A stretch of 64,000 nt of DNA from NCBI RefSeq assembly GCF_900143065.1, contig NZ_FRCX01000007.1:62001-126000 (forward strand). The letters are read 5' to 3'. Shown here one piece after another: positions 1 through 64,000 of the stretch. The notes beneath the pieces were generated by a model. The model made no database searches. It saw nothing but the letters and a program-made list of their open reading frames with translations, and was not told the origin of the DNA. This DNA comes from Duganella sacchari (GTDB lineage Bacteria; Pseudomonadota; Gammaproteobacteria; Burkholderiales; Burkholderiaceae_D). The translations under genes and the position numbers were made by a program. Positions within the stretch are counted from its first letter, which is position 1; the number at the start of each line of letters is the position of its first letter.

Positions 1-1406
1 GCGGGTTCAAAGCAGCGCTCTACCTGCCAGTGATGCTTCAATGCCGCGATATCGCTCCACAGGCCCACACCGAGGCCGGCCAGCTGTGCCGCGCCGAGTG
101 CGGTAGTCTCGATGTTGACCGGGCGTAGCACCGGAATGCCCAAGGCATCGGCCATCAATTGCAGCAGCAGATCGCTCTTGGCGCCGCCGCCGTCCACACG
201 CAGTTCGCGCAGCGGCACGCCGGAGTCGGCTTCGATGGCACGCAGTACATCGACGGTCTGGTACGCAATACCATCCAGCGCGGCGCGGGCGATATGCTGA
301 CGCGTCGAGCCGCGATGCAGTCCCAATATGGTTCCCCGCGCATACGGATCCCAGTGCGGCGCACCCAGGCCGGAAAAAGCAGGCACCAGCACCACGCCAT
401 CCGCATCGGCCACGGTGCCGGCCAGTTGTTCGATCTGGCTCACCTCGTTGACGATGCCCAGCCCGTCGCGCAGCCATTGCAGCGTGGCGCCGGCCATGAA
501 GACGCTGCCTTCAAGCAGATGCGTGGTGCGGCCGCCCAGGCGCCAGCCGACCGTACTCAGCAACTGGTTGGCGGAGGCCACCGGCGCCTCGCCCACATTC
601 ATCAGCAGGAAGCTGCCGGTACCGATGGTGTTCTTGGCGCTGCCTGGCTGAAGGCAGGCCTGGCCGAATGTGGCGGCTTGCTGGTCGCCCGCAATACCGG
701 TGATGGGAATTGCATGGCCCAGCAGATCGGCCGCCGCGGTGGCGATATGGCCGCTGCTGTCAACGATGGCGGGCAGCACGGCAGCCGGGATGTCAAACAG
801 CGCAAGCAGTTCATCATCCCAGCGTCCGGTATGAATATTGAACAGCATGGTGCGCGATGCGTTGCTGGCATCGGTCACGTGCGCGCCACTGAGTTTGTAG
901 ACCAGCCAGCTATCGACCGTGCCAAACGCCAGCTCCCCGCGCGTGGCGCGTTGCCGCGCGCCCGGTAACTGATCCAGCATCCACTTCAGTTTGGAGGCCG
1001 AGAAGTAGGCATCCAGCACCAGGCCGGTTTTTTCACCGATCATGGCGCCGTAGCCATCGCGGCGCAGGTTGTCGCAATAGGCGGCGGTGCGGCGGTCCTG
1101 CCAGACGATAGCGTTCATCATCGGCTGCCCGGTGGCGCGGTCCCACAGGATGGTGGTTTCGCGCTGGTTGGCCAGGCCGATGGCGCGCACGGCAGACGCA
1201 GGCACGCCGCACTGCTGCAACACCTCGCGCGCGGCGGTCAGCTGGGAATGCCACAACTCAGCAGGATTGTGTTCCACCCAGCCGGGCTGGGGAAAGATCT
1301 GGCGGATGGCGTGCTGGGCGCTGCCAGCCACCTTGCCGTCCGCATCAAACAGCACGGCGCGCGAGCTGGTGGTGCCCTGGTCAAGCGCGAGGATGTAATC
1401 AGGCAT
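1..1406 (-). CDS. glpK: Glycerol kinase (C-terminus cut by window edge)
   Basis: ATP-dependent phosphorylation of glycerol to glycerol 3-phosphate in the cytoplasm. The visible 468 codons open with [17 protein letters not shown], the FGGY-kinase phosphate-1 motif with D9-Q10-G11-T12, and continue with WQDRRT, a [13 protein letters not shown] segment and IGTGSF, all in the order found in E. coli GlpK (about 502 residues). Some 30 C-terminal residues lie outside the window. The ATG overlaps the end of glpD by 8 bases (ATGCCTGA), so the two are translationally coupled. No glpF permease is present between or before them. It is the last visible gene of an operon that starts at 8611. Confidence 0.96.
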
Positions 1407-2961
1407 GCCGTCCTCCCGCCGCAGAAACTGGCGTCTGCCGCAGATGGCGCTGCATCCATGCATCGATCAAGCGTGCTGCGCTGGCTGGCGCCTGCAAGCC
1501 AAGCTTGCTGCGGCGCCACAGCACATCGTGCGCGCTGCGTGCCCATTCGTTGTCCATCAGGTAGTGCAGCTCGCCTTCGTGCAGGCCTGGCGCCAGGGCC
1601 ACGCCGAGATCGGCCAGACTGTGGCAGCTCGCCAGCAGCTTGTGCACGCGGGTGCCGTAGGCGCGTGCGTAGCGCTGCGTCAGCGGAGCAGGTAGCCATG
1701 GATACTGTCGTTGCAGGCGCTGGATGAAATCGCCAAACTGCAACACGGAGGCGTTGGCTGGCGCGGCGCCCAGTATGTCGCCGCCCGGCAGACAGGCGGC
1801 GCTGGTCCATGCTGCACCGGGCACGTCGATGAGTTGGGCGATACGGTCCAGCGCTTCTTCGGCCAGCTTGCGATAGGTGGTGACTTTGCCGCCGAATACG
1901 GACAGCAACGGCGCCGTCGCAGTATCGGTGTGGAGTTCATAGTCGCGGGTAACCGCCTGGGCATTGCCCGCGCCGTCATCCAGCAGCGGACGGATGCCTG
2001 CGTAATTCCACACAACATCTGCCGGGCTGATTTGCTTGCGGAAGTAGCGGTTGCTGATGTTGCACAGATAGGTCGTCTCTTCCGCGCTGATAGACACGCG
2101 GCGCGGGTCTTCCGTGAACTCCACATCGGTGGTGCCGATCAGCGTGTAGTGCTGTTCAAACGGCAGCGCGAACACAATGCGGTCGTCGTCGTTCTGGAAC
2201 AGATAGGCCTCGTCATGCTGGAACAGGCGCGGCACGACGATATGGCTGCCTTTCACCATGCGCAGCTGGCGCTGACTGGGGACTTGCGCCTGCTTCAACA
2301 GGTCCAACGCCCAGGCGCCGGTGGCATTCACCACGCAACGCGCTTCCACCATGGTGGCCCTGCCGTCTTCGCTGCGCAGCGTTGCATGCCATGCGTTGTC
2401 GCTGGCGTACATCGAGACGCAGCGCGTGCGCGGCAGGATGACGGCGCCACGTTCGTGGGCGTCCAGCGCGTTCAGGACCACCAGGCGGGCGTCATCGACT
2501 GCGGCATCGGCGTACACAAAGCCGCTGTCGATGCCGTTGGCGAGCGGCAGGCCGGCTGCATGGGTGCGCAGATTGATATGGGATGAGCCGGGCAGCAGCT
2601 CGCGCCGCGCCAGATGGTCGTACAGGAACAGTCCGCAGCGCAGCATCCACGCCGGCCGCAAGCCTGGCAACTGCGGCAACACGAAACGCAACGGCCGGAT
2701 CAGATGCGGCGCCGAACGCATCAGCACCTCACGCTCGCGCAGCGCCTTGCGCACCAGGCCCAGTTCGCCGTATTGCAGGTAGCGCAGGCCGCCGTGTATC
2801 AGCTTGGAGGAGGCGGACGAGGTATGCGCCGCCAGGTCATCCTGTTCGCACAGCACCACCGACAAGCCACGTCCGGCGGCATCGCGGGCGATGCCTGCGC
2901 CATTGATGCCGCCGCCGACCACCAGCAGGTCGCAGCGCAGCGCGGAAGCGTGACCCATCAT
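1399..2961 (-). CDS. glpD: Aerobic glycerol-3-phosphate dehydrogenase
   Basis: Membrane-associated FAD enzyme that oxidises glycerol 3-phosphate to dihydroxyacetone phosphate and feeds electrons to quinone. The 520-residue product has the FAD motif [10 protein letters not shown] at about 14-23, then [32 protein letters not shown] and [16 protein letters not shown], matching E. coli GlpD (501 residues) along its length. I place the start at the ATG at 2961, which overlaps the stop of the SDR gene as ATGA; the next codon is also ATG. A longer open frame upstream lies inside the SDR gene and is not used. It is coupled to glpK downstream. Confidence 0.95.
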
Positions 2962-3788
2962 GCCGCCGCCGCATTCGCCAGCGAATCGCTGAGCATGGCG
3001 CCGAACTCCAGGCTGCCGACGGCGGTCTGGCCGCCATCGATCGGCAGCACCGCGCCGTTGATGTAGTCGGCCGCGCCGCTGGCCAGGAACAGCGCAAAAG
3101 CGGCGACCTCGTCGCGGCTGGCGGCCCGTCCCGACGGGATGCCGCGCAGCAGCCGGTCCCAGCTGCGTTGGCCGTCCGGGGCCAGGCGGCGCATGCCTTC
3201 GGTATCGCCGACGGGTCCCGGAGCGATGCCGAGGCAGCGTATGCCTACCGCACCCCATTCAATTGCCAGTGTGCGGATCAGCATGTCGACCCCAGCCTTG
3301 GCCGCGCACACATGGCTTTGCGTGGCCATCGGCAGGCGCGACTGGCTGGCAGAAATCGCCAGCAGCATGCCGCCGGGCTTGGCCAGGAATTCATACGCGG
3401 CATGGGCGGTATTGAAGGTGCCAACCAGATCAATGTCGATCACCGTGCGGAAGCCGCGCGAGGACATATCGACGGCATTGGCAATGAAATTGCCCGCTGC
3501 ACCGGCCACGACGATGTCTAGCCGGCCGAATTCCTGGTGTGCGCGGAACATGGCGGCGTAGATCTGGTCATGGTCACGCACGTCGGCCGACAGCCCGATG
3601 GCGCGGCCACCGGCTGCTCGTATGGCTTCGGCCGCACGTTCCGCCTTGTCCTGATTGCGGCCGACGATGGCCACGGCCGCACCAGCAGCCGCATAGGTTT
3701 CCGCGATGCGCTGGTTGATGCCGCTGCCACCGCCTGTAATCACGGCCACTTTGCCTTTCAACAGGCCATCGACGAATATCTGGGTCAT
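2958..3788 (-). CDS. SDR oxidoreductase, 2,4-dienoyl-CoA reductase-like
   Basis: NAD(P)-dependent short-chain dehydrogenase of 276 residues. The dinucleotide motif TGGGSGI is at 18-24. The central stretch with GNFIANAVDMSSRGFRTVI and the ending LAIEWG...IAPGP follow the DECR branch (2,4-dienoyl-CoA reductases, used in beta-oxidation of unsaturated acyl chains). The usual SDR YxxxK catalytic tyrosine is absent: the lysine sits in SHVCAAKAG with valine at the tyrosine position, as is common in DECR-type enzymes. A good ribosome site (AAGGA) precedes the ATG. Its place between a lipase and glpD supports a lipid role, but the exact substrate is inferred. Confidence 0.85.
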   Translation of the reverse strand: MTQIFVDGLLKGKVAVITGGGSGINQRIAETYAAAGAAVAIVGRNQDKAERAAEAIRAAGGRAIGLSADVRDHDQIYAAMFRAHQEFGRLDIVVAGAAGNFIANAVDMSSRGFRTVIDIDLVGTFNTAHAAYEFLAKPGGMLLAISASQSRLPMATQSHVCAAKAGVDMLIRTLAIEWGAVGIRCLGIAPGPVGDTEGMRRLAPDGQRSWDRLLRGIPSGRAASRDEVAAFALFLASGAADYINGAVLPIDGGQTAVGSLEFGAMLSDSLANAAAA

Positions 3789-3822
3789 TGCAATTCCTTT
3801 GGGTAGGGATGCACGGCACCGC

Positions 3823-3845
3823 CAGCGGCGCTGAGGGCGCCGCTG
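3823..3845. other. Intra-operon hairpin
   Basis: Perfect 9-base inverted repeat CAGCGGCGC / GCGCCGCTG with a 5-base loop, in the 85-base gap between the SDR gene and the hydrolase gene. No T-run follows on either strand, so it is more likely an mRNA stability or processing element than a terminator. Confidence 0.4.
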
Positions 3846-3873
3846 TCCGGTACTGTGCGGGAGAAGAAGAGGG

Positions 3874-4743
3874 CTAGAGCGAGGCTGTCACCCGGTCGCA
3901 CCATGCGACCAGATTCGTAATGACTTCGGCACGGTTGGTTTCGTTCAGCACCTCATGGCGGGCGCCGCCATAGACGTGGGTCGACAGGTCTTGCACGCCC
4001 GCCTCGCGCAGGCGGCGCACCAATGGATCGAACCAGGCCAGCATGCCGTTCACCGGATCATGGTCGCCGGTGAACAGCAGCAACGGCAAGTCCTTGCGCA
4101 TGCGCGCCAGTTGCTGCGGATCGGCCGTGCTGTTGCCAACGTCGAAAATGGAGAATAACGATGGCAAGGTCAGCGCAAAGCCGCACAGCGGGTCGGCCAC
4201 ATAGGCGGCTGGCACCTGCGGATCGCGGCTCAGCCAGTCGACCGGCGTTTGCGCGTTGGGCACGGTGGCGTTGGCGCTTTCCACGGTCCAGCCGGAGACA
4301 CGCGGATCGAGCAGTTCCAGCGCGGTGGTGCCGGACAGCGCGCAACCATCCAGCAGCGCGCCGTGCTCCAGCAGATAGATCTGCGCCGCCATCGAGCCCA
4401 TGCTGTGCGCCAGCATCAGCAAGGGCACGCCGAAATGGCTGGCGCGCGCGTGGCGGGTGACGACGGCCATGTCGTCCACCAGTCCCTGGAAACCGCGCGG
4501 GCCGAAATCACCGAGCGAGCCGTCATCCAGCGCGGCCTGGCCGTGGCCACGGTGTTCGCTGGCGATCACGCGGTAGCCGGCTGCCACCAGCGCGGCAGCC
4601 ACATGCTCGTAGCGCGCCGAGTGCTCCGCCATGCCGTGGACAATCTGCACCACGCCTTTGACGCGGGGGGCGGTCCAGGAAATGACGTGGATCGGCTGGC
4701 CGTCATTGGCGCCCAGCGTATAGCGTTCCATTTTGATGCTCAT
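3874..4743 (-). CDS. Alpha/beta hydrolase, monoacylglycerol lipase-like
   Basis: Serine hydrolase of the lysophospholipase / monoacylglycerol lipase group (Hydrolase_4 type), expected to cleave a fatty ester into acid and alcohol. The 289-residue product shows the oxyanion segment VHGMAEHSARY at about 35-45, the nucleophile elbow AHSMG with S114, an acid residue in FTGDHDPVNG and the histidine in GARHEV. No signal peptide is seen, so it is probably cytoplasmic. I chose the ATG at 4743, which has GGAGA 6 bases upstream, over an ATG at 4755 that overlaps the stop of the receptor gene. Neighbours (TonB receptor, acyl-CoA ligase, glpD, glpK) suggest a glyceride substrate; this is inference. Confidence 0.85.
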   Translation of the reverse strand: MSIKMERYTLGANDGQPIHVISWTAPRVKGVVQIVHGMAEHSARYEHVAAALVAAGYRVIASEHRGHGQAALDDGSLGDFGPRGFQGLVDDMAVVTRHARASHFGVPLLMLAHSMGSMAAQIYLLEHGALLDGCALSGTTALELLDPRVSGWTVESANATVPNAQTPVDWLSRDPQVPAAYVADPLCGFALTLPSLFSIFDVGNSTADPQQLARMRKDLPLLLFTGDHDPVNGMLAWFDPLVRRLREAGVQDLSTHVYGGARHEVLNETNRAEVITNLVAWCDRVTASL

Positions 4744-4754
4744 GCGGCTCTCCA

Positions 4755-6914
4755 TTAGTAACGGAAGGTAACATCGACACCATAGCGGCGTGGATACGGC
4801 ACGGTGGTGAACTTGGTCTGCGAGGTCGCATCCAGCACGATGCCGGTCGGATTGCGGTTGTCACTGAGGTTTTTACCATAAACGGCGACCTCGACCTTTT
4901 TCGACGGCGACAGCAGGGCGATGCGCGCCGACACATCCTTGGTGGCGCCAACGCGCGATTTCGGATCGTTATTGGCCAGGAAGTACTGGTCGCCGTTGAA
5001 GCTGGCGTCGCCATGCAGCGTCAGCAGGTAGGCGTTGATCGGCATGCTGTAGTCTGCGCCGATGTTGCTGGTGTAGCGCGGCGCTTCAATCATGCGGTTG
5101 CCCGACAGGTCGACACCGTTCAGTACCAGCGAGCGGTATTTGCCACTCAACAGGCCCAGGCTGGCGCTCAGGCGCAATTCCTTGTTGACCTGCAGGAAGC
5201 TCTCCACCTCCATGCCGGTAATGCGCGACTGGCCGGCGTTGACCAGCTGCTGATTGCCGATGCCGACCACGTTGAGGAACTGCTGGTTGCGGAAGTCGTA
5301 GCGGAAGGCCGACACGTTCAAGGTCAGCTTGTTATCCCACAGCTGCGATTTGACGCCGCCTTCGTAGGAATTCAGGTATTCCGGCCGGGCGACATTGAGG
5401 TCGGCGGCGTTGGTCAGTGCGCCGCCATTGAAGGCGCTGCTGCGGTAGCCGCGCGCATAGTGGGCATACAGCATCAGGCTGCGGTTCAGCTTGGCGTCGA
5501 CGCCGAGGCGGCCGGTAGGCTTGCGGTCGTCGTAACTGAGTTCCGGCTGCACCGGAATCACGGGCGTGACGCGGAAGTCCAGCAGGCGGCCTTCATCGCG
5601 CGTGTAGCGCACACCGCCGTAGATGCTCCAGACCTTGTCGATATCGTAGGTGCCGTCGATGTACACGGCAGTCGAGCGGCGCTCCTGCAGATATTGCTGG
5701 TTCAGGATGGGCAGCACTGGCGGGCCGCCAAAGATGGTGTAGGTGGTGCCGATATCGACATTGTCGCGCTGATGATACAGGCCGGCGATGAACTGGAACG
5801 GGCCATCAAACGCGGTGGTGAAGCGCAGGTCCTGGCTGAACTCATGCGTGCGGGTATGGAAGTCGATGTGCAGCAGCGGGTCCATGGTGCCATCGGCATC
5901 GACCAGGTTCTGGAAGCGGCCGTTGAGGAAGGAGGTGATCGAGGTAATGCTGCCCAGGTCGGTGCTCTTGTTCAAGGTCAGGTAGCCGCCGTTGCCGCGT
6001 ACCGCAATTTCGCCGGAGCGGTCGAACGCCACCTCGTTGTCGCCCAGGCGCTGGCCGTTAAACGGATTGATGCGCGGGTCTTTGCCATTGGCGTTCAGGC
6101 CATTGGCCGCCAGGCCGGTGTTGACCACGCCGATCGCATTGGGATTGTTGTTGACGTCGAACAGGCGCAGCGTGCCGGTCAGGCCGTCACCGTCCTTGTA
6201 GCCCAGCGTCAGGCGCGCTGCCTTACGGTCGACGTTGGACAGGTCATGGCCGTTGGGATTGACGTTGTGGATGTAGCCATCCGAATGGGCTGCCGTGAAG
6301 GCGAGGCGCGCGGTCAGGCGGTCTTCGATGAGCGGCACTTCAACCACGCCCTTGGTTTCCTTGTAGCCGTAGTTGCCCGCGCCGACAGTGATTTCCGCTT
6401 CTTCCTTGAAGCGCGGCCGCTTGGAGATGAAGTTGACCGCACCTGCCGTGGTGTTCTTGCCGAACAGTGTGCCTTGCGGGCCGCGCAGCACTTCCACGCG
6501 TTCGATATCAAAGATCTGCGCGCCGCCCAGGTATTGGGCGCCGACATAGACCTCGTCAAAGAAAGCGCCGGTCGGCGAGATCGCGTTCAGGTTGAATTCC
6601 GAGGACGAGATACCGCGCAGCGAAAACTTGGGCTGCGATTCATCGCCCAGGTTGGACACGCGCAGGTTGGGCACCAGGCGGGCGATCTCGGTACCGGTGT
6701 CGATCTTGGCGTTGGCCAGCGATTGCGCATTCATCACGCTGACTGATACCGGCACGTCCTGAAGGCGCTGCTCGCGCTTTTGCGCGGTGACGACCACGGT
6801 GTTGGCGTCCTCCACTGGTTGCGGCGTAGCGTCCGGTGCCGCCTGCTGGGCTTGCGCCGACATTGCCAAACCTAAGGCCGCGACGGTGCCCAACATTTCT
6901 TTGGTGCTGATCAT
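4755..6914 (-). CDS. TonB-dependent outer-membrane receptor
   Basis: A 719-residue outer-membrane transporter. The signal peptide ends near AQA at residue 22. The plug domain follows, with VVVTAQKREQRLQDVPVSVS at about 41-60 and RGPQGTLFGKNTTAGAVNF, and the C-terminal beta-barrel ends in ...VDVTFRY, the aromatic end expected of a barrel. It is of the iron-complex-receptor fold, but this branch is often linked to uptake of non-iron nutrients. Set between an acyl-CoA ligase and a lipase, its ligand may be a lipid, glyceride or ester; the sequence alone does not show this. Confidence 0.92.
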   Translation of the reverse strand: MISTKEMLGTVAALGLAMSAQAQQAAPDATPQPVEDANTVVVTAQKREQRLQDVPVSVSVMNAQSLANAKIDTGTEIARLVPNLRVSNLGDESQPKFSLRGISSSEFNLNAISPTGAFFDEVYVGAQYLGGAQIFDIERVEVLRGPQGTLFGKNTTAGAVNFISKRPRFKEEAEITVGAGNYGYKETKGVVEVPLIEDRLTARLAFTAAHSDGYIHNVNPNGHDLSNVDRKAARLTLGYKDGDGLTGTLRLFDVNNNPNAIGVVNTGLAANGLNANGKDPRINPFNGQRLGDNEVAFDRSGEIAVRGNGGYLTLNKSTDLGSITSITSFLNGRFQNLVDADGTMDPLLHIDFHTRTHEFSQDLRFTTAFDGPFQFIAGLYHQRDNVDIGTTYTIFGGPPVLPILNQQYLQERRSTAVYIDGTYDIDKVWSIYGGVRYTRDEGRLLDFRVTPVIPVQPELSYDDRKPTGRLGVDAKLNRSLMLYAHYARGYRSSAFNGGALTNAADLNVARPEYLNSYEGGVKSQLWDNKLTLNVSAFRYDFRNQQFLNVVGIGNQQLVNAGQSRITGMEVESFLQVNKELRLSASLGLLSGKYRSLVLNGVDLSGNRMIEAPRYTSNIGADYSMPINAYLLTLHGDASFNGDQYFLANNDPKSRVGATKDVSARIALLSPSKKVEVAVYGKNLSDNRNPTGIVLDATSQTKFTTVPYPRRYGVDVTFRY

Positions 6915-6955
6915 GCTTGTCTCCTTGTTGTTATTGCTGTCGTTGTGGTGAAGCT

Positions 6956-8611
6956 TTATGGTTGTTGGTTACGCAGGTGCTGGCGGAACTGCTCGCGCAC
7001 GCGGTGCTTGAGGATTTTTCCGGTGGGGCCGAGTGGCAGGGTGTCGACAAACACCACGTCGTCAGGGATCCACCACTTTGCGACCTTGCCGTCGTAGAGT
7101 GCGAGCAGGTCGGCGGGCTGGACATCGGCGCCGGATTTACGCACCACCACCAGCAGCGGGCGCTCGTCCCATTTGTCGTGCGCCACGCCGACGCAGGCGG
7201 CCAGTTGCACCTGCGGATGCGCCATGGCGATGTTTTCCAGGTCGATGGAACCGATCCATTCGCCGCCGGACTTGATCAGGTCCTTGCTGCGGTCGGTGAT
7301 CTGGATATAACCATCGCTGCTGATATTGGCGACGTCGCCGGTGGCAAACCAGCCGTCGGTCACGGCGCTGCCGGGCGGGTGGCCGTAGTAGGCGTCCACC
7401 ACCCATTGGCCGCGGACCTGCAGGTGGCCGCAGGTGGCGCCGTCCCATGGCAGCTCGGTGTTGTCGTCGTCAGCGATGCGTGCGTCCATGCCATACAGCA
7501 CATGGCCCTGTTTCTGCAGCAGCGCGCGCATGGCCTCGGGCGGCAGTGACGTGTGCTGCGCCTGTGGCGTGCAGACCGTGGCCAGCGGCGACAGCTCGGT
7601 CATGCCGAAGGCGTGGATCACTTGCAGGCCGTACTGGTCGCGCAGGCTGTCCATCAAGGCTGGCGGGCACGCCGAGCCGCCGATGACGACGCGGCGGAAG
7701 GTGGAGAAACGCAGGTGGTGTTCACGTACGAAATTCAGCAGGCCCAGCCAGATGGTCGGTACGCCGGCGGAGAAGGTCACGCCTTCCTGCTCGCACATGG
7801 CGTGCAGTGCGGCGCCGCCCAACGACGGTCCTGGCAGCACCAGCTTGGCGCCCACCAGCGCGGCCGAATACGGCAAGCCCCAGGCGTTGACGTGGAACAT
7901 CGGTACTACCGGCAGGATGCAGTCGCTGGCGGACAGGTTGAAGGCATCCGGCGCTACTTGGGCGTAGGCATGCAGTACGGTGGAGCGGTGCGAGTACAGC
8001 ACGCCTTTGGGATTGCCCGTGGTGCCGGAGGTGTAGCACAGGCCGGACGCGGCATCTTCATCGAACACGGGCCAGCTCCAGCCATCGGCATCGGGCGCCA
8101 GCAGTGCCTCGTAGCTGATCAGGTTGGGGATGCCGTCGATGCCGTGCAAGGCATCGTCATCGCCCAGCAGCACGTAGTGTCTGATGGCCGGGCAGTGCGC
8201 CACGATCTCGCGCACCTGCGGCGCAAACGAGCGTTCAAAGAACAGGTACTGGCTGGCCGCGTCATTCAGGATATAGGCCAGTTGCTCGGCGTGCAGGCGT
8301 GGATTGAGCGTGTGGATCACGGCGCCCATGCCGGAAATGCCGTAGTACAGCTCCAGATGCCGGTAGCCATTCCACGCCAGCGTGGTGATGCGGTCGCCCA
8401 TGCGGACATTACGCTGCTCCAGCGCCCGCGCCAGCCGTTGCGTGCGGGCGTGGCAGTCGCGGTAGGTGTAGCGGTGCAGCTTGCCGTCGTCGCCGTACGA
8501 GACAATGTCACGGTCGCCGAAGTAGCGGTCGGCGTGGCGCAGCAGGGAGGAGATCAGCAAGGGCCGGCGCATCATCTGGCCCGGCAATGGACTGCGGTTT
8601 GTTTCAGGCAT
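6956..8611 (-). CDS. Medium/long-chain fatty acid-CoA ligase (AlkK-like)
   Basis: ANL-superfamily enzyme that activates a fatty acid to its CoA thioester with ATP. The 551-residue product has the AMP-binding P-loop [18 protein letters not shown] in the first half, [10 protein letters not shown], the FATGDVA motif, the hinge [15 protein letters not shown] and the C-terminal catalytic lysine in [12 protein letters not shown]. The N-terminus ([20 protein letters not shown]) and [14 protein letters not shown] resemble AlkK-type medium-chain ligases of similar length. GGGAGA precedes the ATG. It is the first gene of the operon that runs to glpK, with 41 bases to the receptor gene. Confidence 0.93.
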
Positions 8612-8832
8612 GCGTGTCTCCCGGCACGCGCGTCTGCAAGAATGTCCGATTCTTCCGCACCGCGCGGCGCGTTTTCGATTAGTATTTATTTAGGTACAGA
8701 CTTGTTGCCCGTCCGTTGAGCATGACTGTAGAGGCGTTAGCACGGGCCGTCTTGCTCTTGAGAGCCAAGTTTTTGACCGACAAAGACAACCTTGCAAAAG
8801 CAGGGGAAAAGACGAATTGGGAGACGAAGGGT

Positions 8833-9855
8833 ATGGAACAACCGACCACGGCCGGGTCCTGGCTGCGTGGTATCTGGGATATGCTGCTGACGATAGGCCT
8901 CGATCCGCAGCCGATTTTTGCACGGGCCGGCCTGGAAGATGAGAGCTTGCGCAGTCCGCATCACCGCATTGCCAGCGACGCGCTGAGCCACCTGTGGAAT
9001 GTGATTACCGAGGTCTCCGGCGATGAGGCGGTGTCGCTGGCGGCGTCGGAAAATCCGCGTCCCGCCACGCTGGATCTGCTGACCTATACCATGATTACTG
9101 CGCCGACCATGGAAGTGGCGCTGCAACGTTTTATCCGCTACATCCGCATCATCAGCGATGCGGCGATTTTTTCGCTGGAGCCGGATGCGCAAGGCGCGCA
9201 ATGGCTGCGCCTGACTATCAATGGCGGCGAGCTGCCCGTGCCGCGCCAGCGCAGCGAGTTTGTGATGATCACGATTCTTAACATCTGCCGCTGGATCGCG
9301 AGCAAGCACATCAATCCCTTGGCCATCGAACTGGCGCATGTGGAGCCTGGCAGCACGCAAATGCATGCGCGCGTGTTCGGCGGACCGGTGCGGTTCGGCG
9401 TCGCGCGCAATGGCCTGTTGCTGGCGGCCGAGGATTTGAATGCGCCTTTGCCGGCATCGAACGCGGCGCTGTCGGAGATGCACGAGCGCTTTGCGGTGGA
9501 GTTCCTCGACAAGATGGACCAGGCGCGCTTTGCACCGCGCGTGCGCGAGGTCATCGTGCGCTGCCTGCCGGATGGTTCGCCGCCGCGCAGCGTGGCAGCG
9601 GCAGCGCTGTGCATCAGCGAGCGCACCTTGCAGCGCCGGCTGGAGGACGAGGGCACGTCGTACAACGATCTGCTTGATGAAACGCGGCGCGACCTGGCGC
9701 GTGAGTATCTGGCGAAAGAACAGATGGCGCTAGGGCAGGTGGCGTTTCTGGTGGGCTTTGCCGATCAAAGCACTTTCTGCCGCGCCTGCCAGCGCTGGTT
9801 CGGCAGCTCGCCCAAGCAATTCCGCAAGCAAAATATCCGGAATCAGGAACGTTAA
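8833..9855 (+). CDS. AraC-family transcriptional regulator (OruR/VirS-like N-domain)
   Basis: Regulator of 340 residues from the ATG at 8833, preceded by GAAGG. The N-terminal two thirds (from GSWLRGIWDMLLTIGLDPQPIFARAG) is the AraC ligand-sensing domain of the PF12625 type. The C-terminal double helix-turn-helix is clear in SVAAAALCISERTLQRRLE and LGQVAFLVGFADQSTFCRACQRWFG. An open frame extends upstream to 8716 but its residues do not look like this family. It is divergent from the lipid operon at 8611 with about 220 bases between, so it is the natural candidate to control that operon and itself. Confidence 0.88.
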   Translation: MEQPTTAGSWLRGIWDMLLTIGLDPQPIFARAGLEDESLRSPHHRIASDALSHLWNVITEVSGDEAVSLAASENPRPATLDLLTYTMITAPTMEVALQRFIRYIRIISDAAIFSLEPDAQGAQWLRLTINGGELPVPRQRSEFVMITILNICRWIASKHINPLAIELAHVEPGSTQMHARVFGGPVRFGVARNGLLLAAEDLNAPLPASNAALSEMHERFAVEFLDKMDQARFAPRVREVIVRCLPDGSPPRSVAAAALCISERTLQRRLEDEGTSYNDLLDETRRDLAREYLAKEQMALGQVAFLVGFADQSTFCRACQRWFGSSPKQFRKQNIRNQER

Positions 9856-9901
9856 GTTTTTGACATATAATTTAATTCCCTGATCCGCCATTGCTGAATC
9901 C

Positions 9902-10807
9902 ATGGATGCCGCCATCGATACCCCGGAAGTCCTGAAAGACTGGTTCCACCGCAGTGGCGTGCATGATCCCTTGCGCACTTGCATCGGTCCGCTGCCGAAT
10001 TCCAAGGCTTCCATCGTGCGCTGGACCAGCGATCATCCAGACGCGATGATCCAGACCGTCAGCCCGCACCTGAACGATTACCGCATTGCGATCATGATGG
10101 AGCCGGTGGATGCCCGTATCTGGCAGCAGGGAAGGCCGGTGTGGGGCGGCGTGATTGCGGCGGAGCGCTTCCGCATCTGCCCACCGAGTTCCGCCAGCCA
10201 GTGGAGCCGCTTGAGCAGCTGCGATATCGTCAACCTGTTCGTGCCGGCTTCTCTGGTGGACAGTCTCAGCGACCTGCGCCAGACCGGCGTGCCGCTGGCA
10301 CTGGGCGCCAATCAATTTACTTCTGATCGCTATGTGATGGAAACCGTCAGGCGCATGCTGAATGCGGACGTGATGGCCGGGCCGCTGCAATCCCAGTACT
10401 GCGATGGCCTGATGGTCGCGCTGCTCAGCTATCTGCTGGAACACTACAGCCGGCCGCAGGATGCTGTGCAAACCAGCACGCTGGGCGGCGCCCGCTTGCG
10501 GCGCGTGCTGAGCTATATGGAGCAGCATCTGTGCGAGGACGTCACCAACCAGCAACTGGCCGGACTGTGCGCCATGAGTCCGGCGCACTTCTCGCGCGAG
10601 TTCCATGCAGCGCTGGGCTTGCCGCCGCACCGCTACCTGATGAAGATGCGGCTGGAGAAGGCGCGCGCCATGCTGGCTGCCGGTGGCCACGCCATGGCGG
10701 ATATCGCCGATACCTGCGGTTTCCATGACGCCAGCCATTTGTCGCGCACCTTTACGCGCCACTTCGGTTCGCCGCCCGCGCGTTTCCGCCAGCAGCGTGG
10801 CGTCTAG
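9902..10807 (+). CDS. AraC-family transcriptional regulator
   Basis: A second AraC-type protein, 301 residues, 46 bases after the first and before the second TonB receptor. The N-terminal 190 residues have no domain I can name with certainty. The last 100 carry the two helix-turn-helix units: VTNQQLAGLCAMSPAHFSRE and ADIADTCGFHDASHLSRTF, followed by FGSPPARFRQQ. There is no good Shine-Dalgarno in front of the ATG. A TATAAT hexamer at 9866-9871 could be its own promoter. It may act on the receptor gene at 10949 or on the lipid operon. Confidence 0.87.
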   Translation: MDAAIDTPEVLKDWFHRSGVHDPLRTCIGPLPNSKASIVRWTSDHPDAMIQTVSPHLNDYRIAIMMEPVDARIWQQGRPVWGGVIAAERFRICPPSSASQWSRLSSCDIVNLFVPASLVDSLSDLRQTGVPLALGANQFTSDRYVMETVRRMLNADVMAGPLQSQYCDGLMVALLSYLLEHYSRPQDAVQTSTLGGARLRRVLSYMEQHLCEDVTNQQLAGLCAMSPAHFSREFHAALGLPPHRYLMKMRLEKARAMLAAGGHAMADIADTCGFHDASHLSRTFTRHFGSPPARFRQQRGV

Positions 10808-10948
10808 CATACAGCTAGCCAGTTGGCGTAACGAAGCCAGCAGTTTTGTACAAAAACAGCATTTCCATCCGTGACCTGACTTCTCAGACAAAACACACTT
10901 CAGACAGTTACTTTCATTTCATAAAACTGTCATAAATACGGAGACTGC

Positions 10949-13618
10949 ATGTTTGAGATTCGTCCCATCGTCCGCGCCGTTGCGCTGCTGTGCGCTGGCG
11001 CCGCGCCGCTGTATGCGCAAGCCCAGGAACACAGCGAGCCACCGCCACGCGTAGAAATTACCGGTTCCCGCATCAAGCGTGTCGATGCGGAGACGGCCTC
11101 CGCAGTGCAGGTCATTACCGCTGAAGACATCGCCCGTTCCGGCGCCACCACCGTCACCGACGTGCTGCGCAATCTGCCCGCCGGGAATACCGGCGGCTAT
11201 GTGACGGAAGGTACGCCGTCGCAGGCATTCGGCTCGGCTGGCGTGTCGCTGCGCGGGCTGGGCGCGGGTTCGACGCTGACGCTGATTAATGGCCGCCGCG
11301 TGGCGCCGTTCGGCTTTGGTTCGGCCTCGTTTGTCGATACCAACGCGATTCCGGTCAACGCGATTGAACGCGTTGAGGTGCTGCTGGATGGCGCTTCTGC
11401 GATTTATGGTGCGGATGCGATTGGCGGTGTCATCAACATCATCCTGCGCAAGAATTATGAGGGCTTGTCGGCCACAGTGAGCGGCGGTACGTCGGCCTAC
11501 CACGACGGCAATATGGGCAATGCCAGTATCACCTACGGCCAGGGCAAGCTGGAACAGGATGGCTACAACTGGCTGCTCAGCCTGTCGCATAGCGATATCA
11601 GCCCGGTGCTGGTCAACGCGCGCGAGCGCACCAAGGATGGCGACTTCCGCCGCGTTGGCCTGGCCGACCGCCGCTCGACGTTCTCCAGCAACGCCTACAC
11701 GGCGTCCGGCACCACGGGCGGCACTTTCCTTGGCATCATTGGCGACTGCGCGCCGCTCAACGATCCCGCCAGCCCGACGCTGAATGGCCGCTGCATCGCC
11801 GACAGCACCAATTCCGTCACGCTGCAATCGAAGGCGCAGCGCGACAACGTCTACAGTGCGCTGACCTACGCGCTGTCCGGCGGCTGGGAGCTGTTTGGCG
11901 ATGCCTCGCTGAGCCGCAGCCGCCAGGCATCGACCATGTACAGCTACGCCACCAATGCCTACGGCGCCTACACCAATGATCTGGTGGACAAGTACGGCCT
12001 GTACGGCAATGCGCCCGGCACCACCATCAGCTACCTGCTGCTGCCCGCCAGCCACCCGCAGAACCGCTGGGGCAAGACGGTGGCCGTGCGCTACCTGTTC
12101 AACGACATTCCAACCACCATCGCCAGCGAAAGCCGCAATATGCGCTACACCTTTGGTGCGCGCGGCACGCTGGGCAAGTGGGACGTGGAAGCGGCCGGCA
12201 TGTTCTCGCGCTCGCTGACGGACACGCGTTATCGCGGCTATCTGCAGGACAGCGTGCTGATGAACGATGTGCTGGACGCCGATGGCCTGGTGCGCAACAG
12301 CTTCACGCTGAGCAATCCGGGCGCCAATGATCCGGCATTGATGGCGCGGCTGTACCCGCAACTGAACAACCGCGCAGATACCAGCACCAGCAGCATCGAC
12401 CTGCATGGCAACCGCGAGCTGTTTACGCTGCCGGGCGGCCCGCTGGCGATCTCGCTGGGTGCGGAATTCCGCCGCGAGAAGTTTGACGCGGTGCCGGATA
12501 CGCTGTTCACCGATGGCTCGATTCAGCTGATCGGCATGACGGGCTCGAATGGCTCGCGCAGCGTCTCGGCTGCCTACGGCGAACTGAATGCGCCGGTACT
12601 GAAAACGGTGGAGCTGAGCCTGGCCGCGCGGAGCGACCATTACAGCGATTTCGGCTCGGCCTTTACGCCCAAGGCGGGAGTGAAGTGGAGTCCGCTGCCG
12701 CAGCTGGCGTTCCGTGGCACCTATGCGGAAGGCTTCCGCGCGCCGTCGTTGCCGGAGCTGCATGCGGGGAATACCAACGGCTACATCAAGGTGCTCGATC
12801 CCAAGCTGTGCCCGGTCTACGATGCGGCCAACGCCAACTGCGATATTTATGTGGCTTACACCACCGGCGCCAACCCGGACATCAAGGCCGAGAAATCGAA
12901 GAGCTTCACGGTGGGCGTTGTGGTGGAGCCGATCCCGCGCTGGTCGCTGTCGGTCGACGTATACAACATCAAGCGCCGCAACGAGCTGTCCACCATCAAC
13001 GCCAGCTACCTGCTCGAGAACGAGGCGAAATTTGCCGACCGCATCGTACGCAATCCGGTCAGCGGCAAGCTCGATCACATCAGCCTGATTACGGCCAATC
13101 TGTCGGAAACGCAGACGCGCGGGGTGGACGTGGATGCGCGCGGCGTGACGCCGCTGGGCGACTGGGGACGGCTGACCATGACCGCCAGCTACAACCGCAT
13201 GAACAGCTACAAGAGCTCGAATACGCCGGATGATCCGCTGGCGGAATACGCGGGCTACTACGAGCTGCCCAAGAACCGCGCCCGCTTCGGTCTGGCCTGG
13301 GATCGTGGCCCGTGGGACGCCAGCGTCAACTGGAACTATGTGGGCGGCTACCTGCTGAAGACCTCGCCGGATTCGGTGTGCTCGTTCCAGGCGGCGACGC
13401 CGTGGTACTGCGATGTGCACTCGTCGCTGACGGCCGACGCATATGTGAGCTACAAGGGCTTCCGCAACCTGGAGCTGTCGCTGTCGGTGCGCAACCTCGC
13501 CAACAAGGAAGCGCCGTTTGACGCGAGCAAGATCGCTTATCTACAGGGTTACTCGCCGACCTACCACAGCCAGCTCGGCCGCTACTTCCAACTGTCCGCT
13601 ACCTATAAATTCAAATGA
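10949..13618 (+). CDS. TonB-dependent outer-membrane receptor
   Basis: An 889-residue outer-membrane transporter. The signal peptide ends near YAQAQ at about residue 26. The plug begins EITGSRIKRVDAETASAVQV and contains GLGAGSTLTLINGRRVAPFG and LLDGASAIYGADAIGGVINI, typical of the large TonB receptors of xanthomonads and Oxalobacteraceae. The barrel ends ...YFQLSATYKFK. Four cysteines in the C-terminal half (CPVYDAANANC and CSFQAATPWYC) probably form loop disulphides. Its last codons overlap the start of the metallopeptidase gene by 4 bases (ATGA). The ligand is not known. Confidence 0.93.
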   Translation: MFEIRPIVRAVALLCAGAAPLYAQAQEHSEPPPRVEITGSRIKRVDAETASAVQVITAEDIARSGATTVTDVLRNLPAGNTGGYVTEGTPSQAFGSAGVSLRGLGAGSTLTLINGRRVAPFGFGSASFVDTNAIPVNAIERVEVLLDGASAIYGADAIGGVINIILRKNYEGLSATVSGGTSAYHDGNMGNASITYGQGKLEQDGYNWLLSLSHSDISPVLVNARERTKDGDFRRVGLADRRSTFSSNAYTASGTTGGTFLGIIGDCAPLNDPASPTLNGRCIADSTNSVTLQSKAQRDNVYSALTYALSGGWELFGDASLSRSRQASTMYSYATNAYGAYTNDLVDKYGLYGNAPGTTISYLLLPASHPQNRWGKTVAVRYLFNDIPTTIASESRNMRYTFGARGTLGKWDVEAAGMFSRSLTDTRYRGYLQDSVLMNDVLDADGLVRNSFTLSNPGANDPALMARLYPQLNNRADTSTSSIDLHGNRELFTLPGGPLAISLGAEFRREKFDAVPDTLFTDGSIQLIGMTGSNGSRSVSAAYGELNAPVLKTVELSLAARSDHYSDFGSAFTPKAGVKWSPLPQLAFRGTYAEGFRAPSLPELHAGNTNGYIKVLDPKLCPVYDAANANCDIYVAYTTGANPDIKAEKSKSFTVGVVVEPIPRWSLSVDVYNIKRRNELSTINASYLLENEAKFADRIVRNPVSGKLDHISLITANLSETQTRGVDVDARGVTPLGDWGRLTMTASYNRMNSYKSSNTPDDPLAEYAGYYELPKNRARFGLAWDRGPWDASVNWNYVGGYLLKTSPDSVCSFQAATPWYCDVHSSLTADAYVSYKGFRNLELSLSVRNLANKEAPFDASKIAYLQGYSPTYHSQLGRYFQLSATYKFK

Positions 13619-14445
13619 CCATGCTGCAACGTATTTTGATTTGCCTGGGCGCCGCCGTGCTGTCTGCCTGCAGCACGGTGGCGCCGATCGATCACAACAA
13701 CGACGCACTGCGGCTGGAGTGTCATTGGGACTTGCAGTACCCGGCCGTTGCGCCAGCCGATGCCAGCGTGGAGGTGCTGCGCGCGGTAGCGGCACGGCGT
13801 CTGGCGGCGCTGCAGCTGAATGCTGTGTGGACGCTGGAGCAGGAGGGCGTCAGCGGCGAGGCATTCACGGACAGCCAGGAGGACCGGGCACGCCTGCAGC
13901 GTTTGCTGAGTGTGGTGCTGCCAGGGCTGGAGCGTTATCCGTCGGCGTTCTTTGCAAATGTGCGCCTGAAAAATATCGTGCTGGTCAAGGAGCTGGCGGT
14001 GGGTGGGCAGCGCCGTCTGGCCATGCCGATGGCGGAGTCGGATGGCGTGGCGTATGCCGACAACAATGCCGGCACCTTGTGTTCGGCCGGGATGGAGATG
14101 CGGGTGCATCACGAGTTCTATCACTTCATCGATCATCGCGAGTTTGATGACTACTATCATCTGGACCCGTCATGGCTGGCGCTGAATCCGGACGGCCTGC
14201 AATACGGCAAGGGCGGCGCTACTTTCTATGGCAAGAACCTGCAGGATCTGGGCCACGTGAGGGATGGCCTGGTGAGCGCGTATTCCAGCTATGGCCAGGA
14301 GGAGGACAAGGCCGAAACCTTCGGCTGGATGATGACGCCGGACTACGCCGCGCGGCTGGATTTATACGTGATGACGGACCCGCATCTGGCCGCCAAAGTG
14401 AAGTATATGCGCGAGCAACTACGCAAATACAGCCAGCCCAACTGA
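13615..14445 (+). CDS. Putative lipoprotein zinc metallopeptidase
   Basis: A 276-residue protein with a lipobox (LSAC, Cys19), so a lipoprotein of the cell envelope. It carries HExxH as H166-E-F-Y-H170 and, about 60 residues later, GQEEDKAETFGWMM, where E234 (or E230) could be the third zinc ligand of a glu-zincin. I do not recognise a named family. The layout resembles the lipoprotein metallopeptidases coded beside SusC/SusD-type receptors in Bacteroidetes, but similarity is only at motif level. ATG overlaps the receptor stop as ATGA; a second ATG two codons later is possible. It probably processes the ligand of the receptor or acts on the envelope. Confidence 0.75.
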   Translation: MTMLQRILICLGAAVLSACSTVAPIDHNNDALRLECHWDLQYPAVAPADASVEVLRAVAARRLAALQLNAVWTLEQEGVSGEAFTDSQEDRARLQRLLSVVLPGLERYPSAFFANVRLKNIVLVKELAVGGQRRLAMPMAESDGVAYADNNAGTLCSAGMEMRVHHEFYHFIDHREFDDYYHLDPSWLALNPDGLQYGKGGATFYGKNLQDLGHVRDGLVSAYSSYGQEEDKAETFGWMMTPDYAARLDLYVMTDPHLAAKVKYMREQLRKYSQPN

Positions 14446-14498
14446 GTTTTAAAATTGTGCTATCATGAATTCATTAGGACTCCTATTTATGGTGAATC

Positions 14499-15188
14499 AT
14501 GAACTGCATCGCGCTGTATCACGTTGGGTTTGAGGATCTGGGGGAATTTGCCGGGCCGTTGCAGGCAGCCGGCTACAGCATCACGTACCAGCATGCGGGA
14601 ACGCCGCTGTCGGAAACGCAGTGGCGCGAGACGGCGCTGATCGTGGTGCTGGGCGGGCCGATCGGCGTCAACGATACGGCGCTGTATCCCTGGCTGGTGG
14701 ATGAGATCGCAGGCATACAGTTGCGCTTGCAGTTGCAGCGGCCGCTGCTGGGCATTTGTCTGGGCGCGCAGCTGATGGCCGTTGCGCTGGGTGGCGAGGT
14801 GCGTGGCCGCAAAGCGGGCAAGGAAATCGGCTGGTCGCCGGTGGAGGTCGCAGCGGATGCCGGACCGCTTGCGCATCTGCGCGGGGTGCCGGTGCTGCAC
14901 TGGCATGGCGATAATATCCATGTGCCTGCGGAGGTGGCGGTGACGGCCTCGACGCCGGGGACGCCATGCCAGGCGTTTCAGGTCGGCCGCCATGCGCTGG
15001 GCATCCAGTTCCATGTCGAGTTTGAGCCGGCGGCACTGGAGCATTGGATGACCGGGCATGCGGTGGAGTTGTCGCACGCGGGTGTGGACCTGGCGCGGTT
15101 GCGGGCGGATACCCAGCGCTACGGCGCAGGACTCACGCAAGCGGGACCGGCGCTGATGCGGGAATGGCTGGCTGGGCTGGAGCGCTGA
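14499..15188 (+). CDS. Class I glutamine amidotransferase-like protein
   Basis: Cytoplasmic GATase1 domain protein of 229 residues, like the stand-alone GMP-synthase-type glutaminases. The catalytic triad is visible: the nucleophile elbow GICLGAQL with C87, and H172 and E174 in IQFHVEFEP. VVLGGPIGVND is the oxyanion loop. These proteins transfer ammonia from glutamine or hydrolyse gamma-glutamyl compounds; the acceptor is unknown. A TATCAT hexamer lies at 14460-14465 as a possible -10. The MOSC gene follows after one base, so the two are co-transcribed. Confidence 0.9.
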   Translation: MNCIALYHVGFEDLGEFAGPLQAAGYSITYQHAGTPLSETQWRETALIVVLGGPIGVNDTALYPWLVDEIAGIQLRLQLQRPLLGICLGAQLMAVALGGEVRGRKAGKEIGWSPVEVAADAGPLAHLRGVPVLHWHGDNIHVPAEVAVTASTPGTPCQAFQVGRHALGIQFHVEFEPAALEHWMTGHAVELSHAGVDLARLRADTQRYGAGLTQAGPALMREWLAGLER

Positions 15189-15189
15189 G

Positions 15190-15888
15190 ATGAGCGTGCT
15201 GGCATCGCTGTTTGTCGGCCGCGCACGTCCGCTGGCAAGGGCTGGGCATCCGGATGTGCCCAGCGGGATCGTCAAGCTGCCACAGTCCGGTGCGCTGCGC
15301 CTGACGGTCCACGGACTGGAGGGCGATGAGCAGGGCGACCGGGTGTTCCACGGCGGACCGGAAAAGGCCGTGCATCACTATGCGGCGGAGCATTACGCTT
15401 TCTGGCGCGGGCAGTACCCGCACAGTCCGGTGCAGATGCTGCCTGGCGCGTTCGGAGAAAATTTTTCTACCTTGGGCATGACCGAGTCCACGGTCTGTAT
15501 TGGCGATGTGTACGCCGTTGGCGCGGCCTTGCTGCAAGTCTCGCAAGGACGCCAGCCGTGCTGGAAGCTGAACCGCTTGCTGCAACGCGAAGATGCCGCC
15601 ATCAATATGCAGCGCTCGGGGGCGACAGGCTGGTACTACCGCGTGCTGCGCGAAGGCTTGGTGGCGGCGGGCGACCAGCTGCTGCTGGTGGAACGGCCCA
15701 ATCCGGCCTGGCCGATGCAGCGCCTGATTCAGGCATTGTTCCCGGAGAGCGCTGTGACGCCGTCGCTGGTGGCGGAATGGCGGCAGGCGGCGGAGCTCAA
15801 ACAGCTCACCGTCAACTGGCAAAACACCTTCACCCGCCGCGTCCAGCAACTGCAACTGGAAGATTGGTCACGCCGGCTGACTGAATGA
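15190..15888 (+). CDS. MOSC domain protein (YiiM-like)
   Basis: A 232-residue MOSC protein, close in layout to E. coli YiiM, which uses a molybdenum cofactor to reduce N-hydroxylated bases. HGLEGDEQGDRVFHGGPEKAVHHY, split over about 43-66, GAFGENFSTLGM and the conserved cysteine C124 in SQGRQPCWKLN are seen; the cysteine would bind the Mo cofactor. The 3-alpha domain follows to the C-terminus. It starts one base after the amidotransferase stop. A Moco-using enzyme here fits the PaoABC genes nearby, though no functional link is shown. Confidence 0.9.
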   Translation: MSVLASLFVGRARPLARAGHPDVPSGIVKLPQSGALRLTVHGLEGDEQGDRVFHGGPEKAVHHYAAEHYAFWRGQYPHSPVQMLPGAFGENFSTLGMTESTVCIGDVYAVGAALLQVSQGRQPCWKLNRLLQREDAAINMQRSGATGWYYRVLREGLVAAGDQLLLVERPNPAWPMQRLIQALFPESAVTPSLVAEWRQAAELKQLTVNWQNTFTRRVQQLQLEDWSRRLTE

Positions 15889-15894
15889 CGGCCG

Positions 15895-17295
15895 TTAAAC
15901 CACGGCGGCACTGAATGACTCCGGCCGCCGCGCAAGCAGGTGAGACAGCCGTTGCAGGCCCGCCTGCAAGCGTCCGCGGTCCCGGATGCTCCCCAGGGAG
16001 ATGCGAATGGCGTTCACGGATACGCCGCCAGTGGCGAATGCCTCCGCCGGCGTGACGGCGATGCCCTCGCTGTCGGCTGCACGTGCAAGCTGCGAGGGCG
16101 TCCAGTACGCCGGCAACTCGAGCCATACATGCAGGCCGTCTCCGGCGCCGCTGTAACGCCCCGCCAGAATATCGCGCGCCATCCGGTGGCGTAGGCGGGC
16201 CTCGTTGCGTACGCCCGCTATCAAGCTGTCAGCTGAACCGTCGAGTATCCACTGCGTAGCCAGGGCGGCCGTCAGCGGCGTGGCCATCAGCGCAAATGAT
16301 CTGAGCGCGGCCAGGAAACGTGCGCGTTCGTGCGGGTCGCGGATCAGCACAAAGGCGACCCGCAAGCCGGGCGTCAGGCATTTCGACAGGGTGGAGATGT
16401 AGTACACCTGTTCCGGCGCCAGCGTGGCAATCGGTGGTGGCGGGGCATCGGCAAGCAGCCAGTAGGGGTCGTCTTCGACGATGCGGACATGGCAGCGCGT
16501 GGCGATGCTGGCGAGCTCCTTGCGCCGGCGTTCCGGCATGGTGATGGCGGTCGGGTTCTGCAACGTCGGATTGAGGAAGACCAGCCCTGGCTTGTGCTGG
16601 CGGCACGCGTGTTCCAGCTTTTCAGGCACCATGCCGTGCTGGTCCGCTTCCACCGCAATGATCTGCCGGCCGAACTGGGCCGCCGCGGCACGCAGGCCGG
16701 GATAACTCATGGGCTCTGCCAGGATCACCCCGCCAGGCTCCGTCAGCGCAAGCATCAGTGCGGCAATCGCCGCTTGCGCACCGGGGCAGACCACAATCTG
16801 CCGGGAGTCCAGCGGTCCAAACATCGGTGCGAGCCATTGGGCGCCCGCCTTGCGGTCGGAGTCGCTGCCCCCGGCCAGGTGGTAAGTCATGAGCAATGCA
16901 TTATCTGTTCTCATCAGGACTTGAGACAAACCTTGTTTCAGAATGTCGTCGAAGTCCACACCGTCCGGCGGTGGTGGGGTATTCATGCTGAGGTCCAGGA
17001 TCGAGGTCAATTCGACTTTTGGCGCCGCGACATACGTGCCCCGGGCGCCGCGGCCTTCCAGCAGGTTGCGGCGTCTGGCTTCGTCGTAGGCGCGCGTAAT
17101 GGTCGTCAGGTCGACGTCCAGCTGGGCCGCCAGCTGGCGCTGCGGCGGCAGGCGGTCACCCGGTTTCAGCGATCCATCGGTCACCGCCGCCTGCAGCGCA
17201 TCCGCAATCTGCAAGAAGCGTGGCCCGCCGTGCGCGGCCAAGCGTGGCGACCAGCGTGGCCAATTTTCATCTTGTATGGTTTTTGACTGGGACAT
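15895..17295 (-). CDS. MocR/PdxR-type GntR regulator with aminotransferase domain
   Basis: A 466-residue fusion of an N-terminal winged helix of the GntR family (ALQAAVTDGSLKPGDRLPPQ, then TTITRAYDEARRRNLLEGR at about 60-80) and a class I aminotransferase-like domain. The PLP lysine is in YISTLSKCLTPGLRVAF and the substrate loop in IVEDDPYW. Such proteins are mostly regulators that sense PLP or an amino compound rather than enzymes. It is convergent with the MOSC gene and divergent from the small membrane gene at 17418; a short palindrome lies in that gap. Its target is unknown. Confidence 0.92.
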   Translation of the reverse strand: MSQSKTIQDENWPRWSPRLAAHGGPRFLQIADALQAAVTDGSLKPGDRLPPQRQLAAQLDVDLTTITRAYDEARRRNLLEGRGARGTYVAAPKVELTSILDLSMNTPPPPDGVDFDDILKQGLSQVLMRTDNALLMTYHLAGGSDSDRKAGAQWLAPMFGPLDSRQIVVCPGAQAAIAALMLALTEPGGVILAEPMSYPGLRAAAAQFGRQIIAVEADQHGMVPEKLEHACRQHKPGLVFLNPTLQNPTAITMPERRRKELASIATRCHVRIVEDDPYWLLADAPPPPIATLAPEQVYYISTLSKCLTPGLRVAFVLIRDPHERARFLAALRSFALMATPLTAALATQWILDGSADSLIAGVRNEARLRHRMARDILAGRYSGAGDGLHVWLELPAYWTPSQLARAADSEGIAVTPAEAFATGGVSVNAIRISLGSIRDRGRLQAGLQRLSHLLARRPESFSAAVV

Positions 17296-17377
17296 TTTGT
17301 CTCAATGTATGGAAATTGCTTTTGGGTAGTATGCCTCAGAGCGTGCGGCAATACCATCCTTGCATGGCAGTGCCGAT

Positions 17378-17391
17378 CACGATAGATCGTG
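17378..17391. promoter_or_regulatory. Palindrome in a divergent promoter region
   Basis: CACGAT-AG-ATCGTG, a perfect 6-base inverted repeat with a 2-base centre, in the 120-base gap between the MocR-type gene and the small membrane gene. It is placed as an operator would be, possibly for the MocR protein itself. No other copy was seen. Confidence 0.35.
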
Positions 17392-17417
17392 TCAAGTAAT
17401 CGCCTGGAATACTCAAA

Positions 17418-17657
17418 ATGATGGATTGGATACCTGTAGTCTTCGTGACGTTCAAGTTTCTCGTGCTTGGCACGGGCATGTTCTTTGCCATCAAATGGCA
17501 TTACGACCAAGGCAAGAAGCAGAAGCTGGAGGAGCGGCGCGCGGTGCTGCGCGCGGGCGGCAAGGTGGTCGCACTCTTCATGCTATCGCTGCTGGGTGTG
17601 GGACTGCTGACCTTCGTCCTGATCCGCATGCTCGGGATGGACTTGTCCATGCCTTGA
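17418..17657 (+). CDS. Small two-helix membrane protein, unknown
   Basis: A 79-residue protein I cannot name. It has a hydrophobic N-terminal helix (WIPVVFVTFKFLVLGTGMFF), a charged stretch HYDQGKKQKLEERRAVLRAG, and a second helix (VALFMLSLLGVGLLTFVLI). By the positive-inside rule the charged loop is cytoplasmic, with both ends outside. Codon use is like the neighbours. It is divergent from the MocR-type gene and about 150 bases before the RING gene. The start at the first of two ATGs is assumed. Confidence 0.65.
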   Translation: MMDWIPVVFVTFKFLVLGTGMFFAIKWHYDQGKKQKLEERRAVLRAGGKVVALFMLSLLGVGLLTFVLIRMLGMDLSMP

Positions 17658-17805
17658 TGGCCAGTAATGCGCGGCGGTTGTGCCGTTTTAATTCTCCCCT
17701 TGCTGATGGGTTGTAAATACATTAGGATCCTTTCCGAGAAGGCTTAGGACGGGCTTCCTTCTACCCTCCGATTCAGTTCGTCCGTTTCCCTTCTCCCCGA
17801 ATTTC

Positions 17806-20382
17806 ATGACGTTCACTGCCGCCCACACGATCTTGTTGCGCAGGCAGGGCTTGCTGTTTGTTGAGGCAGGTACTGCGGCGCTCCCCAGCAATTTCCTTGA
17901 AGCGTTCGAGATCAATCTCGCGAAGCTGGGGTACGCGGTGTCCACGCGTCTGCGTCAACGCCTGCAGACCATTTCCACCGAAGCGCTCACCCTGCTGCAA
18001 GCGCAAGTCTGGAGCGTTCTCGCGGAAAACCTGGGCGGCCATCGCACTCACGTGCCGCTGTACCGCAAGTTTCCGGACGATGTGCCGGCCGATACGTCTG
18101 GCTTGTGGCGACGGCGCGTGCTGTCCCATTTCATGCAGGCGGAAGGTCAGCCCTGCCTGCATTGCGGGCAGACGGGGACCACGCATGTGCTGAATCCCTG
18201 CATGCACGTGGTATGCGACCAGTGTTTTGACGGTAGCAATTACTCGGCATGCCCCATCTGCGAACGGCAGGTCGATCGCCAGTCCGCATTCTTCCGGCGT
18301 GAACCGGCGACAGGCATGTCGACGGAAAACGTCAGACTCAAATTGCTGGACCTGGGCGTATCCGCTGCGCAGGCTGCACGTGCGCTATTCGGCAGTTTTT
18401 GCGAACGCACGCAGGCCATGTCGCCGGTGGATGTGGCGGACCTGTCAGCCATCGTCACCGAATACGGCGCTGAGGTGTTGCCGTGGTTGCCAGCCACCAT
18501 GCCGGTACGCGAGAATATTGCGCATGTTTTCGGCACGCTGCTGCGTCAGTGCGGTCCTGCCGTGGCCATGCCGGCCGCAGCGCCGTATATGAATACCGCG
18601 ACGGATGTCTTGCGTTTGGTTGCCAGCTATTCCGGCGCAGATCCTGGCCTGCTGCCGCAAACCGTGGTGCGTGAATTTACCCTCGCGGAGGCGAGAAAGA
18701 AGAAGCCATATCGGCAGCTGTTTGCGCATAGCTACTACGATAGATACACGTCGCTCAAGCTACCGGTGGAAATCAACCGTTTCAAGATGGCGAAGCTTGG
18801 TCGTCCACTCAGGCGTGCCTTGATGGCGTTCATGGAAAGCCTGCCGGCGGAGTCCATGACGGAGGACATGCTGCGGCATCGTTCGTACTGGATCTGGCTC
18901 GGTGAATTCCTGCATCCGGCCGAATACCGGTTGCGCTTTCCCAAGGTGGCGCTGGCCTTCGAGATCGTGCGGGGCAAGGCGCCGGATGGCAGCCGCGCAC
19001 CGGCATGGCTGACGTATTACGGCAAGCTGGAAGCGGCAATTAATCTCAGTGATGCCGGCAGCATGACGGCTTTGCTGTTGCAGCGGCCGGGTGAACTGGC
19101 GCGGCGGTTTGACCATGCGCTGCGGATTGCCGGTGACGACCAGGCTGCCGTCGAAGCACTGCTGGCAGGCCTGGAACGCTGCGCGCCCCAGTTGTCCACA
19201 CCGGTATTGCTGACGCTGCACGCTTTGTTGCCAACGCGCGGCACGCGGGCCACGTCGCGCGTGTACTGGCCCAAAGGATCTGTCGTCAATGGCGTGTTCG
19301 CTCGGGACACGCGGGCAGTCCTGGCGCCGGCCGCGATTGCGCGCAGCGTGGCGATCGTCGAGCGGGAATTGCTTGCGCGCTTCGCCGGCAAGCCAGGTGT
19401 GGGCGATTTCATTATCGATACCAGGCTGAAAACCATCATGGTTCCGTTCAATGAACGCACTGCCTCGCCGGCAGCAATCCAGCTGCCGCGTGGATCGACC
19501 ATCGGCATCGCGCCCGACAAGACCATACGGCTGTTCCTGCACTGGTGCGAACCGGAGCGGGCGCACTGCAATACCGACCTGGACCTGTCCGTCGGCTTCT
19601 ATGACGCGCAATGGCAGCACGTCGGCACCTGCTCCTATTACCAGCGCGAGCTGCAGGGCGAGTTTGGACGGATCGCCGTCAGCGCCGGTGATTTGACCAG
19701 TGCTCCTTATCCCGATGGCGCTTCGGAATTCATCGACCTCGATTGCCTGGTGGCCGAAAAACATGGCATCCGCTATGCCGTCGCAGTGGTGAACAATTAT
19801 TCCGGCCAGGCTTTCGAAGAGCTGGAACACGCTTTTGTCGGCTTGATGCTGCGCGGCGATACCGGTGGTGACCATTTCGACCCGCGCACGGTTGAAATGA
19901 AATTCAATCTGCAGGGCGGCGATGGCATCTTCATGCCGATGGTGCTGGACCTGGAAAAGAAATCGCTGCATTGGCTCGATGTCTACTCGCGCGGGAACCT
20001 GGAATTCAACAACGTGGCCAGTTCCAATACCGCGATTACCAGTATCTGCCCAACCATGATTGACTACTTTGCCAGCGGCGTCCGGGCGAATATGTTTGAC
20101 CTCGCACTGTTGCACGCTGCGGCCAGGGCGCAGCGCGTGCTGCTGCGCGGGGAGCGCAATATCGTAATCGAGCGCATTGCTGGCGAGTCTGCCAGTCAAT
20201 TCCTGCAACGCTTGCGTGGCGGCGAAGGCGCCGACGTGGCAGCTTTCGATCTTCGCCATGACCAGCAAACCATGGCTGCGCTGCTGGATGGGGATATGGT
20301 GCTGCCACAAGCAACCCTGGCTTACATCCTGAAGCCCGGCGTCATGGCTGGCACCCTGTCCGCAAGCGATTACCTCGCTTGA
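17806..20382 (+). CDS. RING-finger protein with a TerD-like C-terminal region
   Basis: An 858-residue, probably cytoplasmic protein. Residues 117-152 form a canonical C3HC4 RING: C117-x2-C120-x11-C132-x-H134-x2-C137-x2-C140-x8-C149-x2-C152. In eukaryotes this fold makes ubiquitin ligases; in bacteria its role is mostly unknown. The middle (about 190-540) is largely helical with no domain I can assign. From about 561 (LPRGSTIGIAPDKTIRLFLH, then DTDLDLSVGFYD...) the sequence resembles the TerD fold with its acidic calcium-site motif. From memory this matches the MXAN_6230/SCO0854 family of RING proteins. No ter genes or ubiquitin-like genes are adjacent. ATG is chosen at the first in-frame site; the ribosome site is weak. 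Confidence 0.82.
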   Translation: MTFTAAHTILLRRQGLLFVEAGTAALPSNFLEAFEINLAKLGYAVSTRLRQRLQTISTEALTLLQAQVWSVLAENLGGHRTHVPLYRKFPDDVPADTSGLWRRRVLSHFMQAEGQPCLHCGQTGTTHVLNPCMHVVCDQCFDGSNYSACPICERQVDRQSAFFRREPATGMSTENVRLKLLDLGVSAAQAARALFGSFCERTQAMSPVDVADLSAIVTEYGAEVLPWLPATMPVRENIAHVFGTLLRQCGPAVAMPAAAPYMNTATDVLRLVASYSGADPGLLPQTVVREFTLAEARKKKPYRQLFAHSYYDRYTSLKLPVEINRFKMAKLGRPLRRALMAFMESLPAESMTEDMLRHRSYWIWLGEFLHPAEYRLRFPKVALAFEIVRGKAPDGSRAPAWLTYYGKLEAAINLSDAGSMTALLLQRPGELARRFDHALRIAGDDQAAVEALLAGLERCAPQLSTPVLLTLHALLPTRGTRATSRVYWPKGSVVNGVFARDTRAVLAPAAIARSVAIVERELLARFAGKPGVGDFIIDTRLKTIMVPFNERTASPAAIQLPRGSTIGIAPDKTIRLFLHWCEPERAHCNTDLDLSVGFYDAQWQHVGTCSYYQRELQGEFGRIAVSAGDLTSAPYPDGASEFIDLDCLVAEKHGIRYAVAVVNNYSGQAFEELEHAFVGLMLRGDTGGDHFDPRTVEMKFNLQGGDGIFMPMVLDLEKKSLHWLDVYSRGNLEFNNVASSNTAITSICPTMIDYFASGVRANMFDLALLHAAARAQRVLLRGERNIVIERIAGESASQFLQRLRGGEGADVAAFDLRHDQQTMAALLDGDMVLPQATLAYILKPGVMAGTLSASDYLA

Positions 20383-20469
20383 GGCTTCTGACGACATGGT
20401 CAACAGTGTTTAACCTGAAGTCGTAATCCTCTTACCATAGGCCTACCTAACAGGCGGAGGTGCGGGGAT

Positions 20470-21123
20470 ATGAACGATCTGAGCGATATCAGTTTTTCTC
20501 GTCGTAACTTGTTGATTGCGGGCGCGTTGTCGGCGACATCAACGGCGATTCCATTAACGGCCGAGGCGCAGAGCGCCGCGCCACCACCGCCACCGGCGCC
20601 CTCGCCACCGTCGATCGCCAAATTCACCTTCCTGGTCAATGGCCAGCAGCACACGCTGGAGGTGGACACGCGCACCACGCTACTTGATGCCCTGCGTGAA
20701 CATTTGCATCTCACCGGCACTAAAAAAGGCTGCGATCATGGCCAGTGCGGCGCCTGCACCGTGATTGTCGATGGCCGCCGCATCAACTCCTGCCTGACGC
20801 TGGCCGTGATGCAGGATGGCGCCAAGATCACCACTATCGAAGGGCTGGGCACGCCGGACAAGCTGCATCCGATGCAGGCCGCCTTCGTGAAGCATGATGG
20901 CTACCAGTGCGGCTACTGTACCCCGGGGCAAATTTGCTCCGCGGTTGCCGTGCTGGATGAAATCAAACAAGGTATCCCCAGCCATGTCACGGCTGATCTC
21001 AACACCCGGCCGCTGCTCAACGAATCCGAGCTGCGCGAGCGCATGAGCGGCAACATCTGCCGATGTGGCGCCTACTCCAATATCATCGACGCCATCACCG
21101 AGGTGTCGGGGAGGACGGCATGA
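20470..21123 (+). CDS. paoA: Periplasmic aldehyde oxidase, [2Fe-2S] subunit
   Basis: Iron-sulphur subunit of the PaoABC molybdoenzyme that oxidises aromatic and other aldehydes in the periplasm. The 217-residue product opens with a twin-arginine signal ([13 protein letters not shown]11-R12) followed by a proline-rich linker. A plant-ferredoxin-type cluster is bound by [10 protein letters not shown]...C, and the second cluster by [10 protein letters not shown] and [13 protein letters not shown] precedes the ATG. It overlaps paoB by 4 bases (ATGA). The Tat signal on this subunit carries the folded complex across, as in E. coli. Confidence 0.93.
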
Positions 21124-22073
21124 GAGCCTTTAGCTACCACCGCGCACAGTCGCCAGCGGAAGCTGCCGCGATTGCCGCCCGCACACCCGGCGCCAAGTTC
21201 ATCGCCGGCGGCACCAATCTGTTGGACCTGATGAAGCTGGAAATCGAAACGCCCCAGCACCTGATCGACGTGAACGGCCTTGCCCTCGACAAGATCGAGG
21301 CCACGCCAGGCGGCGGCCTGCGCATCGGTGCGCTGGTGCGCAATACCGATCTGGCATCCGACCAACGTGTGCGCCGCGATTACGGCGTGCTGTCGCGCGC
21401 CTTGCTGGCGGGCGCATCGGCGCAATTGCGCAACCGCGCGACCACGGCCGGCAATCTGTTGCAACGCACGCGCTGTCCCTACTTCTACGACACCAACCAG
21501 CCGTGCAACAAACGCCAGCCAGGCAGCGGCTGCGCGGCGATTGGCGGATATAGCCGCAACCACGCCATTCTCGGCGCCAGCGAAGCGTGTATCGCCACCC
21601 ATCCCAGCGACATGGCGGTTGCCATGCAGCTGCTGGAGGCCACCGTCGAGACGGTCAAGCCGGATGGCGCTACGCGCGTCATTCCCATCGCCGACTTCCA
21701 TCGTCTACCCGGTACCACGCCGCACGTGGAAAACGCCTTGCTGCCGGGCGAGCTGATTACCAGCGTCACCTTGCCCAAGCCGCTGGGCGGCACGCATGTC
21801 TACCGCAAGGTGCGCGACCGCGCCTCGTACGCGTTTGCGCTGGTGTCGGTGGCGGCGGTGATCCTGCCGGACGGCAACGGCCGCGTCGCGCTCGGCGGGG
21901 TGGCGCACAAGCCATGGCGCGTGCCGGATGCGGACGCCAGCATGCCGCGTGGCCCGCAAGCGGTGGCCGAGCGCTTGCTGTCCGGCGCTAGGCCCAGCGC
22001 GGAAAGCGCGTTCAAACTGCCATTGGTACAGCGTACGCTGGCCTCTGTATTTGCCGATACCAGGAAAGGGTGA
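21120..22073 (+). CDS. paoB: Periplasmic aldehyde oxidase, FAD subunit
   Basis: FAD-binding subunit of PaoABC, 317 residues (E. coli PaoB is 318). The FAD motif [15 protein letters not shown] is at about 25-40 and [18 protein letters not shown] follows. The cysteine set RCPYF...[11 protein letters not shown] is the extra [4Fe-4S] site known from E. coli PaoB and absent from ordinary xanthine dehydrogenase FAD subunits, which supports this assignment over a generic XDH. It is coupled to paoA by ATGA and ends 4 bases before paoC. Confidence 0.94.
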
Positions 22074-22077
22074 TGAC

Positions 22078-24276
22078 ATGAAATTTGATACGCCTGCCAC
22101 CACCAATCCCATCGATCAGCTGAAGGTCATCGGCCGCGCCACCGACCGTATCGATGGTCCGTATAAAACCACCGGTACTGCCACTTACGCCTACGAGCAC
22201 CACCGCGAAGCGCCCAACGCCGCCTATGGCTATGTGCTTGGTTCGGCCATCGCCAAGGGCCGCATCAGCGCCATGGATGTCAGCGTGGCGCAGCGTGCGC
22301 CTGGCGTGCTGGCCATCGTGACGGCCGAGAATGCGGGCAAGCTGGGCAAGGGTAATTTCAATACGGCCAGGCTGCTGGGCGGGCCGGAGATCCAGCACTA
22401 CCATCAGGCGATTGCGCTGGTGGTGGCCGAGACGTTCGAACAGGCGCGCGCCGCTGCGGCGCTGGTGCGCGTCGAGTACAGCAAGCAGCAGGGCAGCTAT
22501 GATCTGGCCAAGGCCAGGGACAGCGCCAAGATGCCGAACGATAAAGATGCCAAGGACAAGCAGGTCGGCAACTTCGAATCCGCGTTTCCGGCGGCGCCGG
22601 TGCGGCTGGACGCCACTTACACCACGCCCGACCAGTCGCATTGCATGATGGAGCCGCATGCTTCCATCGCTGCGTGGAACGGCGACAAGCTCACGGTCTG
22701 GACGGCCAACCAGATGATTAACTGGAGCAAGGGCGACATGGCCAAGACGCTGGGCATCCCGAAAGAGAACGTGCGCCTGGTTTCGCCCTATATCGGCGGC
22801 GGCTTTGGCGGCAAGCTGTTCTTGCGTTCCGAGATCTTGCTGGCGGCGCTGGGCGCCCGCATGGCCAGTCGCCCGGTCAAGGTCGCCTTGCAGCGGCCGC
22901 TGATGATTAACAACACTACGCACCGCCCGGCAACCATCCAGCGCATCCGCATAGGCTGCAGCCGCGAAGGCAAGATCACTGCCATCGGTCACGAAAGCTG
23001 GTCCGGCGATCTGCCGGACGGCAAACCGGAAACCGCCGTGCAGCAAACCCAGCTGCTGTATGCCGGTGCCAACCGTATGACGAAGATGCGCCTGGCTGTG
23101 CTGGACCTGCCCGAGGGCAACGCCATGCGCGCGCCCGGCGAGGCGCCCGGTTTGATGGCGCTGGAAATCGCCATCGATGAAATGGCGGAAAAGCTCAAGA
23201 TGGATCCGATCACCTTCCGCATCATCAACGACACCACGGTCGACCCCGCCAAGCGCGAGCGCAAGTTCTCGACGCGCCGCTTTGTCGATTGCCTGCGCAC
23301 GGGGGCGCAGCGTTTTGGTTGGGACAAACGCAATCCGACGCCGGGCAAGACGCGCGATGGCCGCTGGCTGGTGGGCATCGGCGTGGCGTCCGCGTTCCGC
23401 AACAATATGGTGCAGAAGTCCGGCGCCCGTGTGCGACTGGATGGCAAGGGCATCGTAACGGTGGAAACCGACATGACTGATATCGGCACCGGCAGTTACA
23501 CCATCATCGCGCAGACTGCGGCGGAGATGATGGGCGTGCCGCTGAACCAGGTGGTGGTCAAGCTCGGCGATTCGGATTTTCCGGTCTCCGCCGGCTCCGG
23601 CGGGCAGTGGGGCGGCAATAGCTCGACCGCCGGCGTGTACGCGGCATGCGTCAAGCTGCGCGAGCTGGCGGCGCAGAAGCTGGGGCTGGATCCGACCGAA
23701 GCCGAGTTTGCCAATGGCGCGGTGCGCGCCCACGGCCGCAGCTTCGCGCTGACGCAGGCTGCCGCCGACGGCGAACTGGTGGGCGAGGATACGATGGAGT
23801 ACGGCGACCTCGACAAGAAATTCCAGCAATCGACGTTTGGCGCGCATTTTGTCGAGGTTGCGGTCGATGCGTACACGGGCGAACCGCGCATACGCCGCAT
23901 GCTGGCGGTGTGCGCTGCGGGCCGCATCCTCAATCCCAAATCGGCGCGCAGCCAGGTGATCGGCGCGATGACCATGGGCGCGGGCGCGGCCTTGATGGAA
24001 GGGCTGGTGATCGACCAGCGGGGCGGCTTCTTCGTCAACCACGACCTGGCCTCATACGAGGTGCCGGTGCATGCCGACATCCCGCACCAGGAAGTGATCT
24101 TCCTGGATGAAACCGACCCCATCTCTTCACCCATGAAAGCCAAGGGCGTGGGCGAGCTGGGCATCTGCGGCGTGGGCGCGGCGGTGGCCAACGCCATTTA
24201 CAACGCCACCGGCGTGCGGGTGCGCGAGTATCCCATCACGCTGGACAAACTCATCGCCAAAATGCCGGCCGTCTGA
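22078..24276 (+). CDS. paoC: Periplasmic aldehyde oxidase, molybdenum-binding subunit
   Basis: Catalytic Moco subunit of PaoABC, 732 residues, the same length as E. coli PaoC. It shows IGRATDRIDGPYKTTGTATY at the start, IGGGFGGK, RAPGEAPG and the active-site glutamate in GVGELGICG near residue 693. The ATG at 22078 is chosen because longer open sequence upstream lies inside paoB. PaoC needs the molybdopterin-cytosine form of the cofactor and, in E. coli, the chaperone PaoD; no paoD/xdhC-like gene follows here. Confidence 0.95.
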   Translation: MKFDTPATTNPIDQLKVIGRATDRIDGPYKTTGTATYAYEHHREAPNAAYGYVLGSAIAKGRISAMDVSVAQRAPGVLAIVTAENAGKLGKGNFNTARLLGGPEIQHYHQAIALVVAETFEQARAAAALVRVEYSKQQGSYDLAKARDSAKMPNDKDAKDKQVGNFESAFPAAPVRLDATYTTPDQSHCMMEPHASIAAWNGDKLTVWTANQMINWSKGDMAKTLGIPKENVRLVSPYIGGGFGGKLFLRSEILLAALGARMASRPVKVALQRPLMINNTTHRPATIQRIRIGCSREGKITAIGHESWSGDLPDGKPETAVQQTQLLYAGANRMTKMRLAVLDLPEGNAMRAPGEAPGLMALEIAIDEMAEKLKMDPITFRIINDTTVDPAKRERKFSTRRFVDCLRTGAQRFGWDKRNPTPGKTRDGRWLVGIGVASAFRNNMVQKSGARVRLDGKGIVTVETDMTDIGTGSYTIIAQTAAEMMGVPLNQVVVKLGDSDFPVSAGSGGQWGGNSSTAGVYAACVKLRELAAQKLGLDPTEAEFANGAVRAHGRSFALTQAAADGELVGEDTMEYGDLDKKFQQSTFGAHFVEVAVDAYTGEPRIRRMLAVCAAGRILNPKSARSQVIGAMTMGAGAALMEGLVIDQRGGFFVNHDLASYEVPVHADIPHQEVIFLDETDPISSPMKAKGVGELGICGVGAAVANAIYNATGVRVREYPITLDKLIAKMPAV

Positions 24277-24319
24277 GTTAGTGCTATGCTGGACGCCTAC
24301 GCTTAGTAAGGAGGACATC

Positions 24320-24535
24320 ATGCCTGCTACTCATGACACCTACACCCGCCGCCAGGGGTTGAAAAAGACGTACGATGTGGAATATACCGCGTTGCACTAC
24401 AGGATATCCCTCGGCAACAAAGTGCTGAAGGATATCCATCTGGACTTGCACTCGTCGCCGGTGCTGGATACGGAAGTCACGTGGCGCCACGCGATCGCCG
24501 ATATCGAAAACCTGCGCGGCATGACCGAGCAGTAG
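24320..24535 (+). CDS. Small protein, unknown (71 residues)
   Basis: A short gene with an excellent ribosome site (AAGGAGGACATC) just before the ATG at 24320, which is why I use this start rather than one 39 bases upstream. A TATGCT hexamer near 24286 may be its -10. The product has no signal peptide or membrane helix and contains EYTALHYRISLGNKVLKDIH and SPVLDTEVTWRHAIADIENL, which looks like a compact alpha/beta fold. I do not recognise it. It lies 43 bases after paoC and could be part of that transcript. Confidence 0.72.
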   Translation: MPATHDTYTRRQGLKKTYDVEYTALHYRISLGNKVLKDIHLDLHSSPVLDTEVTWRHAIADIENLRGMTEQ

Positions 24536-24536
24536 C

Positions 24537-25673
24537 TTAACGCCGGGGCTGCGCTGCAAACCACGGTTGCAGGCGGCGGATGGCTTCGGCGATTTCCGCC
24601 GTGGAGACGGCAAAGCTGAAGCGGATAAAGTGGCGGCCATCGACCGGGTCGAAATCGATGCCGGGCGCGCTGGCGATGCCGGTGTCTTCCAGCAGGCGCT
24701 GGCAGAAGGCCAGGCTGTCGTCGGTCAGGTGGGCGATGCTGGCATAGATGTAGAACGCGCCATCCGGCGGCGCTACCGTGGTCAGGCCCAGCCCGGGCAG
24801 GGCGGCCAGCAGCAGGCGGCGGTTTTCGCGGTAGACATCGATGTGGCCTTCCAGTTCATCCAGCGCATCGAAGGCGGCCAGGCCCGCGTGCTGGCTCAGC
24901 GATGGGGCAGTCAGGAACAGATTGCCGCAATACGCCTGCGCGCGTTCGACGTGATCCGGTGGCGCCAGCAGCCAGCCCAGCCGCCATCCGGCCATGCTGA
25001 AATACTTGGAGAAGCTGCTCACTACCAGCGCCTGCGGTGCGTAGGCCAGGATGGTGTGGGCCGGCTCGACATAGCTCAGGCCGTGATAGATCTCGTCCGA
25101 GATGATGCGGATGCCGCGCGCGCGGCACACCGCCACGATGGCTTGCAGCTCGTCGGCCTGGATCAGTGTGCCGGTCGGATTGGCCGGGCTGGCGATGATG
25201 ACGCCCTGTGGCGCCGGCTCAACGGCAGCTAGCGCGGCAGCGGTCAGCTGGAAGCGGACTTCCGCGCCGCAGGCAATCTCGACCGGTTCCATATGCAGCG
25301 CCTTGAGCGTATTGCGATACGCCACGTAGCCCGGCCGCGCCATGGCGATGCGGTCGCCCGGCGCAAACATCGAACTAAGCGCCAGTACCAGCGCCGGCGA
25401 GGCGCCGCAGGTCAGCACGAACTGGTCGGCTGACACTGTCACGCCGTAGCGCTCGTCATAGAACTGCGCCAGCCTTTGCTTGAGCGGCGCGCTTTCCCAA
25501 TAGCCCATGCTTTCGGCGTCCAGCACCGCGTGCGCCCTGGCGATGGCGGCTTTGGGCGCGCCAGTGGACGGCTGGCCAAACTCCATGTGAATGATCGAAC
25601 GGCCCTGGGCTTTCAGGGCGTGCGCCTGTTTGCTGATGGCGATGGTGTGGAAGGGTTCAAGTTGGGCATTCAT
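24537..25673 (-). CDS. PLP-dependent class I/II aminotransferase
   Basis: Cytoplasmic aminotransferase of 378 residues. SPANPTG and DEIYHGLSY are the cofactor and substrate loops; the Schiff-base lysine is in SSFSKYFSMAGWRLGW; the C-terminal arginine is in GRHFIRFSFA. Closest in feel to aspartate/aromatic-type enzymes of the I-gamma group; amino donor not known. I use the ATG at 25673 (MNAQLEPFHTIAISKQAH) because upstream residues to 25766 do not fit the family and overlap the start region of the DUF748 gene. It is convergent with the 71-residue gene with only one base between. Confidence 0.9.
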   Translation of the reverse strand: MNAQLEPFHTIAISKQAHALKAQGRSIIHMEFGQPSTGAPKAAIARAHAVLDAESMGYWESAPLKQRLAQFYDERYGVTVSADQFVLTCGASPALVLALSSMFAPGDRIAMARPGYVAYRNTLKALHMEPVEIACGAEVRFQLTAAALAAVEPAPQGVIIASPANPTGTLIQADELQAIVAVCRARGIRIISDEIYHGLSYVEPAHTILAYAPQALVVSSFSKYFSMAGWRLGWLLAPPDHVERAQAYCGNLFLTAPSLSQHAGLAAFDALDELEGHIDVYRENRRLLLAALPGLGLTTVAPPDGAFYIYASIAHLTDDSLAFCQRLLEDTGIASAPGIDFDPVDGRHFIRFSFAVSTAEIAEAIRRLQPWFAAQPRR

Positions 25674-25726
25674 GGGTTCGATTATACTGTTGCCTGTAAC
25701 ATAAAAAAAGCAAAGGTTGGCTGGGT

Positions 25727-28700
25727 ATGACGATACGATGGAAGCGATGGGCAATAGGCGCGGCAAGCGCGGTTGGTGTGTATGCGGTAACAGGCTTCTG
25801 GCTGGTTCCGGGCATCATCAAGAGCCAGTTTCCGAAGTATGCCGAGACCGAACTGGAGCGCAAAGCCAGCATTGGGCAGCTGCATTTCAACCCATTCACG
25901 CTACGCCTGGAAGCACAGGATATCCGCCTGACCGAAGTGGACGGCGCACCGTTGTTTGCGGTGGGCGGGCTGACGGTGGAGATGCAGTGGCGTTCGCTGT
26001 TCCGCCGTGCCTGGAGCTTTGCCGAGATCCGCGTCACGGCGCCCGCCGTGCAACTGGCGATCGCCAAGGATGGCACGTTCAATATCGCGGCATTCCTGGC
26101 CACACTCGACAAGCACAAGAAGGACGACAAGGACACCGGCATGCCGCGCCTCATCATCAGCCATTTCGCGCTGGATGACGGCAAAGTGGCGATGCACGAC
26201 AAGCATGCGGGTTACGAGGATACGTTCACGCCGATTTCGTTCGCGCTGAATAACCTGAGCACGCTGCCGGATGAAAATGGCGATTACACGCTGAGCGCGG
26301 ACGCGGGCCTGGGCGGCAAGCTGCGCTGGAAGGGCGTGGCTGCCGTGAATCCGGTCAGTGGCAGCGGCGCGCTGACGCTGGAGAACGTGGTGCTGCCCGG
26401 CCTGGCCGCCTACCTCAAGTCGTTCTCGCGCATTGTGGTGGTGGATGGCAAGCTGTCAGCCCGTTTGCCCTACAGGTTTGCCTACCAGGATGGCAAGCTG
26501 GACGCCCACCTGGAAGGCGCTGGCCTGACGCTGAATCAGCTCGCGCTCAAGCGTGGCGACGCGGCGGCATCCTTCGTTGAGCTGAAACAGCTGGCGGTGA
26601 CGGAGGTTGGCGTGGATCTGCTCAAGCGGTCAGTGCAGATCGGCGGTTTGCAGCTGAACGGCGGCGCGCTGGCGGTGCGCCGCGATGCCCGTGGAGATAT
26701 CGATGTGGCAGGGCTGATGCTGCCCGCACCGGTGGCCAAACCATCGCCTGCACCCGTCAAGCCGGCCGGGCAGGAGAAGGAGAGCAACTGGAAGCTGCAC
26801 TTCAAGCAGATCGGCCTGGATGCGGTGGCGTTGAGCTATATCGATGAAACCGTGTCGCCTGCGCTGAAAGTCAGCAGCGACAACGCCAGACTCAAGCTGG
26901 GCCTGCTGCTGGATGGCGGCAAGCTGAACATCGATGATGCGGCGTTTTCGATGGAGAACGTGGCCATGAACGCAGGCGCGGTGGCGCCGCTCAAGCTGTC
27001 GCGTATTGGTTTTGAGGAGGCCGCGCTCGACCTGGCCGTGCACAAGGCCAGCGTGGGCCGTTTATACGCGGACGGCGGCCAGCTCGACTTGTCGCGTGAT
27101 GCGAAAGGCCAGTTCGTGCTGATGGGCGCGTTGCCGAAAGCGGGTAGTGCGGCGCCGGCCTCGGCTGCTGCACCAGCCGAGGCCGGGCCGGCGTGGACCG
27201 CCAATGTCAAGTCGGTTGAGCTGAACAAGTTTGGCGCGCGCTATGACGACGCCAGCACCGGGATCAAAGTGAATCTGCAGGACTTCAACCTGAAGCTGCG
27301 CGATGCCGGTACAGAGCTGAAAAAGCCGCTGGCGTTTGAAGGCGCTGTCGCCTTGCGCGAGGGCGGGCAACTGACGGCCAAAGGCAAGGTCGTGCCGGCC
27401 ACCGGTGCAGTGGACACGGACCTGAAACTGAGCAAGCTGGCTTTGGCGCCGGTGCAGCCCTTGCTGGGCAAATACGTCAAACTGAAGATTGCCGATGGCG
27501 CCATCAATGCGGCAGGCCGTTTGCGTACCGGCGCTGGCGGCAGCAAGGCCGATCCCGCCTTGCGTTATGACGGTTCGTTTGAGGTGGCCGAGCTGTCGCT
27601 GAACGAACAGAACAATGACCGCTTCGCCCACTGGAAGTCGGTACGCGCCGAGAAGGTGGCGCTGAGCCTGAAACCGGACTTGCTGGACGTGGCCGAGTTG
27701 CGCGTAGTCGAGCCGAATGCGATTCTGATGATTGAGAACGACCGCAGTTTAAACGCGCAGCGTTTGCTGGTGCAGCAGCCTGCCGCACCTGCGGAAAAGG
27801 CTGCACCGGCGCCGGCCGGTGAACCGTTCCCGGTGCGCATGCGCCGCGTGCGCTTCCAGAACGCCAAGCTGGACTTCACTGACCTGAGTCTGCGGCCGCA
27901 ATTCGGCGCCAGGATTTACGAGTTGAATGGCGTGATTACCGGGCTGTCGTCCAAACGCGATGCGCGTGCGCAGATCGAGCTGGACGGCCGCGTGGATGAC
28001 TACGGCCTGGCGCGTGTGCGTGGTCAGCTGAATCCGTTTGTGCCGGCGGATAACACGGACATGAACGTGGTGTTCAAGAACGTGGACATGGTGTCGGCCT
28101 CGCCGTACAGCATGAAGTTCGCGGGCTACAAGATCGCTGAGGGCAAGATCTCGCTGGACTTGCAGTACAAGGTCCGCAATGGCCAGCTGGAAGGCAACAA
28201 CCAGGTGGTGCTGGACAAGCTGACGCTGGGCGAGCGCATCGACAGTCCGGATGCGTTGAAGCTGCCACTGGAGCTGGCGCTGGCCATCCTCAAGGACAGC
28301 AATGGCCGGATCGACCTCGGCATACCGGTGTCGGGCAATATGAATGACCCGAGCTTCAGCTACGGCGCCGTGGTGTGGAAGGCATTGGGCAATATCATGA
28401 CCAAGGTGGTGACGGCGCCATTCCGCGCGCTGGGCAATCTGTTTGGCGTGAGCGGCGACAAGCTGGAAGCAGTGGAGTTCGATGCCGGCAGCGCAGTCGT
28501 GCTGCCGCCGGAGCGTGAGAAGTTGCAGCAGGTCGCCAGGATACTGGTGCAGAAGCCGGAGTTGAAGCTGTCCGTGCCTGGCCTGTACAACCAAGACAAT
28601 GACGGCGCGGCTTTGCGCGCGCAGGCATTGCGCCGCGTCGTGCTGGCCAAGGCGGACATCAAGCTGGCCGCGGATGAACAGCCCGGTCCGCTGGACATCG

Positions 28701-29104
28701 GCCAGCGCAAGGTGCGTAGCGCGCTGCGTGATTTGTATGCCGAACGGTTCGGTGCACCCGAGCTCGATAAGCAGAAGAAGGCGGCGGAAAGCGCGGCAGG
28801 CACGGGCGATGAGGCGGCGAAGAAACTGCCGGTCCTGCAACGCCTGGGCAAGCTGGTGCAAGGCGAACCGCAGGTGGCGGATGCCAGCGCTTTTTATGAC
28901 GGCCTGCAGGCACGCCTGGAAAAAAATCAGGCGCTGCCCAAGGATGCCTTGCCGCAGCTGGGCGCCATGCGCGCGGCGGCGGTCATCGCTGTATTGAAGC
29001 AGTCCGGCGTAAACCCGGCAACTGCGAGCGCTAGTGCACCGGTCACAACTGAGAGCCGCGCCGGGCAGCCGATTGCAGTGAAACTGGCGCTGTCGGCGAA
29101 ATGA
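25727..29104 (+). CDS. DUF748 envelope protein (AsmA-like giant)
   Basis: An 1125-residue inner-membrane-anchored periplasmic protein. One N-terminal helix (IGAASAVGVYAVTGFWLVPG) is followed by long beta-rich repeats of the AsmA/DUF748 kind, such as IKSQFPKYAETELERKASIG, LDFTDLSLRPQFGARIYELN and KFAGYKIAEGKISLDLQYKV. Near residue 920 is an embedded OmpA-like segment (VEFDAGSAVVLPPEREKLQQ), usual for this family. Proteins of this group are linked to lipid transport or outer-membrane integrity. It overlaps the exporter gene by 4 bases and is divergent from the aminotransferase. Confidence 0.9.
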   Translation: MTIRWKRWAIGAASAVGVYAVTGFWLVPGIIKSQFPKYAETELERKASIGQLHFNPFTLRLEAQDIRLTEVDGAPLFAVGGLTVEMQWRSLFRRAWSFAEIRVTAPAVQLAIAKDGTFNIAAFLATLDKHKKDDKDTGMPRLIISHFALDDGKVAMHDKHAGYEDTFTPISFALNNLSTLPDENGDYTLSADAGLGGKLRWKGVAAVNPVSGSGALTLENVVLPGLAAYLKSFSRIVVVDGKLSARLPYRFAYQDGKLDAHLEGAGLTLNQLALKRGDAAASFVELKQLAVTEVGVDLLKRSVQIGGLQLNGGALAVRRDARGDIDVAGLMLPAPVAKPSPAPVKPAGQEKESNWKLHFKQIGLDAVALSYIDETVSPALKVSSDNARLKLGLLLDGGKLNIDDAAFSMENVAMNAGAVAPLKLSRIGFEEAALDLAVHKASVGRLYADGGQLDLSRDAKGQFVLMGALPKAGSAAPASAAAPAEAGPAWTANVKSVELNKFGARYDDASTGIKVNLQDFNLKLRDAGTELKKPLAFEGAVALREGGQLTAKGKVVPATGAVDTDLKLSKLALAPVQPLLGKYVKLKIADGAINAAGRLRTGAGGSKADPALRYDGSFEVAELSLNEQNNDRFAHWKSVRAEKVALSLKPDLLDVAELRVVEPNAILMIENDRSLNAQRLLVQQPAAPAEKAAPAPAGEPFPVRMRRVRFQNAKLDFTDLSLRPQFGARIYELNGVITGLSSKRDARAQIELDGRVDDYGLARVRGQLNPFVPADNTDMNVVFKNVDMVSASPYSMKFAGYKIAEGKISLDLQYKVRNGQLEGNNQVVLDKLTLGERIDSPDALKLPLELALAILKDSNGRIDLGIPVSGNMNDPSFSYGAVVWKALGNIMTKVVTAPFRALGNLFGVSGDKLEAVEFDAGSAVVLPPEREKLQQVARILVQKPELKLSVPGLYNQDNDGAALRAQALRRVVLAKADIKLAADEQPGPLDIGQRKVRSALRDLYAERFGAPELDKQKKAAESAAGTGDEAAKKLPVLQRLGKLVQGEPQVADASAFYDGLQARLEKNQALPKDALPQLGAMRAAAVIAVLKQSGVNPATASASAPVTTESRAGQPIAVKLALSAK

Positions 29105-29958
29105 CGCAAGAAGAAAAAGTACTGCCGGCCGCCAATCCCTGGCTGGCCGGCATGGCGCTGCTGTGCAGCCAGCTGTCCCTGAATATCGGCGCGGCGGTGG
29201 CCAAGCATCTGTTCCCGCGCATCGGCGTCGAAGGCGTGACCGCTTACCGTGTCGGCATTGCGGCGGCGCTGATGCTGCTGGTGTTCCGTCCGTGGCGTAC
29301 GCCGCTGACGCGCAAGCAGGCGCTGAATCTGGCCATCTACGGCTCGGTGATCGGCTTGATGAACTTGCTGATTTACCGCGCGTTCGCGCATATTCCGCTC
29401 GGGATTGCGGTGGCGATTGAAGTGGCCGGGCCGTTGACGGTGGCTGTGCTGTCGTCGCACCGGCCGCGCGATTTTGTCGCGGTGTGCCTGGCGGTGGCGG
29501 GGCTGTATTACCTGCTGCCGATCCATGGGCATGTGGATCAGCTCGACCCGGTGGGCGTGGCGTATGCGGCCGGCGCTGCCGTGTGCTGGGCCTTGTACAT
29601 CGTGTTTGGCAAGCGTGTGTCGTTGATGCCGGGCGGTCAGACGGTGGCGTGGGCGATGCTGGCGGCGTCGCTGTTTATCGTGCCGATTGGCGTATGGCAT
29701 GCGGGCGAGGTCTTGCTGACGCCGTCATATCTGCTGATCGGCCTGGCGATTGCGGTGATGTCCAGCGCCTTGCCGTACACGCTGGAGATGTTCTCGATGC
29801 GTACGCTGTCCTCGCGCACCTTCAGCATGTTCAGCAGTGCCGCGCCGGCGCTGAGTGCGCTGGCGGGGATGGCGGTGCTGGGCGAGCATCTGAGCCTGGC
29901 GCAGTGGCTGGCGATCAGCGCCATCGTTGCGGCCTCCGCGCTGACCTCGTTGCGGTAA
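29101..29958 (+). CDS. rhtA: EamA-family exporter, RhtA-like
   Basis: Inner-membrane DMT transporter of 285 residues with about ten helices in two EamA repeats. AAVAKHLFPRIGVEGVTAYR, PLGIAVAIEVAGPLTVAVLS, CWALYIVFGKR and SSALPYTLEMFSMRTLSSRT line up well with E. coli RhtA, which exports threonine and homoserine. The ATG overlaps the DUF748 stop as ATGA. The symbol rests on motif likeness only; substrate could be another amino acid. Confidence 0.82.
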   Translation: MTQEEKVLPAANPWLAGMALLCSQLSLNIGAAVAKHLFPRIGVEGVTAYRVGIAAALMLLVFRPWRTPLTRKQALNLAIYGSVIGLMNLLIYRAFAHIPLGIAVAIEVAGPLTVAVLSSHRPRDFVAVCLAVAGLYYLLPIHGHVDQLDPVGVAYAAGAAVCWALYIVFGKRVSLMPGGQTVAWAMLAASLFIVPIGVWHAGEVLLTPSYLLIGLAIAVMSSALPYTLEMFSMRTLSSRTFSMFSSAAPALSALAGMAVLGEHLSLAQWLAISAIVAASALTSLR

Positions 29959-30041
29959 ATTACCGGGCGCTCCGCGTGTGAATAGCTTGTTGCTTTTGCA
30001 ATCGGTTCGTGGCAGCATACTTGCTTCTTTGAGGAGATGCC

Positions 30042-30362
30042 ATGCAAGTCGCTCGTGCCCAACAGCCTATCGCCGCCGCCGCAGTCACGCTGGTGCTGTG
30101 GATATTTGGTGTGGCTTCCTTCCTGCCGCCGCTGTTTCAAAAATACACCAGCCAGTCGGTGCTGCTGATCATCGCCGCCGGCATCGGCATTTTTGTTTGC
30201 CTGGTGCTGCACCTGATCTTCATTGGCATCGCCGCCCGGCGCCTGGGCCGTTCGCCGGTGTTGTGGGTGCTGGTTTCGCTGCTGTTCCTGCCGCTCGCTT
30301 CCATCATCGGCCTGATTCTGTTCGAGTGGTTCAGCGAAGAGCAAAAGCAGGCCGCCGCTTAA
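30042..30362 (+). CDS. Small integral membrane protein, unknown
   Basis: A 106-residue protein with three hydrophobic helices (about 12-32, 43-65 and 76-96) and a polar C-terminus FSEEQKQAAA. GAGGAGATGCC places a good ribosome site before the ATG. The RRLGRSPVLWVLVSLLFLP stretch is like many small PLDc_N- or DUF-type membrane proteins, but I cannot assign a family. It stands alone between the exporter and alaC. Confidence 0.72.
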   Translation: MQVARAQQPIAAAAVTLVLWIFGVASFLPPLFQKYTSQSVLLIIAAGIGIFVCLVLHLIFIGIAARRLGRSPVLWVLVSLLFLPLASIIGLILFEWFSEEQKQAAA

Positions 30363-30381
30363 GGCCCTTGCCAGACATGAA

Positions 30382-30405
30382 CGGGATCGTCTAGTATCGA
30401 TCCCG
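30382..30405. terminator. Hairpin after the small membrane gene
   Basis: Inverted repeat CGGGATCG / CGATCCCG with an 8-base loop, 20 bases past the stop at 30362. There is no T-run, so it is a weak candidate for a terminator and may be a leader structure of alaC. Confidence 0.35.
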
Positions 30406-30460
30406 ATGCTCTCTGCATCGACGTCGCTCGGACGGTTCCGGGCGCTTACGTGGACAATTC

Positions 30461-31660
30461 ATGACTGACACCCAAAATCCGCGCAGCTTTGCGCGCATCG
30501 ATCGCTTACCCCCTTACGTTTTCAATGTCACCGCCGAGCTGAAGCTGGCGGCACGCCGCCGTGGCGAGGACATCATCGATATGTCGATGGGCAATCCGGA
30601 CGGCGCCACGCCACCGCACATCGTCAGCAAGCTGGTGGACACCGTGCAACGGCCGGACACCCACGGCTACTCGGCCTCCAAAGGCATTCCGCGCCTGCGC
30701 CGCGCCATCTCCAAATGGTACAAGAGCCGTTACGATGTCGAGTTCGATCCGGATTCGGAAGCCATCGTCACCATCGGCTCCAAGGAAGGCCTGGCGCACC
30801 TGATGCTGGCAACGCTGGACCAGGGCGATACCGTGCTGGTGCCCAATCCCAGCTATCCCATCCACATCTGGGGCGCGGTGATTGCCGGCGCGAATATCCG
30901 CTCGGTCCGCATGACGCCCGGCGTGGACTTCTTCGACGAGCTGGAGCGCGCGGTACGCGAGAGCTATCCGAAGCCGAAGATGATGATACTGGGCTTCCCA
31001 TCGAACCCGACTGCGCAGTGCGTGGAGCTGGAGTTCTTTGAGCGCGTGGTGGCGCTGGCAAAGCAGCACAATATTTTGGTGGTGCACGACCTGGCCTATG
31101 CCGACATCGTGTTCGATGGCTGGAAAGCGCCGTCCATCATGCAGGTGCCGGGCGCACGCGAGGTGGCGGTGGAGTTCTTTACGCTGTCCAAGAGCTACAA
31201 CATGGCGGGCTGGCGCGTAGGCTTCATGGTCGGCAACAAGGAGCTGGTGGCGGCGCTGGCGCGCATCAAGAGCTACCATGACTACGGCAGTTTCACGCCG
31301 GTGCAGGTGGCGGCGATTGCGGCGCTGGAAGGCGACCAGCAATGCGTGAGCGAGATCTGCGCGCAATACCAGAGCCGCCGCGATGTGCTGCACAAAGGTC
31401 TGTGCGAAGCCGGCTGGCTGGTGGACAAGCCGAAAGCGTCAATGTACATCTGGGCGCGCATCCCCGAGGCCTATCGCCATCTGGGCTCGCTGGAATTTGC
31501 CAAGCTGCTGCTGGCCGAGGCCAAGGTCTGTGTTTCGCCGGGGATCGGCTTTGGCGAGTACGGCGATGAGTATGTGCGGTTTGCGTTGATTGAGAACGAA
31601 GCGCGCATCCGCCAGGGACTGCGTGGTATTAAAGCCATGCTGCGCAAGACCAGCGCATAG
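30461..31660 (+). CDS. alaC: Alanine transaminase
   Basis: Class I PLP aminotransferase of 399 residues, resembling E. coli AlaC (412), which interconverts pyruvate and glutamate with alanine and 2-oxoglutarate. The N-terminus [54 protein letters not shown] and DLAYADI are characteristic; the PLP lysine is in [17 protein letters not shown]. Single gene with its own upstream region of about 100 bases, followed by a perfect hairpin at 31679. Confidence 0.93.
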
Positions 31661-31678
31661 ATTTCCGCCAAAGTTTAA

Positions 31679-31707
31679 GCCGCATCAAACTATCCGTTTG
31701 ATGCGGC
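31679..31707. terminator. Perfect 12-base hairpin after alaC
   Basis: GCCGCATCAAAC / GTTTGATGCGGC with a 5-base loop, 18 bases after the alaC stop. It is followed by AGCTAATG rather than a T-run, so it would be a non-canonical terminator or an RNA end-protecting structure. Confidence 0.5.
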
Positions 31708-31747
31708 AGCTAATGTAGTTCCCTGGACCCTCAGCGGAGCTGCCATC

Positions 31748-32275
31748 ATGCCCCATCTTCCCATCGGTACCAGCGCGCGGCGCCTGGTCGAATCTGTCCA
31801 AAAACTTGAACGTACCTTGTCCGGCGCAGGGCTGCCGCATTTCGTCTCGCGCATGCCCGTGTGGTGGCTATGCTGGCAGTATTGCCGCATGCTGGACCAG
31901 AAGATCGCGCGCATGAAGCGGATTGCGCACAAGTTCGAACGCTGGGGGCCGGCCATCCGCCGCATCTCGCCGACGGCGCAAGAGAAAATGGAAATGCTGG
32001 ACCTGGACCACAGCATGCGCGCGGATATTGAATTCACCAAAACCACCATGCTGGAACTGCGCGACTACTGCGAAGACATCGGCCGCATGTTCGCGCAACT
32101 GGGTTATGAGTCGGCAGGACTCAAGCGGCGCCAGACGGCGTTCATCGAGGTGCTGGAGACTTCCTGCGCTTTGGCAAGCTATATGCAGGAAGCCCTGACC
32201 AGGCATGACGACACCGTGCTGGCGCTGTTGCGCGCCGAGGCGGATGCCACCTCGGCGGCAGCCGCCCGTGCTTAG
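31748..32275 (+). CDS. Hypothetical cytoplasmic protein, helical
   Basis: A 175-residue protein I cannot name. It has no signal peptide or long hydrophobic helix. The sequence is mostly helical with heptad-like stretches (LVESVQKLERTLSGAG, MLDLDHSMRADIEFTKTTML, LRDYCEDIGRMFAQLGY) and a tryptophan-rich MPVWWLCWQYCRM near residue 35. It ends in an alanine-rich tail. It is convergent with the dehydrogenase gene, and the two stop codons overlap by 4 bases. Confidence 0.75.
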   Translation: MPHLPIGTSARRLVESVQKLERTLSGAGLPHFVSRMPVWWLCWQYCRMLDQKIARMKRIAHKFERWGPAIRRISPTAQEKMEMLDLDHSMRADIEFTKTTMLELRDYCEDIGRMFAQLGYESAGLKRRQTAFIEVLETSCALASYMQEALTRHDDTVLALLRAEADATSAAAARA

Positions 32276-33288
32276 AACCCTTCCAGTACGATCTTGCCTT
32301 TGGCGCGGTTGCTCTCGATCAGGGCGTGGGCGCGCTTGAGGTTTTCCGCATTGATCTTGCCGTAACGTTCCGCCAGCGTGGTTTTTACCGCGCCGGTTTC
32401 CACCAGCTTGGCCACATCGTTGAGCAGCTTGTGCTGTTCCTGCATGTCGGCGGTCTGGAACATCGAGCGCGTGTACATGAACTCCCAGTGCAGCGACACG
32501 CTCTTGCGCTTCAAGGTGCGTACGTCCAGCGCGGCCGGGTCGTCGATGAGCGCGATCTTGCCTTGCGGCGCGACCAGTTCGCTGATGGCGGCCCAGTGGT
32601 GGTCGGTCTGGTTCAGGCTGGCGACGTAGGTCACGGACGGCAGGCCGAGGCGGGTGATTTCTTCGTTCAGCGGCTTGCTGTGGTCAATGACGTGATGTGC
32701 GCCCAACTGCTTGATCCACTCGCCGGTTTCCGGACGCGAAGCGGTGCCGATGATGGTCAGGCCGGTCAGCTGGCGGGCCAGTTGCACCAGGATGGAACCG
32801 ACGCCGCCCGCAGCGCCGATCACCAGCAGCGACTTGCCCTGCGTGGCGCCCGCGTCGCGGCTGACTTCCAGACGGTCAAACAGCAGTTCCCATGCGGTGA
32901 TGGTGGTTAGCGGCAGCGCGGCGGCCTGGGCGAAATCGATATTCTTCGGCTTGTGGCCGACGATGCGTTCGTCCACCAGATGCAGTTCACTGTTGGTGCC
33001 GGCGCGTGTCAGGTCGCCGGCGTACCAGACTTCATCGCCGGGCTGGAACAGCGTGACGTCCGGGCCGACAGCCTTGACCACGCCTGCGGCATCCCAGCCG
33101 ATGACCTTGGCCTGGCCTTCGGCGGGCGCGACATTGCGGCGGATCTTGGTATCCACGGGATTGACGGAAATGGCGCGCACTTCCACCAGTAGATCACGGC
33201 CGCTGGCTTGCGGGGCTGGCAGTTCGATATCGATCAGCGATTCGGCGTGCTCGATTGGCAGGGACTGGCGGTAGGCGATGGCTTTCAT
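32272..33288 (-). CDS. Zinc-type alcohol dehydrogenase-like / quinone reductase-like MDR protein
   Basis: Medium-chain dehydrogenase/reductase of 338 residues. The N-terminal GroES-like domain has SVNPVDTKIRRNVAP and VIGWDAAGVVKAVG; the NADPH-binding fold has LLVIGAAGGVGSILVQLARQ at about 155-174 and TASRPETGEWIKQLGAHHVI. The zinc-ligand cysteines of true alcohol dehydrogenases are missing, so it belongs with the ZADH/quinone-reductase group and probably reduces quinones or enones. Divergent from a LysR gene, which is the likely regulator. Good SD (GGAGAAAAAACTC) before ATG. Confidence 0.88.
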   Translation of the reverse strand: MKAIAYRQSLPIEHAESLIDIELPAPQASGRDLLVEVRAISVNPVDTKIRRNVAPAEGQAKVIGWDAAGVVKAVGPDVTLFQPGDEVWYAGDLTRAGTNSELHLVDERIVGHKPKNIDFAQAAALPLTTITAWELLFDRLEVSRDAGATQGKSLLVIGAAGGVGSILVQLARQLTGLTIIGTASRPETGEWIKQLGAHHVIDHSKPLNEEITRLGLPSVTYVASLNQTDHHWAAISELVAPQGKIALIDDPAALDVRTLKRKSVSLHWEFMYTRSMFQTADMQEQHKLLNDVAKLVETGAVKTTLAERYGKINAENLKRAHALIESNRAKGKIVLEGF

Positions 33289-33304
33289 GAGTTTTTTCTC
33301 CGGG

Positions 33305-33370
33305 AGTGTTTGATGGGCGTATCATGATTTATTTCTGAACGCCGAAAAAGAGGCGTTTTCCAGAAACACT
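33305..33370. promoter_or_regulatory. Nested inverted repeats between a LysR gene and its divergent neighbour
   Basis: Three nested pairs share one centre: AGTGTTT (33305) with AAACACT (33364), TTTCTG (33332) with CAGAAA (33361), and AACGCC (33338) with GGCGTT (33352). The region is the divergent promoter of the dehydrogenase and LysR genes, where a LysR-type operator is expected. Confidence 0.45.
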
Positions 33371-33389
33371 TTCAAAGGAATCATGAAAA

Positions 33390-34289
33390 TTGCTGCGCCT
33401 CGATGATTTAACCGTGTTTGTCCGCACCGCCGACCGTGGCAGCTTGTCGGCTGCGGCACGCGAGCTGGAGATTTCACCGGCGTTGGCCAGCGCTGCCGTG
33501 AAGCGGCTGGAAGGTGAGTTGAAGCTGCGGCTGTTTGCCCGCACCACACGGTCACTGCGGTTGACGGAGGAGGGCGAGCATTATCTGCGTCACGCGCGGG
33601 AAGCCTTGCGCCTGCTCAAAGAGGGGCACGATACCTTGATGCAGGGGCAGGAAACCCTGGGCGGCACGCTCAAGATCTCCATGCCGTCCGACCTGGGCCG
33701 CAACATGGTGGTGGGCTGGCTGGATGAATTCCAGGCGCAATATCCAAAAATCAGCTTCCAGCTCAGCATCAGCGACCGCGTGTCGGATATGTACCGGCAG
33801 CCGGTGGACATCGCCATCCGCTATGGCGCGCAGGAAGACTCCAGCCTGATCGCCTTGCCGCTGGCGCCGGAAAACCGCCGCGTGCTGGTGGCGTCGCCGG
33901 AATACATCAAACAGCATGGCAAGCTGAACTCGCTCGATGACCTGGCGCGCCACAATTGCCTGCGCTTTGTGCTGGATGATGTCATCCACGACCGCTGGAG
34001 CTTCTACCGCGATGCGCAGTCCGGGCCGGAGGTCGTCCACGTCAACGGCAACCGCAGCGTGGACGATGCGGACGTGGTGCGGCGCTGGGCCGTGGCCGGA
34101 CTGGGTATCGCCTACAAGTCGCGGCTGGATCTGAGTGCGGACATTCGCGCCGGCCGCTTGCAGATCCTGCTGCCGGATGTGCTGGGCGAGCGTACTGCGC
34201 TGCACATGATTTTCATGCACCGCTCGCAGATCACGCCCACCGTGCTGCAGCTGCGCGACTTCTTGCGCGCGCAGTGTGAGAAAGCTTAA
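33390..34289 (+). CDS. LysR-family transcriptional regulator
   Basis: A 299-residue LysR protein: N-terminal winged helix at about 1-60 (DLTVFVRTADRGSLSAAARE, LEISPALASAAVKRLEGEL) and a substrate-binding domain from about 90 (GTLKISMPSDLGRNMVVGWL). It starts with TTG at 33390; no ATG or GTG fits the family start LRLDDLTVF. AAAGGA lies 10 bases upstream. An ATG at 33383, in another frame, opens a 7-codon reading frame that ends at 33406 and overlaps this start, which might couple or limit translation. It probably controls the divergent dehydrogenase. Confidence 0.9.
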   Translation: MLRLDDLTVFVRTADRGSLSAAARELEISPALASAAVKRLEGELKLRLFARTTRSLRLTEEGEHYLRHAREALRLLKEGHDTLMQGQETLGGTLKISMPSDLGRNMVVGWLDEFQAQYPKISFQLSISDRVSDMYRQPVDIAIRYGAQEDSSLIALPLAPENRRVLVASPEYIKQHGKLNSLDDLARHNCLRFVLDDVIHDRWSFYRDAQSGPEVVHVNGNRSVDDADVVRRWAVAGLGIAYKSRLDLSADIRAGRLQILLPDVLGERTALHMIFMHRSQITPTVLQLRDFLRAQCEKA

Positions 34290-34375
34290 GGCCACCTGAA
34301 ACTGGCGTCGCGTTTGGTTGCATTGCGTCAAAATGCGCTTAACATAGCGCCAACAATAATGATCGGGAGAGAGCA

Positions 34376-35458
34376 ATGACCGAAACCCAGCGCGACATCC
34401 TCAGCGCGGGCTTTTCGCTGACACTGATAGTGTTGGCCGCCTTCGTGATGCAGCGATTCTTCCTGCCGCTGATCTGGGCTGGAATTTTATGCGTGGCCAC
34501 CTGGCCGCTGTACCAGCGCATCCGCATGCGCTTCGGCCGCCATCACATCATCGCGGCTGCCGTGCTGACGCTGCTCATGGCAGCGGTATTTATCGTACCC
34601 GTGCTGCTGGGCGTGGCACAGGCGGCAAGGCAAGCGCCCGTCCTCGCCAACTACATCGTCAATGCCAATACGGATGGCATTGCCGTGCCGGGGTTTGTCC
34701 AGCACCTGCCTGTGATCGGCGACGCCATCACCAACTGGTGGCAGGCGACCTTGAGCCAGCCGCATGGTCTGGCGCATCTGTTCTCCGACCGCGAAATCAA
34801 CGGCTTCCACTCGGCCAGTGACCTGATCAAAGTGGTGGGCGTGGGCGTGATGCACCGCCTGGTGGATTTTGGCCTGGCGTTTCTCTGCCTGTTCTTTTTC
34901 TACAAGGATGGCGAAGTCCTCAATCGCCAGATCAATGCGCTGGGCAGCCACTGGTTCAGCGAACTGCGCTGGCAGCACTATTCGGCAAAGATCCCGACCG
35001 CGATCCGCGCCACCGTCAACGGCCTGGTGCTGGTGGGCCTGGCGGAAGGCATCTTGATCGGCATTGGCTATGCGTTCGCCGGCCTGTCATCACCCGCACT
35101 GTGGGCGGCGGCAACCGGTGTTCTGGCGATTATTCCTTTTGGCGCACCACTGGCGTTCGTCAGCGGGGCCGGTGTACTGGCCTTCAACGGCGCCATTCCG
35201 GCGGCGATTGCTGTCGCCGCGTGGGGCGGTGTCGTGCTCTTCGTTGCCGATCACTTTGTACGGCCAGGTATTATCGGCAACGCCACGCGTTTGCCCTTCC
35301 TGGCCGTACTGTTCGGTATTTTAGGCGGGGTAGAAACCCTGGGCCTGGTAGGACTGTTTATCGGTCCAGTCGTGATGGTGCTGTTTGTAACGCTGTGGCA
35401 CGAGGCGAATCCAGCGACTGCGACGGATGTCGGTTCGCCAGTTGCCAAACCCAGGTGA
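34376..35458 (+). CDS. AI-2E family (PerM/TqsA-type) membrane protein
   Basis: An integral inner-membrane protein of 360 residues with about eight helices. The N-terminal pair (LTLIVLAAFVMQRFFLPLIW), a soluble middle region and the C-terminal block GVLAIIPFGAPLAFVSGAG, with ILGGVETLGLVGLFIGPVVM, are typical of the AI-2E transporter family. Members export autoinducer-2, act as Na/H antiporters or have no known role; the name should not be taken as a quorum-sensing claim. GGGAGAGAGC precedes the ATG. Confidence 0.9.
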   Translation: MTETQRDILSAGFSLTLIVLAAFVMQRFFLPLIWAGILCVATWPLYQRIRMRFGRHHIIAAAVLTLLMAAVFIVPVLLGVAQAARQAPVLANYIVNANTDGIAVPGFVQHLPVIGDAITNWWQATLSQPHGLAHLFSDREINGFHSASDLIKVVGVGVMHRLVDFGLAFLCLFFFYKDGEVLNRQINALGSHWFSELRWQHYSAKIPTAIRATVNGLVLVGLAEGILIGIGYAFAGLSSPALWAAATGVLAIIPFGAPLAFVSGAGVLAFNGAIPAAIAVAAWGGVVLFVADHFVRPGIIGNATRLPFLAVLFGILGGVETLGLVGLFIGPVVMVLFVTLWHEANPATATDVGSPVAKPR

Positions 35459-35530
35459 GGAGCGCAAGCGAGGTCGCGGCATCTGCCGGCCGGTCTTGTG
35501 CATGGGCTGGGCAACTGGCTCCGGCAACCA

Positions 35531-35761
35531 TTAATGTGCTTTCGACTTCGACAGGATCAGCAGCCAGCGGCGGAACAGCAGCACTTCCAGATGGCCAGCC
35601 TGTACACCGGTATCGCATTCCATGATCGGGTTCACCGCGTAGAAACGCTTGCGGAAGTCGCGGCACACCATCATTTCGCGTTTGCCCATGCGAACCATGA
35701 AAGAGGTAGGCAGGTATTCCAGGCCGAAGCGGGAGCCAAAGCTGCTGTTCAGAGTGCTCAT
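35531..35761 (-). CDS. Small hypothetical protein
   Basis: A 76-residue reading frame with AAAAGGAAACGTC ahead of its ATG. The product is basic, with LEYLPTSFMVRMGKREMMVC and DFRKRFYAVNPIMECD and a C-terminus rich in leucine and tryptophan (VLLFRRWLLILSKSKAH). No family is recognised. It is convergent with the AI-2E gene, and the upstream 75 bases shared with the PAP2 gene are AT-rich, as in a promoter. Real gene status rests on the ribosome site and position. Confidence 0.55.
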   Translation of the reverse strand: MSTLNSSFGSRFGLEYLPTSFMVRMGKREMMVCRDFRKRFYAVNPIMECDTGVQAGHLEVLLFRRWLLILSKSKAH

Positions 35762-35836
35762 GACGTTTCCTTTTGGGTTGGTGTGTTTAACGAGGAGTTC
35801 AGAATAGCATAACTACTGTATGAATAAACAGGTACT

Positions 35837-36613
35837 GTGCAAATAAACAGTAAATTCGCTATTTCGTGGTTTTTACGCCAACTTCATCGGCAGTCAAGCA
35901 GGGAGGACCAAATTTTTAGTAAATTGCTCAATTTCGTGGAGGCAAGACTGTCTCCTGGCGGTGAGTTCGGTTTGCATTTGACCGTGGGCATGGCATTGCT
36001 GCTGGTGTCCGGTTATGTGTTTCACGAACTGGCCGAGGCCGTGATGGGGCAGCAAGCCATCACCCTGCTGGACGTGCAGGTGGCGCACTGGTTCAATGCC
36101 CATGCCACCGAGCCCTATACCAGCCTGATGCTGGGCGTATCGGCCATGCATTCGGTGGCGGGCATGGTAGTGCTGTTCTGCCTGCTGGCACTGTATTTAT
36201 GGCGGGCGCAGGCGCGCTACTGGCTGCTGGCGCTGGTCGTCAGCGTGCCGGGCGGGATGGTGCTGAATGTGATGCTGAAACATCTGTTCCAGCGTACGCG
36301 GCCGGTATTTGACGAGCCCCTGGTGATGCTGGCGACGTACAGCTTCCCCAGCGGCCACACCACGGCCGCCACCTGTTTTTATGGTTTGCTGGTGAGCTAT
36401 CTGGTGATTGCCCGGCCGGCGTGGAGTGTGCGCTTGGGAACGGTGGTGCTCTGCCTGACAATGGTATTGTTGGTGGCATTCAGCCGGGTCTATCTGGGCG
36501 CGCATTATGTCAGCGATGTGCTGGCGGCCATGGCTGAGAGCGTGGCCTGGCTGGCGGTGTGCATCACCGCGATCTCCACGCTGCGCCGTCGCCGTGAGGC
36601 TAAAACTATATAA
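35837..36613 (+). CDS. PAP2-family phosphatase (membrane)
   Basis: Type 2 phosphatidic-acid phosphatase family protein of 258 residues with about six helices. The three catalytic motifs are present: K-x6-RP in KHLFQRTRP, PSGHT in SFPSGHTTAAT, and SR-x5-H-x3-D in SRVYLGAHYVSD. It likely removes phosphate from a lipid such as phosphatidate, undecaprenyl diphosphate or a lipid-A-type substrate at the periplasmic face. The GTG start at 35837 has no clear ribosome site; a start some 25-40 codons later is possible. A lipid kinase gene follows after 5 bases. Confidence 0.88.
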   Translation: MQINSKFAISWFLRQLHRQSSREDQIFSKLLNFVEARLSPGGEFGLHLTVGMALLLVSGYVFHELAEAVMGQQAITLLDVQVAHWFNAHATEPYTSLMLGVSAMHSVAGMVVLFCLLALYLWRAQARYWLLALVVSVPGGMVLNVMLKHLFQRTRPVFDEPLVMLATYSFPSGHTTAATCFYGLLVSYLVIARPAWSVRLGTVVLCLTMVLLVAFSRVYLGAHYVSDVLAAMAESVAWLAVCITAISTLRRRREAKTI

Positions 36614-36618
36614 ATCAT

Positions 36619-37509
36619 ATGAATAAATTCGTCGTCATCGTGAATGCGAGTGCAGGCTTGGGATATTGCGGGGGCTGGGCGGAAGCGTTGCTGGAGAAAT
36701 TCCGCAGCCATGGCGCTGAAGCCGACATCACGCTGGCCAAGAGCGGTGAAGAGATGATAGAACGCGCCCAGCGCGCCGTGGCTGATGGCGCACCGACCGT
36801 GGTGGCGGGCGGCGGCGACGGCACCATGAACGCCGTGGCGTCGGTATTGGCCGGCACCGAGACCTGGCTCGGCGTGCTGCCGCTGGGGACGCTGAACCAC
36901 TTTGCCAAGGACCTCAAGCTGCCGCTGGACCTGGACGAGGCCGTGGCCTACATCGTGGGCAACAAGGCGCGCAAGGTCGATGTGGGCGAAGTCAATGGCC
37001 GCATCTTCCTCAACAACTCCAGCCTGGGGATTTATCCCGACATCGTGCGCGACCGTGAACAGCAGCAGCGCCATCTGGGACGGGGCAAGTGGCCGGCGTT
37101 TGGCCGCGCGCTGTTTGCCGCACTGCGGCGTTTTCCTTTCCTCAGCGTGCGCCTGAAGATCAACGGCGAAGAGCATTTGCGCCGCACGCCGTTTGTCTTC
37201 ATCGGCAACAACGAATACCTGCAAGGCCTGACCATGGGCGCGCGCGAGCGCCTGGATACGGGCAAGCTGTGCCTGTACGTGGCGCAGAAGCCAACCCGGC
37301 TGGGCTTGCTGCGCTACGCGATGCACGCCTTGTTTGGCACGCTGCAGGCGGCGCGCGACTTTGATGTGCTGTCGGCGTCGTCGCTGGAAATCGAAACGCG
37401 CCATCATCATCTGCGCGTGGCCACCGATGGTGAGGTAACGCTGATGAAGCCGCCACTGTGCTATCGTTCAAGAGCCTCGGCGCTGCATGTGATTGCGCCG
37501 GCCGCCTAG
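36619..37509 (+). CDS. Diacylglycerol-kinase-family lipid kinase
   Basis: A 296-residue DAGK-catalytic-domain protein (YegS/DgkB type). The nucleotide motif GGGDGT is at 64-69, preceded by PTVVA and followed by MNAVASVL; LPLGTLNHFAKDL is the second signature; NNEYLQGLTMGARERLDTG lies in the C-terminal beta domain. It phosphorylates a lipid hydroxyl. With the PAP2 phosphatase directly before it, the pair could cycle a lipid between phosphorylated and free forms. Likely one transcript with the phosphoesterase gene 9 bases downstream. Confidence 0.9.
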   Translation: MNKFVVIVNASAGLGYCGGWAEALLEKFRSHGAEADITLAKSGEEMIERAQRAVADGAPTVVAGGGDGTMNAVASVLAGTETWLGVLPLGTLNHFAKDLKLPLDLDEAVAYIVGNKARKVDVGEVNGRIFLNNSSLGIYPDIVRDREQQQRHLGRGKWPAFGRALFAALRRFPFLSVRLKINGEEHLRRTPFVFIGNNEYLQGLTMGARERLDTGKLCLYVAQKPTRLGLLRYAMHALFGTLQAARDFDVLSASSLEIETRHHHLRVATDGEVTLMKPPLCYRSRASALHVIAPAA

Positions 37510-37518
37510 GAGGAGAGC

Positions 37519-38337
37519 ATGCGCACCATCGTCCATTTATCCGATCTGCATTTCGGCCGTGTCGATCAGGACCTGCTGCGGCCGCTGCAGGAGCTGGTGA
37601 CCCGGCTGGCGCCGGATGTGGTGGTGGTGTCCGGCGACCTGACCCAGCGCGCCAAGACCGAAGAATTCAAGGCCGCGCGCGCCTGGCTCGATACCTTGCC
37701 CGGGCCGCAGATCGTGGTCCCCGGCAATCACGACATCCCGCTGTACAACGTCGCCAGCCGCTTCCTGGCACCGCTGCGCAAATACACGCGCTACGTCACA
37801 CTGGACCTGGCGCCGGAATATGTGGATGACGAAATTGCCGTCCTCGGCATCAATACGGCGCGCTCGCTGACCTTTAAAGATGGCCGCATCAACCACGAGC
37901 AAATTGCGCAGATGAAGCAGCGCATGAGTGCGGTGGGACCGGACCATACACGCATCATCGTCACCCACCATCCGTTTGATTTGCCGGACACCTTCGACAA
38001 GGACGACCTGGTCGACCGCGCGCCCATGGCCATGCAGGCGTTTTCGGAATGCGGCGTCGATGTGCTGCTGGCCGGCCATCTGCATTCTAGCCATGCGGGC
38101 AATAGCGCGCAGCGCTACAAGATCAGCGGCTATGCGGCGCTGGTGGTGCAGGCCGGTACCGCCACCTCCACGCGCGGGCGCGGCGAATCCAATTCCTTCA
38201 ATGTACTGCGCGTAGCGCCGGATGATGTGCAGGTCCAGCGCTACAGCTGGATCGAAGGCACGGCCAGTTTCGAGCCAGTCCACACCGAATGCTTCCGCCG
38301 CAGCGGCGACACCTGGTCGCTCGCCGCCGAAGCCTGA
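37519..38337 (+). CDS. Calcineurin-like metallophosphoesterase
   Basis: A 272-residue two-metal phosphoesterase. Metal ligands are seen in LSDLHFGR (D9, H11), SGDLTQ, PGNHD, THHPFD and AGHLHSSHAG, in the usual order. The relatives are cAMP phosphodiesterase CpdA and broad phosphoesterases; the product length suits this group, but the substrate is open. AGGAGAG lies before the ATG. Its stop codon TGA ends on the first base of a long palindrome at 38337. Confidence 0.9.
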   Translation: MRTIVHLSDLHFGRVDQDLLRPLQELVTRLAPDVVVVSGDLTQRAKTEEFKAARAWLDTLPGPQIVVPGNHDIPLYNVASRFLAPLRKYTRYVTLDLAPEYVDDEIAVLGINTARSLTFKDGRINHEQIAQMKQRMSAVGPDHTRIIVTHHPFDLPDTFDKDDLVDRAPMAMQAFSECGVDVLLAGHLHSSHAGNSAQRYKISGYAALVVQAGTATSTRGRGESNSFNVLRVAPDDVQVQRYSWIEGTASFEPVHTECFRRSGDTWSLAAEA

Positions 38338-38410
38338 AGTTCGGGGTCAGTGCCGACATTCGGACATTTCGCTGGCGAAATGTCCGAATGTCGGCACTGA
38401 CCCCGAACTT
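38337..38410. repeat. Long perfect palindrome, dispersed hairpin element copy 1
   Basis: Two 36-base arms (38337-38372 and 38375-38410), perfectly complementary, with a 2-base loop TG. The outer part reads GTTCGGGGTCAGTGCCGACA. It fills the whole space between two convergent genes: the left end is the last base of the phosphoesterase TGA, and the right end is the last base of the phospholipase TAA. It would act as a bidirectional terminator. It shares its end with the element at 46223. Confidence 0.85.
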
Positions 38411-39801
38411 TAGAGCCAGTAGTTCATGAAGCGGGCCGCCCATTCTTTCATGCGGTGGGACCAAGGGCGGTGGCGCCAGGCTTCCAGTGTGATGAGGTTG
38501 GAGTCGCGCATGTCTTCCTGGAAGGCGCGCTCCATTTCGGTGCCAAAGGCGTCGCCCATGACAATGACGTTGAGCTCGCTGTTGTGCAGGAAGCTGCGGG
38601 TGTCGATATTGGTCGAGCCGACCGTGGACCATCGGCCGTCGATCACGGCGGTCTTGGCATGCAGCACTGCCAGCTTGAGCTGGTAGATCTTGACGCCTGC
38701 TTCCAGCAGGTCATCATAAAACGCGTGACCGGCATAGAACACCAGGCCGCTATCGGAAACGCCGGGCAGCACGATCTTGACGTCGACGCCGCGCCGCGCG
38801 GCCGCGATCAGGGCGTCCACGGTTTGCCGGTCCGGCACAAAATAGGCGGAGGTGATGTGGATGGATTTCCGGGACTCCTGGATTGCCAGCGCATACGCCT
38901 TGTAGATTTCAAACTGGCCGCCCGGATCGCTGCCCAGTACCCGCACCACCTTGTCGCCCGCGATGACGGGTTTGGGGAAGTAGTCGGCTTCCGGCAGGTC
39001 GTCCTTGTCCTGCGAGGCCCACTGGCGCACGAACAGCCACTGGAACGCCTGCACGGCCGGGCCTTCCACCTTGATGTGGGTGTCGCGCCAGCCGACCTGC
39101 GACTTGTCGGTGGGCTTGGAGGCCGAGCGGAACAGCGAACTCTTGGCATAGGTGGCGCTGATGTTGATGCCGCCCGTGAAGGCGACCTTGCCATCGACGA
39201 TCAGCACCTTCCGGTGGTCGCGGTTGTTGAGCTTCCAGCTGTCGCCGATGACCTTGGCCGGGTTGACCGGGTTGAATTCGATGAGCCGGATGCCGGCATT
39301 GCGCATGCGCTTGAAGAATTCGGCCGGCACGCCGATGGTGCCGACGCTGTCATACAGGATGTTGACGGTCACGCCTTGCTGCTGCTTTTCAATGAGCGCA
39401 TCGGCAAATTTCAGGCCCAGCTCGTCCTGGTCGAAAATATAGGTTTCGAGGTTGATGTTGTTGCGCGCGGTGGTGATGGCCTTGAGCATTTCCGCCATGG
39501 TCTGCGGACCGTCAAACAGCAAGGTGGTCTTGTTGCCGGCGATGAGCGGGACGCCGGTGGCCGCTTCTTCCAGTGCGGCCTGTTCCTGCAAGTTCAGCGT
39601 GCCCTTGGTCCAGCGCTTGGCCAGCAACGCCTTGGCGCGCGCGTCGCTCAGTTCGCCATTCGGGCCTTTGACGGTGGGCGTAGGCGCGGGCTCGAGCTTG
39701 TCGCCGAGCTGAGTCACATTGGGCAGCGATGCGCATGCGCCCAGCAAGCCCCAGCTCATCAGGAGCACCGGTAGCCAGAAATGCATGCGCAGGGTTTTCA
39801 T
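38410..39801 (-). CDS. Phospholipase D-family lipoprotein (cardiolipin synthase-like)
   Basis: A 463-residue protein with a lipobox (LLGAC, Cys23). Two HKD motifs are present: NRDHRKVLIVDG with FTGGINIS, and LHAKTAVIDG with VGSTNIDTRSFLHNSEL, as in cardiolipin synthases and other phosphatidyltransferases. As a lipoprotein it should act at the envelope, which differs from the helix-anchored ClsA. The ATG overlaps the stop of the PF10136 gene by 4 bases (ATGA). Its stop codon is the edge of the palindrome at 38337-38410. Confidence 0.9.
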   Translation of the reverse strand: MKTLRMHFWLPVLLMSWGLLGACASLPNVTQLGDKLEPAPTPTVKGPNGELSDARAKALLAKRWTKGTLNLQEQAALEEAATGVPLIAGNKTTLLFDGPQTMAEMLKAITTARNNINLETYIFDQDELGLKFADALIEKQQQGVTVNILYDSVGTIGVPAEFFKRMRNAGIRLIEFNPVNPAKVIGDSWKLNNRDHRKVLIVDGKVAFTGGINISATYAKSSLFRSASKPTDKSQVGWRDTHIKVEGPAVQAFQWLFVRQWASQDKDDLPEADYFPKPVIAGDKVVRVLGSDPGGQFEIYKAYALAIQESRKSIHITSAYFVPDRQTVDALIAAARRGVDVKIVLPGVSDSGLVFYAGHAFYDDLLEAGVKIYQLKLAVLHAKTAVIDGRWSTVGSTNIDTRSFLHNSELNVIVMGDAFGTEMERAFQEDMRDSNLITLEAWRHRPWSHRMKEWAARFMNYWL

Positions 39802-41831
39802 CTGTGAGCCTTTTCAGTGGTGGTTGATTCGTCAGGCAGCAGCGCTGGTTCTTCTGCCTTGGATCCGAAGAAGAATGACATCGGGCTGGTACGGAACCGG
39901 CGGCCCAGTGCTTTGGTCAGCTGCCAGCCGTGCTTGAAGCGCACCTGGCGCGAGCGCAGCGCAACCCACAGCGCCAGGCCAAAACTGACCAGCAGATTGA
40001 CTGTCCCGATGGAAAGGAAACCTGCCACCGAGGTCACAACCAGTTCCCAGCTGACATTGTGATCGAGTCCAACAATTGCTGTCGCAAAGTTGGCCGACGA
40101 GAAGGTCACGTGCCGGATATCAAGCGGCATGCCGAGCACGAAGCCGATGAACGGCATCACGCCGAGCAGGATGCCGAAGAAGAAATTCCCCATCAGCCCG
40201 CCCAGGTTGTTTTCCATGTAGACGCCCAGCCGGTCCAGGCGTTCCTGGCCCAGCAGCCAGCGCAGGCCGCGCAGCTGCGAGATGCGCTGCGCCCAGCGCG
40301 TGTACAGCGCCTTGTTGTCGTAGTAGCCCGAAATCAGGCCCGCCACGAACAGGCAGACGCCGGCAATCGCCGCGTAAATCAGCGTTGGCGCGTGGATGGG
40401 ATCGATGTCGTGCAGCAGGTGCATGGCTTTTTCCGGCGACACCAGGTGGTGGCCGGTCATGTAGGGCCAGGCCATGGCGATCAGCCAGGCGGTGGGAATT
40501 GCCACCGCCAGGTTGCCCAGCACGGCCATGTTCTGGGTGCGGATCACCTTGGCGCATAGTTCGGCCATGCTGTCGATATCGATATTGCGGCCGTCCTTGC
40601 TGTGCAGGCCGGCGGCGATGCGCGACGCGGTCATGGCCGGCTGCTTGGTGGCCACCGTGAAGTGCAGCAGGTGGATGAACATGAAGCCCAGCGAGTAGTT
40701 CATGCTGAACAGGAAGGCTTCCACCAGCGGCGCCGCGCGCAGGTAGGACATGAGGATCTTGAACAGCGCCATGAAGCCGATCACCAGGCCGGCGCCGGCA
40801 GAGGACACGAACATGCCGCGCAGTTCCTTGCGGCTGTCGGCCACGTAGTGTTCGCCCGTGTGGCTGGCGTTCTCGGTGACGTTGCGTGCCAGCAGATCGA
40901 CATTGTCGCGCAGCAGGTCGCTGATCATGTATTTGTTGTTGTGCGCCTCGGTCAGTTCCAGCGCCAGCGCGACGGCGGCGTCGCGGCGGGCATGCTGGTC
41001 TTCGGCGTGGACGTCGACCAGGAACAGCAGCTTGCGCATGCGCGCCAGGCTTTGCGTCAGCGACACCAGCAGGTAGGTGAGGGCGATGCTGGTGCCCTGG
41101 TTCAGCGCTTTCTTGCGGATCTTGGCGATGACGGCGTCGCACTGGTCCAGCATCACCAGCAGGTGGCGGACGTCTTCGATATCGACTTCTTCACCGGCCA
41201 GCTTGCGCTGGTAGACGTCGAGATAGGCGTTGACCTCGAAGTTCTGCACCATGAAGGGCGATTCGTAGGTTTCCATCTCGGTGTGGAAATTGGTCAGGCG
41301 TGGCTCCAGGCCGATTGCGCACACGCGGTAGGACAGCGTGCGGATCGCGTCCAGCAGCCCTGGCAGCATGATATTGCCGACGCGCGGTGCGCACGAGCGC
41401 TGCTCGGCGTAGCAGATGACGTCGAACAGGGCGATCCAGTCGTCGGCCGGCACGGCGCCCATCCACAGGTAGTCGGTGCGCTTGTAGACGATCTGGTCCA
41501 GCGCCTCGCTCAGGTAGTCGTTGCCGAGCGCGGGCGGCAGGATGCGGTAGGCGATGCGCGTGCGCAGTTCGGAGAAGAAGCCGTCATTCGACAGCACGCC
41601 GATTTCGGTGTACAGGCTGGCGTGGCGGCGGGCCGCGATGATGTTGCGCGCGTAGTTGCGCAGGGCCAGCGCGTGCGCCGGGCTGCCTTTCAACAGCTGG
41701 GTCAGGGTACGGACGTTGGCGGTGGCACGGGCGCCATCGCTGGCGCGCTTGGGGCGCAGGGTGTCAAACAGCGCGACCATCAGGCCGATATCGCTGCTCT
41801 CTGCGTTGATTTGTTCAAGGATTTCTAGCAT
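39798..41831 (-). CDS. PF10136-type membrane protein, annotated elsewhere as site-specific recombinase
   Basis: A 677-residue protein of the family called SpecificRecomb. It shows no tyrosine- or serine-recombinase catalytic motif; instead the C-terminal half has several membrane helices (FVSSAGAGLVIGFMALFKIL, LAVAIPTAWLIAMAWPYM, IYAAIAGVCLFVAGLISGYY, FFFGILLGVMPFIGFVLG). I choose ATG 41831 (MLEILEQINAESSDIG). An open frame continues to a GTG at 41924, but it would run through a palindromic operator and a -10-like TATACT; that promoter would start transcription at this ATG, giving a leaderless mRNA. Coupled to the phospholipase gene. Confidence 0.82.
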   Translation of the reverse strand: MLEILEQINAESSDIGLMVALFDTLRPKRASDGARATANVRTLTQLLKGSPAHALALRNYARNIIAARRHASLYTEIGVLSNDGFFSELRTRIAYRILPPALGNDYLSEALDQIVYKRTDYLWMGAVPADDWIALFDVICYAEQRSCAPRVGNIMLPGLLDAIRTLSYRVCAIGLEPRLTNFHTEMETYESPFMVQNFEVNAYLDVYQRKLAGEEVDIEDVRHLLVMLDQCDAVIAKIRKKALNQGTSIALTYLLVSLTQSLARMRKLLFLVDVHAEDQHARRDAAVALALELTEAHNNKYMISDLLRDNVDLLARNVTENASHTGEHYVADSRKELRGMFVSSAGAGLVIGFMALFKILMSYLRAAPLVEAFLFSMNYSLGFMFIHLLHFTVATKQPAMTASRIAAGLHSKDGRNIDIDSMAELCAKVIRTQNMAVLGNLAVAIPTAWLIAMAWPYMTGHHLVSPEKAMHLLHDIDPIHAPTLIYAAIAGVCLFVAGLISGYYDNKALYTRWAQRISQLRGLRWLLGQERLDRLGVYMENNLGGLMGNFFFGILLGVMPFIGFVLGMPLDIRHVTFSSANFATAIVGLDHNVSWELVVTSVAGFLSIGTVNLLVSFGLALWVALRSRQVRFKHGWQLTKALGRRFRTSPMSFFFGSKAEEPALLPDESTTTEKAHR

Positions 41832-41837
41832 GGGCCG

Positions 41838-41879
41838 AGTATACCCGCCCCACCTGGCGCTGTATGTACGTTGGCGTAC
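41838..41879 (-). promoter_or_regulatory. Crp/Fnr-type site plus -10, before the PF10136 gene
   Basis: Read on the minus strand: GTACG-CCAA-CGTAC-ATA (41879-41866 for the repeat), 22 bases, then TATACT (41843-41838). The hexamer ends 6 bases before ATG 41831, so the transcript would be leaderless. One of eight matching sites. Confidence 0.7.
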
Positions 41880-41994
41880 ATATGTTTCCATTGCGAAAGA
41901 TGCATGCTGCGTGATTGCCCGCACAGAGCGCGCGGCCAGGGCGGCCTACACTGGCTTCAACACGTAACCTGTTACCTTACGCATCCGACTCATC

Positions 41995-43074
41995 ATGAAA
42001 TCCGCTCTCATTTCAATGGCTTTGATTGCACCGCTGACCGCAGCGGCCCAAGCACCGTCAGCGGTGGAAGTATACGGTGTGGTGGATGCCGGCGTGGTAG
42101 CCGAACGCGGTTGCCAGGGCGACTGCACCCGCACGCGGCTCGACAGCGGTGTGTCGACTGGCTCACGGCTGGGCGTGCGCGGGCGCGAAGACCTTGGCAA
42201 CGGCACGGCGGCCGTCTACACGCTGGAAGCCGGCGTGCTCGGCGACACCGGACGGTCGGACCAGAACGGCCGCCTGTTCGGCCGGCAGGCCTTCGTCGGG
42301 CTGGACAGCCCGCTCGGGCTGGTGACGCTGGGCCGCCAGTACAACCTGGTGTACGAAGCGCTCACCGATGTGGCCGATCCCTTCCATGGCGGCATGGCGG
42401 GCAGCGCGGCCAACCTGGTCGGCTATACCACCAAGCGCTATGACAACACCATCAAATACAAATCGCCGCGCTCGCGCAGCGGCCTGCTGGGTTCGGTGAT
42501 TTACAGCTTTGGCGAATCGCCCTACAACAACAAGGTCAACCGCGCGTATGGCGCCACGCTGGGCTATGAAAAAGGCCCGGTGAATCTCACGCTCACCCAT
42601 CAGCGCAAGGAAAACCTGCTGGATGCGACCGGTACTACGCCGCCGGTCGACCAGTCGGCCAGCAATTCGCTGGTGGCCGCCAATGTCGATTTCGGCCGCT
42701 TCGTGGGCTATGCGGCGTATGGTCACAGCAAGGGTGATGGCAGCATGCAGTGGGATGAATCCAACCCGTATGGCGCGGTCGCGCAGCGCGACTTCTCGAC
42801 CAACAGCCGTGACGTGCTGGTGGGTGTGGCGGTGCCGATGGGCGCAACCACTTTCCTGGCGTCCTACATCCACAAGGATGACCGTGGCCTGGCGGACCGC
42901 GATGCCAACCAGCTTGCGGTCGGCGCCAGCTATGCGTTCTCCAAGCGCACCAATGTGTATGCGTCGTTCGCCAAAATCCAGAACCGCAACGGCGCCGGCT
43001 ACACGGTGGGCAACGCCACTAGCCGCGGCAGCGGTGATCGCGCCATCAACGTCGGCCTCAAGCATTCCTTCTAA
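41995..43074 (+). CDS. Gram-negative porin
   Basis: A 359-residue outer-membrane porin of the betaproteobacterial type. The signal peptide ends at about AAAQA (residue 19). The mature protein opens SAVEVYGVVDAGVV, contains SRLGVRGREDLGNGTAAVYT and LFGRQAFVGLDSPLGLVTLG near the N-terminus, and ends in INVGLKHSF, with the C-terminal phenylalanine needed for barrel assembly. Two close cysteines (CQGDC) near residue 38 may pair in a loop. Probably trimeric and non-specific. Single gene with its own promoter region. Confidence 0.93.
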   Translation: MKSALISMALIAPLTAAAQAPSAVEVYGVVDAGVVAERGCQGDCTRTRLDSGVSTGSRLGVRGREDLGNGTAAVYTLEAGVLGDTGRSDQNGRLFGRQAFVGLDSPLGLVTLGRQYNLVYEALTDVADPFHGGMAGSAANLVGYTTKRYDNTIKYKSPRSRSGLLGSVIYSFGESPYNNKVNRAYGATLGYEKGPVNLTLTHQRKENLLDATGTTPPVDQSASNSLVAANVDFGRFVGYAAYGHSKGDGSMQWDESNPYGAVAQRDFSTNSRDVLVGVAVPMGATTFLASYIHKDDRGLADRDANQLAVGASYAFSKRTNVYASFAKIQNRNGAGYTVGNATSRGSGDRAINVGLKHSF

Positions 43075-43111
43075 ACATGCTAAATTGCTGGTTTTGACAC
43101 CAGGATTGAGC

Positions 43112-43948
43112 ATGTATCTCACTTACTTCAACGGCAACTGGGCCGAAGGCAATGCGCCGCTGTTTGGCGCCATGGACCACAGCGTCTGGCTCGGTTCGTC
43201 CGTGTTTGACGGCGCCCGTTCCATCCGTGGCCACATGGCCGACCTGCGTTTGCACCTGCAGCGCGTGATTACCTCGGCCGACCGTCTGGGCCTGTCGTGC
43301 CCGCTGACGGTCGATCAGATGGAACAGCTGGTGCGCGAAGGCGTGGCCAAGTTTCCGGCGGATGCCGAGCTGTACATCCGTCCGCTCGTATTTGGTACCG
43401 ATGGCCTGCTGATACCCGTGCCGGAAAAAAGCGCGTTTGCGCTGACCCTGTTTGATGCGCCGGTGCCGCCATTTACCGGCTTCTCGGCCTGCCTGTCGCA
43501 GCTGCGCCGTCCGGACGCCAACATGGCGCCGACCGATGCCAAGGCATCATCGCTGTATGCCAACACCTCCAAGGCATTGCGTGAAGCGCGCGATCGCGGC
43601 TTTGACAATGCCGTGGTGTGCGACAGCACCGGCAACGTGGCGGAGTTTGCGTCGGCCAACCTGTTCTTTGTCACGCCAGCCGGCAAGGTGGTGACGCCGG
43701 TGGCCAATGGCACTTTCCTGTCCGGCATTACGCGTGCGCGCGTGATCGACCTGCTGGCCAAGGAAGGGGTCGTGGTGGAAGAGCGCAGCGTGCGCCCGGA
43801 AGAACTGGAAACCGCCGTTGAAATCTTCAACACCGGCAATTACGGCAAGGTTACGCCTTGCGTGCGCTACGAGGCACGCATCTTGCCGGTGGGGCCGGTC
43901 GCAACGCTGGCGCGCGACCGCTACTTCGCGTTCTCCGACACCCAGTAA
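43112..43948 (+). CDS. Class IV aminotransferase (branched-chain type)
   Basis: A 278-residue fold-type IV PLP enzyme. The start FNGNWAEGNAPLFGAMDHSV and VFDGARSI resemble IlvE-type enzymes; the PLP lysine is in ASSLYANTSKALREAR; NVAEFASANLFFV and LSGITRARVI are the cofactor phosphate loops. It is shorter than typical IlvE (about 305) and could use branched-chain amino acids, D-amino acids or aminodeoxychorismate. The ATG at 43112 gives the family start; longer open sequence upstream lies within the porin gene. Stops back to back with the DUF3617 gene. Confidence 0.88.
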   Translation: MYLTYFNGNWAEGNAPLFGAMDHSVWLGSSVFDGARSIRGHMADLRLHLQRVITSADRLGLSCPLTVDQMEQLVREGVAKFPADAELYIRPLVFGTDGLLIPVPEKSAFALTLFDAPVPPFTGFSACLSQLRRPDANMAPTDAKASSLYANTSKALREARDRGFDNAVVCDSTGNVAEFASANLFFVTPAGKVVTPVANGTFLSGITRARVIDLLAKEGVVVEERSVRPEELETAVEIFNTGNYGKVTPCVRYEARILPVGPVATLARDRYFAFSDTQ

Positions 43949-44479
43949 TTACTGCGGCCTGGCCGGGCAGGTGGCGCTGAGCCAGCGCCCGGTCGACTCC
44001 ACCGTCGCTTGCTGCGGGCCGGTGCCGCTGTTGTTGGTGACGTTCATGGTCATGGTGTAGGCGCTGTCGCCCTGGAAGCGCAGCTGGCCATTGCCGCTGG
44101 ACGCGGGATCGGTACAGGTGAACGCGATGTTCAAGCCGCCGGGCACCTGATCTTGCTGGGATGTGCATTTGCCTTTCTGATTCAGCGGTATCTCCTTGCG
44201 CGACGCCATTTCTGGCGTAACGCAGGCGGTCATGGTGATGCCGCCATTGGCGCCCGCCTTGGGCATGGACACGCCGTTCCTGGCCATCATCGCCTCCATC
44301 TGCGCGCGCTGTTCCGGCGGCAGGGCGGCCAGCTGCGACAGGGCCGCGCTCATGGCCTGGTCGGTCTGGGCATTGCCGGTCTTGACCTTGCTATTGGTTT
44401 CCCATAAGCCCGGCTTGATGGTTTGTGCGGAAGCGGAAACTGCGGCCAGCATCGCCAGCGAAATCAACAGACGTTTCAT
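43949..44479 (-). CDS. DUF3617 secreted protein
   Basis: A 176-residue exported protein: signal peptide MKRLLISLAMLAAVSASAQ, then IKPGLWETNSKVKTGN, the opening hallmark of DUF3617. Three or four cysteines (ACVTPEMA, GKCTSQQD, FTCTDP, ATCPARP) could pair in the periplasm. Function of the family is unknown. The ATG at 44479 has AAGGAGACACC in front; a longer frame to 44539 crosses a terminator hairpin and is rejected. Its stop is adjacent to that of the aminotransferase. Confidence 0.87.
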   Translation of the reverse strand: MKRLLISLAMLAAVSASAQTIKPGLWETNSKVKTGNAQTDQAMSAALSQLAALPPEQRAQMEAMMARNGVSMPKAGANGGITMTACVTPEMASRKEIPLNQKGKCTSQQDQVPGGLNIAFTCTDPASSGNGQLRFQGDSAYTMTMNVTNNSGTGPQQATVESTGRWLSATCPARPQ

Positions 44480-44513
44480 GGTGTCTCCTTCCAAAAACAA
44501 TGAGCATAAATGA

Positions 44514-44536
44514 AAACGGCGCCGTTGGCGCCGTTT
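44514..44536 (-). terminator. Terminator after the lmo0937-type gene
   Basis: AAACGGCGCC / GGCGCCGTTT hairpin with a 3-base loop. On the minus strand it is followed by TCATTTATG, moderately T-rich, about 20 bases after the stop of the 44556-44702 gene. Confidence 0.6.
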
Positions 44537-44555
44537 CAACCGATAGCGGAGAAGG

Positions 44556-44702
44556 CTACACGCCGCGTCCGCTAATCAGGCGCAGCAGAACCATGATGAT
44601 GGCCACTACCAGCAGGATGTGAATGAAGCCGCCGATAGTGTACGAAGTCACCAGGCCCAGCAGCCACAGAATAAGCAGAACTACAGCGATGGTATATAGC
44701 AT
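44556..44702 (-). CDS. lmo0937-family small membrane protein
   Basis: A 48-residue protein, nearly all hydrophobic: MLYTIAVVLLILWLLGLVTS then a YTIGGFIHIL turn and LLVVAIIMVLLRLI, ending SGRGV. This is the DUF5670/lmo0937 family of tiny two-helix membrane proteins, found widely and often stress-induced; the function is unknown. The ATG at 44702 has GAGGAGAGAATC before it; longer reading of the same frame would start within the leader. It carries a Crp/Fnr-type site 57 bases upstream. Confidence 0.88.
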   Translation of the reverse strand: MLYTIAVVLLILWLLGLVTSYTIGGFIHILLVVAIIMVLLRLISGRGV

Positions 44703-44730
44703 GATTCTCTCCTCGGGTTGTGTTGAAACC

Positions 44731-44772
44731 ATTATCAACAAAACCCGGCGCCGATTCTGTACGCTGCCGTAC
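44731..44772 (-). promoter_or_regulatory. Crp/Fnr-type site plus -10, before the lmo0937-type gene
   Basis: Read on the minus strand: GTACG-GCAG-CGTAC-AGA (repeat 44772-44759), 22 bases, then GATAAT (44736-44731). The start codon is 29 bases beyond the hexamer. One of eight matching sites. Confidence 0.72.
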
Positions 44773-44780
44773 CTAGCGCC

Positions 44781-45383
44781 TTAGTCCATCGAACGCAACT
44801 GGCCGTTCACCACGCGCACGGCGTCGCCCGAGCGCCAGTTTGGCTGCGCCGATTGATGGAAGGTGCGCTTGGTGCCATTGTCCATGCGGACCACGATATT
44901 CCAGCTATACGAGGTTTTCATATTGCCTTCGATCTGGTTGCCCGCCACCGCGCCGCCGACCGCACCGGCCACCGTCGCCAGCTGACGGCCGTGGCCGCTG
45001 CCAACCTGGTTGCCCAGCAGGCCGCCAAGCACCGCGCCACCGACCGCGCCGACGCCGCTGCCTTGTGGACGGTGTTCTACCGAGCGTACCGATTCCACCG
45101 TGCCGCAGCTGGTGCATGGCGCCTGACGCGCTTCCTGTTCCTGCACCTGACCCGGGCCCTGCTGCACGGCCGCTGCCGTGGCCGGCGCCGCACTGTTATA
45201 GGCCATCTGCTGCGATGCTGCAGGCGCGGGCGGCATGCCGCTCACAGCGGCGGGTACCGAGGCGTTCGAGGTGGGCAGCCAGCCCAGTATCGCGGCGCTG
45301 CCGACGCCGCAGAACAGCACCACCGCGACAGCGGCGATGACCATGACCGGATGCGTGCCTGGTTTGTTGTTGGGGGTGTCCAT
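44781..45383 (-). CDS. Glycine-zipper 2TM-domain membrane protein
   Basis: A 200-residue protein with an N-terminal membrane helix (PVMVIAAVAVVLFCGVGSAA), an alanine-proline linker, a CTSC pair near residue 92, and a glycine-zipper block (GVGAVGGAVLGGLLGNQVGS, then TVAGAVGGAVAGNQ). The tail VVRMDNGTKRTFHQSAQPNW closes the protein. It is a paralogue of the lipoprotein at 52426-52872 over about 80 residues but keeps a membrane anchor in place of the lipobox. These proteins are tied to outer-membrane stress. AAAGGACACCTC lies before the ATG. Confidence 0.87.
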   Translation of the reverse strand: MDTPNNKPGTHPVMVIAAVAVVLFCGVGSAAILGWLPTSNASVPAAVSGMPPAPAASQQMAYNSAAPATAAAVQQGPGQVQEQEARQAPCTSCGTVESVRSVEHRPQGSGVGAVGGAVLGGLLGNQVGSGHGRQLATVAGAVGGAVAGNQIEGNMKTSYSWNIVVRMDNGTKRTFHQSAQPNWRSGDAVRVVNGQLRSMD

Positions 45384-45454
45384 GAGGTGTCCTTTTTATT
45401 GGTTGAGATGGTGCATTGCGCCGCATATTTTCCTTCAGGACATGTATTTCTTCC

Positions 45455-45496
45455 GTGCGTCACCGTACATACAGAGCAATTCATTGCCCTTACTCT
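45455..45496 (+). promoter_or_regulatory. Crp/Fnr-type site plus -10, before the Crp/Fnr gene
   Basis: GTGCG-TCAC-CGTAC-ATA (repeat 45455-45468), 22 bases, then TACTCT (45491-45496). The ATG at 45504 follows after 7 bases, so the transcript would be leaderless. Its direction fits activation of the regulator by itself. One of eight matching sites. Confidence 0.7.
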
Positions 45497-45503
45497 TGGT
45501 CAC

Positions 45504-46223
45504 ATGCACACCTCGATCTCACCCTTCACCGACGACGACCGCGCCCAGCCACGGCTGGCGAACAACCGCCTGCTGGCCTGCCTGCCGGACGACGAACAGC
45601 TGCAGCTCGCCGAGAAATGCGAAACGGTGCGGGTGGAAAATGGCCAGGTGCTGAGCGAGCCGGGTCAGGCGGTGCGCTACGTCTACTTCCCGATCGACTG
45701 CCTGCTGTCACTGCTGGCGGTGGCGGAAGGGCGCATGACGCTCGAGGTCGGCGCTGTGGGGCGCGAAGGCATGATCGGCGCCTCCTCGGTGCTGGGCCAC
45801 GAACTGGCGCAGATCCGCGCCGTGGTGCAGCGCTCCGGGCGTGCGTATCGCATGGTGGTGGAAGACTTCGTCACCGAATTCCACCGGCTCGATTCCCTGC
45901 AGCGGCTGCTGCATCGCTACACCGACACCTTGCTGGCGCAGGCGCAGCAGATCGCCGTGTGCAGCCGCTTCCACGTACTGGAAGCGCGGCTGGCGCGCTC
46001 GCTGCTGATTACGCGTGACCGTCTGCAATCGGAAAAATTCCACCTCACGCACGAATTCCTCGCCCATGCGCTGGGCGTACGGCGCGTCGGCGTCACCAAG
46101 GCAGCCAGCGCGCTGCAGCAGCAAAAACTCATCAGCTACAGCCGCGGCAACATCGAAATCCTCGACTCCGCCGGCCTGGAGTCCGTCTCCTGCCACTGCT
46201 ACACCATGTTCAAAGACAAATAG
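45504..46223 (+). CDS. Crp/Fnr-family transcriptional regulator
   Basis: A 239-residue regulator. The cNMP-binding-type sensor barrel spans about 20-140 (NGQVLSEPGQAVRYVYFPID, GAVGREGMIGASSVLG) and the C-terminal winged helix about 160-225, with LTHEFLAHALGVRRVGVTKA as the DNA-reading helices. It lacks the four-cysteine Fnr cluster motif at the N-terminus; CHC near the C-terminus is odd and unexplained. No Shine-Dalgarno precedes the ATG, in line with a leaderless transcript from the site at 45455. I propose it is the activator that binds the eight sites in this region; this is inference. The TAG stop ends on the first base of a palindrome. Confidence 0.88.
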   Translation: MHTSISPFTDDDRAQPRLANNRLLACLPDDEQLQLAEKCETVRVENGQVLSEPGQAVRYVYFPIDCLLSLLAVAEGRMTLEVGAVGREGMIGASSVLGHELAQIRAVVQRSGRAYRMVVEDFVTEFHRLDSLQRLLHRYTDTLLAQAQQIAVCSRFHVLEARLARSLLITRDRLQSEKFHLTHEFLAHALGVRRVGVTKAASALQQQKLISYSRGNIEILDSAGLESVSCHCYTMFKDK

Positions 46224-46306
46224 GGGTCAGGTCCGTCATTTCTACACGAACCCGGCAGTAGCCGCAGCTACTGCCGGGTTCGTGTAGAAATGACGGACCT
46301 GACCCC
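46223..46306. repeat. Long perfect palindrome, dispersed hairpin element copy 2
   Basis: Two 40-base arms (46223-46262 and 46267-46306), perfectly complementary, loop CGCA. The outer end reads GGGGTCAGGTCCGTCATT, which differs from copy 1 (GGGGTCAGTGCCGACATT) at 3 of 18 bases, while the inner parts are unrelated. The first base is the last base of the Crp/Fnr TAG stop. It would act as a strong terminator. Confidence 0.85.
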
Positions 46307-46355
46307 GAAATGAAAAACGGACCCGCAGGTCCGTTGTTGGTTGAGGCGGCGGGGA

Positions 46356-46580
46356 TTAACGTGGTGGCTTTTGTACCTGGTTGCCGATCACGCCGCCGAC
46401 GGCTGCGCCGCCGACGGTGCCGACTGCGCTACCGCCGGTCAGGACCGAGCCGGCGACGGCGCCAACGCCAGCGCCTACTGCGGTGTTGCGGTCCTGATTC
46501 GACATGCCTGCGCAGGCGCTCAGACCCAGGGTGGCCGCCAGCACGGCGGCGGTTGCTGCAATACGCTTGATGTTGTTCAT
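46356..46580 (-). CDS. Glycine-zipper lipoprotein (OsmB-like)
   Basis: A 74-residue lipoprotein: signal peptide with lipobox LSAC (Cys23), then GMSNQDRNTAVGAGVGAVAG and TVGGAAVGGVIGNQ, a glycine-zipper helix pair as in OsmB-type osmotic-stress lipoproteins. GGAGAACATC precedes the ATG. It is a single gene between the palindrome and the AsmA gene. I see no good copy of the Crp/Fnr-type site in its upstream 100 bases. Confidence 0.86.
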   Translation of the reverse strand: MNNIKRIAATAAVLAATLGLSACAGMSNQDRNTAVGAGVGAVAGSVLTGGSAVGTVGGAAVGGVIGNQVQKPPR

Positions 46581-46684
46581 GATGTTCTCCTCTGGCAGGT
46601 GGGGCGCGGTATTGCGCTCACCGATGGGGCCAGATTACGCAAGCTGGGCGCGCGCTTCCGTTCGGCACATCACATAGCCGGGAT

Positions 46685-48700
46685 TTACTTGCCCGGCGCG
46701 GGCGCGACTGGTTTGGCGGCAACTTGTGCCATTAAGGCCTGGCAGCCGGCCGTCTCGCCCGGGCCGGTGCTGACCAGCGGTACGATGGCGGCCACCGGCG
46801 CTACCACGGCCAGCGCCAGCGCGCCGCCCGCGCGCAGGGCCAGTGTGCCTTTGTCGACGCTGACCTCGGGCGCCTTGAAGGTGCCGCGCACGTAGATCGG
46901 CGCGCGCAGCGAGATCACGCGCACACTCTTGGCGTCGGGCTTGAGTGTGAGGTCGAGTTTTTCGTTGTCCAGGTTGACGGTGCCGCCGATGTCGATTTTG
47001 GCTTCGGAGGTGTCCACCACGAACAGCCGCGATTTCATCACGCCATGGGTTACGGCGAAGTCGGTCACCATGCAGTTGAGCTTGACCTGTTTGTCGCCGG
47101 CCAGGCGCGTCAGCACCACGCTGCCGAGGTTGAGGCCCATTTCTTCGAGCAGCAGCTTGCTCACGCTGCCCTGGTTGATGACGCCCTTGAGCTCGCCATT
47201 GGATGAGCCCAGCAGCCCGGCCACCGAGTTGCCGGTGGCGGACAGCGAGACGTCGGCGTTGACTTCGCCCACGGTGGCCTGCATGCCTTCGATGCCGGGG
47301 AACAGCTGTTTGAGTTGCAGGTGCTGGGCGCCGGCCTTGAGTTCGGCACGGATCGCCTGTGGATTGATCTTGCCGCTGCCATCCAGCATGACGGTGGAGT
47401 TGAAGCGGCCGCCGGCGATGTCGAAGTTCAACGGTTTCAGCGACAGCACACCGTCCTTGAGGTGGATCTGCGTTTCCAGTTGATGGATCGGCAGATTTTT
47501 GTCGCGGGTGATTTGCGCGGCCTTGTAGTTGACGTCGGCATCGATCGCGGTCCAGCGCTCGGTGCGGAAGGTTTCTACCGGCAGCACCTTGTTGCCGGGC
47601 TGGACCGTATCGGCGCCGCGCGCCTCCTTGCTGGCGTTGGAGTCGGCGCCGATCAGCGGCCCCAAATCGGACACTTGCAGCAGCCGCGATTGCACGGCGC
47701 CGCTCAGCAGCGGCCGCGGCGCCCCGGTTTTGAAGTCGAGCTTGCCGCCGATGTCGCTCTGGCCGACCTTGCCTGTGAACTGGTCGTACACCCAATGGCT
47801 GGCGTTGGCGCCGAGGTTGCCGCTGAGGTGGCCTTCGGTGACGAATGGCGGCGTCTCGGGCAACAGCACGCCGGTCAGGCCATACAGGCGCGCCATGCTG
47901 GGGCCGGACAGTTTGAGGCGCATGTCGAGCGCGGCCAGCGCTGCAGGCTTGGTCAGCGTGCCTTCAACGCTGATGCGGGTGCCGCCCACCTCCAGGTTGG
48001 CCGCCAGCGGGTAGGGCGTGGTCTGTTCTTGCAGCGACAGCACGGCGCCGGCCTTGCCGCTGCCGCTCACGTCCTGCTGGTTCCACTTGCCGTGCAACTG
48101 CCAGGCGACGCCGTAGCGGGCGTCGTTGATGGTGTCGACCTGGGCGCTGGCGTCAACCTGGGTCATGGCATCGATGTAGCGTATTGCGCCTTTCGAGAAC
48201 ACCACGCGCTGCACGTCCAGCGACCAGGCGGAGCGCTTGTCTTCGCGTTTGAAGGTCCAGTTGTTGTGACCGTCGGCGTCGCGCTGCAGCAGCAGCTTGG
48301 GATGGTCGAAGCGCAGCACCGGGATCTGGATGCGCTGGCGCAGCAGCGGCAGGGGCTCGATGACAAACGCGAACTGGCCGACGCTGGCCATCTCGGCCGG
48401 CGCCTGCATGCCGCGCGGATTGCCGACGTGGACGTCGCTGGCCAGCAGGTGCGGCAGCGGCAGGTAGTCGCGCCAGGTGCGGTCCTGACCGTTGTTGCCC
48501 TGCTGTTGCCAGGTCAGGGAGACCGCGCCACGGATCTCGAATGGCCGGTCGATGGCGGCGCTGATTTTTTCGTTGAGCCAGGGCCGTGCGCGGTTCCAGT
48601 CGTAACTGGCCAGCACGGCGGCGGCAATCACGGGCACCGCCAGCACAACGCTGCTGGCAGCCAGGGTAATACGGGTTCGGCGGGATAGGGACATGGACAT
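46685..48700 (-). CDS. AsmA-family protein
   Basis: A 671-residue inner-membrane protein with a single N-terminal helix (ITLAASSVVLAVPVIAAAVL), then NRARPWLNEKISAAIDRPFE, the AsmA entry motif, and long beta-rich periplasmic repeats. The C-terminal part (LDNEKLDLTLKPDAKSVRVI, LRAPIYVRGTFKAPEVSVDK) is the AsmA_2-type signature. A second hydrophobic stretch lies near 640 (ALALAVVAPVAAIVPLV). Family members are thought to help lipid passage to the outer membrane. Start at either of two close ATGs (48700 or 48694). Confidence 0.9.
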   Translation of the reverse strand: MSMSLSRRTRITLAASSVVLAVPVIAAAVLASYDWNRARPWLNEKISAAIDRPFEIRGAVSLTWQQQGNNGQDRTWRDYLPLPHLLASDVHVGNPRGMQAPAEMASVGQFAFVIEPLPLLRQRIQIPVLRFDHPKLLLQRDADGHNNWTFKREDKRSAWSLDVQRVVFSKGAIRYIDAMTQVDASAQVDTINDARYGVAWQLHGKWNQQDVSGSGKAGAVLSLQEQTTPYPLAANLEVGGTRISVEGTLTKPAALAALDMRLKLSGPSMARLYGLTGVLLPETPPFVTEGHLSGNLGANASHWVYDQFTGKVGQSDIGGKLDFKTGAPRPLLSGAVQSRLLQVSDLGPLIGADSNASKEARGADTVQPGNKVLPVETFRTERWTAIDADVNYKAAQITRDKNLPIHQLETQIHLKDGVLSLKPLNFDIAGGRFNSTVMLDGSGKINPQAIRAELKAGAQHLQLKQLFPGIEGMQATVGEVNADVSLSATGNSVAGLLGSSNGELKGVINQGSVSKLLLEEMGLNLGSVVLTRLAGDKQVKLNCMVTDFAVTHGVMKSRLFVVDTSEAKIDIGGTVNLDNEKLDLTLKPDAKSVRVISLRAPIYVRGTFKAPEVSVDKGTLALRAGGALALAVVAPVAAIVPLVSTGPGETAGCQALMAQVAAKPVAPAPGK

Positions 48701-48753
48701 GGGAGACCAGCTGAATTTTTATAGTTGCCTCATTTTACACACTCGGCGTTTTT

Positions 48754-48795
48754 GTGCGGCACCGTACTGATGCCAAAGCAGCATGGGGCTATAAC
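48754..48795 (+). promoter_or_regulatory. Crp/Fnr-type site plus -10, before the DUF4398 operon
   Basis: GTGCG-GCAC-CGTAC-TGA (repeat 48754-48767), 22 bases, then TATAAC (48790-48795). The start codon at 48833 is 38 bases on. It would drive a six-gene operon ending at the terminator at 51858. One of eight matching sites. Confidence 0.72.
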
Positions 48796-48832
48796 ATCAA
48801 CTGTACCGTTCATTTTTTTGAGGAGAACAATA

Positions 48833-49222
48833 ATGATGAATCTGAATACTCAATGGCAAATGATGTGCGGCATCGCCCTGGTGGCTGGCCTGAGCGCCTG
48901 CGCCAGCGATAAAACGCCCGCTACCGCTGACGTCGCAGTGTCGCGCGAAGCCGTGGCTGCTGCCACCAGTGCTGGTGCTGCCGATCTGGCGCCAGCGGAA
49001 ATGCAGTCTGCCCGCGACAAGCTGATGCGCGCCAATCAGGCGCTGGCGGCCAAGGATTACAAGACCGCGCAAGACCTGGCAACGCAAGCGTCGGCTGACG
49101 CCCAGCTGGCCCAGAGCAAAGCCAACTCGGCCAAAGCCACCACGGCTGCCGATGAGCTGCAAAAAAATATCCGTCTGCTGCGTGAAGAAGTGGCCCGCGC
49201 CAACGCCACCAGCCAACAATAA
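48833..49222 (+). CDS. DUF4398 lipoprotein
   Basis: A 129-residue lipoprotein (LSACAS lipobox, Cys at about 21) with a helical DUF4398 domain: LAPAEMQSARDKLMRANQAL, AAKDYKTAQDLATQASADAQ and a coiled-coil C-terminus LQKNIRLLREEVARAN. The start is one of two adjacent ATGs after GAGGAGAACAATA; the open frame reaching further up crosses the promoter. First gene of the envelope-stress operon; the OmpA-type gene follows after 18 bases and carries a similar helical domain, so the two may pair. Confidence 0.87.
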   Translation: MMNLNTQWQMMCGIALVAGLSACASDKTPATADVAVSREAVAAATSAGAADLAPAEMQSARDKLMRANQALAAKDYKTAQDLATQASADAQLAQSKANSAKATTAADELQKNIRLLREEVARANATSQQ

Positions 49223-49240
49223 ATCATCCCGGAGCCCATC

Positions 49241-50155
49241 ATGAAAAAAATCACTCTGCTGCCTGTTGCCTTTGCCATGTCCGTGATGTTTGCTGCCTGC
49301 AGCAGCACGCCGACCACCACTTCGCAGCTGGAACAGGCGCGCAGCGACTTCTCGGCGGCACAGGGCAATCCATCGGTGGCATCGAACGCGCCGCTGGAAT
49401 TCAAGGCCGCCTCGGATGCGCTGGACCGCGCCAACGCCGCTGCCGCGAAGAAGGACAGCCTGGATGAGATCGACAAGCTGGCCTACATCGCCAAGCAGAA
49501 GATCGCCACCGCACAGGAAGCCGCCAAGGCCAAGCAGGCGGAAAGCGATGTGGCCAATGCCGCCCGTCAACGCGATGAAATCCGTCTTGAAGCCCGCACC
49601 GCGGAAGCCAACCAGGCCCGCGCCAGCGCCGACCGCGCCCGTACCCAGGCCGAGCAGGCCAAGGCTGATGCCGACGCCGCCCGCATGCAAGCCGAGGCGG
49701 CTGCCAATTCGGCGCGCGACGAGCAATCCAAGAACGCCGCGCTGCAACAGCAGCTGGCCGACCTGCAAGCCAAGCAGACTGACCGCGGCATCGTGATTAC
49801 CCTCAACGACGTGCTGTTCAATGTCGACCGCGCTGAACTGAGCGCCGAAGGCATGCGCACCGCGCAGAAAGTCGCTGACGTGCTGATGCAGGAACCACAA
49901 AGCGTGGTGCTGGTCGAAGGCTTTACCGACAGCACTGGCACCTCGTCGCACAATCTGGAACTGTCGCAGCGCCGTGCCGAATCGGTGCGTGCCGCGCTGT
50001 CCGGCCTGGGTGTCCCACCCGGCAAGATCGCTACCCGTGGCTACGGCGAAGCCTATCCCGTCGCCAGCAATGCTGATGCTGGCAGCCGCCAGCTGAATCG
50101 TCGTGTGGAAATCGTGCTGTCGCAAAACGGCGCACCGATTGCCAACCGCCGCTAA
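49241..50155 (+). CDS. OmpA-family lipoprotein with coiled-coil
   Basis: A 304-residue lipoprotein: lipobox FAACSS (Cys20), a DUF4398-like helical part to about 85, an alanine-rich coiled coil to about 185 with repeats such as ARASADRARTQAEQAKADAD, then an OmpA C-terminal domain that binds peptidoglycan (LNDVLFNVDRAELSAEG, VEGFTDSTGTSSHNLELSQR, IATRGYGEAYPVASN, NRRVEIVL). It would tether the outer membrane to the cell wall. GGAGCCCATC lies before the ATG. Second gene of the operon. Confidence 0.92.
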   Translation: MKKITLLPVAFAMSVMFAACSSTPTTTSQLEQARSDFSAAQGNPSVASNAPLEFKAASDALDRANAAAAKKDSLDEIDKLAYIAKQKIATAQEAAKAKQAESDVANAARQRDEIRLEARTAEANQARASADRARTQAEQAKADADAARMQAEAAANSARDEQSKNAALQQQLADLQAKQTDRGIVITLNDVLFNVDRAELSAEGMRTAQKVADVLMQEPQSVVLVEGFTDSTGTSSHNLELSQRRAESVRAALSGLGVPPGKIATRGYGEAYPVASNADAGSRQLNRRVEIVLSQNGAPIANRR

Positions 50156-50179
50156 TTTATTACACTAGGAAGGACTATC

Positions 50180-50725
50180 ATGGCTGAATCCAATCCCACC
50201 CATCCGGCAGGCATCGACATCGAAGCCATCCGCGCCGCCGCCCGCAATCTCGAGGACGGCGCTGTCACCGCAGGCTATCGCGGCGACCGCGAGGCAGTGA
50301 TCGCGATGCTCAACGGCGCACTCGCAACCGAACTGGTCTGCATCATGCGCTACAAACGCCACTATTACACGGTGGCGGGGCGCGAGAACGCTGGCATCAA
50401 GGCCGAGTTCCTGGAGCATGCGAACCAGGAGCAGGAGCACGCCGACTGGCTGGCCGAGCGCATTGTCCAGCTCAACGGTGAACCTGATTTCAACCCGGCA
50501 ACATTGCTCGCACGCAGCCATGCCGAGTATGATGCGTCAGAAGACGTACAATCGATGGTCCGCGCCAACCTCATTGCCGAGCGCGTGGCGATTGAATCGT
50601 ACCGGCAGATGATTCAGCAAATCGGTGATTCCGACCCGACCACCCGCCAGTTATTGATCAAGATCATGGCGGTCGAAGAAGAACACGCCGACGATATGCG
50701 TGATTTGCTTGACGAACACGGATAA
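50180..50725 (+). CDS. Ferritin-like (bacterioferritin-type) protein
   Basis: A 181-residue four-helix ferritin-like protein. Di-iron ligands appear in order: E in NGALATELVCIMRYKRHYY, ExxH in AEFLEHANQEQEHADWLAER, E in NLIAERVAIESYRQ and ExxH in MAVEEEHADDMRDLL. It is similar to short bacterioferritin or Dps-like proteins that store iron or detoxify peroxide. No haem methionine was identified with certainty. AGGAAGGACTATC precedes the ATG. Third gene of the operon. Confidence 0.88.
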   Translation: MAESNPTHPAGIDIEAIRAAARNLEDGAVTAGYRGDREAVIAMLNGALATELVCIMRYKRHYYTVAGRENAGIKAEFLEHANQEQEHADWLAERIVQLNGEPDFNPATLLARSHAEYDASEDVQSMVRANLIAERVAIESYRQMIQQIGDSDPTTRQLLIKIMAVEEEHADDMRDLLDEHG

Positions 50726-50787
50726 AGACACTGCAGCTTCATTTGCTGTACAGTTTTCACATCAACAACCACAACAGGAGCTTCATC

Positions 50788-51090
50788 ATGCTGGAACAAA
50801 ACATCAGTACCGTGAATAACGACGTGAAAACTCTGGTTAAAGATGCCCAGGCATTGTTCACCGCCGCTACCGCGCTGACTGGCGAAAAGGCCGAAGAACT
50901 GCGCGGCCGCGGCATGCGCGCACTGGACACCGCACTGGCCAAGGCGCATGAGGCGCAGGTCAGCGCAGTGGCTGCCACCAAGGAAGCCGCCAAGCAGGCC
51001 GACGAATACGTCAAGGAAAACCCATGGCGTTCGATTGCCGTGGCAGCCGGCGTCGGCCTGCTGATCGGCGTCATCATCGGCCGTAAGTAA
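50788..51090 (+). CDS. DUF883 membrane protein (ElaB/YqjD-like)
   Basis: A 100-residue protein with a helical, charged N-terminal part (VNNDVKTLVKDAQALFTAAT, EAQVSAVAATKEAAKQADEY) and one C-terminal tail anchor: VKENPWRSIAVAAGVGLLIG followed by VIIGRK. ENPW and the GVGLLIG helix are signatures of the ElaB/YqjD family, which in E. coli is induced by stress and binds ribosomes at the membrane. ACAGGAGCTTCATC marks the start. Fourth gene of the operon, 62 bases after the ferritin gene. Confidence 0.9.
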   Translation: MLEQNISTVNNDVKTLVKDAQALFTAATALTGEKAEELRGRGMRALDTALAKAHEAQVSAVAATKEAAKQADEYVKENPWRSIAVAAGVGLLIGVIIGRK

Positions 51091-51096
51091 GCCATC

Positions 51097-51480
51097 GTGT
51101 CGCAAGACGAAGGAAATCGTCCGCCGGGTTTGATTGCGTCGCTGGGTCTGGTGACCCGCAACGCGATCGGCCTGCTGCTCAACCGGCTGGAGCTGGCCGC
51201 GCTGGAGTTGGCGGAGGTGCGCAATCACCTCCTCAAGCTGGTGCTGGTCTTTGCGCTGGCGGTGGTGGCGGGCTGCTTTGCGCTGGCCTATGCCACCGTC
51301 ACCATTGCCTATCTGGCCTGGCAGTCGCTGGGCTGGACCATCTTGCCGATCATCACCTGCGTGTTTCTGCTGATCGCCATTGGCCTGATCGTGTACGCGC
51401 GCGCCATGATCGCGAGCGGCAAGCTGTCGTTGCCGGCCACCATGGCAGAACTCAAATCCGACCGCGATATGCTGGTCTAA
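51097..51480 (+). CDS. Phage-holin-family / YqjE-like membrane protein
   Basis: A 127-residue inner-membrane protein with two helices (LVLVFALAVVAGCFALAYAT and TILPIITCVFLLIAIGLIVY) and the family N-terminus LGLVTRNAIGLLLNRLELAA. It begins with GTG 6 bases after the DUF883 stop. Despite the family label it is not a phage gene: the DUF883-YqjE-YqjK order is a common chromosomal operon. Fifth gene of the operon. Confidence 0.87.
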   Translation: MSQDEGNRPPGLIASLGLVTRNAIGLLLNRLELAALELAEVRNHLLKLVLVFALAVVAGCFALAYATVTIAYLAWQSLGWTILPIITCVFLLIAIGLIVYARAMIASGKLSLPATMAELKSDRDMLV

Positions 51481-51489
51481 GGAGCGCCG

Positions 51490-51855
51490 ATGAGCCATCA
51501 AGAAGAGGCCGCCGTGGCGGCGGAAAAACTAAGACTGATACGCGAAGGCGAGCTGTATCGCATCAAGGTGGTGCACGCCAAGGCGCTGGTGACCCAGGCG
51601 CTGCAGCCGGACGCGCTGATGCACGGCGCCGTCGAGCATGCGGTCGGCATGGCCCAGGCGCGCCTGGGCGGGTTGCTGCAGCCGGGTGGTTTGAGTGGCT
51701 TGAATTTCCGCTCGCTCAAGTCGCTGATGCCGTATGCGCTGACGGTCGGTTCGTTCATTGCGCGCAAGCGTTTGATCAAGCCGGCGCTGGCGTTAGCGGT
51801 GGTGGCCGGGGCCGGGGTGGCCTGGCTGCTGCGGCACAAGCGTACGCAGGAATGA
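51490..51855 (+). CDS. YqjK-like protein
   Basis: A 121-residue protein 9 bases after the YqjE-like gene, with GGAGCGCCG before the ATG. It has a charged helical N-terminus (AAEKLRLIREGELYRIKVVH) and a C-terminal hydrophobic segment (PALALAVVAGAGVAWLL) with a basic end. Placement and shape match the third gene of yqjD-yqjE-yqjK operons, but the sequence match to YqjK is weak. Last gene before the terminator at 51858. Confidence 0.78.
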   Translation: MSHQEEAAVAAEKLRLIREGELYRIKVVHAKALVTQALQPDALMHGAVEHAVGMAQARLGGLLQPGGLSGLNFRSLKSLMPYALTVGSFIARKRLIKPALALAVVAGAGVAWLLRHKRTQE

Positions 51856-51857
51856 AA

Positions 51858-51887
51858 CGAGGGCCGCAGATGCGGCCCTCGTTTTTT
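51858..51887 (+). terminator. Rho-independent terminator of the DUF4398-YqjK operon
   Basis: Perfect 11-base stem CGAGGGCCGCA / TGCGGCCCTCG with a 2-base loop, followed by TTTTTTATT, right after the stop at 51855. On the other strand it stands just after the stop of the 51886-52212 gene and may serve it too. Confidence 0.92.
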
Positions 51888-52212
51888 ATTGCTTGTTGTC
51901 TGCCAGGATCTGCGGCACTTTGGCCATGTCATCCTTGTAGGTTTGCTGGGCGTCCTTGAGGCAGCTGCTGCGTTCGCTGGCAGCGCCTTTCTGGCACGCC
52001 TGCCTGGCTTCGGCCAGGGCGGCGCCGATTTCCTTGCGCAGCGTGTGTTCCTGTGCGGCCTTGGTGGTGTCGGCCTGCTTCCAGCGCATGGGTTCGCCTT
52101 TGGCGATTTCCTGGTGCTGCAACTGGACGTTTTGCGGTGGCGTGGTGTCCTGTGCGTGCGCGGCCCAGACCGCGCACGCCATCATCACGCCGGTGATGAT
52201 GTGTCGAGCCAT
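51886..52212 (-). CDS. Small secreted protein, unknown
   Basis: A 108-residue exported protein with signal peptide MARHIITGVMMACAVWAAHA. The mature part is charged and helical (EHTLRKEIGAALAEARQACQ, ERSSCLKDAQQTYKDDMAKV) with two cysteines that could pair. I do not recognise a family. CAGGAGAACATC lies before the ATG. It is the last of a three-gene minus-strand run behind the Crp/Fnr-type site at 52900. Confidence 0.8.
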   Translation of the reverse strand: MARHIITGVMMACAVWAAHAQDTTPPQNVQLQHQEIAKGEPMRWKQADTTKAAQEHTLRKEIGAALAEARQACQKGAASERSSCLKDAQQTYKDDMAKVPQILADNKQ

Positions 52213-52227
52213 GATGTTCTCCTGAGT

Positions 52228-52380
52228 TTATAGCCTGCCGGTCAGCAGCATAATCAGCAGTATAACGACGATCAGGCCGGTGATGCCGCTGGGCGCGTAG
52301 CCCCAGTCGCGGCTGTGCGGCCAGGTCGGCAGTGCGCCGATCAAGGCCAGGACCAGAATAATCAGAATGATGGTACCCAT
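52228..52380 (-). CDS. DUF3309 small membrane protein
   Basis: A 50-residue protein: MGTIILIILVLALIGALPTW, then PHSRDWGYAPSGITGLIVVI and a second helix end LLIMLLTGRL. The LPTWPHSRxWGYxPSG core is the signature of DUF3309, a tiny two-helix membrane family that often travels with stress genes. AAGGAGAATTTT precedes the ATG. It lies between the glycine-zipper lipoprotein and the small secreted protein, with gaps of 45 and 15 bases, so one transcript is likely. Confidence 0.9.
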   Translation of the reverse strand: MGTIILIILVLALIGALPTWPHSRDWGYAPSGITGLIVVILLIMLLTGRL

Positions 52381-52425
52381 AAAATTCTCCTTGTTTTAAG
52401 CAGTGGACTGGTCCCGGCAATGGGG

Positions 52426-52872
52426 TCAGTAGCGGTACAGGCGGCCGTCGATCAGACGCACGCGGTTGCCCACGCGCAGATCGTAGACGCTGTCCTGGTT
52501 GATGATGCGGGTGTCGCCATTGTCCATGCGGACGCTGATCTGGTATTCCTGCTTGCCGGCGTTGCGGTTGTTCTCGACATTGTTGCCGACCACGGCGCCA
52601 CCGACGGCGCCGGCTACGGTCGCGGCGGTGCGGCCGCCGCCGGAGCCGACCTGATTACCCAGCAGACCGCCGATCAGGCCGCCGGTGACGGCGCCCACGC
52701 CGGAGCCGCCCGAACGGGCCTGGACCACGGTAATGGCGTCAATCGTGCCGTAGGTGGAAGAGTCGTTGCTGATGTAGCCGATCTGTTGCGGCTGCTGGTT
52801 GTTGCTGGCGCAGCCGCTCAGTACGGCAGCGCCGGCCAAGATGGCGGCGGCAAACGTGGTTGAGCGTTTCAT
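52426..52872 (-). CDS. Glycine-zipper 2TM-domain lipoprotein
   Basis: A 148-residue lipoprotein (lipobox LSGCAS, Cys20) with SGVGAVTGGLIGGLLGNQVG and TVAGAVGGAVVGNNVENN, the glycine-zipper 2TM domain, and a C-terminal VRMDNGDTRIINQDSVYDLR ending in LIDGRLYRY. It is a paralogue of the protein at 44781-45383. I use the ATG at 52872, which has CCAGGAGGACAAT; the longer frame to 52941 would run into the operator. First gene of the minus-strand run controlled by the site at 52900. Confidence 0.9.
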   Translation of the reverse strand: MKRSTTFAAAILAGAAVLSGCASNNQQPQQIGYISNDSSTYGTIDAITVVQARSGGSGVGAVTGGLIGGLLGNQVGSGGGRTAATVAGAVGGAVVGNNVENNRNAGKQEYQISVRMDNGDTRIINQDSVYDLRVGNRVRLIDGRLYRY

Positions 52873-52899
52873 ATTGTCCTCCTGGAAAAGTGTGAGTCC

Positions 52900-52941
52900 A
52901 GCATAGACAGCGCAACAGGGCGGGTCTGTGCGCTTACGCAC
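52900..52941 (-). promoter_or_regulatory. Crp/Fnr-type site plus -10, before the glycine-zipper lipoprotein
   Basis: Read on the minus strand: GTGCG-TAAG-CGCAC-AGA (repeat 52941-52928), 22 bases, then TATGCT (52905-52900). The start codon at 52872 is 28 bases on. The repeat is embedded in a wider AACAGGG / CCCTGTT inverted repeat. One of eight matching sites. Confidence 0.72.
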
Positions 52942-52965
52942 CCTGTTGAGTCGTGCGGGTTTTTT

Positions 52966-53007
52966 GTACGGTAGCGTACAGAGGTCCGGCAGGAAGGCGC
53001 GTAAAAC
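52966..53007 (+). promoter_or_regulatory. Crp/Fnr-type site plus -10, before the BON gene
   Basis: GTACG-GTAG-CGTAC-AGA (repeat 52966-52979; outer bases extend it to TGTACG / CGTACA), 22 bases, then TAAAAC (53002-53007). The start at 53090 is 83 bases on, giving the longest leader of the set. With the site at 52900 this makes a divergent pair. One of eight matching sites. Confidence 0.68.
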
Positions 53008-53089
53008 GTCTACATCGGTAGCAGAGACGTGGCAACGTCCCGCTGGCTGACAAACTCAAATGTTCTTAATTACTCCAAGGAGAATCGCC

Positions 53090-53404
53090 ATGAAAATCGC
53101 ACATAAAATCGCTACTGCCCTGTTCACTGTATCGCTGCTGGGTGCCATGACCGGCTGCGCATCGACCTCCACCAAAGAAGGCACCGGCGAGTATGTCGAC
53201 GATTCCGTCATCACCACCAAAGTCAAAGCCAGCATCTTCAACGAGCCTAGCCTGAAATCGACGGAAATCAATGTCGAAACCTTCAAAGGCACTGTGCAGC
53301 TGAGCGGCTTCGTGGCCCAGCCAGGCGACATCGCCAAGGCTGCTGAAATCGCCCGCGGCGTCAAAGGCGTGACTGCAGTGAAGAACGACATCCACGTCAA
53401 GTAA
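53090..53404 (+). CDS. BON-domain lipoprotein
   Basis: A 104-residue lipoprotein with lipobox MTGCAS (Cys at about 23) and a single BON domain: YVDDSVITTKVKASIFNEPS, then INVETFKGTVQLSGFV and GVKGVTAVKNDIHVK. BON domains bind phospholipid surfaces and are found in OsmY and DolP, which guard the envelope. CCAAGGAGAATCGCC precedes the ATG at 53090; the upstream in-frame ATG at 53060 is not used. A hairpin follows. Confidence 0.92.
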   Translation: MKIAHKIATALFTVSLLGAMTGCASTSTKEGTGEYVDDSVITTKVKASIFNEPSLKSTEINVETFKGTVQLSGFVAQPGDIAKAAEIARGVKGVTAVKNDIHVK

Positions 53405-53413
53405 TTCCACCCC

Positions 53414-53438
53414 GGCCAGCGCGCCTCTCGCGCTGGCC
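53414..53438 (+). terminator. Hairpin terminator after the BON gene
   Basis: Perfect 10-base stem GGCCAGCGCG / CGCGCTGGCC with a 5-base loop, 10 bases past the stop, followed by TCTCTCTATT. Pyrimidine-rich rather than a pure T-run. Confidence 0.65.
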
Positions 53439-53452
53439 TCTCTCTATTCATC

Positions 53453-54616
53453 ATGAACCAGCCTGCCGACCTCCCATCCACAACTACCTCGGCGGTTGGC
53501 GCCGAAGGTGTTTCCCCCCGTCTTCCCTTGCACGTCAACGCGCGCGGCCTTGCACTGGGCGTGATTGCCACCGTGGTGTTTATCTATGCACTACAGTGGT
53601 CGCGTGATTTTCTGGTGCCGGTGCTGCTGGGCATACTGATTACCTTCATGTTCAGTCCGCTAGTGTGCTGGCTCGAACGCATCCGGATTCCACGTCTGAT
53701 CGGTACCACGCTGATTATTGCGGTCATCCTGGGCAGCTCGGTGCTGGTGGTGGACAAGGTGCAGGGCGAGTTCCAGTCCATCATGGATGAGCTGCCGACT
53801 GCCGGGCACAAATTGTCGCGCCTGTTGTCGGACCGCCTGCATACCGGCGGTCCCAGCGCACTGCAGCGCATCCAGGATGTCGCCACCGAACTGCAGCAGG
53901 CCACTGCTGGGGCACAGGAACGCCGCGCTGCGCGCCGCGCCACCGCCACTGCCGCTGCACCGGACAGCATCCCGGTGATGAACTGGATCTGGGCCGGCTC
54001 CATGGGCGTGATGGGCTTCCTGAGCCAGGCCACCATGGTGATTTTCCTGGTGTTTTTCCTGCTGCTGTCGGGCGACACCTTCAAGCGCAAGCTCGTCAAG
54101 CTGACCGGACCGTCGCTGACCAAGAAAAAGATCACCGTACACATCCTGGAAGACATCAACAGCTCGATCCAGAAATACATGCTGATGCTGCTGGTGACCA
54201 ACTCCGCGCTGGCCTTGCTGATGTGGATTGCCTTGCGCTGGATCGGCCTGGAAAATGCGGGCGCCTGGGCCATCGTGGCCGGCTTGCTGCACCTGATGCC
54301 TTACTTCGGCCCGCTGCTCATCATGCTGGCCACCGGCGTGGTCGCCTTCCTGCAGTTCGAGTCGCTGCAAATGAGTTTGCTGGTGATGGGCGCTTCGCTG
54401 GCGATCGCCACGCTGATCGGCACCGTGGTCGCCACCTGGATGACGGGCCGCTTTGCACGCATGAACGCGGCAGCGGTGTTTGTCAGCCTGCTGTTCTGGG
54501 GCTGGCTGTGGGGCGTGTGGGGCTTGCTGCTCGGCGTGCCCATCATCGTGATCGTCAAGGTGGTCGCCGAGCGCATCGAAGGCATGGAAGTGGTGGCGGA
54601 ACTATTGGGGGAGTGA
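53453..54616 (+). CDS. AI-2E family (PerM-type) membrane protein
   Basis: A 387-residue inner-membrane protein, the second of this family in the window. The first helices (ALGVIATVVFIYALQWSRDF, FLVPVLLGILITFMFSPLVC), a soluble region with an arginine-alanine-rich insert near 155-175, and the C-terminal helices (WAIVAGLLHLMPYFGPLLIM, LLFWGWLWGVWGLLLGVPII) follow the family plan. Substrate is unknown. The gene starts 12 bases after the hairpin and has no strong ribosome site. Its end overlaps the BrkB-type gene on the other strand by 15 bases. Confidence 0.88.
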   Translation: MNQPADLPSTTTSAVGAEGVSPRLPLHVNARGLALGVIATVVFIYALQWSRDFLVPVLLGILITFMFSPLVCWLERIRIPRLIGTTLIIAVILGSSVLVVDKVQGEFQSIMDELPTAGHKLSRLLSDRLHTGGPSALQRIQDVATELQQATAGAQERRAARRATATAAAPDSIPVMNWIWAGSMGVMGFLSQATMVIFLVFFLLLSGDTFKRKLVKLTGPSLTKKKITVHILEDINSSIQKYMLMLLVTNSALALLMWIALRWIGLENAGAWAIVAGLLHLMPYFGPLLIMLATGVVAFLQFESLQMSLLVMGASLAIATLIGTVVATWMTGRFARMNAAAVFVSLLFWGWLWGVWGLLLGVPIIVIVKVVAERIEGMEVVAELLGE

Positions 54617-55465
54617 ACGGTTGCGCAAGCTCCCCAGTTGCAGCGCATACTGCCGCGCAAACTCGGCGCCGAGGAAGAAGATCTGCGCCGAGTAATACAC
54701 CCACAGCAGCAAGGCAATCAGCGAACCGGCCGCGCCATAGCTGCTGGCCACGCCGCTATTGCCGATATACGCACCAATCGCATATTTCCCCAGCGTGAAC
54801 AGGGCCGCCGTGCCGATCGCGCCGATGGTCACGTCGTGCCACGACAGCTTCACGCGCGGCAGCATCTTGAAGATCACGCCAAACAGCGCGGCGATCACCA
54901 GGAAGCTGATGGCCATATTCACGCCGGTCAGCGCCACCCCGGCTTCCGCCCAGTAATTGCCCCAGAATTTTTCCAGCAGGGTCAGCGCCGCGCTGACTAC
55001 CAGCGACACCATGAGCAGGAACGCCAGCACCAGCACCATGCCAAACGACAGCAGGCGCGTGCGGATGGTATCCCACAGCGTGCCCTTGGTGAGCGGCGGG
55101 ACTTGCCAGATGGCGTCCAGGCTGGCCTTGAGTTCGGCAAACACGGTGGTGGCGCCAAACAGCAGCAGGGCGCTGGCGATCAGCGTCGCCATGCGGCCTT
55201 CCTCCTTGTTCTTTGCTCCCGCCAGCACGGCCTGGATGGCTTCCGCGCCCTGGCTGCCGACCAGCCCGCGCAGTTGCGCGAACAGTTCGCCTTGTGCCGC
55301 CTGCGGCCCGTAGAACCAGCCGGCAATCGCCAGCACCAGCACCAGGATCGGCGCCAGCGAGAACAGCGTATAAAACGCCAACGCCGCGCCCATGCTGCCG
55401 CCGCGGTGTTCAAACCATTCCGAGATGGTGCACTTCAGCACCGAGAGGATATTTTTTGTCTGCAT
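54602..55465 (-). CDS. YihY/BrkB-family membrane protein
   Basis: A 287-residue inner-membrane protein with six helices. The N-terminal WFEHRGGSMGAALAFYTLFS and LAPILVLVLAIAGWFYGP, with the later GAAGSLIALLLWVYYSAQIF and GAEFARQYA, are family signatures. Once called ribonuclease BN or serum-resistance BrkB, the family has no firm function. There is no Shine-Dalgarno: the ATG lies 11 bases past the terminator hairpin of the OmpA gene, in its T-run, so it depends on read-through or on a promoter inside the OmpA gene. Confidence 0.88.
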   Translation of the reverse strand: MQTKNILSVLKCTISEWFEHRGGSMGAALAFYTLFSLAPILVLVLAIAGWFYGPQAAQGELFAQLRGLVGSQGAEAIQAVLAGAKNKEEGRMATLIASALLLFGATTVFAELKASLDAIWQVPPLTKGTLWDTIRTRLLSFGMVLVLAFLLMVSLVVSAALTLLEKFWGNYWAEAGVALTGVNMAISFLVIAALFGVIFKMLPRVKLSWHDVTIGAIGTAALFTLGKYAIGAYIGNSGVASSYGAAGSLIALLLWVYYSAQIFFLGAEFARQYALQLGSLRNRSLPQ

Positions 55466-55471
55466 AAATGA

Positions 55472-55502
55472 AAAAAGCCCCGCAACCGGAGTTGCGGGGC
55501 TG
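55472..55502 (-). terminator. Rho-independent terminator of the OmpA gene
   Basis: Perfect 11-base stem AGCCCCGCAAC / GTTGCGGGGCT with a 4-base loop, followed on the minus strand by TTTTTTC. It is 11 bases past the OmpA stop and immediately before the BrkB-type start codon. Confidence 0.92.
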
Positions 55503-55513
55503 AGATGACGAGA

Positions 55514-56554
55514 TTACGGGACGCGGCGTTCGATGGTGATTTGTTCCACTTCAACGCGGCGGTTAGGTTCCAGGCAGGCGATCAGGTCAGCACGTTTCTT
55601 GTTGTTGCACTGGACCACAGGATTGGCCTTGCCTTTGCCTTCGGCCACCAGGCGGTTGGCAGCGATGCCTTTGCTGACCAGATAGTCCTTGACCGCATTG
55701 GCGCGGCGCTCGGACAGTTTCTGGTTGTACTTGTCGCTACCCAGACGGTCGGTGTAGCCGGTGATGACGACGTTGTCGACGCTTGGATTGGCGTTGAGGG
55801 CGGCGGCAATTTCATCCAGTTTCGGGGTGTCGGCGGTCAGCTTGGCGCTGTCAAATTCAAACATCTTGGTGGCCGACATGGTCACTTTTTCAAAACGTGC
55901 CGGCGCTGGTGGTGGCGGTGGCAGCGGTGCTGGTGGCGGTGGTGGTGGTTCTGCCACGACTGGCGCTGGCGGTGGTGCCGGTGGGGCTGGGCGCGGTGGC
56001 GCGTCAAACGCGATGTTCAAACCTACCGTCAGGTAATAGTTGTTGCTCTTGCTGTTAGGGAAGTTGTCGCCACGAATGAAACCGTGGACGTCACGCAAGT
56101 CGGCCTGGAAGGTGACGCGGTCGCTCATATCGGCCTGGAAGCCCAGGCCGGCGCTCAGGTAAGGCGAGGTTTTTTTGCGTTCGCCAAAGGCGTTCAGGTT
56201 GGCCTTGTCGCGTTCTGCACCGACACCGACCAGGATGAATGGACGGAACGATTTGCGCGAGAACAGGTACAGGCCGTCAACGCCCAGCGTGTCCTGCTGG
56301 TAGCGCTGGCCATTTTCACGGGAGCGGGCATAGGTGTAGCCCATCTGCACATCCCAGTTTTCATTGACGGCTTTGCCGAATTTCAGGCCGGCGCCGTAGC
56401 CGCGCTTGTCCACGCCAAAGTCCGAATCAGGCTTGATGCCGTTCACGCTAGGCTGGATGTACCAGGAAGGGTTGATGACCGCGTCCTGGGCCATGACGGA
56501 GAACGACGCACACAGGGCGGCTGCGGCGAGGGCGATTTTTTTTGATTTGTTCAC
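55514..56554 (-). CDS. OmpA-family outer-membrane protein (barrel plus peptidoglycan domain)
   Basis: A 346-residue protein: signal peptide to about AQA (residue 23), an eight-stranded barrel (SWYIQPSVNGIKPDSDFGVD, YLSAGLGFQADMSDRVTFQA, NYYLTVGLNIAFD), a long proline-rich linker (about 185-220), then the OmpA C-terminal domain with MFEFDSAKLTADTPKLDEIA, ITGYTDRLGSDKYNQKLSER, AEGKGKANPV and NRRVEVEQ. Two cysteines (QCNNKKRADLIAC) form the usual disulphide of the domain. Main structural porin-like OmpA. A Crp/Fnr-type site lies 97 bases upstream. Confidence 0.93.
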   Translation of the reverse strand: MNKSKKIALAAAALCASFSVMAQDAVINPSWYIQPSVNGIKPDSDFGVDKRGYGAGLKFGKAVNENWDVQMGYTYARSRENGQRYQQDTLGVDGLYLFSRKSFRPFILVGVGAERDKANLNAFGERKKTSPYLSAGLGFQADMSDRVTFQADLRDVHGFIRGDNFPNSKSNNYYLTVGLNIAFDAPPRPAPPAPPPAPVVAEPPPPPPAPLPPPPPAPARFEKVTMSATKMFEFDSAKLTADTPKLDEIAAALNANPSVDNVVITGYTDRLGSDKYNQKLSERRANAVKDYLVSKGIAANRLVAEGKGKANPVVQCNNKKRADLIACLEPNRRVEVEQITIERRVP

Positions 56555-56622
56555 AGGGTAGCTCCCGATCTTGTTTAAGAAGTTTCATTGCCAGCAATGT
56601 TGTTGCATCGCTGTTGGACCGA

Positions 56623-56664
56623 AGATTAGGCAGTTTGTTGCAGTGCTTCCGTACGCTACCGCAC
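56623..56664 (-). promoter_or_regulatory. Crp/Fnr-type site plus -10, before the OmpA gene
   Basis: Read on the minus strand: GTGCG-GTAG-CGTAC-GGA (repeat 56664-56651), 22 bases, then TAATCT (56628-56623). The start at 56554 is 69 bases on. One of eight matching sites. Confidence 0.7.
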
Positions 56665-56837
56665 CTAAATTTGTGCTGTCTCAAATCCGACACATCTGCT
56701 GAAACTTAAGCTGCGCACGATTGTCCTAACTTAAATGAACTAACGACCAATAATGTTCGTTGCCGCACAGACTACAACTGCACAAACGGGCATTCTTGCA
56801 ACAAACGCCACACCCAAATGTTCAAAGGAGCGCTCTC

Positions 56838-57467
56838 ATGCACGCAGTCAGCAAACAACAAACCTTGGTCCAAAACGAGATGAAAGCCTCGCCGGAAATG
56901 CAATCCACCACGGCGCGCCTGACTGCCTTGATGGACCGGTCGACGCCGGCGCCCCTGGACCGCAAGCCAGCCCTGTCGATGGCGTCAATCGAGCGCGTGC
57001 GTTCGACCTCCGCCACGCTGCGCCGCATTGAAAACATGCAAAAGCTGATCGGCGAACTGTCCAACCACGAAATGCTGGCCGATGAAATCGCCTGGTTCCT
57101 GAAATTCTCGCCGTCCGGCGCCCGCAAATATATCCGCGACCTGCGCGAAGCTGGCGTGATCGAGCTGGCCCGCTATGTCGAAGGCACCGCCACCTACCTG
57201 GGCAAAGCCGTGTACCAGCTGACCCCGGACCCGGAGCGCATCGCCGCCTTCCTGGCTGCCATCGCCCAGCCGAAGCGCGAAGGCGCACCGCCACGCAAGG
57301 AGCGTCCAGGCCTGCGCGAGCAAGCCATGGCTGGCAATGGCCGCCACTTCCACATTCTGGCCGACGACACCCACTACGCGATCCGCGTCAACCGTGGTCC
57401 GGTGATGCGCGATCCACTGGTGGCCGCGCTGTTTGGCAGCGCACCGTCCCAGCAAAAAGCCGAATAA
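56838..57467 (+). CDS. Putative winged-helix DNA-binding protein
   Basis: A 209-residue protein with AAAGGAGCGCTCTC before the ATG. Residues about 65-125 look like a winged helix of the ArsR/MarR kind: NMQKLIGELSNHEMLADEIA, WFLKFSPSGARKYIRDLREA and GVIELARYVEGTATYLGKAV. The N-terminus is unstructured and the C-terminal part (KRPG-type basic stretch, then GNGRHFHILADDTHYAIRVN) is unassigned. It has a 280-base upstream region and a terminator, so it is a single gene. Target unknown. Confidence 0.75.
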   Translation: MHAVSKQQTLVQNEMKASPEMQSTTARLTALMDRSTPAPLDRKPALSMASIERVRSTSATLRRIENMQKLIGELSNHEMLADEIAWFLKFSPSGARKYIRDLREAGVIELARYVEGTATYLGKAVYQLTPDPERIAAFLAAIAQPKREGAPPRKERPGLREQAMAGNGRHFHILADDTHYAIRVNRGPVMRDPLVAALFGSAPSQQKAE

Positions 57468-57491
57468 GTCCCCGCCGCAGGGGTATCATCG

Positions 57492-57528
57492 AACAGCCGG
57501 TGCAGTGCAGACTGCGTCGGCTGTTTTG
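57492..57528 (+). terminator. Terminator after the winged-helix gene
   Basis: AACAGCCG / CGGCTGTT stem with an inner TGCAG..CTGC pairing, followed by TTGCAT; 25 bases past the stop at 57467. Confidence 0.6.
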
Positions 57529-57594
57529 CATGTATTGAAATGTAAACAAGCAACCCCAACTAGCCGTCAAGACAACCTACGGACCCTGCGGCAT

Positions 57595-58464
57595 ATGGAA
57601 GCTTTGATCTGGATCGGCCTGACGGCGCTGGCGATCGCGCTGCCCTTTATCTACCCACGCTGGCGCTTGCAGCGCGTGCTGGCCCAGCCCTTGCCGCCCG
57701 AAGCGGAAGCGGTTTTGCAGCGCAATATCCCCGTATATCGCCACATGAGCCCGGACTTGCAGCAGCAGTTGCGGCGCATGGTGGTGCAGTTCCTGCATCA
57801 AAAAAAGTTCATCGGCTGCGAAGGGCTGGACGTCACCGATGAAATGGCGGTGACGATTGCCGGCCAGGCTTGCCTGCTGCTGCTGAACCGCCCCAGCAAG
57901 GTGTATCCGGCCTTGCACACTATCCTCGTGTATCCGAGCGAATTCGTGGCGCAGCGCGCCGAAGTGGGGCCGGGCGGGGTGATTACGCCGGGCCACCAGA
58001 GCATGCTGGGCGAATCGTGGGACGATGGCCGCGTGGTGCTGTCCTGGGATAATGTGCGGCGCGGCGCCGCCGACTGGACTGACGGCCACAACGTGGTGTT
58101 GCATGAGTTTGCGCACCAGCTCGATAGTGAATCCGGCCGCGCCAACGGGGCGCCGTATCTGGGCAACCCGGCCAGCTACCGCGAATGGTCGGAAGTGCTG
58201 TCGCGCGATTATCAGAATCTGCGCTTGCATGCGATGTACCGCCAGCACACGGTGATGGACCATTACGGCGCCACCAATCCGGCGGAGTTCTTCGCAGTGG
58301 CCACCGAGACCTTCTATGAAAAGCCCTACCAGATGGCTGAACATCACCCCGAGCTGTTCAAGGAATTCCTCAAATACTACCGGGTCGATCCGCGCGAGTG
58401 GATGTCGCCGCCGCCCCCGCCGCCTCCGGTGGAGCCGTCTTCCTACGCCGTGGCCGGCTGGTAG
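57595..58464 (+). CDS. mtfA: Zinc-dependent peptidase of the MtfA family (M90)
   Basis: A 289-residue member of the MtfA family (E. coli MtfA, 265 residues, an aminopeptidase linked to control of the Mlc glucose regulator). HExxH is in VVLHEFAHQLDSESGRANG, and a likely third ligand glutamate in NPAEFFAVATETFYEKP. WDDGRVVLSWDNVRRGAADW is a family hallmark. Unlike the E. coli protein it starts with a membrane helix (EALIWIGLTALAIALPFIYP) and ends in a polyproline tail. The start at 57595 is the first ATG past the terminator. Stop is adjacent to that of the response regulator. Confidence 0.9.
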   Translation: MEALIWIGLTALAIALPFIYPRWRLQRVLAQPLPPEAEAVLQRNIPVYRHMSPDLQQQLRRMVVQFLHQKKFIGCEGLDVTDEMAVTIAGQACLLLLNRPSKVYPALHTILVYPSEFVAQRAEVGPGGVITPGHQSMLGESWDDGRVVLSWDNVRRGAADWTDGHNVVLHEFAHQLDSESGRANGAPYLGNPASYREWSEVLSRDYQNLRLHAMYRQHTVMDHYGATNPAEFFAVATETFYEKPYQMAEHHPELFKEFLKYYRVDPREWMSPPPPPPPVEPSSYAVAGW

Positions 58465-58965
58465 CTACAGGATGATGGAGCCGTCGTCGCTGCGCTTCAC
58501 GCGCAACAGGCCCGGCTCTTCGTCTTCCAGCCGCTGCGCTTCGGTTTCCTGCGGCGTGGGCGCCTTGCCCGCTTCGGCCAGCAGACGCTGACGTTCTTCC
58601 AGTCCTTGCAGGATATTCTGCTCCAGCTCGGCCTGCTGCCACGGCTTGGGAATGAAGCGGAACACATGGGCGTCGTTGATGGCCGCCATCGCTGTCCTGA
58701 AATCGGTGGAGGCGCTGAGCATGATACGCACCGTGGTGGGCGCCACGTCCTTGAGCGCCTGCAGGAATTCGCCGCCGCTCATTTCCGGCATCATGAAGTC
58801 GGACACCACCAGATCGAACTCGCACACGCAGATGCGGTTCAGCGCCTCGAACGGATTGGTGAAGGTTTCAATCTGGGCGCCGGCCAGCGCCTTGCTTTGC
58901 CGTAGTGCGCGCTGCAGCGCGCTCAGCATATTCGGTTCATCGTCCACCAGCAGTATGCGGCTCAT
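58465..58965 (-). CDS. Response regulator (receiver domain only)
   Basis: A 166-residue single-domain regulator. MSRILLVDDEPNMLSALQRA holds the acidic pair; the phospho-aspartate is in FDLVVSDFMMPEMSGGEFLQ; S and K of the switch are in RIMLSAST and FIPKPW. The C-terminal 40 residues are charged with no DNA-binding domain. It is the REC type usually paired with HD-GYP or EAL outputs. ATG overlaps the kinase stop as ATGA with GGAGGAACA upstream. Likely partner of the kinase just before it. Confidence 0.9.
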   Translation of the reverse strand: MSRILLVDDEPNMLSALQRALRQSKALAGAQIETFTNPFEALNRICVCEFDLVVSDFMMPEMSGGEFLQALKDVAPTTVRIMLSASTDFRTAMAAINDAHVFRFIPKPWQQAELEQNILQGLEERQRLLAEAGKAPTPQETEAQRLEDEEPGLLRVKRSDDGSIIL

Positions 58966-60338
58966 GATTGTTCCTCCGTATGGCGTACCGGCAGCAGCAC
59001 GCGAAAGCAGCTGCCGCGTCCCAGTTCGGTATCGACTTCGATGCGGCCACCGTGTTTTTGCACAATGCCGTAGGCCAGCGACAGCCCCAGCCCCGTGCCC
59101 TTGCCGACCGCCTTGGTGGTGAAGAAGGGATCGAAAATGCGCGACAGCGCGTCGGGCGCAATGCCGTGGCCGGTGTCTTCCACTTCCAGCCTGACGGTCT
59201 GGCCGTCGGCCATGCCGGTGCGCAGCGTGATGGTGCCGCGCTCCGGTCCCATGGCCTGGGCCGCGTTGATGACCAGGTTCAGCACTACCTGGTTGATTTG
59301 CAGCGGCAGGCATTCGATCTCGGGAATATCGCCGTAAGCCTTGACCACGTCGGCGCGGTATTTGACCTCGTTGGCGACGATGTTGAGCGTGGAGTCGATG
59401 CCCAGGTGCAGATTGGCGCGGCTCCATTCCTGGCTGGCGTCGGCGCGTGAAAAATCCTTGAGGTCTTCCACGATGTGGCGCACCCGCACGATGCCTTCGC
59501 GCGACTCGCGCATCAGCGCCGGGATGTCCTGGCGCAGGAAGTCGAGGTCGATGCGCTCGCGCATGGCGCGCAGGCGTGCCGTCACGGCGGGCTGGGCGAT
59601 GCTGGTTTCTGCTTCCTGGTAAGCGCCCAGCATCTCGAACAGCTGCTCCAGATAGTTTTGCAAGGTGCCGACATTGGAGAAGATGTAGCCGATCGGATTG
59701 TTGATTTCATGCGCCACGCCTGCCGCCAGCTGGCCGATGGAGGCCATCTTCTCCGCCTGCACCAGTTGCTGCTGCGCGGTGGACAGCAGGTCGTTGAGTT
59801 CGGTGAGCTGGCGGATATCGTCTTCCAGCCTGTCGTTGGCGTGCGCCAGCTGGGCGGTGCGTTTCTCGACGATGTGCTCGAGGCCGTCCTTGGCCTTGCG
59901 CAGCGCATTTTCAGCCACGCGGCGTTCGGTGACGTCGCGCAGCGTTTCGATGGCGCCTACCACATTGCCCTCCGCATCGCGCAGCGGCGCGGCGGTGAAG
60001 TGCAGCCAGTGCCCGCTGGCGCCGATGTTGGGAAAGAAGTCTTCCGACTCGTAGGCGCCGGGAATCAAGGTGGAGCGCTTGCTGTGGCCGGGGTAATGGT
60101 GGTCGATATTGTCGTCGCCATCGATAATCAGGTCCGACAGCAGCGGCCGTTCCTTGGCGTAGAAGGGCTGCCACTGGTTGCGCGTGCCGACCATGCAGGC
60201 GCGCGTCCAGCCCAGCAGCTGTTCGCAAGCCTTGTTCCAGTGCGTGATGACATGGTGGCGGTTGATGGCAAACGTGGCGACCGGGTGGCCATCGAAGAAT
60301 TCGGAGAGGGCGACTTCTGCCTGTGAAGGAAGTTTCAT
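58962..60338 (-). CDS. PAS-domain sensor histidine kinase
   Basis: A 458-residue kinase with no membrane helix, so cytoplasmic. A PAS domain spans about 10-140 (FDGHPVATFAINRHHVITHW, ETLRDVTERRVAENALRKAK), then a coiled coil to 200, the H-box IGQLAAGVAHEINNPIGYIF, the N-box VVLNLVINAAQAMG, DTGHGIAPDALSRIFDPFFT and GTGLGLSLAYGIVQKHGG. It is of the HisKA/HATPase hybrid-free type. Third of four genes in the signalling operon, 18 bases after the HDOD gene. Confidence 0.93.
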   Translation of the reverse strand: MKLPSQAEVALSEFFDGHPVATFAINRHHVITHWNKACEQLLGWTRACMVGTRNQWQPFYAKERPLLSDLIIDGDDNIDHHYPGHSKRSTLIPGAYESEDFFPNIGASGHWLHFTAAPLRDAEGNVVGAIETLRDVTERRVAENALRKAKDGLEHIVEKRTAQLAHANDRLEDDIRQLTELNDLLSTAQQQLVQAEKMASIGQLAAGVAHEINNPIGYIFSNVGTLQNYLEQLFEMLGAYQEAETSIAQPAVTARLRAMRERIDLDFLRQDIPALMRESREGIVRVRHIVEDLKDFSRADASQEWSRANLHLGIDSTLNIVANEVKYRADVVKAYGDIPEIECLPLQINQVVLNLVINAAQAMGPERGTITLRTGMADGQTVRLEVEDTGHGIAPDALSRIFDPFFTTKAVGKGTGLGLSLAYGIVQKHGGRIEVDTELGRGSCFRVLLPVRHTEEQS

Positions 60339-60356
60339 CGTCGTGCGTCCTTAACT

Positions 60357-61172
60357 TTAACTGACCAGGATCTGACACAGGTCGCTGACCATCAGCGGAC
60401 ACTGTTGCGTAAGCTGCTGGCGCTGCTCGTCGTCGAACGCCAGCGTGCTCCAGGCCTGTTCGCGCTGCGCCGGGCTGGCGTCGGATGGCTCGGCCAGGCA
60501 ATGCGCCAGCCCGACCGCCTGCGCCAGCCCGATGGCGTCGGCGCGGTGCTGATGGCTGATGGCATCCTGTATCGCCTGCGGGAATCGCCAGTGGGCGGCC
60601 AGCGCGCTGCCGGTGTGCGCGTGATCGACGCCAAACACCGCCAGTTCGGCATCCGCCACGCTGGCATCGGCATGTGCCTGGCGCCATGCTGGCACTGCCA
60701 CGTACTCCTGCGGGAAGCGTGTGGCCAGCACCAGCGTGCCCAGGTTGTGCAGCAGCCCCGCAGTGAAAGCCGTGTCCGGGCTCTGGCGCAGATGACGGGC
60801 CAGCGCGCGCGCCCATACGGCCGTGGCAATCGCCTGGCGCCAGAACAGGTCGAAATCGAGTGCGCTGCCGGCGGCCGGTGGCACGGCGCTGATGACGCCG
60901 CACGCCATGACCAGCGTCCGCACGCTGTGCAGCCCCAGCACCGACATCGCCTGCTGGATGCTGTTGACCTTGGACGGCATGCCGTAAAACGAGGAATTGG
61001 CCAGCCTGAGCGTCTTGGCGGTGAGCGCCTGGTCGAGCGCGATGCGGCCCGACAGGTAGTGCAGATCGACGTCCTCCTGCGCCATGCTGCTCAGCAGCTC
61101 GGCCACCACGGCCGGCAGCGACGGCAGGTCGTGGATGCGGCGTATCACCTCGTCCAGGGCGATGTGGCTCAT
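60357..61172 (-). CDS. HDOD-domain signalling protein
   Basis: A 271-residue HDOD protein: LDEVIRRIHDLPSLPAVVAE at the start, SSMAQEDVDLHYLSGRIALD, LRLANSSFYGMPSKVNSIQQ and GLLHNLGTLVLA are the family marks. The HD metal ligands are not conserved as in enzymes, so it is probably a non-catalytic output or scaffold domain. ATG overlaps the stop of the EAL-REC-PAS gene (ATGA). Often found beside two-component and c-di-GMP genes, as here. Confidence 0.9.
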   Translation of the reverse strand: MSHIALDEVIRRIHDLPSLPAVVAELLSSMAQEDVDLHYLSGRIALDQALTAKTLRLANSSFYGMPSKVNSIQQAMSVLGLHSVRTLVMACGVISAVPPAAGSALDFDLFWRQAIATAVWARALARHLRQSPDTAFTAGLLHNLGTLVLATRFPQEYVAVPAWRQAHADASVADAELAVFGVDHAHTGSALAAHWRFPQAIQDAISHQHRADAIGLAQAVGLAHCLAEPSDASPAQREQAWSTLAFDDEQRQQLTQQCPLMVSDLCQILVS

Positions 61173-62671
61173 GGTGCGTCCTCGCAGTGGCTCAGCGTGA
61201 TGAGGCTGCCGCGCGAGGCGGAATGCAGTCCCATCGGATAGGCCTGCACGGCGTAGCGCAGGCCGTCGATATGGGCCAGATGGCCGGGAGGCGGCAGGGC
61301 GCCGCCCGGGAACAGCGCCGGCAGCACCGCGCTGGCCGCATTGCCGAGCAGGGCGCCGCTGCGCTGGAACAGGCGGCCGGCGGCGCCGTTGACGAACGCG
61401 ATCATGCCGACGTCGTCCATGCCGATCACGGGCAGCGGCAACTGCTGCAGGATGTCGTGCGCGATGTTGAGGCTGATCTCATCGCGGTCGATCTGGCGCT
61501 GCATCTGGTGCAGCAACTGTTCCATGCGGCGGTTGGCGCTGGCCAGTTCGTGGTTGGCGTTGCGCACCTCCATGGTCAGGCGCAGATTGTCGTCGGCGAT
61601 TTCCTTGAGGCGGAAGGCGTCGCGCAGGTGCGCGCGCAGGTGGTCATCGTTCCATGGCTTGGTGAGAAATTTGTAGATCGCGCCCTCGTTGACGGCATCG
61701 GTGACCGATTGCAGCTCGGTGTAGCCGGACAGCATGATGCGGATGGTATCGGGCCGCAGGATGCGCGCCTGGCGCAGGAAGTCGGCGCCGCTCAGGCCCG
61801 GCATGCGCTGGTCGGAGATGATGACATCGACCGGCTGCCGGGCCAGCAGCTCCAGGCCCTGTTCGCCGCAGTCGGCGCTCAGGATCTCGTAGCCGTCCGG
61901 GCGCAGCAGGCGCCGCAGCGCGGACAGGATATTGGCCTCGTCATCGACCAGCAGCAGGCAGCGCCGCCTGGCCTGCACGCGCAGCAGATGCGGCGGCAGG
62001 CGGCGGTCTTCGCGCAGCAGCGCGCCCACCTCGGTTGGCGTCAGCGGCGGCGCGTAAAACGGCCCCTGTATCAGGTCGCACAGATTATTGCGCAGGAAGG
62101 CGCACTGGGCTTCGGTGTGCACGCCGTCGGCGGCCACGCGGATGCCGAGATAGTGGGCCATGGCGATCAGGGCCTGGCACATGGCGGCCGCGCCTTCATC
62201 GTCCGCCACGTGCGTCACGCAGGCGGCGTCGAGCTTGATGTAATCGAAGGGATAGCGTTTCAGATTGCGCAGGCAGGCCGGGCCTGAACCGAACTGGTCC
62301 AGCGTGAGGCAGGCGCCCAGCTGTTTGAAGAACGCCAGTGCGCTGTCGCTGGCGGTGGGATTCTTGGTCAACGTGGCTTCGCTGAGTTCCAGCGTCAGCG
62401 TCGCCGGCTGGATTGCGTACTGGTCCAGCAGCGCCGCCACGGCGGGACCGAAGTGCGGGTCATGCAGCTGCGCCGGCGCGACGTTGATGGCCACCTGGAG
62501 ATCGCCGCCATCGAGCACGCCGCCTTGCCAGTGCTGCCGGTCCTGGCACGACCGCCGCAGCGCGGGCAGGCTGTCCGCACCGGTGTGCAGTGCCTCCAGG
62601 CTGGCGACGGCGCCGTTGCGCAGATCGACCAGCGGCTGGTACAGCGGCGGCGTTGGGTCGTCGAACTCCAT
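61169..62671 (-). CDS. EAL-REC-PAS fusion protein with degenerate EAL domain
   Basis: A 500-residue signalling protein: EAL domain (about 8-225), receiver (238-355, D243-D244, phospho-D287, K338), coiled coil (355-400) and a PAS-like domain (400-495). The EAL signature E26-A-L is present, as are N63, E95 and K146, but the DDFG pair is D125-Q126 and the EGVE motif is D182-G-V-H185. Loss of these metal-site residues suggests little or no c-di-GMP hydrolysis, perhaps binding only. The EAL-first order is unusual. First gene of the four-gene minus-strand operon. Confidence 0.9.
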   Translation of the reverse strand: MEFDDPTPPLYQPLVDLRNGAVASLEALHTGADSLPALRRSCQDRQHWQGGVLDGGDLQVAINVAPAQLHDPHFGPAVAALLDQYAIQPATLTLELSEATLTKNPTASDSALAFFKQLGACLTLDQFGSGPACLRNLKRYPFDYIKLDAACVTHVADDEGAAAMCQALIAMAHYLGIRVAADGVHTEAQCAFLRNNLCDLIQGPFYAPPLTPTEVGALLREDRRLPPHLLRVQARRRCLLLVDDEANILSALRRLLRPDGYEILSADCGEQGLELLARQPVDVIISDQRMPGLSGADFLRQARILRPDTIRIMLSGYTELQSVTDAVNEGAIYKFLTKPWNDDHLRAHLRDAFRLKEIADDNLRLTMEVRNANHELASANRRMEQLLHQMQRQIDRDEISLNIAHDILQQLPLPVIGMDDVGMIAFVNGAAGRLFQRSGALLGNAASAVLPALFPGGALPPPGHLAHIDGLRYAVQAYPMGLHSASRGSLITLSHCEDAP

Positions 62672-62738
62672 CAGGCGTTCCTATCGAAATGGAAGCTGGC
62701 TGCTCGAAAATACTATCAATCGATTATACGGCGAAATA

Positions 62739-62780
62739 GTGCGCAAGCGAACGGACGCCTGTGGCCATGCGGGCGACACT
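62739..62780 (+). promoter_or_regulatory. Crp/Fnr-type site plus -10, before the 62809 gene
   Basis: GTGCG-CAAG-CGAAC-GGA (repeat 62739-62752, one mismatch in the second arm), 22 bases, then GACACT (62775-62780). The start at 62809 is 28 bases on. Weakest of the eight sites. Confidence 0.5.
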
Positions 62781-62808
62781 GCCTCCAACGCCGAATCAGG
62801 AGAATGTT

Positions 62809-63360
62809 ATGAGCACGATTATTGCGGGCCATTTCCAGTTGCAGGATGAAATTGCCGATGCGCGCCTGGCGCTGCTGGACGCCGGTTTTGCCGCAACGCG
62901 CATCAGTTCCTTTTACGTTAATCCGCCGGGGCAGCACGATGTGTACGAGCTGGGCGGCGACCATGACAAATCGCCAGGCGCCAAGGAAAGCGACGAAGGC
63001 GTGGTCAAGGGCGGCGCCACCGGCGCGGTGGCGGGCGCAGTCGCCGGCGCGGCCACCATTCCCCTCACGGGGCCGGTGGGACCGGTAGTGGGGGCCCTGG
63101 TCGGCGCCCACGTGGGTTCGCTGTACAGCCTGCACAAGATGAAGGAAGCGGGCGAACCGGACAAGGACGGCAGCAATCAGCTGGCGCCGCGCAAGTCCGG
63201 CATGATGATCGCCGTGGCGGTGGACGATGCCGCGCATGAGCAGCGCGCGCTGGAAGTGCTGCGCCGCCTGGGCGCACGCGATATCGAGCGCGCCGAGGGT
63301 GCAATCAGCGGCGGTGACTGGCGCGACTTCAATCCCAATTCACTGCCCGAACTGGTCTGA
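62809..63360 (+). CDS. Glycine-zipper stress-type protein, unknown
   Basis: A 183-residue protein without a signal peptide. Two similar alpha/beta halves (STIIAGHFQLQDEIADARLA and MMIAVAVDDAAHEQRALEVL) flank a central glycine-zipper membrane-like block, TGAVAGAVAGAATIPLTGPV then GPVVGALVGAHVGSLYSL. The layout recalls DUF1269/general-stress small proteins, but I cannot name it. TCAGGAGAATGTT precedes the ATG. Its Crp/Fnr-type site and glycine zipper put it with the envelope-stress genes. Confidence 0.8.
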   Translation: MSTIIAGHFQLQDEIADARLALLDAGFAATRISSFYVNPPGQHDVYELGGDHDKSPGAKESDEGVVKGGATGAVAGAVAGAATIPLTGPVGPVVGALVGAHVGSLYSLHKMKEAGEPDKDGSNQLAPRKSGMMIAVAVDDAAHEQRALEVLRRLGARDIERAEGAISGGDWRDFNPNSLPELV

Positions 63361-63376
63361 GCCTGGCAACAATGTC

Positions 63377-63401
63377 GGCTTGCTATCGCCGCCAGCAAGC
63401 C
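63377..63401 (+). terminator. Possible terminator hairpin
   Basis: GGCTTGCT / AGCAAGCC stem with a 9-base loop, 17 bases after the stop at 63360, followed by a T-rich tract. Confidence 0.45.
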
Positions 63402-63444
63402 CGCTGTTGCTGATTGTTGCTTATTGTTGCTTACTGTTGCTTAT
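63401..63444. repeat. Tandem 10-base repeats
   Basis: Four units sharing TGTTGC at exact 10-base steps (ccgcTGTTGC, tgatTGTTGC, ttatTGTTGC, ttacTGTTGC), then TTATGCG. They lie about 80 bases before the gene at 63522, on one face of the helix. Confidence 0.75.
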
Positions 63445-63521
63445 GCGAGACGATGCCTGCGCACGGGGCGATTTTCGGTATGATAGCCGCTAGATACCCA
63501 ACCGAAGAGCGGGAGGCGGCA

Positions 63522-63884
63522 ATGACTCAGGCATGGCTAGTGCTCACTCGTGCGGACGGACGCGATGTGACCGCGCCGTCCGAAGCCCAGATGGCGTCGG
63601 CACTGGCTGACGTCTACAACGGCAAGACCGCCCATCCCGATGGCGGCCCCGGCAGCGCCGTACTGCGCTTTGGTTACGACGACGGTCTCATGTACGAAAT
63701 GGAAGTCTCGAGCGGCGGCGCGGTGCGCTTTGCCGAATGGTCGGACCGCGACTGCGAGATTGCGCTGGCATCGCCGCGCACCATGCACGCACTGGCGCAA
63801 GCCGATGCGCTGCAACTGTGGCGCCTCATGGCGCAGCGCCAGGTCGCCAAGATCCGCAACCACCCCTGGCTCAGCGACGACTGA
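63522..63884 (+). CDS. Hypothetical protein
   Basis: A 120-residue cytoplasmic protein with GGGAGGCGGCA before the ATG. AWLVLTRADGRDVTAPSEAQ, VLRFGYDDGLMYEMEVSSGG and FAEWSDRDCEIALASPRTMH suggest a small alpha/beta fold, and the C-terminus is helical with HPWLSDD. Not recognised. A start further upstream at 63414 is possible in the same frame but would cross the tandem repeats. It is convergent with the DksA-type gene, with 3 bases between. Confidence 0.75.
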   Translation: MTQAWLVLTRADGRDVTAPSEAQMASALADVYNGKTAHPDGGPGSAVLRFGYDDGLMYEMEVSSGGAVRFAEWSDRDCEIALASPRTMHALAQADALQLWRLMAQRQVAKIRNHPWLSDD

Positions 63885-63887
63885 GGC

Positions 63888-64000
63888 TTAGCGGCGCGGC
63901 TGCTCCAGCCGCGTCTGGCACGCAATGCACAGGCGCGCTTCCGGCCGGGCGTTGAGCCGCGAGTAGCCGATGACCTCGCCGCAGCGCTCACACAAGCCAT
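63888..64000 (-). CDS. DksA/TraR-family zinc-finger protein (5' part cut by window edge)
   Basis: The last 37 codons of a gene entering from the right. GLCERCGEVIGYSRLNARPE then ARLCIACQTRLEQPRR shows the C4 zinc finger Cx2C-x17-Cx2C of the DksA/TraR family, which binds in the RNA polymerase secondary channel. The N-terminal coiled coil, which would tell DksA from short TraR-like proteins, is outside the window. Confidence 0.85.
   Translation of the reverse strand, partial: GLCERCGEVIGYSRLNARPEARLCIACQTRLEQPRR

Follow-up and report, generated by a model that had tools for sequence, protein, structure and literature searches.

The RING- and TerD-bearing protein encoded in the window (the whole stretch of 64,000 nucleotides analysed here, from contig NZ_FRCX01000007.1 of Duganella sacchari) and the small RNA encoded upstream of its gene are probably the two parts of a ribonucleoprotein similar to that of Ro60/Rsr with Y RNA, engaged in the maintenance of tRNA or other structured RNAs. 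The protein is predicted to consist of a Ro60-like helical-repeat ring and a vWA-like domain with a TerD domain inserted in it, and in this lineage a RING finger would have been added before the ring. Comparative genomics suggests that the small RNA is bound by the Ro60-like protein, and the complex may serve quality control or repair of tRNA or structured RNA under stress. The RING finger is recognised by sequence, the TerD domain by fold as well as by sequence in relatives, and the Ro60-like part by predicted fold. The features are collected in Table 1.

Table 1. Features of the gene and its upstream region, with positions counted from the first nucleotide of the window.
Feature	Positions	Strand	Basis
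Promoter-like TTGCTG-N17-TAGGAT right before the RNA (putative)	17700..17728	+	Read from sequence
Structured small RNA: P0 of 7 bp, P1 of 9 bp, pyrimidine-rich apical loop beginning CUUCCUUCUA	17736..17795	+	Covariation, folding, covariance models
Protein-coding gene, 858 aa	17806..20382	+	ORF call; NCBIfam NF041916 (MXAN_6230/SCO0854 family)
N-terminal helical region, residues 1-105	17806..18120	+	Alignment A2 and model
C3HC4 RING finger, residues 117-162	18154..18291	+	Pfam, alignments A1 and A2, solved-structure matches
Ro60/TROVE-like helical-repeat region, residues 183-528	18352..19389	+	Fold comparison; sequence profiles silent
vWA-like domain part 1, residues 530-556 (putative)	19393..19473	+	Ro60 alignments end at residue 858; vWA 4fx5
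TerD domain, residues 567-747, seems to interrupt the vWA-like part	19504..20046	+	Fold match; Pfam TerD in 7/66 relatives
vWA-like domain part 2, residues 758-858 (putative)	20077..20379	+	Same basis as part 1

The protein family is already catalogued by name, as the 'MXAN_6230/SCO0854 family RING domain-containing protein', since NCBIfam NF041916 matches the protein over its full length (residues 7-855) with 989 bits against a cut-off of 600. The original prediction had left the middle of the protein without assignment, which does not hold at the level of the whole protein but remains true of its function: the name of the NF041916 entry gives no function, and neither the Ro60-like core, the RING-less branch nor the RNA partner is indicated there. 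Similarly, PHROG 33734, a phage entry without function, has hits in the window protein (5.7e-59) and in each of five viral relatives examined. A literature text search found no paper mentioning SCO0854, and from the terms MXAN_6230, RING_SCO0854, phrog_33734 and Prok-RING_4 only the last turned up. The invariant residues of the family alignments fall mostly in the middle and TerD parts of the protein, and the N-terminal helical region is kept in the RING-less relatives.

Within the window's family, 20 of 392 genomes have the gene at E<=1e-50, and 19 of these pass the NF041916 cut-off; in the phylum-wide set of 398 genomes the genome of the window alone passes it. The phylum scan also gave three strong matches skipping the RING (G154, G237 and G310), and the remaining 28 matches mostly covered the TerD part alone. 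Matching plasmid records (29) came from Streptomyces, Variovorax, Vibrio, Deinococcus, Mycolicibacterium, Kitasatospora, Embleya, Niallia and Hymenobacter, and 11 phage records matched by tblastn. Among viral contigs a single-sequence query retrieved no relatives; a query with a 23-sequence alignment retrieved 112, of which 80 were kept, and these 80 loci contain many near-duplicates and yield 63 unique ORFs. The length of the contigs, up to 500 kb, suggests that many are large phages, and some of the IMG/VR contigs may be plasmids or prophages.

A survey of gene neighbours, as proposed in the original prediction, compared 22 loci and revealed clusters of protein-coding neighbours common to groups of at most 5 loci. 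It also took in database records of gene neighbourhoods, two of which lack annotation. Since no protein-coding neighbour was common to divergent loci, an operon partner protein was rejected. The gene had been described as standing alone, which is correct for protein-coding neighbours and overlooks the conserved RNA whose 3' end lies 10 nt ahead of the start codon.

The RING finger was predicted correctly. Pfam Prok-RING_4 (PF14447) matches residues 117-162 at 9.9e-18 (64.2 bits, cut-off 27), zf-C3HC4_3 matches the protein at 2e-6, and the eight ligands (C117, C120, C132, H134, C137, C140, C149 and C152) form a complete C3HC4 motif with RING spacing. Ligands 132, 134, 137, 140, 149 and 152 are invariant in alignment A1 (8 sequences), where C117 and C120 are not scorable as such because one row (L007) begins at residue 127. 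The predicted model has a pLDDT of 82-92 in the blocks spanning residues 111-170. A full RING is present in 11 Oxalobacteraceae and three Streptomyces/Kitasatospora rows (L067-L069) of alignment A2. In the rows for Variovorax, Vibrio and Hymenobacter, positions 132/134/149/152 alone remain, the ligands of zinc site 2, with C replacing H134 in Vibrio; the Deinococcus row is down to one CxxC pair, and the RING is missing from five rows. Relatives with only these four positions would fit a two-site cross-brace. Among the 63 unique viral-contig relatives one has the full RING pattern, 9 others the half pattern and 53 neither. Judging by these motif patterns, the RING is an optional, detachable module across the family, and the conserved core is the Ro60-like/TerD part. 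Thus, in terms of Prok-RING_4, the window protein carries a complete C3HC4 and the module is dispensable in the family.

These data bear on the function favoured by the original prediction, a bacterial RING E3-like factor working with a ubiquitin-like system, in which TerD would be the sensor. The completeness of the RING agrees with such a role, as do its best matches among solved sequences, RNF4 (5.1e-4), BIRC7 (1.1e-3) and CBL (4.4e-3). The reduction or loss of the RING in many relatives speaks against it, and so does the lack of a common neighbour in the divergent loci. The UQ_con (E2) profile gave no match in 18 gene-bearing genomes, a silence shared by the 14 control genomes. We consider this explanation very improbable. 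The RING and TerD assignments of the original prediction stand, and its emphasis on ubiquitin is not supported, as the RING is reduced or absent in many relatives and comparative genomics points to a small RNA as the partner. We favour the RING as a zinc-stabilised structural or protein-contact module rather than a ubiquitin ligase; within the ribonucleoprotein it could also add E3-like activity.

The C-terminal region with the DTDLDLS motif, predicted to be TerD-like, proved to be TerD by fold. Foldseek matched it to 3ibz, 2kxt and 2qng at 3.5e-5 (3ibz) to 3.9e-4, and structural comparison gave Z 16.8 for 3ibz and 13.9 for 2kxt. The model also scores 16.9 with 9a6r, an entry without TerD in its title. 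Pfam TerD has no match in the window protein itself and matches 7 of the 66 aligned relatives (alignment A5), at best with 8.4e-6. The fold and the DxDLDxS motif are common to the window protein and TerD proteins of solved structure (3ibz, 2kxt, 2qz7), whereas here TerD lies inside a larger protein of 858 aa. No ter genes adjoining the gene were seen in the window. TerD may constitute a calcium- or metal-responsive part of the protein. Ter systems and prokaryotic RING proteins are reportedly treated in comparative papers by Aravind and colleagues.

The Ro60-like core emerged from an AlphaFold model based on 66 sequences, the window protein and its relatives (pLDDT 90.5, pTM 0.88), which superseded an earlier model from 8 close sequences (pLDDT 64.5). 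In the 66-sequence model the part from about residue 183 to 858 is similar to complete Ro60/Rsr (TROVE) structures, with 365-377 residues aligned. The top matches of this type are 9l5y (Z 10.3 over 370 residues) and 9kop ('Trove domain', 10.1 over 376), values around 10 that for a largely helical model fall in the tool's warning range, where a common arrangement alone may score so. They are followed by 2nvo (9.1 over 377 residues), 9nen (8.7 over 377) and, at Z 7.3 to 6.5, by 2i91, 9nf8, 1yvp, 1yvr, 9nep and 9nfa. Ro60/Rsr/TROVE entries thus make up 10 of the best 50 structural matches, with alignments reaching residue 858; other helical-repeat proteins mostly align over about 75-105 residues, with four at 139-202, three with an rmsd above 12. 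Foldseek returned 9l5y with prob 0.99 and E 0.03, and the BFVD search matched a TROVE protein of phage cr111_1 at E 3.1e-4. With the first, weaker model 2nvo and 9l5y (Z 9.6) had ranked directly behind the TerD-type entries, and the vWA structure 4fx5 had aligned over residues 530-858 with Z 5.2.

TROVE was among the folds that the original prediction had listed for comparison, and the predicted model resembles it at the fold level. Homology at the sequence level was rejected: Pfam TROVE (PF05731) finds nothing in the window protein at E<=1, and hhalign, run with the family alignment A5 against 7 TROVE proteins of the canonical type, gives a probability of 0.3%. Because sequence profiles miss the likeness, we describe the middle of the protein as Ro60-like by resemblance of the predicted fold and not as a member of the TROVE family. 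In 14 genomes with the gene or a RING-less relative the TROVE profile gave no match over the cut-off and one weaker match, with the positive control detected. With the Ro60 alignments extending to residue 858 and TerD at residues 567-747 or so, the simplest reading of the model would be a vWA-like domain split by the TerD insertion. The canonical DxSxS motif was not seen in the vWA-like part.

The second component is the small RNA. In the alignment of upstream regions a conserved block persists despite differing upstream neighbours and forms two helices, and in many rows a TTG...TTAnnAT arrangement precedes it. The window RNA folds at -24 kcal/mol (z -3.26), a value equalled by none of 200 shuffles; it scores 87 bits with covariance model R1, built from the 20 Oxalobacteraceae copies only, and 56.6 bits with the wider model R2, trained on many viral loci. 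In the Oxalobacteraceae copies (18 distinct) 99.7% of the cells are paired, and 16 double-change cells compare with a shuffled mean of 4.1 (0/500 shuffles). The same structure was obtained de novo from a MAFFT alignment of 42 divergent RNAs, picked from model matches, with double changes in 12 of 13 pairs. Here 90.3% of the cells are paired and 190 double-change cells stand against a shuffled mean of 59.1 (0/500); the covariation amounts to 0.829, compared with 0.202 after shuffling and at most 0.236 after sliding. The proposed partner RNA is a hairpin, some 60-120 nt long, in which two helices covary and the loop opens with a pyrimidine-rich, nearly invariant stretch. A coding origin of the conserved stretch was rejected on the grounds that the distance of the motif to the aligned N-terminus varies (-69 to -158) and that the helices covary. 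Rfam has no match to window positions 17000-18300 at E<=5 and none at the gathering score in five further loci; the sole row in locus L127, mir-320 at E 7.4, is a chance match. A tRNA-like gene was likewise sought in 12 distant loci, where ARAGORN found none.

The gene and the RNA are tightly linked. In a same-size draw of 392 family genomes, taken with stricter filters, R1 found 19 matches, one per genome, all in the 20 genomes with the gene; in the remaining one (G459) the gene is cut at the contig start. Among 12 distant loci a co-oriented R1 match (E 1.5e-8 to 0.24) adjoins the gene in 11. The exception, L073, has no RNA match below E 0.48, and the R1 match there lies inside the gene and was not counted as a partner. 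Plasmid-borne divergent relatives from Streptomyces, Deinococcus, Vibrio, Variovorax and Niallia have the RNA beside their gene. It precedes the gene in the Streptomyces, Kitasatospora, Deinococcus and RING-less Pseudomonadota loci and follows it in four of the 12, namely Streptomyces NBC_01724 (E 1.5e-8), Vibrio (3.3e-7), Niallia and Variovorax. Besides L114, two of 18 matches in the distant loci are on the other strand (E 1.3 and 2.8). R1 has 93 matches at E<=10 in the 80 viral loci; 90 of them share the strand of the gene, the other three have E 0.34 or more, and 44 loci (near-duplicates included) have co-oriented matches at E<=0.01.

The wider model R2 gave 184 matches at E<=1 in 93 sources, all co-oriented with the gene. 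It matches 75 of the 80 viral loci, many of which belong to its training set, and finds nothing at E<=1 in the other five, two of which start at a contig end. When 12 further family loci were searched, 10 matched and 2 did not; L222 among them duplicates the phage of L172, and L223 probably that of L182, hence 8 of 10 without phages already used. R2 had no match in 54 short gene-less control loci, and short sequences flanking canonical TROVE genes, taken from 8 genomes, yielded no match to the RNA either. Counted without recourse to any model, the loop 9-mer CTTCCTTCT has 153 copies on the gene strand and none on the opposite strand within 1 kb of the gene in 81 family loci; it is present in 65 of these loci, and the exact 9-mer is missing in 16. 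Farther out (541 kb) it was found five times on each strand. Conversely, an RNA-first scan of 2.9 million IMG/VR viral contigs with an exact pattern identified 14 stretches, and in 14/14 the protein is encoded on the strand of the RNA; the protein search had already brought up 7 of these 14 contigs. The occurrence of the same protein-RNA pairing in unrelated bacteria and phages suggests an unrecognised Y-RNA-like ribonucleoprotein.

The RNA might instead be a cis-regulatory leader of the gene, riboswitch-like or autoregulatory, and the protein might do an unrelated job. In Oxalobacteraceae the RNA does lie between the promoter-like site and the start codon, and in 11 of 20 loci (three folded) an intrinsic-terminator-like hairpin with a T run separates it from the ORF, as in leaders that attenuate transcription; in L112 the outer helix is followed directly by eight T. 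A leader is difficult to reconcile with an RNA downstream of the gene in 4 of 12 distant loci, with 51 of the 153 flanking loop motifs located downstream, and with up to seven model matches per locus (L163 and L168, with R2). This alternative is therefore judged unlikely. In the window and its nearest relatives no terminator-like hairpin or T run follows the RNA, and the gap to the ATG shows no evident Shine-Dalgarno sequence; abutting the start codon without a terminator, the window RNA could act in cis. Encoded before or after a Ro60-like gene, singly or in several copies, the RNA stands to this gene as Y RNAs do to Rsr, in line with the ribonucleoprotein proposed above.

Repeated structured RNA units beside one protein gene, sometimes with a terminator between, are also what would be expected of an RNA-protein conflict module, of type III toxin-antitoxin or AbiF-type-like character, in which the RNA copies neutralise a toxic protein. 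The patchy distribution with occurrence on plasmids and viral contigs agrees with it as well. Nevertheless, PADLOC gave no match for four family members, the predicted fold is Ro60/TerD-like, and no nuclease is found among the Pfam matches of the window protein and its relatives. A conflict module is thus quite improbable, and the Ro60/Y-RNA-like ribonucleoprotein remains the preferred reading.

The genomic context of several relatives is one of RNA biology. Of the 80 viral loci, all gene-bearing, 60 were scanned for tRNA genes; 34 have them, always in the orientation of the gene, although tRNAs are common in large phages. The gene is located among tRNA genes, with RtcB or tRNA nucleotidyltransferase nearby, in phages Weasels2, RcXuper and RpAliso. 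The Variovorax gene has rtcR at a distance of 1.3 kb, a putative sigma54-type site (TGGCACG-N4-TTGCA) precedes its start by about 56 nt, and the downstream RNA is preceded by TATAAT. We lean, by a little over even chances, towards an unrecognised class of ribonucleoproteins composed of a Ro60-like ring, TerD, an optional RING and their own small RNAs, present in soil bacteria, megaplasmids and large phages. The RNA would gate or target a stress-responsive machine for tRNA or structured-RNA maintenance, and phages would carry the gene by tRNA arrays to keep tRNAs working during infection.

The proposed assignment gives a functionally silent RING/TerD family a testable function, that of a ribonucleoprotein with a named RNA. 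If true, it would extend Ro60/Y-RNA biology to a branch missed by sequence profiles and provide many phage contigs with an identified non-coding RNA. Subscription literature aside, neither the RNA nor the Ro60-like fold of the protein is described in the literature searched, including the accessible parts of PMC7159879, PMC11208441 and PMC8545117, and the main text of two structured-RNA surveys (PMC8040213, PMC2864571) contains no tellur, TerD, TROVE, Ro60 or Y RNA. Ro60-like proteins of phages were noted earlier in passages of PMC7824862 and PMC7765460. In Listeria phage CKA15 abundant unannotated RNAs were observed near an Rsr-like protein, and the authors suggest Y RNAs in a passage of that report (PMC12282133). 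Neither the branch with TerD nor the RING nor the present RNA is described in the accessible parts of these three papers. The Rsr-like protein of CKA15, given there as 56.8 kDa, is not supported as a family member, as no Listeria phage is among the 11 phage records matched by the window family.

Of the known systems, Ro60/Rsr with its Y RNA (TROVE, PF05731; rsr-yrlBA-rtcBA) is the one to which the present pair is compared. Passages of PMC7790460 describe the Y RNAs of Salmonella rsr-yrlBA-rtcBA as operon neighbours and RtcR as controlling expression. Unlike Ro60/Rsr, the window family has no sequence-level TROVE match, contains the inserted TerD and in some members a RING, and its RNA, unlike Y RNA, lacks an Rfam match and did not turn up in the short stretches flanking those canonical TROVE genes that were tested. 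The two systems are alike in the predicted fold of the ring and vWA-like part, in the small structured RNA beside the gene and, in some relatives of the window protein, in the RtcR, RtcB or tRNA context. Ro52 is a RING protein, and the window protein, if the assignment is true, would be a natural RING-Ro60 fusion comparable to human Ro60 with Ro52. The two human proteins are discussed as complex partners, and Ro52 is linked to proteolysis, in passages of PMC11231564.

In the window, the covarying RNA hairpin is separated from the ATG of the RING-Ro60-TerD gene by a 10-nt spacer, in which no Shine-Dalgarno sequence is evident. The small ORF ahead of the hairpin has a composition resembling that of a membrane protein, as judged by eye.

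Features flanking the RNA in the window
Feature	Position	Location	Basis
Small ORF	17419-17658	just before the RNA hairpin	read by eye from sequence
Spacer	17796-17805	between the RNA and the ATG	

The RING-Ro60-TerD gene is present as a tandem duplicate in genome G584 (L101/L006), with one RNA match in all, located ahead of the first gene copy. At L092 (genome G624), the gene appears decayed, its pieces matching residues 45-187 and 708-858, each in a separate frame, and an intact RNA is kept upstream of them.

Genes for a MoxR/AAA-type ATPase and a VWA protein lie close to the Deinococcus member (L072) and to one Streptomyces member (L068). At L116 1-3742, on an IMG/VR contig of 112 kb, a RING-bearing relative adjoins a tRNA gene array with 23 predicted members.
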